Positions 1-34,513 of a DNA stretch of 34,513 bases are shown piece by piece. The translations under genes and the position numbers were made by a program. The stretch is from Caldisericia bacterium (GTDB lineage: Bacteria; Caldisericota; Caldisericia; B22-G15), in contig JAOAHY010000014.1 of the NCBI GenBank assembly GCA_026414995.1, positions 1-34,513 of the forward strand, in the 5' to 3' direction. The notes beneath the pieces were generated by a model. It saw only the letters and a program-made list of their open reading frames with translations, was not told the DNA's origin and did not search any database. Positions within the stretch are counted from its first letter, which is position 1. Each line of letters starts with the position of its first letter.

Positions 1-343
1 CTAGTAACCCTATCATTAAAAAACCATCTTTTTCTTTAAACAAATAAGGGATTTTTAACAGTTCTTTTTGCTGTAAGGAATAAACCACTCGAGAGTAGTT
101 TAATATTTTTCCCTCAAGATTTAATTCCAAAATTCGAGGACCCTCTATACTAACCCAGCCTCGATAAAAAATTGAGGCCACTATTTTCTCTTCTAAAACA
201 ACAAAGTCATCAGGAAACTCCCTCTCCTCAGTAGAATACACTCTCAACCACTCATAATCTGCTTTAGGTTTTTCATTGGCAAAACCATTTACTCCTACTA
301 AACTCAAAATGACCGCCATCAGTAAAACCATAAATCTTTTCAT
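1..343 (-). CDS. Secreted protein of unknown function, 5' part only
   Basis: An open frame starts at ATG 343-341 and runs off the left edge without a stop, giving about 114 residues. The start is supported by an AAAGGGGG ribosome binding site about seven bases upstream. Residues 1-22 look like a signal peptide: Lys-Arg at positions 2-3, a hydrophobic core rich in L, V and M, and a likely cleavage after GFA. The rest is mixed charged and beta-rich (motifs such as EEKIVASIFYRGW and LNLEGKILNYS), possibly an extracytoplasmic beta-structure. I do not recognise the family. The gene uses more G/C-containing codons than its neighbours, which could reflect transfer, but the fragment is short. It is transcribed divergently from the Nudix gene. 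Confidence 0.75.
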   Translation of the reverse strand, partial: MKRFMVLLMAVILSLVGVNGFANEKPKADYEWLRVYSTEEREFPDDFVVLEEKIVASIFYRGWVSIEGPRILELNLEGKILNYSRVVYSLQQKELLKIPYLFKEKDGFLMIGLL

Positions 344-418
344 TTCATTCCCCCTTTCTAATCTTCCAAATATTAAGCGAATATTAAAAAATATTTAATT
401 TTCAAGTTTCTATTATAT

Positions 419-447
419 ATTATAATGATAAATTAAATTTTTGCTAA
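419..447 (-). promoter_or_regulatory. Promoter of the leftmost secreted-protein gene
   Basis: On the minus strand TTAGCA (447-442) is followed after 17 bases by a perfect TATAAT (424-419). Transcription would start near 412 and give a leader of about 70 bases before ATG 343. This is seen in the sequence; activity is inferred. Confidence 0.5.
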
Positions 448-523
448 ATTTGTTAAATAAAAATAAAAATTGACTTAAATTTTTAAGATTTGATATTTTA
501 TATATAAGAAATAGAATTAAAAT

Positions 524-925
524 ATGAAGAGTCTTGTTTCATCTGGTGGAGTTTTGATTAATAAAGAAAAGGTTCTTATTTTAAAAAGAGATAAAACTTG
601 GGTTTTTCCTAAGGGAAAGGTTAAAGATGATGAAAATTTAATAGAAACTGCAAAAAGAGAAATTTTTGAAGAAACAGGCATAAAAGTTGATAAACCCATA
701 TCATTTTTAGGAACCACAAAATATAAGTATAGACAGAATAATGAAATTTATAAAAAAGAAGTTAATTATTTTTTATTCATAGTTGATACATTCAAAGTTA
801 ATTTAGAAAATAGCTTTATTGGTTATGGTTGGTTTTATTTTGATGAAGGACTAAAAATTTTAACATATAAAAATGATAAAAAAATTTTAAAATTAGCAAT
901 AAAAAAATTAAGGGAGGCCTTTTAA
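524..925 (+). CDS. Nudix hydrolase
   Basis: A 133-residue protein with a complete Nudix box (GX5EX7REUXEEXGU), starting at the Gly of GKVKDDE and ending REIFEETGI, at about residues 31-53. The family hydrolyses nucleoside diphosphates linked to another group, using the REUXEE glutamates to hold divalent metal. Small single-domain members with this N-terminus (SSGGVLI...LILKR...WVFPKGK) often act on diadenosine polyphosphates or damaged nucleotides, but the substrate cannot be fixed from sequence. There is no Shine-Dalgarno sequence before ATG 524, so initiation may be leaderless or from a very short leader. A possible weak promoter is TTGACT at 470-475 with an AT-rich -10 region near 494-504. 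The stop codon (923-925) lies inside the terminator palindrome. It stands alone as a single-gene unit. Confidence 0.9.
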   Translation: MKSLVSSGGVLINKEKVLILKRDKTWVFPKGKVKDDENLIETAKREIFEETGIKVDKPISFLGTTKYKYRQNNEIYKKEVNYFLFIVDTFKVNLENSFIGYGWFYFDEGLKILTYKNDKKILKLAIKKLREAF

Positions 926-943
926 AAGGCCTCCCTCTTTTTT
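912..943 (+). terminator. Rho-independent terminator, probably bidirectional
   Basis: A perfect 24-base inverted repeat spans 912-935 (arm GGGAGGCCTTTT), followed by CTTTTTTT-like sequence on the plus strand. On the minus strand the same stem is followed by TTAATTTTTTT. It lies between the convergent Nudix and SIMPL genes and includes the Nudix stop codon, so it can end both transcripts. Confidence 0.9.
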
Positions 944-962
944 GTTAATTATTAACTTTAAA

Positions 963-1712
963 TTAGAAAATAAATTTTACATTAACTGTTACCTGCACTG
1001 ATAAAGAACCTTCAAATATAGGAGTTGTTGCTTCTGGTGTAGGCATTGTTTTTAAGTCATATCTATACACTGGATATGATACATCTGAAATGTTAATTTC
1101 TTGAACTCCTTTAATTTTTTCTTCAACAACCTTCAATGCAACTTCTGCTTTTTTCTTTGCATCTTGCATTGCAAGTTCTATTGCTTTAAGTTTAAGTTCG
1201 TTTTTATCTAAAATATCAAATGTTATTCCAGAAACTATATTTGCACCATTTGATGTTGATGTATCAAGAACTTGACCAACAAATTTTGTATCAAGTTTAC
1301 CATCTTGGGTTTTCTTAGTAATTTTTATATTGAACATATTCCTTACTTTGTATCCAGTTACTACTGGTGGTTCTTTTTCTGGATAAAAGTAAACAGGGTA
1401 TACAGAATATTCTATAGTTTCTAACTCATCTTCTTTAACACCTAATTTTTGTAGTGCTTTAAAAATTTGATCCATAATTTTTGCATTTTCTTCTGCTGCT
1501 TCTTTTGCTGTTTTTCTTTCTGTTTCAACTCCTACACTTACATAAGCAACATCTGGTTTCGCATAAATTACTCCTTGTCCTGTAACTGTTACAAAATTTT
1601 CTGATGATACATTTGACACATTGCTCACCTCACTTTTTCCAAAACTTACACCTATAAGTGAAAGTCCTAAGATTAAAACTGAAACCAAGAAAAGAGTCAT
1701 TACTTTCTTCAT
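963..1712 (-). CDS. Secreted SIMPL-domain (DUF541) protein
   Basis: A 249-residue protein. Residues 1-26 form a signal peptide (basic MKKVM, then a long hydrophobic stretch ending VSFG). The mature part has SIMPL/DUF541 features: an opening VTGQGVIYAKPDVAYVSVGV strand pair, a central amphipathic helix (AAEENAKIMDQIFKALQKLG), DELETIEYSVYP, and a late helix (AIELAMQDAKKKAEVAL) before the final beta strands. Family members are periplasmic or surface-exposed, and some were linked to oxidative stress defence or shown to form large rings; the biochemical role is not settled. The start is supported by AGGAGGTG six bases before ATG 1712. It lies 63 bases downstream of a sigma factor/membrane protein pair on the same strand, so it may be a target or last gene of that unit. 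Confidence 0.88.
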   Translation of the reverse strand: MKKVMTLFLVSVLILGLSLIGVSFGKSEVSNVSNVSSENFVTVTGQGVIYAKPDVAYVSVGVETERKTAKEAAEENAKIMDQIFKALQKLGVKEDELETIEYSVYPVYFYPEKEPPVVTGYKVRNMFNIKITKKTQDGKLDTKFVGQVLDTSTSNGANIVSGITFDILDKNELKLKAIELAMQDAKKKAEVALKVVEEKIKGVQEINISDVSYPVYRYDLKTMPTPEATTPIFEGSLSVQVTVNVKFIF

Positions 1713-1775
1713 AGTTTCACCTCCTAATTATTTAAACTAAAATTTTTATAAAAAGTTTCAAAATTTAAAGAAATA

Positions 1776-2462
1776 TTAATATGGGTAAATAAAATACAAA
1801 ATTTTATTTTGAACAATATCTAAAATTATTATCCAATAACCTCTATTTCCTAAAACTTTTATAAGATATAAATTATCTTTAATATTTATTGTTGATTCAA
1901 TGTTATTTTCATTTATGAATTCAAATCTTATGTCTTCTTTAAAGATATTCAAAATTTTATTAATTAAAATTTTATCAAAGGTTTTCAAATTCTCTGCTGA
2001 TTTTAAAACTTTTTCTAAGTCAATATAATTTTCTTTTAAAAAGTTTTCATTAAATAATATTTTTTGAAAATTCCCCTCTTTTTCAGATATAATTACTCCA
2101 CTTTTATATTTTTTTATCGTAGTTCCATCATTTTTTATTTCAGTTGATTCAATTTCATCATTTAAAATTATTTTATTTATCTCCTCTTCATAAACAACAT
2201 TCATAGTTCTAAAAAGTTCTGGTTTTTGAATTAGTGCGCTTTTTCTTAAATATATATTTTTATATATAAATATTGATGGAATAATTATAAGTAAAATAAT
2301 TACAGCAAAAGAGACCGCTTTTCTATAGAAAAAGGCCCTTTCTATCTCTTTTCTTTTATCATAGAGATCTAAGAGTTTTTTCTTAAGGCCTCTCTTAAAC
2401 TCTTCATCTTCAATTTCTACTTTTTTAACACTTTCTAAAAATTCATCAAATCTTTCCATCAT
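1776..2462 (-). CDS. Single-pass membrane protein, probable anti-sigma factor
   Basis: A 228-residue protein with about 46 charged cytoplasmic residues, one transmembrane segment (about residues 47-67, AVSFAVIILLIIIPSIFIY) and a C-terminal extracytoplasmic domain of about 160 residues. Its start lies two bases from the stop of an ECF-type sigma gene, the classic arrangement for a membrane anti-sigma factor that holds its sigma at the membrane. No HxxxCxxC zinc-binding anti-sigma motif is visible, and I do not recognise the outer domain, so the function rests on position and topology. Two adjacent ATG codons (2462-2460 and 2459-2457) are possible starts. Confidence is high that it is a gene, moderate for the role. 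Confidence 0.7.
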   Translation of the reverse strand: MMERFDEFLESVKKVEIEDEEFKRGLKKKLLDLYDKRKEIERAFFYRKAVSFAVIILLIIIPSIFIYKNIYLRKSALIQKPELFRTMNVVYEEEINKIILNDEIESTEIKNDGTTIKKYKSGVIISEKEGNFQKILFNENFLKENYIDLEKVLKSAENLKTFDKILINKILNIFKEDIRFEFINENNIESTINIKDNLYLIKVLGNRGYWIIILDIVQNKILYFIYPY

Positions 2463-2464
2463 AC

Positions 2465-3025
2465 TTATAAACTAAAATATTTTAAAAAAGTTTCATCTTT
2501 TTTTAAAATATTTTTTAACTTTTCAACACCTCTTCTAATAATAGTTTTAACACTATTTTCATTCATATTTAAAATTTCGCTTATTTCTGAAATTTTTTTC
2601 TTTTCTAAATATCTTAATGATAAAACTGTTTGATATTTAATTGGTAAATTTAAAATTGCTTTTTGTATAATATAAAACTTTTTTTCATCTGTAATTGAGT
2701 TTAAAAAATCAACTTTCTCTTCACTATCAAGATTTTCTTTTAAAAGAAGTTTACCTTTCTTTTTAATAAAATCGTTAACAATATTTGTTGAAATTTTTAA
2801 TAAAAAGAAAAGATATGGTTTTCCTTGATCTTTATATCTATCCAAAGAGAGAAGTGCTTTTGTAAAAACCTCTTCTGTTAAATCTTCAGCATCTTCTTTT
2901 GAACCAACTCTTCTATAAATATAATTTAGAATATCATAAAAATACTCTTCAAATAAAATACCAAAAGCATTTTTATCAATTTTTGCCCTCTCAATTAATT
3001 CTTTTTCTCTTTCCCTATCAAGCAT
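2465..3025 (-). CDS. ECF-type RNA polymerase sigma factor
   Basis: A 186-residue protein with the two-domain layout of ECF sigma factors. Region 2 spans about residues 10-90, with LFEEYFYDILNYIYRRVGS and DAEDLTEEVFTKAL, the -10 recognition and core-binding segment. Region 4 spans about residues 125-178, with LPIKYQTVLSLRYLE and a helix-turn-helix ISEILNMNENSVKTIIRRG that contacts the -35 element. Region 3 is absent, as usual in the class. It would direct RNA polymerase to a stress regulon when released by the membrane protein encoded immediately downstream. The ATG at 3025-3023 has no Shine-Dalgarno sequence. A TTGATT-N17-TATTAA element (3075-3047, minus strand) could drive it from a leader of about 15 bases. 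Confidence 0.9.
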   Translation of the reverse strand: MLDREREKELIERAKIDKNAFGILFEEYFYDILNYIYRRVGSKEDAEDLTEEVFTKALLSLDRYKDQGKPYLFFLLKISTNIVNDFIKKKGKLLLKENLDSEEKVDFLNSITDEKKFYIIQKAILNLPIKYQTVLSLRYLEKKKISEISEILNMNENSVKTIIRRGVEKLKNILKKDETFLKYFSL

Positions 3026-3113
3026 TAAAAAAATAAATATAAAATATTAATAATAAATAAAAGAAATGGAATCAAAATAAAATTTTAAAGTAATACTATT
3101 TTTTAAATTTTCT

Positions 3114-4469
3114 TTAACCTTTAAGAAATTTAAGTCTTTCTACCTCTTCCTCGTCAACAATATATTCAGATTCAACCTTCTTCTCTTCAACAACTTTTTT
3201 TCTTATTTCTTCTTCAAAAAGCGCTTTAATTGAAAGTCTCATTTTTCTATCTTCTGGTTTTAGTTCGACTACTTTTGCCTGAACTTCTTGGCCTATTTGG
3301 AGTGCTTCTTCTGGTTTTTTAATTTTCTTTAAAGAAATTTGAGATACATGTATAAGTCCAGTTATTCCTTCTTCAAGTTCAATTACTGCTCCAAAAGGTA
3401 AAAATCTTATAACTTTTCCTTTTACAATTTTTCCAACTGGGTATTTTTCTTCAATGTTATCCCAAGGATGAGGTTTTGTTTGTCTTAAAGATAAAGAAAT
3501 TTTTTCTTCCTCAGGATCAACTTTTAAAATTTTTACTCTGATTTTCTGTTTTTTTCTTACAACTTCTCTTGCTGGTTTTCTTGGGCCCCATGTTAATTCA
3601 GATAGATGAATTAAACCTTCAACTCCTTTTCCAAGATCTACAAAAACTCCAAATTCTACAATTCCTGCTACTGTTCCAACAACTATTTCTCCTTCTTTTT
3701 CTTTTAATTGATAGAAATATTCTTTTCTTTCTCTCTCTTTTTCTTCTTCTAAAATTACTCTTCTTGAAACAATAATCTTTCTTATTTCTCTATCAAATTC
3801 GATTATTTTGACTTTTAAGGTTTTATTTAAATAATTAGATAAATCTTTCTTTTTAACTATTTCAAGTTCAATTTGAGTTCTTGGTAAAAATGCTGGAAGG
3901 CCTAAATCAATTAAAAGGCCACCTTTAACAATTCTTGTTACTGTTCCCTCAATTTCTTTTTTATTTTCATAAGCATCTTTTAATTCTTTCCAAACTTTTT
4001 CATAATCTGCTCTTCTTTTTGAAAGAACAAGATCACCAGTTGGTCCTTCACTTCTAACAACATAAACATCAATCTCTTCACCCTCTTTTACAACATCTTT
4101 TGCAGAAACTCCTTTTTCTTTTGTTAATTCTTTAAGTGGAATATATGTTTCAAATTTTCTTCCAACACTTACAAGAGCTCCATCATCTTCGACTTTTACA
4201 ACAATTGATTTAATTATTTCTCCTTTTTTGAATTTTTTTGGAAGATAATCTTCAGTTATTTTTTTAATCTCTTCAAGTTCTTCGTTTATCTCTCCCTCTT
4301 CTCCCTCTTCTTCTTTTTCCATCTCAGTAAGAATATTTCTAATTTCTTCCTCTCCTAAACTCTCTTCTCCTTCTTCCACCTCCTCCTCTTCTTTTGTTTC
4401 TTCCACATCTTCGCTTAAATTCTCTTCTAATTCATCTTTGTTTAAAAACCTTTCTTCCCTATCCTCCAT
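3114..4469 (-). CDS. rpsA: Ribosomal protein S1-like, four S1 domains
   Basis: A 451-residue protein. Residues 1-75 are extremely acidic (runs of Glu). Four S1 RNA-binding OB-folds follow at about 80-152, 170-236, 258-328 and 345-415. The last two are the most typical (VEFGVFVDLGKGVEGLIHLSEL and FLPFGAVIELEEGITGLIHVSQI). Four-domain S1 proteins are common in Gram-positive-like bacteria, where they bind mRNA and associate with the ribosome. The gene follows rplT by ten bases with AAGGAGG before ATG 4469, so it is the last gene of the thrS-infC-rpmI-rplT transcription unit. The acidic N-terminal tail is the odd feature. No clear terminator follows its stop. Confidence 0.88.
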   Translation of the reverse strand: MEDREERFLNKDELEENLSEDVEETKEEEEVEEGEESLGEEEIRNILTEMEKEEEGEEGEINEELEEIKKITEDYLPKKFKKGEIIKSIVVKVEDDGALVSVGRKFETYIPLKELTKEKGVSAKDVVKEGEEIDVYVVRSEGPTGDLVLSKRRADYEKVWKELKDAYENKKEIEGTVTRIVKGGLLIDLGLPAFLPRTQIELEIVKKKDLSNYLNKTLKVKIIEFDREIRKIIVSRRVILEEEKERERKEYFYQLKEKEGEIVVGTVAGIVEFGVFVDLGKGVEGLIHLSELTWGPRKPAREVVRKKQKIRVKILKVDPEEEKISLSLRQTKPHPWDNIEEKYPVGKIVKGKVIRFLPFGAVIELEEGITGLIHVSQISLKKIKKPEEALQIGQEVQAKVVELKPEDRKMRLSIKALFEEEIRKKVVEEKKVESEYIVDEEEVERLKFLKG

Positions 4470-4479
4470 AAAAACCTCC

Positions 4480-4836
4480 TTAACCTAAATTCTCTTTTGC
4501 CTTGTTTACAAGAAAGGCAAAACTTTCTTTGTCATGAATGGCAAGTTCTGACAACATCTTTCTATTCAAATTAATTGAATTTTTTTTAAGTCCATATATA
4601 AATCTTGAATATGAGAGACCAAATTCTTTAAGTGCAGCAGAAATTCTTGTAATCCATAATCTTCTCATATCCCTCTTTTTTAATTTTCTTCCAACATATG
4701 AATAGTGAAGAGCATGCTCAACTGCTTCTCTTGCAACTCCATATCTTACTGATGCTGCACCTCTAAAACCTTTTGCAAGTTTCAAAATCTGTTTTCTCCT
4801 TCTTCTAGTATAAGGACCACCTTTAACCCTTGCCAT
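4480..4836 (-). CDS. rplT: 50S ribosomal protein L20
   Basis: A 118-residue protein of normal L20 length, with the basic N-terminal helix that threads into 23S rRNA (MARVKGG, RRRRKQILKLAKGFRG) and the conserved globular part (RRLWITRISAALKEFGLSYSRF). L20 is an early assembly protein of the large subunit and in several bacteria represses its own infC operon by binding leader RNA. The gene lies directly after rpmI in the conserved infC-rpmI-rplT order, one base after its stop. Confidence 0.97.
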   Translation of the reverse strand: MARVKGGPYTRRRRKQILKLAKGFRGAASVRYGVAREAVEHALHYSYVGRKLKKRDMRRLWITRISAALKEFGLSYSRFIYGLKKNSINLNRKMLSELAIHDKESFAFLVNKAKENLG

Positions 4837-4837
4837 T

Positions 4838-5038
4838 TTAACCTCCTATACCTAAAATCCTTTTAACAAGACCTTTGTCTTCTTTAGAGACCTCTTTGTA
4901 CCTCAACTGTTTTACTTTTTTTCTCGATTTTTTCTTTTCAAGATGATGAGAATGACCAGTTCTATTTCTTAAAATTTTTCCTGTCGCTGTTATTTTAAAC
5001 CTCTTCTTTGCTGTCTTCGATGTCTTTAACTTGGGCAT
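4838..5038 (-). CDS. rpmI: 50S ribosomal protein L35
   Basis: A 66-residue, strongly basic protein with the L35 signature MPKLKTSKTAKKRFKITATGK and the SHHLEKKKSRKKVKQLR segment. It is a structural component of the large subunit. AGGAGG with seven to eight bases of spacing precedes ATG 5038-5036. Both the ribosome binding site and the first 44 bases of the gene lie inside the 3' end of infC in a different frame. Overlapping ends are common here, but this is the longest overlap in the window. Confidence 0.97.
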   Translation of the reverse strand: MPKLKTSKTAKKRFKITATGKILRNRTGHSHHLEKKKSRKKVKQLRYKEVSKEDKGLVKRILGIGG

Positions 5039-5564
5039 CTTTAATACCTCCTTTTTTTATTGGACCTATTAGACACTCAATCTTTTTACCCTGAAAGAAT
5101 GGTTCTTTTTCAACCATTCCCACAGGAGATAACTCATTTATAACCTCATTAATAATCTCAAAACCTTTATCCTTATAAGAAAGCTCTCTCCCCCTAAAAA
5201 TTATGCTAACTTTAACCTTATCACCATCTAAGAGCCAATCTTTTGCGTTTTTGATTTTGTACTCAAGATCTCCTTTACCTATAAATGGTCTAATTTCAAG
5301 ATTCTTTACATCAAAAGTAACCTGTTTCTTTTTTGCCTCTTTTTTCTTTTTAGTCATCTCATACTTGAATTTTCCATAGTCAAGAATTTTACAAACTGGA
5401 GGATTTGCATCAGGATTAATTTCAACAAGATCTAACCCTTTATCTTCTGCAATTGATAGAGCATCTTGAAGTGGATAAATACCTAACTGTTTACCATCAC
5501 TATCAATGAGTCTAACTTCTTTTGCTCTTATAGCCCTGTTAACTCTAAGAGAAAACTCTTTAAT
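4995..5564 (-). CDS. infC: Translation initiation factor IF-3 with AUU start
   Basis: A 189-residue IF3. The first in-frame ATG (5357) lies inside the linker helix (YGKFKYEMTKKKKEAKKKQ), so starting there would remove the N-terminal domain. Reading upstream gives RAIRAKEVRLIDSDGKQLGI, DLVEINPDANPPVCKILDYG, an unmistakable IF3 N-domain. The only plausible start between the upstream in-frame TGA (5573-5571) and that domain is ATT at 5564-5562. A purine-rich GGGGGGTGAT lies about five bases before it. AUU starts are known for infC in Escherichia coli, where IF3 rejects the codon and so represses its own synthesis; the same loop is inferred here. The C-domain (KGGIKDAQVKD) ends 44 bases inside rpmI. 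The factor prevents premature subunit joining and proofreads initiator tRNA. Confidence 0.93.
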   Translation of the reverse strand: MKEFSLRVNRAIRAKEVRLIDSDGKQLGIYPLQDALSIAEDKGLDLVEINPDANPPVCKILDYGKFKYEMTKKKKEAKKKQVTFDVKNLEIRPFIGKGDLEYKIKNAKDWLLDGDKVKVSIIFRGRELSYKDKGFEIINEVINELSPVGMVEKEPFFQGKKIECLIGPIKKGGIKDAQVKDIEDSKEEV

Positions 5565-5580
5565 GGTAAATCACCCCCCT
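5562..5580 (-). promoter_or_regulatory. infC ribosome binding site and AUU start codon
   Basis: On the minus strand a G-rich Shine-Dalgarno sequence (GGGGGGTGAT) is followed by TTACC and the start codon ATT at 5564-5562. An in-frame TGA overlaps the Shine-Dalgarno sequence, so translation cannot begin further upstream. Confidence 0.8.
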
Positions 5581-5591
5581 CTTCTTTTTAC

Positions 5592-7505
5592 TCACTTTTT
5601 CTCTAATACCTCCTTTTTAAGTTTTTCTATTATTGTATTAATATCTTGCATACCTAAATTGCCTTCTCCTTTCTTTCTAACTGAAACTGCACCTTTTTCT
5701 TTTTCCTTTTTTCCTACTACAAAAATATAAGGAACCTTCTCCAATTCTCCTCTTTTTATCTTTTCTTGAAGGTTTTCATCTGAAAAATCAACATCAACTC
5801 TAAAACCACATTCAAGAAGTTTATTATATAATAATTTTCCATAATCTTCAACATCTTGAGTTACAGTTATAAGTTTTATTTGAACAGGAGATAACCAAAG
5901 CGGAAAATTTCCTGCGTAATTTTCAATAAGTGCCCCAAAAAATCTTTCGATTGAGCCAAGAACTACTCTATGTATCATAACTGGAGTATATTCTCTTCCA
6001 TCTTTACCCATATATTTTAAGTTAAATCTTTGGGGAAGATTAAAATCTACTTGTATTGTTGGACCTTGCCATAATCTATCAAGTGAATCCTTTAGTTTTA
6101 TATCAATTTTTGGGCCATAAAAAACGCCCTCTCCTGGATCAATTTTATAATTTACTCCTTTGTCTTCAAGTGATTTCCTTAATGCCTCAGTTGCTTTATC
6201 CCATAATTCCAAAGTTCCTACAAATTTTTCAGGTCTTGTTGATAAAAATATCTCAAAATTTTTGAATCCAAAGGTATTCATCATATAAAGTGCAAAATCT
6301 AAAACACCAATTATTTCATCTTCAAGTTGTTCTTCTGTACAAAATATGTGAGCATCATCTTGAGTAAATCCTCTTACTCTTAAAAGACCATGAAGAACAC
6401 CAGACCTTTCATATCTATAAACTGTTCCAAGTTCAAATAATCTAAGAGGTAATTCTCTATAACTCCTTGTTTTAGATTTATAAATTAAAATGTGACCAGG
6501 ACAATTCATAGGTTTTACTAAATATTGGATATCTTCTATATTTATTCCTGTAAACATATTTTCTTTATAATAAGACATGTGTCCAGAAATCTCCCAAAGT
6601 TTTTCTCTGTATATATGAGGTGTATAAACAAATTGATAGCCTCTTTTTAAATGTTCTTCTCTTTCAAAATCTTCAATTATCTTTCTTATTATTGCTCCTT
6701 TGGGATGGAAAAAGATAAGCCCTGGTCCTGCTTCATCTGGATGAATACTAAAAAGATCTAACTCTTTTCCCAATCTTCTATGATCTCTTCTTTCAATCTC
6801 TTTTAATCTCTCAATGTGATTTTTTAGAGATTCTTCATCAAAAAATGATGTTCCATAAATTCTTTGTAATACTTCTCTTTTTTCATCTCCCTTCCAATAG
6901 CTCGATGAAGAAGTCAAAAGTTTAAAATGTTTTATAAAACTTGTATTAGGAAGATGTGGTCCTCTGCATAAATCTATAAATTCACCTACTCTGTAGATAG
7001 ATACAAAATCTCCCTCTATCTCATCAATTAATTCAAGTTTAAACTTTTCTTCTTTAAACAATTTTCTTGCGGTATTTTTATCAATAGTTTCTTTTTCAAA
7101 AATTAAGTTATTTTTCAAAATTTCTCTCATTCTATCTTCAATTTTTTGTAAATCTTCTGGAGTAAAAGGGTTATCTACTAAAAAATCATAATAAAAACCA
7201 TTCTTAATTGATGGGCCAATACCAAGAAGAGCTTCTTTAAAAAGAGATTTTACAGCATATGCAAGAATATGAGAAGTTGAATGATTTAATATATCAAGAG
7301 ATTCTTCATCGTTTAGAGATAAAAATTTAATATTATCTTGATCTTTTGGAATGTAATAAAAGTCAACTAATTCAATACCATTAACTAACGCACCAACAAA
7401 TTGAGGATTTTTATGGGGTATTATATTTAAAAGATGAAAAAGGTTTTCATTTTGATCAATTGAGAAATATTCATTAAAGTTTTCAACAAAAATATTTATT
7501 TTCAT
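5592..7505 (-). CDS. thrS: Threonyl-tRNA synthetase
   Basis: A 637-residue class II synthetase charging tRNA-Thr. In order: a TGS domain (about residues 1-60), the second N-terminal editing domain with HSTSH (HxxxH) and DLCRGPHLPNT, motif 2 in the catalytic core (RLFELGTVYRYERSGVLHGL with RVRGFTQDDAHIFC), the zinc/threonine-binding MNCPGH, motif 3 (HRVVLGSIERFFGALIE), and a C-terminal anticodon-binding domain (FPLWLSPVQIKLI). The preferred start is ATG 7505-7503, because AAGGTG lies six bases upstream. An in-frame GTG at 7514 overlaps that site and has none of its own. The gene begins 25 bases after tRNA-Val and ends 27 bases before infC, the order known from enteric thrS-infC-rpmI-rplT. No T-box leader is visible. 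Confidence 0.96.
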   Translation of the reverse strand: MKINIFVENFNEYFSIDQNENLFHLLNIIPHKNPQFVGALVNGIELVDFYYIPKDQDNIKFLSLNDEESLDILNHSTSHILAYAVKSLFKEALLGIGPSIKNGFYYDFLVDNPFTPEDLQKIEDRMREILKNNLIFEKETIDKNTARKLFKEEKFKLELIDEIEGDFVSIYRVGEFIDLCRGPHLPNTSFIKHFKLLTSSSSYWKGDEKREVLQRIYGTSFFDEESLKNHIERLKEIERRDHRRLGKELDLFSIHPDEAGPGLIFFHPKGAIIRKIIEDFEREEHLKRGYQFVYTPHIYREKLWEISGHMSYYKENMFTGINIEDIQYLVKPMNCPGHILIYKSKTRSYRELPLRLFELGTVYRYERSGVLHGLLRVRGFTQDDAHIFCTEEQLEDEIIGVLDFALYMMNTFGFKNFEIFLSTRPEKFVGTLELWDKATEALRKSLEDKGVNYKIDPGEGVFYGPKIDIKLKDSLDRLWQGPTIQVDFNLPQRFNLKYMGKDGREYTPVMIHRVVLGSIERFFGALIENYAGNFPLWLSPVQIKLITVTQDVEDYGKLLYNKLLECGFRVDVDFSDENLQEKIKRGELEKVPYIFVVGKKEKEKGAVSVRKKGEGNLGMQDINTIIEKLKKEVLEKK

Positions 7506-7530
7506 AACTTTCACCTTAAAAATAAAAAAA

Positions 7531-7605
7531 TGGTGGGCGATGGTGGACTTGAACCACCGACCTCTTCGGTGTCAACGAAGCGTTCTACCCCTGAACTAAC
7601 CGCCC
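7531..7605 (-). tRNA. tRNA-Val (anticodon GAC), CCA encoded
   Basis: The minus strand folds as a full cloverleaf: acceptor GGGCGGT with ATCGCCC, D stem GTTC/GAAC, anticodon stem CTTCG/CGAAG enclosing loop TTGACAC (anticodon GAC, valine), and T arm GGTGG-TTCAAGT-CCACC. The discriminator is A and the terminal CCA is encoded (7533-7531). It sits directly upstream of thrS in the same orientation, with only a U-rich 25-base spacer. Confidence 0.97.
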
Positions 7606-7613
7606 ACTCAAAA

Positions 7614-7644
7614 ATTATATTATATTATTTTGTCTTTTTGTCAA
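7614..7644 (-). promoter_or_regulatory. Promoter for tRNA-Val and probably thrS operon
   Basis: On the minus strand a perfect TTGACA (7644-7639) precedes a perfect TATAAT (7619-7614) with a 19-base spacer; an overlapping TAATAT gives 16. The start would be a couple of bases before the tRNA 5' end at 7605. No separate promoter is visible between the tRNA and thrS. Confidence 0.65.
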
Positions 7645-7699
7645 GATAGAATTATTATTATTTTAGGTATATAATTATAAAAAATTTAGGAGGTAAATA

Positions 7700-10120
7700 A
7701 TGAAAAAATTCTTTACAATTTTTTTAATTTTAAATTTTTTATTAATTTTCATTATCCCTATTAAAGGAGAAACATTTTGGAATACTTATAGAGGAAATAA
7801 TTTAAGATGGGGTTATAGTGATTCCAATTTTTCACCGCCACTTATGGAGGGTGCTTATTACATTGGAAATGCTAATTTTTCTTCTCCTATATTTGCAGAT
7901 GGAAAAATTTTTGTCGGTTGTGGAGATAAAACTCTTTATTGCTTTGATGCAGAAACATTAAAACCATTATGGACTTATGAAACAGATGGTGCAATAATTG
8001 GAGCGCCAGCTTATGATAATGGAAAGATATATTTCGGAACAGTTGATGGATATTTTTTCTGTCTTGATATAACAAATCCACAAAAATACTTATGGAAATA
8101 TAACACTTATTCAAAAATTTATTATTCACCATTAGTTTTAGGAAATATTGTATATTTTGGTGCTGACAATGGACTTGTTTATGCATTAGATAAATTAACT
8201 GGAAAAGATGCCTGGAACACTCCTTTTAAAACTGAAGATAAAATAAATTCAGCAATTGCTGGAGATGATACATCAATATTTTTTATCTCTCAAGATGGAT
8301 TTTTATATTCACTACATCCATTAACAGGTTCACTACTTTATAAAAAAGTTGTTGGTCCAAATGTTAAAGGAGCCCCTGTTATTAAAGAAAATTATGTTTA
8401 TGTATTAAATAGACAAGGTCAATTTTTAGCAATAAATAGAATAACTAGAGCTCAAGATTGGTATTATTCTTTAAATCAAGATACAACTACTACGCCTGCT
8501 ATTTCTGGAGATCTTGTAGTTATTCTTGGAAATAATGGAAGAATTGCATGTGTTGATTTAAAAACAGGCAAAGCAAGATGGGAAAAAAGTTTATCTGGTA
8601 GTTTTGAAACATCTCCTGTTGTAACTGATAGATACATTTTTATAGGTGATAACTCTTCAACTCTTTATATGTTATCTCTTGAAAATGGGACAACTTTATG
8701 GTTCACAAAATATAGTAAAGGTTTTTATAACGATTTTTGTATTCAAAATAATAGATTATATACCCCAGGACTTGATAACTCATTAAGATATTTTTTGTCT
8801 CAACCACCTCCATTTTTATCTGTTGAGCCATTAACAATTGATTTTGGAGAAGTTGATGTAAATTCTCAAAAAACATTAAGTTTTATAATTAGAAATAAAG
8901 GGGGAGGAACATTAACAGGTAAAATATCAGCTGAAAATTATTATTGGATTAAAGTTTTTCCAACAGAGTTTGCAGCAAATGAAGTTGTTGTTAATGTTAC
9001 AGTTGATACAACTGGTTTTACTATGGAAACAGAATATAAAGGAAAAGTTACTGTAAAATCTAATGGTGGAGATGCAGAAATTTATGTTGTTTTAAAAACA
9101 AAGAGTTTGCCACCAAAATTAAGTGTTACACCAAAAATTTTAGATTATGGCAATATAAACAAGGGAGATAAAAAAATAATTCAAATTCAAATAAAAAATT
9201 TAGGAGGAGGAAAACTTTTTGGAACAGTTTCAACCGATGTAAAATGGATTCAATTTGAATCAATTAATTTTGAAGGAAATGATATAAAAATAAATGTAAC
9301 TTTAAATGCTCAAGAATTAGTTGTTGGGCAAAGATATAAAGGATTAATTTATGTTGAATCAAATGGAGGAAAAGAAACTGTTGAAATTTACATAAATGTT
9401 ATAGAACCAAACCCAATTCTTTATGTTGATACTAATACATTAAATTTTGGTGAAGTAAAAAAAGGTGATTCTCCTTCAAAAATTTTTGTTATTTCAAACA
9501 AAGGCGGAGGAACGCTTAGTGGAACAATTTCAGCTTCAGATGATTTTATAATTTTAAGCACAAAAACTTTTTCTGGAAATGAAGTTAGAGTAACTGTTAC
9601 TTTAAAAACAGATAATCTTATAGAAGATAGACTTTACACTGGGAAAATTGAAATAAACACTCAATGGGGTAAAGCAATAGTCGAAGTTTATTTAAAAGTT
9701 GTAAAAAAAGAAGAACCAATTCAAAAAACAATTATAATTTTACAAATTGGCAATAAAGTTATATATGTTAATAATGTACCTCAAACAATTGATGTACCAC
9801 CACAAATTATTGAAGGAAGAACCCTTCTTCCAATTAGATATGTAGTTGAACCCCTTGGAGCAAAAATCTTTTGGGATGATGTTGAAAAAAGAGTAACAAT
9901 TGAGTTTAAAACAATTACAATTGACCTTTGGATTGGAAAAAATATTGCAAAGGTGAATGGAAGAAATGTTCAAATCGATCCTAACAATCCAAAAGTTACC
10001 CCTCTTATTGTTAAAGGAAGAACAATGCTTCCAGTAAGATTTGTTGCAGAAAATTTAGGTTGCAAAGTTGATTGGGATGGTATAACAAAAACAATAACTA
10101 TTACTTATCCTAAAGATTAA
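7700..10120 (+). CDS. Secreted PQQ-like beta-propeller protein with CuAO-N domain
   Basis: An 806-residue protein in clear modules. Residues 1-23 are a signal peptide. About 30-365 is a PQQ-enzyme-like beta-propeller of repeated strands (FADGKIFVGCGDKTLYCFDA, GKIYFGTVDGYFFCLD, GNIVYFGADNGLVYALD). Three tandem repeats of about 100 residues begin near 370, 470 and 571, each with a DFGEV/NFGEV-like strand, a GGGTL turn and a YKGK-V..NGG ending, resembling Hydin/ASH-type immunoglobulin-like domains. Residues from about 677 to the end form a copper amine oxidase N-terminal-like domain (GRTLLPIRYVVEPLGA and GRTMLPVRFVAENLG), common in Gram-positive cell-surface proteins. No catalytic domain is present, so a structural, binding or sensory role outside the cell is inferred. 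AGGAGG precedes ATG 7700. It is monocistronic and divergent from tRNA-Val. Confidence 0.88.
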   Translation: MKKFFTIFLILNFLLIFIIPIKGETFWNTYRGNNLRWGYSDSNFSPPLMEGAYYIGNANFSSPIFADGKIFVGCGDKTLYCFDAETLKPLWTYETDGAIIGAPAYDNGKIYFGTVDGYFFCLDITNPQKYLWKYNTYSKIYYSPLVLGNIVYFGADNGLVYALDKLTGKDAWNTPFKTEDKINSAIAGDDTSIFFISQDGFLYSLHPLTGSLLYKKVVGPNVKGAPVIKENYVYVLNRQGQFLAINRITRAQDWYYSLNQDTTTTPAISGDLVVILGNNGRIACVDLKTGKARWEKSLSGSFETSPVVTDRYIFIGDNSSTLYMLSLENGTTLWFTKYSKGFYNDFCIQNNRLYTPGLDNSLRYFLSQPPPFLSVEPLTIDFGEVDVNSQKTLSFIIRNKGGGTLTGKISAENYYWIKVFPTEFAANEVVVNVTVDTTGFTMETEYKGKVTVKSNGGDAEIYVVLKTKSLPPKLSVTPKILDYGNINKGDKKIIQIQIKNLGGGKLFGTVSTDVKWIQFESINFEGNDIKINVTLNAQELVVGQRYKGLIYVESNGGKETVEIYINVIEPNPILYVDTNTLNFGEVKKGDSPSKIFVISNKGGGTLSGTISASDDFIILSTKTFSGNEVRVTVTLKTDNLIEDRLYTGKIEINTQWGKAIVEVYLKVVKKEEPIQKTIIILQIGNKVIYVNNVPQTIDVPPQIIEGRTLLPIRYVVEPLGAKIFWDDVEKRVTIEFKTITIDLWIGKNIAKVNGRNVQIDPNNPKVTPLIVKGRTMLPVRFVAENLGCKVDWDGITKTITITYPKD

Positions 10121-10173
10121 TTTGATTAATTTAAAATAAAATTTATTATTATCAAAATTTAAAAATTTCTCTA

Positions 10174-10201
10174 TTGACAAAAAAGTCAGATTTTATAAAA
10201 T
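10174..10201 (+). promoter_or_regulatory. Promoter of the grpE-dnaK-dnaJ operon
   Basis: A perfect TTGACA (10174-10179) is followed after 16 bases by TAAAAT (10196-10201). The predicted start, near 10208, is immediately upstream of the CIRCE operator. Confidence 0.75.
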
Positions 10202-10212
10202 TTATATTTAGA

Positions 10213-10239
10213 TTAGCACTCTAATATAAAGAGTGCTAA
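10213..10239 (+). promoter_or_regulatory. CIRCE operator (HrcA binding site)
   Basis: A perfect consensus CIRCE element: TTAGCACTC, nine-base spacer, GAGTGCTAA. HrcA binds this element and is released on heat shock. It sits in the 5' leader of grpE. No hrcA gene is present in the window, so the repressor must be encoded elsewhere. Confidence 0.97.
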
Positions 10240-10254
10240 TTTTAAGGAGGCGAA

Positions 10255-10761
10255 ATGGAAAAAAGAGATGATTTAACATATGCTCTTTTTAGAGTTCTAA
10301 AAGAAAAAGAAGATGAACTTAGAAGATTAAAAGAAGAGATAAAATCATTAACTCTTCTTATTAAAAAAGAGAGAAGAGATTTGGAACATTTTCAAAAAAA
10401 ATGGCAAGAAGAGGAAAATTTAAGAAATATAAGAAATAAAGGAGAGATAATATCTTCACTTTTACATATATATGATAGTATTGAAGGTGCTAAAAGTAAA
10501 ATAAAAGATGAAAATCTTTTAAATGGACTTTTACTTATAGAAAAACAATTTTTAGATTTTCTAAAAAAAGAGGGGGTTGAAGAGATAGGAAATGTAGGGG
10601 AAAAATTTGACCCATCTCTTCATCAAGTAATTAGTGTTGATATAACAAATAAAGATGAAGAAGATGGAGTTATAAGTGAAGTTTATAGAAAAGGTTATAA
10701 GATAAAAAATTTTCTTATAAGACCTGCTTATGTAAAAGTTTATAAAAAGGAGGTAAACTAA
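10255..10761 (+). CDS. grpE: Nucleotide exchange factor GrpE
   Basis: A 168-residue protein with an N-terminal coiled coil (about residues 10-60, heavily charged heptads) and the GrpE beta domain ([39 protein letters not shown]). GrpE dimers open the DnaK nucleotide pocket to release ADP. AAGGAGG precedes ATG 10255. It is the first gene of the CIRCE-controlled operon; dnaK follows after one base. Confidence 0.96.
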
Positions 10762-10762
10762 C

Positions 10763-12601
10763 ATGGGAAGAATAATAGGAATTGACCTTGGAACATCAAA
10801 TTCATGTGCTGCTGCTATAATTGGAGGAAAACCAACAATAATACCTGCTGCAGAAGGTGTATCAATTGGTGGAAAAACAGTTCCATCAGTTGTTGCGTTT
10901 ACAAAAGATGGTCAACTTCTTGTAGGAGAACCTGCAAGAAGGCAAATGGCTCTTAACCCAGAAAGAACAATCACTGGAATAAAAAGAAAGATGGGAACTA
11001 ACTTCCGTGTGAAAATAGATGAAAAAGAGTATACTCCAGAGCAAATTTCCGCTTTCATCCTTCAAAAAATAAAAAAAGATGCTGAGGCATTTCTCGGTGA
11101 AAAGGTTGAAAAGGCAGTTATAACTGTTCCAGCATACTTTAATGATAACCAAAGACAAGCAACAAAAGATGCTGGAAGAATTGCTGGTCTTGAAGTTGTA
11201 AGATTAATTAATGAACCAACAGCTGCAGCATTTGCTTATGGTTTAAATAAAAGTGAAAAAGAGTTGAAAATTCTTGTATTTGATTTTGGTGGAGGGACTT
11301 TAGATGTAACAATAATGGATTTTGGTGAAGGTGTCTTTCAAGTTATTTCAACTGCAGGTGATACCCAACTCGGTGGTAGAGATATGGATGAGGCACTAAT
11401 GAATTATGTTATTGAGGATTTTAGAAGAGAAACTGGTATTGATCTCTCAAGAGATCCAAAAGCACTTCCAAGGATAAGAGAAGCAGTAGAAAAAGCAAAA
11501 ATAGAACTTTCAAGTGTTCTTGAAACAGAAATTAATTTACCATTTATTGCAGTTAGAGATAATGAGCCAGTGCACCTTGTTAAAAGAATAACAAGAGCAC
11601 TTCTTGAAGAGTTAGTTAAACCTATAATTGATAGATGTAGAGGTCCATTAACACAAGCACTTGAAGATGCAAAACTTACTCCTCGAGATATTGATAATAT
11701 TATTCTTGTTGGTGGTCCAACAAGAATGCCTATTGTTCAAAGATTCATTGAAGATTTCTTTGGAAAACCAGCAGAAAGAGGAGTTGATCCAATGGAGTGT
11801 GTTGCAATTGGTGCAGCAATTCAAGCAGGAATTCTTGAAGGTAGTGTCAAACAAGAGATAGTTCTCCAAGATGTTACTCCATTAACTTTAGGAATTGAAA
11901 CTCTTGGCGGAATTTTTACTAAAATGATTGATAGAAACTCTCCAATTCCAATTAAAAAGACTCAAATTTTTACAACCGCTGCTGATAATCAAACATCTGT
12001 TGAAATCCATATACTTCAAGGAGAAAGACCTCTTGCAAAAGATAATGTTTCTCTTGGTAGATTTATTCTTGATGGAATACCACCAGCACCAAGAGGAGTT
12101 CCAAAAATTGAGGTAACATACGAGATTGATGAAAATGGTATTTTACATGTTACTGCTAAAGATCTTGCAACTGGCAAAAGTCAAAATATAACAATAACTC
12201 AAGCAGTAAGATTATCAGAAGAAGAAGTTGAAAAAATGAGAAAAGAAGCAGAACGTTTTGCAGAAGAAGATAGAAAAAGAAAAGAAGAAATTGAGTTGAG
12301 AAACATGGCAGATCAACTTATTTACACAGGAAGAAAAACAATAAAAGAGAACAAAGATAAAGTAAGCAAAGAAGTAGTTGAGAATGCAGAAAAGAAACTT
12401 GATGAACTTGAAAATCTCCTTAAAGAGAATAAAATTGAAGAGGTGAGAAAAAAGATAGACGAAGTGAACGAAGCACTTGCAAAAGTTGGTGAAGAAATTT
12501 ATAGAAAAGCAGGTGCTTCTCAAACCCAAAATGAACCTCCAAAAGATAATGATAAAAAAGACGATAAAGGAACAATTGATGGAGATTATGAAGTGAAGTA
12601 A
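10763..12601 (+). CDS. dnaK: Chaperone DnaK (Hsp70)
   Basis: A 612-residue Hsp70. The nucleotide-binding domain shows the phosphate loop [10 protein letters not shown], the [12 protein letters not shown] signature, the second phosphate motif [10 protein letters not shown] and VGGPTRMP. The substrate-binding domain follows ([20 protein letters not shown]), then a helical lid ending in a charged tail ([14 protein letters not shown]). It refolds client proteins with DnaJ and GrpE, encoded on either side. AAAGGAGGT lies eight bases before ATG 10763, and the stop TAA shares one base with the dnaJ ATG. Confidence 0.98.
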
Positions 12602-13689
12602 TGAATAAAGATTATTATGAAATATTAGGGGTGGATAGAAATGCCACCCCTGAAGAAATAAAAAAAGCATATAGAAAACTTGTTAAGCAGTACCATCCTG
12701 ATTTAAATAAAAATAATCCTGAAGCTGCTAAAAAAATGGCTGAAATAAACGAAGCATATGAAGTTCTTTCTGATCCAGAAAAAAGAAAAAGATATGATAT
12801 GTATGGTACTGCTGAAGGTGTAGGAGATTACGCTTATCAATATAGTTCTGAATCTCCGTTTGGAGACTTCTTTAGAAACTTTGATTTTGGCTTTGAAGAT
12901 ATTTTTGATACCTTTTTTGGAGGATTTACTGAAACTAAAGAGAGAAAAAGAGTTGAAAGAGGAAGCGATATATATGGAAGAGTTGAGATAGATTTAAAAG
13001 ATGTTTTATATGGAAAAGAAATTGAGTTAGAAGTTGAAAGAGATGAAGTTTGTGAAGCATGTAATGGTGTAGGAGTTGAGAGAGGGTTCAAAAAAGAAAA
13101 ATGTCCAACTTGTCATGGTAGTGGTAAGGTAAAAAGAACACAGAGTTCTATTTTTGGACAGTTTGTTACAATTACAACTTGCCCAACATGTAGAGGAGAA
13201 GGAGAAATTAATAGAAATCCTTGTAAAGTTTGTAGGGGAAATGGAGTTACAAAAAAGAAAAGAGTAATTAAAGTTAAAATTCCACCTGGAATAGAAGATG
13301 GAATGAGAATAAGACTTCAAGATGAAGGAAATGCATCAAAAAATGGTTTAAGAGGAGATCTTTATATTGAAATAAAAATAAAACCACATCCATTAATTAA
13401 AAGAAAAGGTGAGAATTTAATATATGAAGCAGAAGTTCCTTTATTAACAGCAATTTTTGGAGGGGAAATTGAGATTCCATATATAGAAGGAAAAAAGAAA
13501 ATTTATATAAATCCTGGTACTCAATTTAACGAAGAAATAAAATTAAAAGGAGAGGGTCTTCCTTATTTAAGAGGAAGGGGTAGGGGAGATTATATAGTAA
13601 TTGCAAAGGTTAAGATACCAAATCTTAAAGAATTAACAAAAAAAGAGAGAGAAATTCTCGAGAAGTGGAAAGAGATTAAAAAAGATTAA
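12601..13689 (+). CDS. dnaJ: Co-chaperone DnaJ (Hsp40)
   Basis: A 362-residue class A J-protein. Residues 1-70 are the J domain with the catalytic HPD (KQYHPDLN). A short Gly/Phe linker follows (about 75-108). Four CxxCxGxG zinc repeats lie near residues 151, 168, 194 and 208 ([32 protein letters not shown]). The C-terminal client-binding domains contain [20 protein letters not shown]. It stimulates DnaK ATP hydrolysis and delivers clients. The ATG overlaps the dnaK stop by one base, so translation is coupled. Confidence 0.97.
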
Positions 13690-13710
13690 TTTTTAAATAT
13701 CAAAATTTTC

Positions 13711-13719
13711 TGTTATAAT
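13711..13719 (+). promoter_or_regulatory. Extended -10 promoter of the MFS transporter gene
   Basis: TGTTATAAT is an extended -10 element with a perfect TATAAT (13714-13719) and no strong -35. The predicted start is near 13726, about 25 bases before ATG 13751. Confidence 0.5.
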
Positions 13720-13750
13720 TTTTAAAAATCATAAAGTAATGGGAGGAGCG

Positions 13751-14989
13751 ATGAGTATTGATTTATTATTTGAGAAAAAAAATAGATACATAGTAGCTAT
13801 TTTCGGTTTTATTATCACTCTTCTTTTAGGTGTTTTATATGCTTGGGGAGTATTTGTAAAGCCACTTCAAGAGGAGTTTGGATGGACAAGAGCACAAGCA
13901 ACACTTCCTTACACAATTGCATCAGTTGTTTTTGCTATTGGGATGTTATTTGCTGGCTATATTCAAGATAAAAAAGGTCCAAAATTTGTTGCATTTTTAG
14001 GTGGTATTTTTGCTGGTTTAGCATTAATTTTATCTTATTTTACATTTAATCTTTTTTATCTTGTTTTGATATTTGGAATTATAGGTGGTTTAGGTATGGC
14101 ATTTGGTTATTCAGGTGCAGTTTCAAGTGGTGTAAAATGTTTTCCAGATAAAAAGGGACTTGCCACAGGACTTGTTGTAGGAGGTTTTGGTTTTGGCTCT
14201 TTTCTTTGGGCTCCACTTTCAACATATTTAATTCACAATGTAGGTTGGAGAACAACTTTTTTAATTTTAGGAATTATTTTAGTTGTTTTAATAACAATTT
14301 CTTCAAATTTTATAAGAAACCCTCCTAAAGGTTGGATTCCAAGTGCTTTTGAAAAATTACAAACAAGAAAATATACACCAGAATATACTGGAAAAGATTT
14401 AACTCCAAGTCAAATGATAAAAACTTCTATTTTTTGGTTAATGTGGGTTCATTATATATTAGCAACATCTCCTGGTATTATGATAATTGTTCATCTTAAC
14501 CCAATTGCTGTTGAATATGGAGGATTTAACCCTATTGCTGCGTCATTTTTGTTATCAATATTGTCTATTTTTAATCTTTTAGGAAGGTTCTTTTTAGGTC
14601 CTTTATCTGATAAAATAGGCAGGTTAAAAACATTTACAATAATAGGTTCTATGGTTTTTGTTTCAATGTTGCTTTTATTTGTAGCTCATTATATAAATTT
14701 TATTTTTTATTTAGTTCCAGTTATAGCAGGAGTTGCATATGGTGGATATCTTGCACTATCTCCTAGTTTTACTGCAGATGTTTTTGGAACTAAATATTAC
14801 GGATCAAATTATGGAAGTATGTTTACTGCGTGGGGAGTTGCTGGATTAATTGGACCATATCTTGCTGGTGCTTTGCATGATTTAACAAAAAGTTATTTTA
14901 TGCCTATATTGATTTTTTCTATATTTTCTCTAATAGCAGTAACAATAAGTGTTTATGTAAGAAAAAGAGAGTTAGTTAAAAAAGTATAA
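13751..14989 (+). CDS. MFS transporter, oxalate/formate antiporter (OFA)-like
   Basis: A 412-residue membrane protein with about twelve transmembrane segments. It starts with the family-typical FGFIITLLLGVLYAWGVFVKPLQEEFGW and has an MFS cytoplasmic-loop motif (GYIQDKKGPK) and a second one in the C-half (GPLSDKIGRLK). OFA-family members exchange small carboxylates, but many members have unknown substrates. An earlier in-frame ATG (13739) overlaps the Shine-Dalgarno sequence GGGAGGAG (13741-13748), so ATG 13751 is the better start. It has its own extended -10 promoter and is not obviously tied to the chaperone operon upstream or the dcw cluster downstream. Confidence 0.87.
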   Translation: MSIDLLFEKKNRYIVAIFGFIITLLLGVLYAWGVFVKPLQEEFGWTRAQATLPYTIASVVFAIGMLFAGYIQDKKGPKFVAFLGGIFAGLALILSYFTFNLFYLVLIFGIIGGLGMAFGYSGAVSSGVKCFPDKKGLATGLVVGGFGFGSFLWAPLSTYLIHNVGWRTTFLILGIILVVLITISSNFIRNPPKGWIPSAFEKLQTRKYTPEYTGKDLTPSQMIKTSIFWLMWVHYILATSPGIMIIVHLNPIAVEYGGFNPIAASFLLSILSIFNLLGRFFLGPLSDKIGRLKTFTIIGSMVFVSMLLLFVAHYINFIFYLVPVIAGVAYGGYLALSPSFTADVFGTKYYGSNYGSMFTAWGVAGLIGPYLAGALHDLTKSYFMPILIFSIFSLIAVTISVYVRKRELVKKV

Positions 14990-15057
14990 TTAAAATAGAA
15001 AATTTATATCTTAAATTTAAATCAAAAAAAACATTTCAAATTTTTTACATTATTATT

Positions 15058-15088
15058 TGTGGTAAAATGTGGTAATTTGTGGTAAAAT
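15058..15088 (+). promoter_or_regulatory. MraZ operator: three direct repeats, 10-base period
   Basis: TGTGGTAAAA, TGTGGTAATT and TGTGGTAAAA lie head to tail, with the TGTGG cores at 15058, 15068 and 15078. MraZ is known to bind short G-rich direct repeats spaced one helical turn upstream of its own gene (TGGGN in enterics, AAAGTGG-type in mollicutes). The last repeat ends only a few bases before ATG 15096, so a bound MraZ would cover the transcription start and ribosome entry. TAAAAT inside the repeats could also serve as a -10 element. Confidence 0.85.
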
Positions 15089-15095
15089 AAAAAAA

Positions 15096-15524
15096 ATGTT
15101 TATGGGTAGTTTTGAGTATAAAATGGATGATAAAGGTAGGGTGCTTGTACCACCCCAATTTAAAGAGGAACTTGGGGAAAAATTTATAATCACGCGCGGT
15201 TTTGAAAATTGTCTTTTTGTTTACTCAATTAATGAATGGAAAAGAATCTCTAAAGAGTTAGAGAGGGTTCCTTTATCTTCAAAAGAATTAAGATTTTTTT
15301 TAAGAATTTGGTTTTCATCTGCACAAGAAATTACAATAGATCAATATGGAAGAATTTTAATACCAAATGATTTTAGAAAATATGCTAATTTAAATAAAGA
15401 AGTTGTTTTTATTGGAGTATTAAATAGAATTGAAATTTGGGATAAATTTTCATGGGAAAATTATAGAAATTCAAGTGAAATATCCTATGAAGATTCTATT
15501 TTAAAACTAATGGAAGGAAGATGA
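15096..15524 (+). CDS. mraZ: Transcriptional regulator MraZ
   Basis: A 142-residue protein of the usual MraZ length, with two AbrB-like SpoVT repeats: MFMGSFEYKMDDKGRVLVPP near residue 1 and AQEITIDQYGRILIPNDFRK near residue 75. Each has the DxxGR core that forms the DNA-binding beta-hairpin. MraZ forms a ring and regulates its own dcw operon. The longer in-frame reading from GTG 15069 would start inside the operator repeats; ATG 15096 matches the family N-terminus exactly. There is no Shine-Dalgarno sequence, so leaderless initiation is possible. Its stop overlaps the rsmH start. Confidence 0.95.
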   Translation: MFMGSFEYKMDDKGRVLVPPQFKEELGEKFIITRGFENCLFVYSINEWKRISKELERVPLSSKELRFFLRIWFSSAQEITIDQYGRILIPNDFRKYANLNKEVVFIGVLNRIEIWDKFSWENYRNSSEISYEDSILKLMEGR

Positions 15525-16399
15525 TGGAGATAGTTCATAAGCCAGTTTTATTAAAAGAAGTTCTTTCTTTTATTGATTTTGAAAAGATGAGAGTTTTTCT
15601 TGATTTAACCATTGGAGAAGGTGGACATAGTGAAGAAATTTTAAAAAGGGCTAGTTCAGATTCAATTTTAATTGGATTTGACCTTGATGAAGAAATATTA
15701 AACATAACTGAGAGAAGATTATCACAATTTGGGAAAAAATTTTATCTTTTCAATGAAAATTATAAAAATTTTCCAAATGTATTAAAAAAATTAAACATCA
15801 ATAAGGTAGATTTTATGCTATTAGATCTTGGCTTTTCTTCATATCAACTTAAAGAGGGTAGAGGTTTTTCATTTTTAGATAAAGAGAGTTTACATATGGG
15901 GTATAGTAAAAGTTTTAAAGGAGCAGATTATTATATAAATAGATTAAGTAAACAAGATTTGATTTATATTTTTGAAGAATTTGGGGAAATAAAGGAGAGC
16001 GAAAAAATAGCCTTAAAAATAATTGAAGAGAGAAAAAAGAAAAAAATTGAAACAAGTTATGAACTTGCAAAAATTATTGAAAAAGTAATAAAAAAGAGAG
16101 GAAAAATTCACCCTGCAACTACAATTTTTCAAGCAATTAGAATTTATGTGAATAGAGAATTAGATAACCTTAAAGAATTTTTACTTATTTTTTCTGATTA
16201 TTTAGATAAAGAAGGAATAGCAGAAATCATCTCATACCATTCACTTGAAGATAGAATGGTAAAAAAAACATTTAAAGAGTTAGAAGAAATGGAAATTGCA
16301 AAAATTTTAACCAAAAAAGTGATAACTCCAACAAGGGAAGAAATAATAGAAAATAGGAGATCAAGGAGTGCAAAACTTAGAGTGGTTCAAAAAATTTAG
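15521..16399 (+). CDS. rsmH: 16S rRNA m4C1402 methyltransferase RsmH (MraW)
   Basis: A 292-residue SAM-dependent methyltransferase with HKPVLLKEVL at the N-terminus, the SAM-binding loop DLTIGEGGHSEEIL (about residues 27-40), DFMLLDLGFSSYQL, the RNA-binding insert region, and the C-terminal signature ISYHSLEDRMVK...F and RRSRSAKLRV. It methylates C1402 in the decoding site. The segment after RGFSF, usually DGPLDMRMD, reads LDKESLHMGYSKS, an unusual change. ATG 15521 overlaps the mraZ TGA, preceded by GGAAGGAAG. Confidence 0.95.
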   Translation: MMEIVHKPVLLKEVLSFIDFEKMRVFLDLTIGEGGHSEEILKRASSDSILIGFDLDEEILNITERRLSQFGKKFYLFNENYKNFPNVLKKLNINKVDFMLLDLGFSSYQLKEGRGFSFLDKESLHMGYSKSFKGADYYINRLSKQDLIYIFEEFGEIKESEKIALKIIEERKKKKIETSYELAKIIEKVIKKRGKIHPATTIFQAIRIYVNRELDNLKEFLLIFSDYLDKEGIAEIISYHSLEDRMVKKTFKELEEMEIAKILTKKVITPTREEIIENRRSRSAKLRVVQKI

Positions 16400-16652
16400 T
16401 TTATTTCTAATTATAATTATATTTTTTATATTTATATATGGATTTCTAAACTTTTATAATATGCACTTGGAAAAAAAGAAAGAAGAACTAAAAAGAGAGT
16501 TGAATTATTTAAAAGAGGAGTATTTAGATCTTACTATTGAATATGAAAAAGAGTCAAATCCAAAAAATCTTATTGAGAAAGCAGTTAATAATTTAAAATT
16601 AAAATTTGGAGAAATAGAGGTGATAGTAGTTGATACAGGAAACGGTCAATAA
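16368..16652 (+). CDS. ftsL: FtsL-like septal membrane protein
   Basis: Up to 94 residues: a short basic N-terminus, one transmembrane segment (about residues 11-30, FSLFLIIIIFFIFIYGFLNF) and a coiled coil (about 34-70, heptads of Lys/Glu/Leu). This topology, size and position between rsmH and ftsI identify FtsL by context; sequence conservation in this family is always low. FtsL pairs with FtsQ and FtsB (DivIB and DivIC in Gram-positives) to activate the septal synthase. The start is unsure: GTG 16368 lies inside the AAGGAG that should serve as its ribosome binding site and inside rsmH, and no ATG exists before the membrane segment, so a non-standard start a few codons downstream is possible. 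Confidence 0.75.
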   Translation: MQNLEWFKKFSLFLIIIIFFIFIYGFLNFYNMHLEKKKEELKRELNYLKEEYLDLTIEYEKESNPKNLIEKAVNNLKLKFGEIEVIVVDTGNGQ

Positions 16653-18333
16653 TAAGAAAAAAGAACTCAATAATAAAATATTAAAATTATTCATTGTAAT
16701 AATTTTATGTTTTGTAGTTATTTTTCTTAAACTTATTTATGTAAACCTTATTAAAAGTAGTGAATTTAAAAATATTGCTGAAGCTCAATGGTTTGAAAGT
16801 GGAAAAATAATAAAAGCAAAAAGAGGAACAATTTATGATAGAAATGGAAATATTTTAGCAATATCTATTTTAAGATACAGATTAATTTTAAATAAAAATC
16901 TTGTTAAAGATTTTGATAAAACAGTTGAGATTTTATTTCAAAAATTAAAAATAAATAAGAACGATTTAATTAAAAAGATAAACGATAGTTCATCTCAAGT
17001 AGTCCTCCTTGATGATATAAAAGAGAGTGAAATCGGAAATTATAAAGATTTGATTGATGATGAAATTTATTTTGAATCATATTATAAGAGAGTTTATCCT
17101 TATGAAAATTTAGCATCATATCTACTTGGAACAATGGGAGTTGATAAGGGATTAGAAGGAGTTGAATTTCAATTTGATTCTTTACTTAAAGGTGAAGATG
17201 GAGTTATGGGTTTTTTAAAAGATGCAACAGGAAAAGAGATTCCTGGTTCTGAGTTTATTATAAAAAATCCTAAAGATGGAAAAGATATATATTTAACTAT
17301 AGATATAAATATTCAAGGAGTTGTTGAGAGAGAACTCGAGAAAACATTTAAAGAATATAAACCAAAAAGAGTTATAGGAATAGTTGAAAGTGTAAAAACA
17401 GGTGAATTAATATCAATTGCAACTATTCCTAATTTTGATCCAAATAGTTTTGATGAATTTTCAAAAGCAACATATCCAGACCCATCATATGGATTTAATT
17501 ATGAACCTGGTTCCTCATTTAAACCTCTTGTTGCATCTGCTGCTCTTGAAGAAGATTTAATAAAAGATGAAGATAAATTTTATTGTAAAGGCTATACAGT
17601 AATTGATAACAAGACATTCAAATGTTTTTCAAAACATGGAGAGCAAACTTTAAAAGATTTACTTAAAAATTCTTGTAATATTGGGTTTATAGAGGTGGGT
17701 AAAAAACTAGGTAAAAAACTATATTATTATTTAAAACTTTTTGGAGTTGGAGAAAAAATTGGTCTTGATTTTCCATATGAAGGGAAGGGTGATATTTTAG
17801 AACCAGATAATTGGAGTGCAACAACACTGCCAACAATGTCATTTGGTGTAGGAATAACTGTTACACCACTTCAACAAACTTCTTTTTATCAAACAATTGC
17901 AAATGGTGGAAATAGATTAAAACCTCAAATTATAAAAAAGATTTTAGATAATAATAAAACAGTTCTAGAATCTAAACCAGTTTTGATTAAAAAAGTAATT
18001 TCAAAAGAAACAGCAGATAAAGTTCTTTCTTATCTTGATTATGTTGTTAATGGTGGAGGAGTAAAAAGTGCTGTGATTTCTGGATATTCAATTGGAGGTA
18101 AAACAGGAACTGCTGGTGTAATAGAGAATGGAAAATATAAAGAAGGCTTTTCTGTTTTATGGTTTGTTGGTATAGTTTCAGCAAAAAATCCTGAATATGT
18201 AATAACAGTTGTTGTTGATGGAATTGAAAGTCAAGATGTTTTTGCAGCAGGAATTGCTGCACCAACTTTTAGAAAGATTGCTCAATTTTTGATAAACTAT
18301 TATGGAATAGAAAAAGATGAAAAAACTAAGTGA
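16630..18333 (+). CDS. ftsI: Septal penicillin-binding protein FtsI (class B PBP)
   Basis: A 567-residue class B transpeptidase: a membrane anchor at about residues 18-40, a PBP dimerisation domain with KRGTIYDRNGNILA (about 62-75), and a transpeptidase domain with the active-site SxxK as SSFK (about residue 296), SxN as SCN (about 346) and KTGT (about 490). It cross-links septal peptidoglycan, working with FtsW encoded downstream. There are no PASTA domains. The start is TTG 16630, five bases after GAGGTGAT and overlapping the end of ftsL by 23 bases. A spoVD-like role cannot be excluded, but position favours FtsI. Confidence 0.93.
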   Translation: MIQETVNNKKKELNNKILKLFIVIILCFVVIFLKLIYVNLIKSSEFKNIAEAQWFESGKIIKAKRGTIYDRNGNILAISILRYRLILNKNLVKDFDKTVEILFQKLKINKNDLIKKINDSSSQVVLLDDIKESEIGNYKDLIDDEIYFESYYKRVYPYENLASYLLGTMGVDKGLEGVEFQFDSLLKGEDGVMGFLKDATGKEIPGSEFIIKNPKDGKDIYLTIDINIQGVVERELEKTFKEYKPKRVIGIVESVKTGELISIATIPNFDPNSFDEFSKATYPDPSYGFNYEPGSSFKPLVASAALEEDLIKDEDKFYCKGYTVIDNKTFKCFSKHGEQTLKDLLKNSCNIGFIEVGKKLGKKLYYYLKLFGVGEKIGLDFPYEGKGDILEPDNWSATTLPTMSFGVGITVTPLQQTSFYQTIANGGNRLKPQIIKKILDNNKTVLESKPVLIKKVISKETADKVLSYLDYVVNGGGVKSAVISGYSIGGKTGTAGVIENGKYKEGFSVLWFVGIVSAKNPEYVITVVVDGIESQDVFAAGIAAPTFRKIAQFLINYYGIEKDEKTK

Positions 18334-19774
18334 GTTATTAAAAAACATTGAATATAAAAAAGTTTTGAATTTTTTTGATAGAGATATAGATAACTTAGCA
18401 ATAAATTTAAAAGAAATAAAAGAAAACTCACTTTATTTTATTATAAAAGGTAGAAATTATGATGGTATAAAAAATTTTAATAAAGCTTATGAATATGGAG
18501 TAAGGTCATTTATTTCTGACAGAGAATTTGAAATACCAGAAGATACAACTTTAATTATTGTTAATGAAACAAGAGAGGCACTTTATAAAATATCAAAATT
18601 TTTCTATGATGACCCTTCACAAAAAATGAATATTTTTGGAATAACAGGAAGCAGTGGTAAAACATCTGTTGTAAATATCTTAAAAGAAATATTTCCAGAT
18701 TCATCATCAATAAGTTCACAAGGAGTTCAAATTCTGAATGAAAAAGTTTTTGAACCAGAAACAACTCAAACAACACCTGAATCACACCATATTTTTAAAT
18801 ATTTAGATTTAGCACAAAAAAAGAATACAAAAAACTTTTTTATTGAAGCATCATCTTTTTCTTTAAAGGATAAAAGAATTTTTGGAATAGACTTTAAAGG
18901 TTCAATTTTTTTAAATTTTTCAATTACACATCACCTTAACATTCATGGCTCAATTTTAGATTATCTTAATTCAAAACTTCTTTTAAAAGAGTTAACTTCT
19001 GGACCATTTCTTATAAATTTAGATTCTCCTTATTCATATTTTTTAAAAAAAGATTCAAAAAATTTTTATTTCTCATATAAAGAAAAAAGTGACTTTTCAA
19101 TTTTAAATTGTGAAAAAAATAATTTTGATTTTTCTTTCATGATAAAACTTCTTGATAAAACATATAAAATAAATCTTAAAGATGAGTTTGATATTTATCC
19201 TGTTTTACCTTCTCTTTCACTTGCATATCTTTTTAATATTGATATTGAAGAAGCAATAAAAAAAATTGAAAATATGAATTTAAAACCAAAAGGAAGATGG
19301 GAAATTTTAAATGAAGATCCTTTTGTTGTTGTTGATAAATCAAACACACCTCTTTCTATCGAGTTTTTAGTTGAAAAAATTAAAAAATTGCCACTTAAAA
19401 GAAAATTCGTTCTTTTTTCTTTTTTTGAAGAAGAAGACATAAGAGAAACATATTTAATTTCAAAGCTTCTCTCAAAAAATTTTGATTTTATTTTTATAAC
19501 ACAAGATGATATTACTAAAAAAGGTATATTTCAGTGTAATTTAAATTTTATAAAGTTTCTAAAAAAGTTTAATTCAAAATTTATCTTTATAAAAGATAGA
19601 AAAGAAGCCATAAAGAAATCTTTATCATTTGCTAAAAAGAAAGATGGGGTGTTTATTTTAGGAAGAGGAGATCAAAAGAATATGAAATTTAAGAAAATAA
19701 CTATTCCATTTAATGATATTGAAATAACAAAAGACCTTATAAAAGAAATTTATCATAAGAGGGTTTACTCATGA
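18317..19774 (+). CDS. murE: Diverged MurE-type Mur ligase
   Basis: A 485-residue Mur ligase of MurE type by layout: an N-terminal UDP-binding domain (KENSLYFIIKGRNYDG), P-loop GITGSSGKTS (about 107-116), TTPES, EASSFSLKDKR (for the usual EVSSHAL), FLNFSITHHLNIHG (for TNLTQDHLDYHG), and a Lys in DYLNSKLLL at the carbamylated-lysine site. MurE adds the third residue of the stem peptide to UDP-MurNAc-dipeptide. Several conserved motifs are altered: VVDKSNTP replaces VDYAHTP, GRGDQKN replaces GKGHE, and TQDDITKKG stands where diaminopimelate enzymes have DNPRxE. The amino acid added therefore cannot be predicted. ATG 18317 overlaps ftsI by 17 bases. murF, which normally follows, is missing here. 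Confidence 0.85.
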   Translation: MKKLSELLKNIEYKKVLNFFDRDIDNLAINLKEIKENSLYFIIKGRNYDGIKNFNKAYEYGVRSFISDREFEIPEDTTLIIVNETREALYKISKFFYDDPSQKMNIFGITGSSGKTSVVNILKEIFPDSSSISSQGVQILNEKVFEPETTQTTPESHHIFKYLDLAQKKNTKNFFIEASSFSLKDKRIFGIDFKGSIFLNFSITHHLNIHGSILDYLNSKLLLKELTSGPFLINLDSPYSYFLKKDSKNFYFSYKEKSDFSILNCEKNNFDFSFMIKLLDKTYKINLKDEFDIYPVLPSLSLAYLFNIDIEEAIKKIENMNLKPKGRWEILNEDPFVVVDKSNTPLSIEFLVEKIKKLPLKRKFVLFSFFEEEDIRETYLISKLLSKNFDFIFITQDDITKKGIFQCNLNFIKFLKKFNSKFIFIKDRKEAIKKSLSFAKKKDGVFILGRGDQKNMKFKKITIPFNDIEITKDLIKEIYHKRVYS

Positions 19775-20748
19775 ATTTAATTTTTATATTCTTTATTTTT
19801 TTAATTTTATCTTTTGCTTTATTTAAACTTTTAATTATATTTCAAAGAAAAAGAAAAAAAGGACAAGTTGTAAGAGATGAAGGTCCTAAAACTCATTTAA
19901 ATAAAAGTGGAACACCTACTTTTGGTGGAGTTATTTTTTTAATATCTCTTTTATTAATCTACACCTTTTTACAAAAAGGTAGTTTATTAAATAATTTTGT
20001 TCTTTTTGTTTTACTTCAAAGTTCAATTGGTTTTATAGACGATTTTATGAAAGTTATATTAAACTCACCTTATGGTCTTATTGCAAGATATAAGTTTCCA
20101 CTTCAAATAATTTTTTCAATTCCTGCATTAATATATTTTATAAAATCGAAAAACACTTCAATTTTCATTCCTTTTATTAATAAATCAATTGAATTATCTA
20201 TCCCTATTTTTATATTTATATTTTTATTCTTTGTAATAGGTGGAATAAATAGTTTCAATTTTACAGATGGGCTTGATGGTCTCCTTGGTGGTTTATCTTT
20301 GATTTTATTGCCTTTATTCATTTTTTTATCTTTTTCAACACCTAACTTAAATAAGATTCTTTTTGCAATTTTAGGAACTCTTCTTTCTTTTCTTTGGTTT
20401 AATTTTCATCCTGCAGAAATATTTATGGGAGACACTGGCTCCACATTTTTAGGTGCTTTTTTTATGTATCTTATTTTCTTTTTTAAACTAGAAATTTTAA
20501 TTCCAATTATTCTTTTTATTTTTGGAATAGAAATAATTTCTGTTATTCTTCAAGTTGGATATTTTAAAATAACAAAAAGATTATATGGTGAAGGTAGGAG
20601 AATTTTTAAAATGGCTCCAATTCACCACCATTTCGAACTATTAGGAATTCCTGAGGTAAAAATAACTTTAAGATTTTGGGTAATCCAAATTTTGCTTATA
20701 ATTTTAACCTTTTCAATAGTTTATTTTGGAGGAATAGTTGAAATATAA
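19771..20748 (+). CDS. mraY: Phospho-MurNAc-pentapeptide transferase MraY
   Basis: A 325-residue integral membrane enzyme with about ten transmembrane segments. It contains the MraY motifs GPKTHLNKSGTPTFGG (about 38-54), the catalytic Asp pair in GFIDDFMK (about 87-94), NFTDGLDGL (about 163), FMGDTGS (about 219) and PIHHHFEL (about 282). It transfers phospho-MurNAc-peptide to undecaprenyl phosphate to make lipid I. The ATG overlaps the murE stop by four bases. Confidence 0.97.
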   Translation: MNLIFIFFIFLILSFALFKLLIIFQRKRKKGQVVRDEGPKTHLNKSGTPTFGGVIFLISLLLIYTFLQKGSLLNNFVLFVLLQSSIGFIDDFMKVILNSPYGLIARYKFPLQIIFSIPALIYFIKSKNTSIFIPFINKSIELSIPIFIFIFLFFVIGGINSFNFTDGLDGLLGGLSLILLPLFIFLSFSTPNLNKILFAILGTLLSFLWFNFHPAEIFMGDTGSTFLGAFFMYLIFFFKLEILIPIILFIFGIEIISVILQVGYFKITKRLYGEGRRIFKMAPIHHHFELLGIPEVKITLRFWVIQILLIILTFSIVYFGGIVEI

Positions 20749-22111
20749 AGGTAAAAAGGTTTCAGTGCTTGGAATTGGTGGAACAAAAAGGTCTGGTTTT
20801 TATTCAGCACTTCTTTTGAAAAAAGAAGGTGCTGAAGTTTTTGTAAGCGAAATTAAAAAAGAAGAGGAATTTCAAAAAGAAATTGAGGAATTTAATAAAC
20901 TTGGAATAAGATATGAGTTTGGAATAAATAGTGATAAAGTTTTAGAAGGAGAAGTTATAGTTTTATGTCCTGGAATACCGAGAGATCACTATTTAATTGA
21001 AAAGGCAAAATCTTTAGGAATAAAATTAACAGGAGAATTAGAACTCTCTTTTGAATTCATTAATGGAGATGTTGTAGGAATAACCGGAACCTCTGGTAAA
21101 AGTACAACAACCTCTTTAACTTATGAATTAATTAAAAAAAGCAGAGTTAAAACTCACCTTGGAGGAAATATCGGAATACCTCTCTCATCATTAGTAATTA
21201 ATGAGAGAGAAGGGGTTTTTGTTCTTGAAGTTTCTGCTTTTCAACTTGAAACAATTGAAAAATTCAAACCAAAAGTAGGAGTTTTTTTAAATTTCCATGA
21301 AGACCATCTTGATAGATATAAGAGTTTAGAAGAATATTTTTATTTCAAAAAAAGAATTTTCGAAAATCAAAATGAGTTTGATTTTGCAATTTTAAATTAT
21401 GATGATGAGATAATAAGAAATTTAGAAAGAGAAATTAAAAGCAAAGTTTTATTTTTCTCAATGGAAAAAGAAGTTGAAGGTATCTATTTTAAAGATGGGA
21501 AAATTTATTTAAATATTGATAATATAAGAGATTTTATAATTGAAAGAAACGAAATTTCTTTAATTGGTGATTTTAACACTAAAAATATTATGGCAGCAAC
21601 TCTTTCATCATATTTAATAACTAAAGATATTGATTCTATAAGAAGAGGGTTAAGAGAATTCAGGGCACTTCCTCATAGATTAGAATTTATAGCAGAAATT
21701 GATGGTATAAAATTTATAAATGACTCAAAATCAACAAAACCAGAATCAAGTAAACTTGCTCTTCAATCTTTTCCGCCTAAAAAAGTAATAATTATTTTAG
21801 GTGGAAGTAGTAAAAAAAGCGATTTCAGAGAACTCTGTTATTTAGTTAAAGAAAGAGCAAAATTTGCAATTTGTATTGGTGCAACAAGTGGTGAATTTGT
21901 AAAAATTTTTGAGGAGATTGGTTTTAAAAATTATGAAGTCTCAAAAGATCTTAAGGAAGCAATAAGATTAGGCTATTCAAAAGGAGAGAAGGGTGATATA
22001 GTTTTACTTTCTCCAGCATGTGCAAGTTTTGATATGTTTATTGATTTTGAAGATAGAGGAGAAAAGTTTAAGCAATTTGTATTGGAGTTAAAGAATGAAA
22101 AGGAGGTTTGA
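20738..22111 (+). CDS. murD: UDP-MurNAc-L-alanine:D-glutamate ligase MurD
   Basis: A 457-residue Mur ligase. It has an N-terminal Rossmann-like domain (VSVLGIGGT...SGFYSALLLKKEGAEV), P-loop GITGTSGKSTTT (about 113-124), VLEVSAFQLE, NFHEDHLDRY with the metal-binding His, and C-domain FINDSKSTKPESSKLAL and ILGGSSKKSDF. It adds D-Glu to UDP-MurNAc-L-Ala in the cytoplasm. The N-terminal loop GIGGTKRSG has a small insertion compared with the common GxGxSG. It starts at TTG 20738 with GGAGGAAT upstream and overlaps mraY by 11 bases. Confidence 0.96.
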   Translation: MKYKGKKVSVLGIGGTKRSGFYSALLLKKEGAEVFVSEIKKEEEFQKEIEEFNKLGIRYEFGINSDKVLEGEVIVLCPGIPRDHYLIEKAKSLGIKLTGELELSFEFINGDVVGITGTSGKSTTTSLTYELIKKSRVKTHLGGNIGIPLSSLVINEREGVFVLEVSAFQLETIEKFKPKVGVFLNFHEDHLDRYKSLEEYFYFKKRIFENQNEFDFAILNYDDEIIRNLEREIKSKVLFFSMEKEVEGIYFKDGKIYLNIDNIRDFIIERNEISLIGDFNTKNIMAATLSSYLITKDIDSIRRGLREFRALPHRLEFIAEIDGIKFINDSKSTKPESSKLALQSFPPKKVIIILGGSSKKSDFRELCYLVKERAKFAICIGATSGEFVKIFEEIGFKNYEVSKDLKEAIRLGYSKGEKGDIVLLSPACASFDMFIDFEDRGEKFKQFVLELKNEKEV

Positions 22112-23168
22112 TATAATTCTTCTATTTCTTTTTGTTATTCTTTATCTATTTGGTATTCTCTGGCAATTTTCAGCAGGAAGTGTTGAATATTTTAAATATG
22201 GTGAAATGTATACATTTAAAAGATTTTTAATTTTCTCTTCAATTTCAATTTTCTTCATGATTTTATCAATTTATATTCCGAAAAAAACTTTAATTTTATC
22301 AACAAAACCAATTTTCTTTTTATCTTTATTATTACTTGTACTTGTATATATTCCATTTTTTAATCAAAATAGTGAGCACAAAAGGTGGATTTTTTTATTT
22401 GGTATGAGTTTTCAACCTTCAGAACTTTTCAAATTAACGACTATTCTTTTTACATCTTATACTCTATCAAGAGATTACCTCTTGTGGCAAAAATTTTCAT
22501 ATCTTTTACCTCTATTTTTCTATATTTTTTTAGGGACTGCTTTAATTTTATTTGAAACAGATTTAAGCACAGCAATGCTTGTTTATATTATCTTTTTCAT
22601 AATAATTTTTACTGGAACATATAAATTTAAACATATAATAATTCCATCTTTGATACTTGCAATATCACCTTTTGTTATTTTATCTAAAGAAGAGTGGAGA
22701 ATGAGAATAATAAGCACATTAAATCCATTTAAATATATTACAAAAGAGGGTTATCAAATTGCTCAATCATTAATTGCAATCGGTTCTGGTGGTTTTTTTG
22801 GATTAGGATATATGAATGGAAAACAAAAATTTGATTATATTCCTCTTGTATCAAAAGATTTTATTTTTTCCCTTATTTGTGAAGAAAGCGGTCTTTTAGG
22901 TGCTTCAGTTTTACTTTTGCTTATATTCTTAACTTTATATAGAGGTTATAGAATATCAGTTAAAGTTAATGATCCATTTTTAAAGTTTCTCTCTTTTGGA
23001 ATAACAACTCATCTTGTCTTACAATCTTTAATTGTAATAGGAGTAAACATTGGAATTTTTCCAGTAACTGGACTTCCGCTTCCATTTATAAGTTATGGAG
23101 GAACTGCTCTTTTAATTAATGGAATTGAGGCAGGTTTACTTATTAATGTTTCGAGGTATATAGAATGA
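22095..23168 (+). CDS. ftsW: Septal peptidoglycan polymerase FtsW (SEDS)
   Basis: A 357-residue SEDS protein with about ten transmembrane segments and the family motifs FQPSELFKL (about 106), ETDLSTA (for EPDLGTA, about 153), KEGYQIAQSLIAIGSGGFFGLGY, DFIFSLICEESGLLG and the signature GLPLPFISYGGTAL (about 325-338). It polymerises lipid II at the septum together with FtsI. ATG 22095 overlaps murD by 17 bases. The AAAGGAGG inside its first codons encodes Lys-Arg-Arg and is probably not a ribosome binding site; GGAG seven bases upstream of the ATG is. Confidence 0.95.
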   Translation: MKRRFDIILLFLFVILYLFGILWQFSAGSVEYFKYGEMYTFKRFLIFSSISIFFMILSIYIPKKTLILSTKPIFFLSLLLLVLVYIPFFNQNSEHKRWIFLFGMSFQPSELFKLTTILFTSYTLSRDYLLWQKFSYLLPLFFYIFLGTALILFETDLSTAMLVYIIFFIIIFTGTYKFKHIIIPSLILAISPFVILSKEEWRMRIISTLNPFKYITKEGYQIAQSLIAIGSGGFFGLGYMNGKQKFDYIPLVSKDFIFSLICEESGLLGASVLLLLIFLTLYRGYRISVKVNDPFLKFLSFGITTHLVLQSLIVIGVNIGIFPVTGLPLPFISYGGTALLINGIEAGLLINVSRYIE

Positions 23169-24181
23169 GAGTTTTAATTGCAACTGGTGGAACAGGGGGT
23201 CATATTTATCCTGGAATTTTAATAGGAAAATATTTAAAAGAGAGTGGTTTTGAGATTTTATTTACAATTGGTAAAAGAGAAAGAGAGATAGAAATAATGA
23301 AAAAATCAGGTTTTAATTTTATATCTCTTCCTTTGCCATCTCCATCTAAAATCTATTTTTACCCATCTCTATTTACCTCTATATTTACTGCTTACAAAAT
23401 AATTAAAGAATTTAAACCAGAAAAGATTATCGCAACAGGTAGTTATTCTTCTTTTCCTATACTTTTGTGGGCTAATGTGTTAAAGATTCCTTATTATTTA
23501 CATGAACAAAATACAATTCCAGGAAAGGTTATTAAACTTTTTTCAAAAAATGCAAACAAGGTTTTTGTTTCATTTGAAGAGACAAAAAACTATCTAAATT
23601 TTGATAATGTAATTTATTCTGGTTTTCCAATAAGAGAAAAAATAGGTAAAATAAACAAAGAAGAGGGTTTAAAAAAATTTAATCTATCTTCTTACAAAAA
23701 AACAGTTTTAATATTAGGCGGAAGTGGGGGTTCAAAATATCTTTTAGATTTAATTAAAAAATTTGAAAAAGAGATCGATTCGTTGAATCTTCAAGGAATA
23801 ATTATAAAGGGAAACATTGATTTTAAAGAGAAATTTTTATTTGAAAATAAAGTTTTTGAATATATAGATGAAATTGAATATGCTTATGCAGCAAGTGATT
23901 TTGTTATCGGTAGAGGTGGTGCTGGAACAATTTGGGAAATTATGGTTTCAAAAAAACCATCTTTAATAGTTCCTATTAAAACAAGTGAACATCAAATTAA
24001 AAATTCTCAAATAATAGAAAAATTAAAAATTGGTGAAGTTTTTATATCTCAAGATGATACAACTTTCATCCAAAAAATTGAAAAACTTTCTTTAGATTTA
24101 GAAAAGTATAGAATGAATTTCTCAAACTTAAATCTTCCTAATACTAAGGATATAATATTAAAGGAGATACTTTATGAATAA
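23165..24181 (+). CDS. murG: UDP-GlcNAc:lipid I GlcNAc transferase MurG
   Basis: A 338-residue GT28/GT-B enzyme with the N-terminal lipid I site GGTGGHIYPG (residues 8-17), EQNTIPGKV, the nucleotide-binding LGGSGGSK (about 183), and the donor-site signature GRGGAGTIWEIMVSKKPSLI with EHQIKNSQ. It adds GlcNAc to lipid I to form lipid II on the inner membrane face. Its ATG overlaps the ftsW stop by four bases. Confidence 0.97.
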   Translation: MRVLIATGGTGGHIYPGILIGKYLKESGFEILFTIGKREREIEIMKKSGFNFISLPLPSPSKIYFYPSLFTSIFTAYKIIKEFKPEKIIATGSYSSFPILLWANVLKIPYYLHEQNTIPGKVIKLFSKNANKVFVSFEETKNYLNFDNVIYSGFPIREKIGKINKEEGLKKFNLSSYKKTVLILGGSGGSKYLLDLIKKFEKEIDSLNLQGIIIKGNIDFKEKFLFENKVFEYIDEIEYAYAASDFVIGRGGAGTIWEIMVSKKPSLIVPIKTSEHQIKNSQIIEKLKIGEVFISQDDTTFIQKIEKLSLDLEKYRMNFSNLNLPNTKDIILKEILYE

Positions 24182-25547
24182 AAGAGTTCATCTTGTTGGA
24201 ATTTGTGGAACTGGAATGATTTCTCTTGCAAATTTACTTATTTCTCAAAATTATAAGGTTTCTGGTTCTGATATTTTATTGAGTGATAAGATAAAAAAAC
24301 TTCTTCAAAAAGGAGTTAATTTTTATTTAGGACATAAAAAAGAAAATATTATAGATAAAGATATAATAATTTATTCCTCTGCAATAAAAGAAGATAATGA
24401 AGAGTTGATTTATTCAAAAAAACTAAATAAAGAAATTTATCATAGAGTAGATTTTCTTAAAAAATTAACAGAAAATAAAAAGGTTATAGGCATTGCAGGT
24501 ACTCATGGAAAAACAACAACAACTTCTCTTATATCTCATATCTTTGAAATTGGAGAGTTGCATCCTTCAATTTATATTGGTGGTGAAACAGATGACCTTA
24601 TTTTTGGAAGTAAATTAGGAAAAGGAGAATACTTTATTCTTGAAACAGATGAGCATGATAAATCTTTTTTAAAATTTGATATTAATCTTCCTATTATTAC
24701 AAATATTGATAAAGATCACCTTGATTTAAATGGACCTTATAAGGGAGACTTTGAATTATTAAAGGAAAGTTTTATTGAATTTATCAATAAATCAAATTCT
24801 GGAAAAGTTGTTTTATGTATTGATGACCCCGTTATAAATGAGATAAAAAATTATTTAAAAGTTGAAACTATCTCTTATTCAATAAAAAACAATAATGCAA
24901 CTTATTATGGAGAAATAAAAGAGGAAGGTTTAAGACAAAAAATATCACTTTATAAAAATAGTTATTACATTGGAGATTATGAAATTTATCTTCCAGGTTT
25001 TATGAATGTTTTAAACTCTCTTGCTGCAATTGCCACATCTTTAGAATTTAATATAGAAAAAGAGCCTCTTTTTGAGGCTCTTAGAACATTTAAAGGAGTT
25101 AAAAGAAGATTTGAAATTCTTTATGATAACTTTCTTACAATAATAGATGATCATGCAGATCATCCAACAGAGATAAAAACAACTCTTTCTGTAGCAAGAA
25201 AAATATATAAAGATAGAAGATTAATTCTTGTTTTGGAACCGCATAGATATACAAGAGTGTATAATTTAAAAGATGATTACCCATTGAGTATAAAAAACGC
25301 AGATATTGTTATTTATCTTCCAATTGATCCAGGAGATGAGACTGAGACTCTTGGAATGGATACAGAAATTTTGTATGATAAAACTAAAGAAATGTATAAA
25401 GATAAAGAAATTTACTATTTAGACAAAAAAAGTGCTCTTCTTTTTTTAAGAAATAATATAAAAAGAGATGATGTGATTATCTTTATGGGCCCAGGAAAAA
25501 TTAAGAATCTTGTTAAGGAGTTTATAGGTGAGTTTAAAGGTTTATAA
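24174..25547 (+). CDS. murC: UDP-MurNAc:L-alanine ligase MurC
   Basis: A 457-residue Mur ligase with VHLVGICGTGMISLA (residues 5-19), P-loop GIAGTHGKTTTTS (about 105-117), ETDEHDKSFL, TNIDKDHLDLNG, and the C-domain motifs DDHADHPTEIKTTL and EPHRYTR. It attaches L-Ala to UDP-MurNAc, the first step of the stem peptide. GGAG is placed well before ATG 24174; the gene overlaps murG by eight bases. Confidence 0.97.
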   Translation: MNKRVHLVGICGTGMISLANLLISQNYKVSGSDILLSDKIKKLLQKGVNFYLGHKKENIIDKDIIIYSSAIKEDNEELIYSKKLNKEIYHRVDFLKKLTENKKVIGIAGTHGKTTTTSLISHIFEIGELHPSIYIGGETDDLIFGSKLGKGEYFILETDEHDKSFLKFDINLPIITNIDKDHLDLNGPYKGDFELLKESFIEFINKSNSGKVVLCIDDPVINEIKNYLKVETISYSIKNNNATYYGEIKEEGLRQKISLYKNSYYIGDYEIYLPGFMNVLNSLAAIATSLEFNIEKEPLFEALRTFKGVKRRFEILYDNFLTIIDDHADHPTEIKTTLSVARKIYKDRRLILVLEPHRYTRVYNLKDDYPLSIKNADIVIYLPIDPGDETETLGMDTEILYDKTKEMYKDKEIYYLDKKSALLFLRNNIKRDDVIIFMGPGKIKNLVKEFIGEFKGL

Positions 25548-26472
25548 AGATTTTGAACTTATTAAAGGAAGAGTTTTTAAAAATTATGACATTAAAAATT
25601 TAACTACCTTTAAAGTTGGTGGAAAAGTTGATTATCTTGTAATTCCTTATGATATTGAAGATATTAAAACAACACTCAAGATTGGAAAAGAGAGAGATAT
25701 TCCAATTTATATAATGGGAAATGGATCCAATCTTTTAGTTTCTGACAAAGGGGTGAGAGGAATTATTTTAAGAATTTCAAAAGAAAACTTCAATAAAGTT
25801 GAATTAAATGGAAATTTAATTACTTCAGAAAGTGGAGTTCCTCTAAGTGAACTTATATCTCTTTCTATAAAAAATGAACTATCAGGTCTTGAAAATCTTT
25901 ATGGAATTCCAGGAGTTCTTGGTGGAGTTATTGCAATGAATGCAGGAACTGATGGGTGTTCAATAGGAGATTTTGTAAAAGAGATAAAAGTTATTGACTC
26001 ATCATTAGATTCAATAAGCCTTTCAAAAGAAGATGTTCTATTTTCTTATAGAAAATCATCAATTCTTGAAAAAAAGTTGATTGTATTAGAAGCAAAAATA
26101 GAACTTAAAAAAGAGAACAAAGATAAAATTTTAAAAACATTAAAAGAGAAGATGAAAAAAAGAAAATTAACTCAACCTATAAACTTTCCAACAGCAGGAT
26201 GTGTATTTAAAAATGAAGGAGAAAATAAAGCAGGTTTTCTAATTGAAAGGGCTGGTTGCAAAGGATTAAAGATAGGTGATGCAGAAGTTTCAAATCTTCA
26301 CGCAAATTTTATTTTAAATAAAGGCAATGCAACATTTAAAGAGATAATTACTCTAATGAAATTAGTAAGAGAAATGGTTTATGAAAAATTTAAAATTATG
26401 CTAAACCCTGAAGTTGTAATTTTAGGAGAAATCGAAGAAGCGCTTCCTTTTAAGGTGCTTGAACCATGGTAA
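25528..26472 (+). CDS. murB: UDP-N-acetylenolpyruvoylglucosamine reductase MurB
   Basis: A 314-residue FAD enzyme with the FAD-binding TTFKVGGKVDYLVIP and MGNGSNLLVSDKGVRG, the central GIPGVLGGVIAMNAG and SYRKSSI segments, and the C-domain FPTAGCVFKNEG. It reduces enolpyruvyl-UDP-GlcNAc to UDP-MurNAc with NADPH. The proton-donor position, usually Ser in GSxF, is Cys here (GCVF). It lacks the Tyr loop of the long type I enzymes, so it is type II-like. It starts at GTG 25528 after AAGGAG and overlaps murC by 20 bases. Confidence 0.95.
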   Translation: MSLKVYKDFELIKGRVFKNYDIKNLTTFKVGGKVDYLVIPYDIEDIKTTLKIGKERDIPIYIMGNGSNLLVSDKGVRGIILRISKENFNKVELNGNLITSESGVPLSELISLSIKNELSGLENLYGIPGVLGGVIAMNAGTDGCSIGDFVKEIKVIDSSLDSISLSKEDVLFSYRKSSILEKKLIVLEAKIELKKENKDKILKTLKEKMKKRKLTQPINFPTAGCVFKNEGENKAGFLIERAGCKGLKIGDAEVSNLHANFILNKGNATFKEIITLMKLVREMVYEKFKIMLNPEVVILGEIEEALPFKVLEPW

Positions 26473-27041
26473 AGAAAATAATTTTAATAATTATTTTAAT
26501 TATTTTTTTAATTTTTCCTCCAATTATTCCAAAATCTTTAATTAAGGGTGATAAATCTTATCTTAAACAACCTTTTATTTTCACATATTTCAATAAAAAC
26601 TTAAAAAGAGAGTCTTTTTTTATATATAAAATAGAAGGATACGAAAAAAGAGGGGTTGTTCTTAAAAATGAAAGTAGTCAAAAATCTTACATTTTTTCTT
26701 CAGAGGGAGATTTTTTAAGTGAGGGAGAAATTAATGGTGGAATTTTAATTTATTTTAAAGAGAATAAAGAACCAAAGAAACATTATAATTCAATTAAAAA
26801 TTTTCATTCTTCCTATATTTTCTTTCAAGATACTTTAAAAAATTTAAACCTTATACCTTATATTGATTTAGAAAAAGATGAAATTTACCTTGAAAATGAA
26901 TATCTTTTAGTAAAAATTGGAAGATTAAACTTTAAAGAAAGAATAAGAAATTTAGTAACTCTTTTAAATAAAGAAAAAATAAATGGAATAATAGATGCTT
27001 CATTTGATAAAATTATTATAATTAAAGGGGTTAAAAAGTGA
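26466..27041 (+). CDS. ftsQ: Short FtsQ/DivIB-like division protein
   Basis: A 191-residue bitopic protein. One transmembrane segment (residues 4-22, KIILIIILIIFLIFPPIIP) is followed by an extracytoplasmic region whose second half fits the FtsQ beta domain (YIFSSEGDFLSEG, then EIYLENEYLLVKIGR...LLNKEKINGIIDASFDKIIII, the usual ending in which a Asp-x-R/S strand precedes a final beta strand). Its place between murB and ftsA is where ftsQ normally lies. It is shorter than typical FtsQ (about 250), with most of the POTRA domain missing between the membrane segment and the beta domain. AAGGTG precedes ATG 26466, which overlaps murB by seven bases. Confidence 0.72.
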   Translation: MVKKIILIIILIIFLIFPPIIPKSLIKGDKSYLKQPFIFTYFNKNLKRESFFIYKIEGYEKRGVVLKNESSQKSYIFSSEGDFLSEGEINGGILIYFKENKEPKKHYNSIKNFHSSYIFFQDTLKNLNLIPYIDLEKDEIYLENEYLLVKIGRLNFKERIRNLVTLLNKEKINGIIDASFDKIIIIKGVKK

Positions 27042-28156
27042 AAAATTTATCTGTTTTAGAGTTTTCACCAAAAGATAAAATAGTTTTTAATATCTTTAGA
27101 TTGGAAAATGGCAACATAAATTTAGTTGAAAGATATGAATTTGAAGATATAAATTATAAAAATGGGAAAATTTTAAGAGTTGGACCTCTTAAAGAGAGAA
27201 TTCAAAATGAAATTAAAAAATTTGAGGAAGTGATTGGTTCATTTCAAAACATAATAACAATATATGACAAACCAACTCTAATTAGAAAAAAATTTTCACT
27301 TAAAAGTAAAGATGAAAGAAAAATTAAGCAAAGTGATATTGATAACATGGTAAATATAATAAAAAGTGGTTTAGAAAAAGAGGGTAAAGAAATAATTTAT
27401 TTTTTCAAAAATGAGTTTTATTTAGATGATAAAAAAGTAGTTTCGCCTATAGGTGAAAAAGGAAGGTCCCTAATAGGAATTTTTACACTTTGTGCAATTG
27501 AAAAAGAAAAAGTTAAAGCATTAAAATCTCTTTTTGAAAAAAAGGAGTCTCTTCTTGGAATTTTTTTGTCTCCTCTTTTAATTCCTTATGGATTAAAAGA
27601 TAACTTTTCTAAAAATTTCATAATTGATATCGAAGATAAGTTTACTTATATTCTCTTTGGATATGACAATACTCCACATCAAATTGAATATTTAGATTTA
27701 GGTGTCATAGATATTTTAAGAGATCTCTCTTATATTCTTGAAATACCACCAAGAGACACACAAGAAATTGTTTTTAGAAAAGGAGCACTTGATTCAAGAA
27801 TATTTTTAGATAAAGATTATCCAATTTCTATTGAAAAAAAAGTTGCATCAATGAGAGTTTATGAAATTCTTGAAATGATTGAAAAAAAATTAAAAAGATT
27901 ACCTTTTAAATTTTATCCAGAAGAGATTGTATTATGTGGTGAAGGTGCTAAAATAAAAAATATTAAAGAATTTACAAAAGATTATTTTAATTTGCCTGTT
28001 TCAATTGGTGAGCCAGTTGAATTTAAAAGTGAATTGAAATTTGATGGAATAGACTTAATACATGTGATTGGTGCAGTTAGAACATTTTTTGAGGAAAAAG
28101 AAAAAGTGTCTTTATTTTCAAAATTTTTAAAATTATTTGAAAAAATTTTTGATTGA
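27038..28156 (+). CDS. ftsA: Diverged FtsA-like actin-fold protein
   Basis: A 372-residue protein directly upstream of ftsZ. The overall actin-fold pattern is recognisable: a strand at residues 3-30, [18 protein letters not shown] as the second domain's opening (about 193-210), [13 protein letters not shown], and [15 protein letters not shown] near residue 309 matching the adenosine motif LTGGG. The C-terminus ends in an amphipathic helix ([15 protein letters not shown]) like the FtsA membrane-targeting sequence. Both phosphate-binding loops look degenerate: LEFSPKDKI in place of DIGTSK, DIEDKFT in place of DIGGGTT. It probably tethers FtsZ to the membrane. It starts at GTG 27038 and overlaps ftsQ by four bases. 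Confidence 0.8.
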
Positions 28157-28166
28157 GGAGGAAGTG

Positions 28167-29228
28167 ATGGGTAATGCATATGATCCATGGCAAGAAACAA
28201 AGCCGGTGATAAAAGTTGTAGGAGTTGGAGGAGGAGGAACAAATGCAGTTAATAGAATGATTGAAAGGGAGATAAAAAATGTTGAATTTATTGCAATAAA
28301 TACAGATGTTCAAGTTTTGAAACTTTCAAAAGCACATAGACTTGTTCAAATTGGTCCAAAAACAACAAAAGGTCTTGGAGCAGGTTCAGACCCAGAACTT
28401 GGTAAAAAAGCAGCAGAGGAGAGTAGAGAAGCAATAAGAGATGCCCTTCATGGTGCAGATTTAATTTTTATCACCGCTGGTATGGGTAAAGGAACAGGCA
28501 CAGGTGCATCACCAATTGTTGCAGAACTTGCAAGAGAACTTGGAGCACTAACAATTGGAGTTGTAACAAAACCATTTGCTTTTGAAGGAAGAAAAAGATT
28601 ACAAATTGCTGAAGAAGGAATTTCTCTTTTAAAAGAAAAGGTAGATACTTTAATTATTATTTCTAATAATCGCCTATTAGAAATTACGACACCAAAAACA
28701 AGTTTGCTTGATTCTTTCTCTCTTGCTGATGAGGCACTTCGACAGGGTGTTCAAGGAATTTCAGACCTTCTTACTCAACCAGGATTAATTAATGTTGACT
28801 TTATGGATGTTGCAAAAATTATGAGAGGTGCAGGAAACGCATGGCTTGGTATTGGAATGGGTTCAGGAGAAAAAAGAGCAGAAACTGCCGCAAAAAATGC
28901 TTTAACAAGCCCTCTTCTTGAAATGTCTCTCTCTGGAGCAAAAGGAGTTGTTGTAAACATTTCAGGCAATAAATCTCTATCTATACATGAGGTAAACAAT
29001 GCAATGAAAATAATAAGTTCAAATGCTGATCAAGATGCAAATATAATTTTTGGTGTAACAATTGATGATGAATTAGGAGATCAAATTAAAATTGTTGTTG
29101 TTGCAACAAACTTTCAACCAAAACTTGGTCCTCAAGGAAAATTTGAAGAATTAGAAAAGGAGATAATAACAACTGAAGATTTAAGGATTCCTTCATTTTT
29201 AAGAAAAAGAAGAGAAGATAAAGATTGA
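28167..29228 (+). CDS. ftsZ: Cell division GTPase FtsZ
   Basis: A 353-residue tubulin homologue. It contains [26 protein letters not shown], the T4 GTP loop written [12 protein letters not shown] (the usual GGGTGTG has Lys at its second position), [11 protein letters not shown], and the T7 synergy loop NVDFMDV needed for hydrolysis across the filament interface. The C-terminal peptide IPSFLRKR is the conserved docking site for FtsA and SepF. A TTG 30 bases upstream is in frame, but AGGAGGAAG lies just before ATG 28167, so that start is preferred. It begins 10 bases after ftsA. Confidence 0.96.
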
Positions 29229-30070
29229 AAAGATTTGGAAGAATAATACTTCTTTTTTTAATTATTCTTTTTCTTTTTAATTATAAAAAGATATTTTCTC
29301 TTTTTGCCCTACCTCAAACATATAAAATTGAAAAAACAACTGATACAATTTTTATAAGAAAAGATGGTTTAGTAATTTTTGACGAAGAGATTATTTATTC
29401 TCCTTATGATGGTAAAATAAAATTTTTCTTTTCCAATGGTGATAAAATAAAGAAAAATTCACTTGTTGCATCAATTGAGATACCAGAAGGCGAATTTAAA
29501 TTTTATTCAAATACATGTGGTATTTTATCATTAAAGTTTGATGAACTCGATTTTTCAGAAGAAAAAATAAAAAATCTTAATTTTGAAGATTTAACAAAAT
29601 CTTTAGAAACAAAGAATATTAAAGATGGTGATGAAGTTAAAATAGGTGAGCCAATTTTTAAGGTAATTGATAATCTCTCTTCTTATATATATTTTGAAAA
29701 GGATAAAAATATTGAAAATTTTATATCTGATAATTATATCTATTTAAAAAATATCTATAATGGAGAAATTTTTAAAGGAGAAATTCTTGAAGATAAAGAA
29801 AAATTAAAAATTAAATTTGATAAATTTATAGAATATTTTTTAGACAATAGAATCCATCCATTTGAAATAATGCTTTTTGAGGGAGATGTAATTAAAATAA
29901 AGGAAAATTTTATAAAAAATGGCGGTTTTGATATAAAAGAAGATTTTAAAACAAGATTTATTTCAATTGAAAGTTTTAAATATATAAAAATTGGAGGTTA
30001 TTATATTTTTCCTCTTGTTGAGGAAAATAAACCTCTTTTTGATTTATTAGGAAAAGAGATTATAAAGTAA
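29225..30070 (+). CDS. HlyD-like membrane-anchored protein of the division cluster
   Basis: A 281-residue protein with an N-terminal transmembrane segment (about residues 6-22) and an extracytoplasmic part resembling membrane-fusion (HlyD/biotinyl-lipoyl-like) proteins: [25 protein letters not shown] is the half-motif in which a barrel strand is followed by GDxVKKGxxL, repeated as [17 protein letters not shown]. Similar HlyD-like proteins sit next to sepF in many clostridial genomes, with no established function. No transporter partner is encoded here. The TTG start at 29225 overlaps the ftsZ stop by four bases, and the ribosome binding site is weak, so translation is probably coupled. Confidence 0.7.
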
Positions 30071-30080
30071 AGGAGGAGAC

Positions 30081-30464
30081 ATGAGTTTAATTGAGAGTTT
30101 AAAGAGGTTTTTTGGTTTTGAAGAAGAGATAAAAGAGATTCAAGAAGAAGATGAAAGTATTACTGTTGGTGAAGAGAGTGGAGTTAAAGTTGTAGTTATT
30201 GAACCAAAATCTTTTGATGAGGCTCAAGAAATTATTGATGATTTGCGTGATGGAAGACCAGTTATTATTAATTTTGAAGATACAGACAGAGAACTTGCAA
30301 GAAGGATAATTGATTTTATAAGTGGTGGCGCTTATGCACTTGATGGTTCAACAGAAAAAATTTCAAATTATGTATTTTTATTTGTACCAAAAGGGGTAGA
30401 AATTACAAAAGAGACAAAAAAATTCTGGAAAAAAAGATTAGACAAAGAAGAATCTGAAGAATAA
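30081..30464 (+). CDS. sepF: Cell division protein SepF
   Basis: A 127-residue protein. The N-terminal amphipathic helix (MSLIESLKRFFGF) is the membrane anchor; an acidic linker follows, then the SepF core VVVIEPKSFDEAQEIIDDL, GRPVIINFEDTDRELARRIIDF and GAYALDGSTEKISNYVFLFVP. SepF polymerises, binds the FtsZ C-terminal peptide and can replace FtsA as a membrane tether. GGAGGAG precedes the ATG by a few bases. It is the last protein gene of the dcw run. Confidence 0.95.
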   Translation: MSLIESLKRFFGFEEEIKEIQEEDESITVGEESGVKVVVIEPKSFDEAQEIIDDLRDGRPVIINFEDTDRELARRIIDFISGGAYALDGSTEKISNYVFLFVPKGVEITKETKKFWKKRLDKEESEE

Positions 30465-30477
30465 AGAAAATTTTCAA

Positions 30478-30506
30478 TTGAAATCATTATAAAATTTTGT
30501 TATAAT
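30478..30506 (+). promoter_or_regulatory. Strong promoter of a putative small RNA
   Basis: TTGAAA (30478-30483), a spacer of exactly 17 bases, and an extended perfect -10 TGTTATAAT (TATAAT at 30501-30506). The predicted start falls at 30513-30514, the foot of the following hairpin. Confidence 0.75.
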
Positions 30507-30512
30507 GAATTT

Positions 30513-30600
30513 TGCTCTGACTCTTTCGTTATCTCATAAGTATCTTCCTAAAAAATGGGAAGACCAGAGGTAACGGAGAGTCGGAGCATTTTTAATTTAT
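30513..30600 (+). ncRNA. Putative small rod-like RNA (or very long terminator) after sepF
   Basis: Bases 30513-30588 fold into one long hairpin. The lower stem has 22 pairs (14, then a bulged C, then 8, including a few G-U), followed by a 7-by-3 internal loop (ATAAGTA against CCA), a six-pair upper stem (TCTTCC/GGAAGA) and an A-rich loop. TTTTT and further U-rich sequence follow. The promoter just upstream would begin the RNA at the first or second base of the stem and the U-tract would end it, giving about 80-90 nucleotides. It does not show the GGAA tetraloop and AGCAG strand of SRP RNA and is too short for 6S RNA. A plain terminator of the dcw operon is the alternative; the minus strand lacks a U-tract, so it would act only on the plus strand. 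Confidence 0.6.
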
Positions 30601-31013
30601 TTAATCAATCTTTCAATTAAATTATTATCTTCTTTACTTTTGAATATAACTTTTATAAGTAATCTTATTGAATCACTCAAATTTTTTGAAATTTTTACCT
30701 TTTTTAATAAATAAGGCAACCTTTTAATTGATTCTTTTCCCTCTTTTATATTTATAATTGAAATAATTCTCTTTCTTTCATCTTTTGAATATTTTTCATT
30801 TATATCAAGTTCAATTATTCTGTTAATTGGAAGTTGATTAATAATTCCAGCAAAAACCTCATCTGGTGAATCTATAAAATTAATTATCTCCCAATCATAG
30901 ATTATTTTAGAGTTAAAATTAAGTTCATTTGATATAAAAGCAACGCTTTTATATTCCCAAGCACCAAACTCATTTTTAGTAAGAACTCTATAACTTTTGG
31001 AAATATTCTTCAT
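30597..31013 (-). CDS. Small protein of unknown function
   Basis: A 138-residue soluble, charged protein without signal peptide or membrane segment, starting SKSYRVLTKNEFGAWEYKSV and ending in a Lys/Ile-rich helical part. I do not recognise it. It lies 14 bases after the stop of the glycosyltransferase gene on the same strand. Its ATG has no Shine-Dalgarno sequence, but TAAAAT lies a few bases upstream with TTTAAA 17 bases further, so it may be read as a leaderless mRNA. It is convergent with sepF and the putative small RNA, and its 3' end touches the U-tract of the latter. Confidence 0.65.
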   Translation of the reverse strand: MKNISKSYRVLTKNEFGAWEYKSVAFISNELNFNSKIIYDWEIINFIDSPDEVFAGIINQLPINRIIELDINEKYSKDERKRIISIINIKEGKESIKRLPYLLKKVKISKNLSDSIRLLIKVIFKSKEDNNLIERLIK

Positions 31014-31027
31014 AAAAATATTTTACA

Positions 31028-32524
31028 CTAATTTTTAATTATTTTAAACCCTTTAAATAACAAATAATCAAAATCATCTGTGATTTCATAGGAAACAATT
31101 GTAAATCCACCACCTCTTATACTTCCTATACTTTCTTCAATTTTTACATTATCTAAAATCAAAATATCTTCTAACTCTCTTGGTGATTGTGTTATAAAAA
31201 TTAATTTTTTTACATTTTCACCAATTTTTATAATGTTTCCTTTACAAATTTCCATGGGTTCTCTTTTTTGTTGAATTATATACCCATATTCTATGTTCCA
31301 TTCACTTATATAATTACTATGTGCTGTTAAAAAATAAGTTTTTGTATAAGGAATATAATATGGAATATGTCTAAATAAAGAAACGGTTTCATCTGAAATA
31401 ATAATTATATCATTATCATTTTTGATAAATTTTTGGATTTTATTTATAAATACACTAATAATTTCAATTTGATTGTTTAAATCTTTTCTTAAATCAATAA
31501 AAATATTCATAGTATTAAGAATTAAAATTATTACCAAAGTAATAAAAATAAATTTTTTATATTTTATTTTTAAATTATAAAATTTATAAAATAAAAAAAT
31601 ATAGATTGGTGGAATAATTGTTAAATAATAACCAACTTTAGGAGCATGAATAAATAGATAAAATAAAAAAGAAGGAGTTATCCAAGTTAAAAAGAAAAGT
31701 AAAAAGTCTCTTTTTTTAAAAAAAAGAAAAATTAAAAAGAATATTGGTATTAATGATTCCCTTAAAAATAAAATAAATGTTTCAAATGTTTTAGTTAACC
31801 AATACTGATTATTAAATATTAAAGATGTTCCAATAACCCATGTAAATAAGGTTTTTGAATGAATTGAATGAATATCAAATCCACCACCTGAATAAACAGT
31901 TGGAAGATAGCAAATTAGTACAAAAAATATTATTAAAGAACAGTTAAATATAAGTTCTTTTAGTTTAATTTTAGATTTAATAAATACAAAAATAATTAAA
32001 GGAAAGAAAAAAATTAAATCATTAAACCTTATACCTGTGCTTAAACCATAAAAAATTGATAAAATTGGTAGATATTTTTTATCTTTTAATGACAAAAAAG
32101 AAAATAAACCTAATATAAGTGTTAAAAATGCTTCTGAAGAGTAAATATCTTCAACAGTTCCATAAAAGTAAAATATTGAAGTAAAGGAAAAAATAATTGT
32201 TGTTAAAAAAGAATAAAATTCATCTTGAGTTAAAATTTTCATAAAATAATAAAAAATTAAAACTCCTAATATTGAAAAAAATAAAGAGAGTATTTGTAAA
32301 CTTTTTAAATCATCTTTTATAAATAGATAAACAAATTTACTTATTAAAACAGGAATTGGATATCCAGGCGGATGAGGTTGTTCTGCATAAACATTAAAAT
32401 TTTTAATCGCTAAAGCAAAATTAATAGTATCCCACTCATGAAAAAAATCTTTAAATAGAAAAATTCTTGTTAAAATCGTTATTAATGTTAATAAAAAAAC
32501 ATTTATATTAATTTTTTTATTCAT
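31028..32524 (-). CDS. GT-C type membrane glycosyltransferase (GT39/PMT-like)
   Basis: A 498-residue polytopic protein with about ten transmembrane segments in the N-terminal 345 residues and a soluble C-terminal domain. The first extracytoplasmic loop reads HEWDTINFALAIKNF followed by EQPHPPGYPIPV: an acidic D after the first membrane helix and the HPPGYP segment are hallmarks of GT-C enzymes of the ArnT/PMT group, which take sugar from a polyprenyl-phosphate carrier. The acceptor is unknown; a protein or lipid outside the membrane is inferred. ATG 32524-32522 is preferred over the adjacent TTG, with AGAAGGAGAA upstream. It overlaps the end of the NHL gene by eight bases, so the two are co-translated. 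Confidence 0.82.
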   Translation of the reverse strand: MNKKININVFLLTLITILTRIFLFKDFFHEWDTINFALAIKNFNVYAEQPHPPGYPIPVLISKFVYLFIKDDLKSLQILSLFFSILGVLIFYYFMKILTQDEFYSFLTTIIFSFTSIFYFYGTVEDIYSSEAFLTLILGLFSFLSLKDKKYLPILSIFYGLSTGIRFNDLIFFFPLIIFVFIKSKIKLKELIFNCSLIIFFVLICYLPTVYSGGGFDIHSIHSKTLFTWVIGTSLIFNNQYWLTKTFETFILFLRESLIPIFFLIFLFFKKRDFLLFFLTWITPSFLFYLFIHAPKVGYYLTIIPPIYIFLFYKFYNLKIKYKKFIFITLVIILILNTMNIFIDLRKDLNNQIEIISVFINKIQKFIKNDNDIIIISDETVSLFRHIPYYIPYTKTYFLTAHSNYISEWNIEYGYIIQQKREPMEICKGNIIKIGENVKKLIFITQSPRELEDILILDNVKIEESIGSIRGGGFTIVSYEITDDFDYLLFKGFKIIKN

Positions 32525-34115
32525 CAATTTCTCCTTCTAAAATATACAAATTACTATTTTCTTTATCTAATAGATAAATTTTTCCATTCATTAATTCAAA
32601 TGAGTATGGTCTAATATTTTTTAATAAATCATAATAATTATATGCGAATGAAAAAATTGGAATCAAGGTTTTATTTTGAATTTTATATAAATATTTCCAC
32701 CTATTACCTAAGCAATATAAATTATTATGAAAATTTGATACTTTAGTAATTAAATCATTTATTTTTATATTTTCAATTTTTTTATCAAAAATAATTAAAT
32801 TATAAATGTATTTATCAAAAATATAAATTGAATCATTATAAACTATAAACTCATTTGGTTCATATAAAATTTTTTTTGATTTCAATAAACTAAAAAAATA
32901 ATTAAAGGGTTTATCTCCATATGATTTAATAAAATTTCCATTTAAATCAAATAATTTTATTTTATGATTATACATATCTAAAACATAAATTAAATCATTA
33001 TAAACTCTAACTTTTACTGGATAAGATAAATTAAATTCTTCATTTCCAAAATCACCAAAAGAGAAAATAAGTTCTCCCTTTTTATTAAAAATTCTTATTT
33101 TACAATTCCAAGTATCTGCCACATATATTTTTCCATTTGAATAAAAAATTCCTTTAGGATATTTTAAAATTTTATCTCCTAATCTTCTTATCAAATTCAA
33201 ATTTTTATCATAAACTAAAACATCAGAACTTTTTGAATTTAATATATAAATATTTCCATCTTCATCAATTGTTAAATCAACTGGAGAACTCAAATTTTTT
33301 ATTACTTTATACTCAAATTTTGGTGGCATTACTTTTATACCTTCATTTTTAAAATAAATTACAATAGACCTTGATAAATCAAAAAATATTTCATCACCTA
33401 TTTTATCCATTTTGATTTCAGATAAAAACTTTAGATTTTCATTAAAAATTTTTAGCCCTTCACTTGTAAGTAAATATATTTTATTGTCTATATCTATATC
33501 AAAAGAAATTAATTTAAATTTTAAAAAATTTACCTCTTTTAATATATTTCCTTTAAAGTCTAAAATAGAAATTATATTTTCATTCATTAAAAATATTTTG
33601 TTATTTTTTAATTTGATTTTTAAAAAATAGTTCTTTATTTTTAAATAACTTATATTAAAATTCTTATCAAAAATCATAATATGATCACTATAAAGAAAAT
33701 AAAAATTTTCTTTATAAACTTTGAAATCTTTTAAGTCATCACAATTTAAGTTTAATTTTTTCACAAAATAAAATTTAGAGCCATCAAATTTATATAGATC
33801 ATTATTATCAAAATAAAATAAATATAAAAATTTATCATCATTATCAATTAAAACATTTTTTGATTTTATTTTTATTTTTCTTATTGGTATATAATATCTA
33901 CTAATTTCAACAAGAAAATTTTTATTAACTGAATAAATTAGACCATTATAAGTTAAAAATGAATGATTATTATTATAAAATTCATAATCTTGAATTGATG
34001 ACTCATAGATAAAAAAATTACTTATATTAATTTTTCCTATGCAAATATTATTTAAGTGAGTATTAATTAATAATATAAAAACTATAATTAAAAATAAAAA
34101 ACATTTTTTTATCAT
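32517..34115 (-). CDS. Secreted NHL-repeat beta-propeller protein
   Basis: About 532 residues from ATG 34115-34113: a signal or anchor sequence (MIKKCFLFLIIVFILLINT), then beta-propeller repeats. The clearest NHL repeats are in the middle: LSSPVDLTIDEDGNIYILNS, LKYPKGIFYSNGKIYVADTW with NCKIRIFNKKGELIFSFG, and LSYPVKVRVYNDLIYVLDMY with NHKIKLFDLNGNFIKSYG. NHL propellers bind ligands or partners; no enzyme domain is seen. A longer reading to 34238 is rejected because it would overlap the pilin promoter and put 41 residues before a good signal peptide. An extended -10 (TGTTATAAT) ends about 14 bases before the ATG, so the mRNA is nearly leaderless. Extremely rich in Ile, Asn, Lys and Phe. Confidence 0.82.
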   Translation of the reverse strand: MIKKCFLFLIIVFILLINTHLNNICIGKINISNFFIYESSIQDYEFYNNNHSFLTYNGLIYSVNKNFLVEISRYYIPIRKIKIKSKNVLIDNDDKFLYLFYFDNNDLYKFDGSKFYFVKKLNLNCDDLKDFKVYKENFYFLYSDHIMIFDKNFNISYLKIKNYFLKIKLKNNKIFLMNENIISILDFKGNILKEVNFLKFKLISFDIDIDNKIYLLTSEGLKIFNENLKFLSEIKMDKIGDEIFFDLSRSIVIYFKNEGIKVMPPKFEYKVIKNLSSPVDLTIDEDGNIYILNSKSSDVLVYDKNLNLIRRLGDKILKYPKGIFYSNGKIYVADTWNCKIRIFNKKGELIFSFGDFGNEEFNLSYPVKVRVYNDLIYVLDMYNHKIKLFDLNGNFIKSYGDKPFNYFFSLLKSKKILYEPNEFIVYNDSIYIFDKYIYNLIIFDKKIENIKINDLITKVSNFHNNLYCLGNRWKYLYKIQNKTLIPIFSFAYNYYDLLKNIRPYSFELMNGKIYLLDKENSNLYILEGEIDE

Positions 34116-34128
34116 GTTTATAAAATAA

Positions 34129-34137
34129 ATTATAACA
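34129..34137 (-). promoter_or_regulatory. Extended -10 promoter of the NHL-protein gene
   Basis: On the minus strand TGTTATAAT spans 34137-34129. The predicted start near 34122 gives a leader of only about seven bases and no Shine-Dalgarno sequence. Confidence 0.5.
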
Positions 34138-34219
34138 TTAAAAATTTTAAATTTTATGCAAAAAAATTGGCAATTTAATATTTTTTTAAATAAAAATAAA
34201 TTTTGTTTTTTTAAACTAC

Positions 34220-34248
34220 TTGACAAAAAATATTTCAATTTATAAAAT
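34220..34248 (+). promoter_or_regulatory. Promoter of the pilin-like gene
   Basis: A perfect TTGACA (34220-34225), a 17-base spacer and TAAAAT (34243-34248). The start near 34255 gives a structured leader of about 160 bases. Confidence 0.75.
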
Positions 34249-34282
34249 TTATTTAGAAAAGAAATTTAGTTATTTTTCTATA

Positions 34283-34388
34283 GACCAAGAGGGCGATGAG
34301 GTCTTCTCTCAAAAGATGGGCGCCATGGGAGAAGGCGGAGCCTGGTGGCGCAACCGGCTTGGTCAATTTAATTTAGAAAAATGGCGCC
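34283..34388 (+). ncRNA. Structured leader RNA, candidate riboswitch
   Basis: A GC-rich island in otherwise AT-rich DNA. Closing stem P1 is perfect: GACCAAG (34283-34289) with CTTGGTC (34358-34364). Inside, GCGCCA (34320-34325) pairs with TGGCGC (34346-34351) around a small GGC/GCC hairpin (34334-34342). TTCTCTC (34304-34310) can pair with GGGAGAA (34327-34333), either as a pseudoknot or an alternative. A further ATGGCGCC (34381-34388), shortly before the ribosome binding site, complements GGCGCCAT (34319-34326) over eight bases and could displace the internal stem. A P1-closed multi-helix domain between promoter and ribosome binding site is the usual layout of a riboswitch. The 3' part (GGCGCAACCGG) resembles the cyclic di-GMP-II class, but the expected GGGUU pseudoknot partner is only partly matched. 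Confidence 0.7.
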
Positions 34389-34415
34389 AAATTTGAAAAA
34401 AGGAGGTAGCAAACT

Positions 34416-34513
34416 ATGTGGAGAAAAGGTAAGGGTTTCACCCTTATTGAGTTAATGGTTGTTATTGCAATTATCTTGATTCTTGCTCTTATCGCTATTC
34501 CTGCCTATAGGAA
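34416..34513 (+). CDS. Type IV pilin-like protein, 5' part only
   Basis: ATG 34416 follows AAGGAGG by nine bases and the frame is open to the window edge (32 codons). The protein begins MWRKGKGFTLIELMVVIAII, a short basic leader followed by the prepilin peptidase site G|FTLIE and the hydrophobic N-terminal helix (LILALIAIPAYR). Processing between Gly and Phe, N-methylation and assembly into a type IV pilus or pseudopilus are expected for this family. Whether it is a major pilin or a pseudopilin cannot be told from this part. It is preceded by its own promoter and a structured leader. Confidence 0.93.
   Translation, partial: MWRKGKGFTLIELMVVIAIILILALIAIPAYR

Follow-up and report, generated by a model that had tools for sequence, protein, structure and literature searches.

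A class II c-di-GMP riboswitch aptamer just below the Rfam cut-off is predicted upstream of a type IV pilin gene in a Caldisericia bacterium

The crystal structure 3Q3Z shows the c-di-GMP-II riboswitch (Rfam family RF01786) of C. acetobutylicum. In this structure, the contacts are made by A13, A14, U37, G39, U60, A61, C68, A69, A70, C71, C72, G73, and A74 (PMC7288161). In C. difficile, the class II aptamer Cdi-2-4 precedes the type IV pilin gene pilA1 and acts by transcription read-through, and all four class II switches there (4/4) are ON switches (PMC6200980). According to a review, the class is found predominantly in Clostridioides (PMC12564702), and tandem class II arrangements have already been reported (59 doublets and 9 triplets; PMC9481103). 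The clan also contains two variant families of the same architecture, c-di-GMP-II-GAG (RF03169) and c-di-GMP-II-GCG (RF03170).

Here, we describe a leader RNA of a Caldisericia bacterium that, judged from its sequence, is almost certainly a c-di-GMP-II aptamer. The window, i.e., the whole analyzed stretch of 34,513 nucleotides of contig JAOAHY010000014.1, contains at positions 34279 to 34368 (plus strand) a match to the complete RF01786 model (1 to 84) with a score of 52.3 bits and an E value of 6.6e-11 for the local stretch or 6.3e-9 for the whole window. The match was obtained in an Rfam scan with an E-value threshold in place of the default cut-off. The gathering score of RF01786, which is a curation threshold and no biological feature, is 53.5, and because the leader lies 1.2 bits below it, the default scan of the window misses the leader and reports a tRNA only. 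A local model (R1) scored the leader at 64.4 bits, a value that is partly circular because the window sequence was included in the model. SECIS_1, LSU_trypano_mito, and TtnuHACA18, which were also listed in the local scan, were far under their own cut-offs and were dismissed as chance matches.

The sequence-only reading had proposed a messenger-sensing leader before a pilin gene, and this is well supported. It had also recognized no clear known class and suggested a new riboswitch, to be checked with Rfam covariance models. The default Rfam cut-off indeed gives no match for the leader, but the match to RF01786 covers the full length of the model, and the pseudoknot and core are the same as those in clear family members of the same genome, which leaves a new class with next to no probability. 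All elements of a complete aptamer are present in the sequence; besides a short inner helix, these are the features shared with RF01786, namely, stems P1 and P2, the pseudoknot, and the ligand core AACCGG. The leader departs from the RF01786 consensus in its pseudoknot sequence (GCGCC/GGCGC), in a G at the position equivalent to A61, and in a single additional base at either side of the inner helix.

The closing stem P1 is formed by GACCAAG (34283 to 34289) and its exact complement CTTGGTC (34358 to 34364), the seven-pair stem that had been noticed from the sequence. Internal helices had been listed at the same time, and P2 (34301 to 34308 with 34329 to 34336) covaries in homologues; the pseudoknot between GCGCC (34320 to 34324) and GGCGC (34347 to 34351) had not been mentioned. 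In a MAFFT alignment of 37 aptamers (A1), with pairs counted including the pseudoknot, 87.4% of the paired cells were able to pair, compared to 63.3% in shuffles. The covariation score was 0.729, compared to 0.264 in shuffles, with none of the 500 shuffles reaching 0.729 and slid versions of the structure reaching at most 0.241. Compensatory changes, whose absence had been named as a refuting result, were found on both sides of 7/7 pairs in P1, 8/8 in P2, and 5/5 in the pseudoknot among the 37 homologues. The pseudoknot was paired in 99.5% of cells, its first pair varies as GC, UA, and AU, and the GCGCC/GGCGC of the window is a compensated change relative to the Rfam consensus GCAC/GUGC. P1 pairing in A1 was apparently weaker (69.9%), since the pilin-type aptamers have an extra base before the core that shifts the MAFFT alignment by one column; the P1 of the window itself is perfect. 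Thermodynamic folding by itself beats shuffles only moderately, with z values of -2.2 for positions 34255 to 34440 (4/200 shuffles equally good) and -2.1 for positions 34278 to 34370 (9/200). The compact GC-rich fold that had been described is present, and the covariance model together with homologue covariation places the RNA structure well beyond chance.

The numbering of 3Q3Z was carried to the window by the CAACCG motif, not by structure. By this motif-transferred numbering, the window retains U37, G39, C68, A69, A70, C71, C72, and G73, and the ligand-core strand AACCGG (34352 to 34357, plus strand) holds the equivalents of A69, A70, C71, C72, and G73. According to residue counts in homologues, the sole deviation at a conserved contact position is the G at 34344, the equivalent of A61, which is A in 33/37 homologues, including the G002 orthologue, and G in the window, in loci L037 and L106, and also in the G003 orthologue. 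A pattern scan of viral contigs for the frequency of G61 yielded 83 loci, and phage records yielded none.

The G at this contact, together with the base inserted at either side of the inner helix, a feature common to several pilin leaders of the phylum, could point to a derived class II aptamer with altered, GAG- or GCG-like specificity for another cyclic dinucleotide. We regard this as very unlikely. The best model of the clan for the window in cmscan was plain RF01786, so the GAG and GCG identities were rejected, and the RF03169 and RF03170 searches of the same genome, whose first look may skip the leader, listed other sites and not the window. The AA of the core is canonical, including the position that is changed in the GAG-best copies L026 and L114 (A69 to G). 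In addition, the A61 equivalent of the G002 orthologue is A, and the genome encodes diguanylate cyclases. Since the leader was assigned to RF01786 and was listed by neither variant search, c-di-GMP is the expected ligand. A search with RF03168 (c-di-GMP-I-UAU) gave noise only. A related idea is that this lineage has its own subtype of class II aptamers in its pilin leaders, with shifted affinity or ligand preference, marked by the additional base at either side of the inner helix and in some by G at the A61 contact, and with an anti-pseudoknot platform undescribed for the class; we consider it very unlikely.

The GAG variant itself is found in the same phylum. L026 (1501 to 1584; 58.3 bits) and L114 (2330 to 2414; 52.0 bits; cut-off, 40), both of which have G at the A69 equivalent, match GAG best, as does, with cut-offs applied, one copy in the genome of the window. 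L026 precedes a gene for a leucine-rich-repeat surface protein, and L114 precedes a relative of the surface protein gene of L007. The copy in the same genome (L007; also L009, 3998 to 4083, minus strand) is located at C1:26997-27082, is above the cut-off as c-di-GMP-II-GAG, and scores 45.5 bits with RF01786. L009 also includes a TPP riboswitch (4191 to 4307, plus strand; 69.9 bits) preceding genes for a predicted membrane transporter and a thiamine-pyrophosphokinase-like protein, divergent from the surface protein gene.

As had been read from the sequence, the leader of about 160 bases is preceded by a sigma-70-type promoter, TTGACA-17-TAAAAT (34220 to 34248, plus strand), with 11/12 consensus matches; promoter-like sites as a class were not above chance here (4 observed versus 4.6 expected). 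The TTGACAAA of the promoter region is also kept upstream of the G002 orthologue in the leader comparison. The anticipated ribosome binding site is the Shine-Dalgarno (SD) sequence GGAGG (34402 to 34406, plus strand), which was read from the sequence and is also present in G002 and G003. It is followed by the type IV pilin gene, which starts with ATG and is cut by the contig end (34416 to 34513, plus strand), and the N terminus MWRKGKGFTLIELMVVIAIILILALIAIPAYR of the product matches Pfam N_methyl (E value, 5.1e-11). The full orthologue in G002 is 166 amino acids long and is encoded by the first gene of an operon of pseudopilin-like genes.

On the minus strand, a mechanical ORF of 573 amino acids (32517 to 34238) opens with a TTG within the divergent promoter region. 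The orthologue in G002 is 527 amino acids long, and the true start is therefore probably near 34100. A short upstream ORF opening at ATGGCGCC was rejected, since G002 lacks one of the bases and does not preserve the frame.

Between the aptamer and the SD sequence, the element ATGGCGCC (34381 to 34388, plus strand) is a perfect 8-bp complement of GGCGCCAT (34319 to 34326), the loop arm of the pseudoknot (p about 0.005 versus shuffles). The element is identical in the G002 leader, from a second species, and the contig-cut G003 orthologue, from a third, has GCGCCC in a shifted register, which still complements the GGGCGC of its loop arm; the spacer preceding the element has diverged among the window, G002, and G003. 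When folded without ligand, the helix of ATGGCGCC with the loop arm had a probability of 0.94 in the window leader and 0.74 in that of G002. The element thus is conserved and complementary and has a high helix probability, and we therefore propose the ligand-stabilized pseudoknot and the anti-pseudoknot helix as alternatives, with the element quite probably serving as the expression platform. Binding of c-di-GMP would lock the pseudoknot, and when the ligand is absent, the loop arm would instead pair with ATGGCGCC, which lies about 30 bases before the start codon.

No intrinsic terminator was found on the plus strand of the leader. With no U-tract terminator downstream, control would probably be exerted at the initiation of translation rather than at transcription. 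In this respect, the leader, which has a complementary element before the SD sequence, differs from the read-through control of Cdi-2-4. In folding, the SD sequence was unpaired with a probability of 0.60 when the leader folded freely and 0.53 when the aptamer was forced, and hiding of the SD sequence was not seen. As it is about equally accessible in both computed states, the direction of the switch and its final step are drawn from analogy. Sequestration of the SD sequence by the 5' strand of P2 (GUCUUCU with AGGAGGU) was rejected, with base-pair probabilities of about 0.05.

The slightly subthreshold score and the G at the A61 contact could also be read as signs of a decayed relic, with the pilin being expressed constitutively. 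However, the pseudoknot is intact, and comparison with G002 and G003 shows that the aptamer, the anti-pseudoknot element, and the SD block are kept, whereas the sequence separating P1 from the element has diverged; decay is thus highly improbable.

For a functional switch, ON is the somewhat favored direction, i.e., c-di-GMP would turn the pilin operon on. This is the likelier direction for the window because of the class II precedent in C. difficile and because of the design of L007 in the same genome. In L007, the aptamer core ATGGCAAACC is predicted to form a 10-bp helix, with a probability of 0.98, with codons 4 to 7 (GGTTTGCCAT) of the gene for a DUF11-like surface protein, and the loop of this helix holds the SD sequence and AUG. 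As this anti-aptamer helix encloses both when the ligand is absent, an ON switch is implied for L007. The opposite arrangement, in which the ligand frees ATGGCGCC or another strand and pili are made at low c-di-GMP, is a lesser but real possibility. Folding leaves the direction unfixed, with SD accessibility alike in both states, and the tandem copy of the same genome precedes an M6 peptidase gene, with c-di-GMP being a repressor of the metalloprotease ZmpI in C. difficile. However, the latter repression runs via a class I riboswitch (PMC6200980), whereas the C. difficile class II switches, that of pilA1 included, and the L007 sister switch point to ON.

Three further class II aptamers were found in the genome of the window, two of which exceed the cut-off: the single copy before the DUF11-type surface protein gene and a tandem pair (C4:187-273 and C4:283-369; 61.3 and 65.2 bits) before the M6 peptidase gene. 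The same genome encodes six GGDEF domains (the GGDEF motif was present in 3/3 inspected) and six HD-GYP-type domains. At an E value of ≤1e-4, the family was found in 15/54 genomes of the phylum, which is probably Caldisericota and contains at least 40 class II aptamers. When the MurC of the window was compared with its relatives, the top identities (39 to 40%) were for the most part to proteins of Caldiserica genomes. Downstream genes were assigned with Pfam for a subset, and the remaining ones were recognized by the pilin motif in translation. They encode type IV pilins or pseudopilins at 10 loci, the window included, M6 peptidases behind tandem aptamers at three (L008, L013, and L018), HD-GYP-type phosphodiesterases at two (L109 and L111), a PAS/GAF protein at one (L024), and secreted surface proteins. 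This gene company is that expected of a c-di-GMP sensor, and these genes are of the same kind as those downstream of RF01786 aptamers in general (surface appendages and c-di-GMP turnover).

Some of these loci have additional elements. In L008 (C4, 187 to 369), the M6 peptidase gene that follows the tandem aptamers starts with TTG, its SD sequence lies within a hairpin (CCTCTAA/TTAGAGG), and a downstream CCACTGG is complementary to the aptamer core strand CCAGTGG; in L013 and L015, both of the equivalent strands have changed in concert (CAGTAGC with GCTACTG). In L111, L033, and L039 (genomes G035, G029, and G039), repeated units consist of a c-di-GMP-II aptamer and then a peptide of ~27 amino acids (MKWGKLVAFVLSISVLLITLSARFRWH), and after these units comes a further aptamer, followed by the gene for an HD-GYP-type phosphodiesterase.

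Taken as a whole, a class II c-di-GMP riboswitch leader with a putative anti-pseudoknot platform and a likely ON direction is the best explanation of the locus, with a probability of roughly 0.88. Caldiseric* and riboswitches do not occur together in any paper of the literature searched, and an earlier annotation may exist. The class of the leader and the kind of gene that it precedes are both known; as far as the tools show, what is new is the assignment, the lineage, which is outside the predominantly Clostridioides hosts of the class (PMC12564702), and the likely anti-pseudoknot platform. The RNA is thereby identified, and its absence from the default Rfam scan is explained. The association of class II aptamers with type IV pilin genes that is known in C. 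difficile is thus seen again in a distant phylum. For this little-studied lineage, the aptamers outline a predicted c-di-GMP riboswitch regulon of pilins, secreted M6 peptidases, surface proteins, and HD-GYP phosphodiesterases, which would tie its pili and other surface proteins to c-di-GMP.
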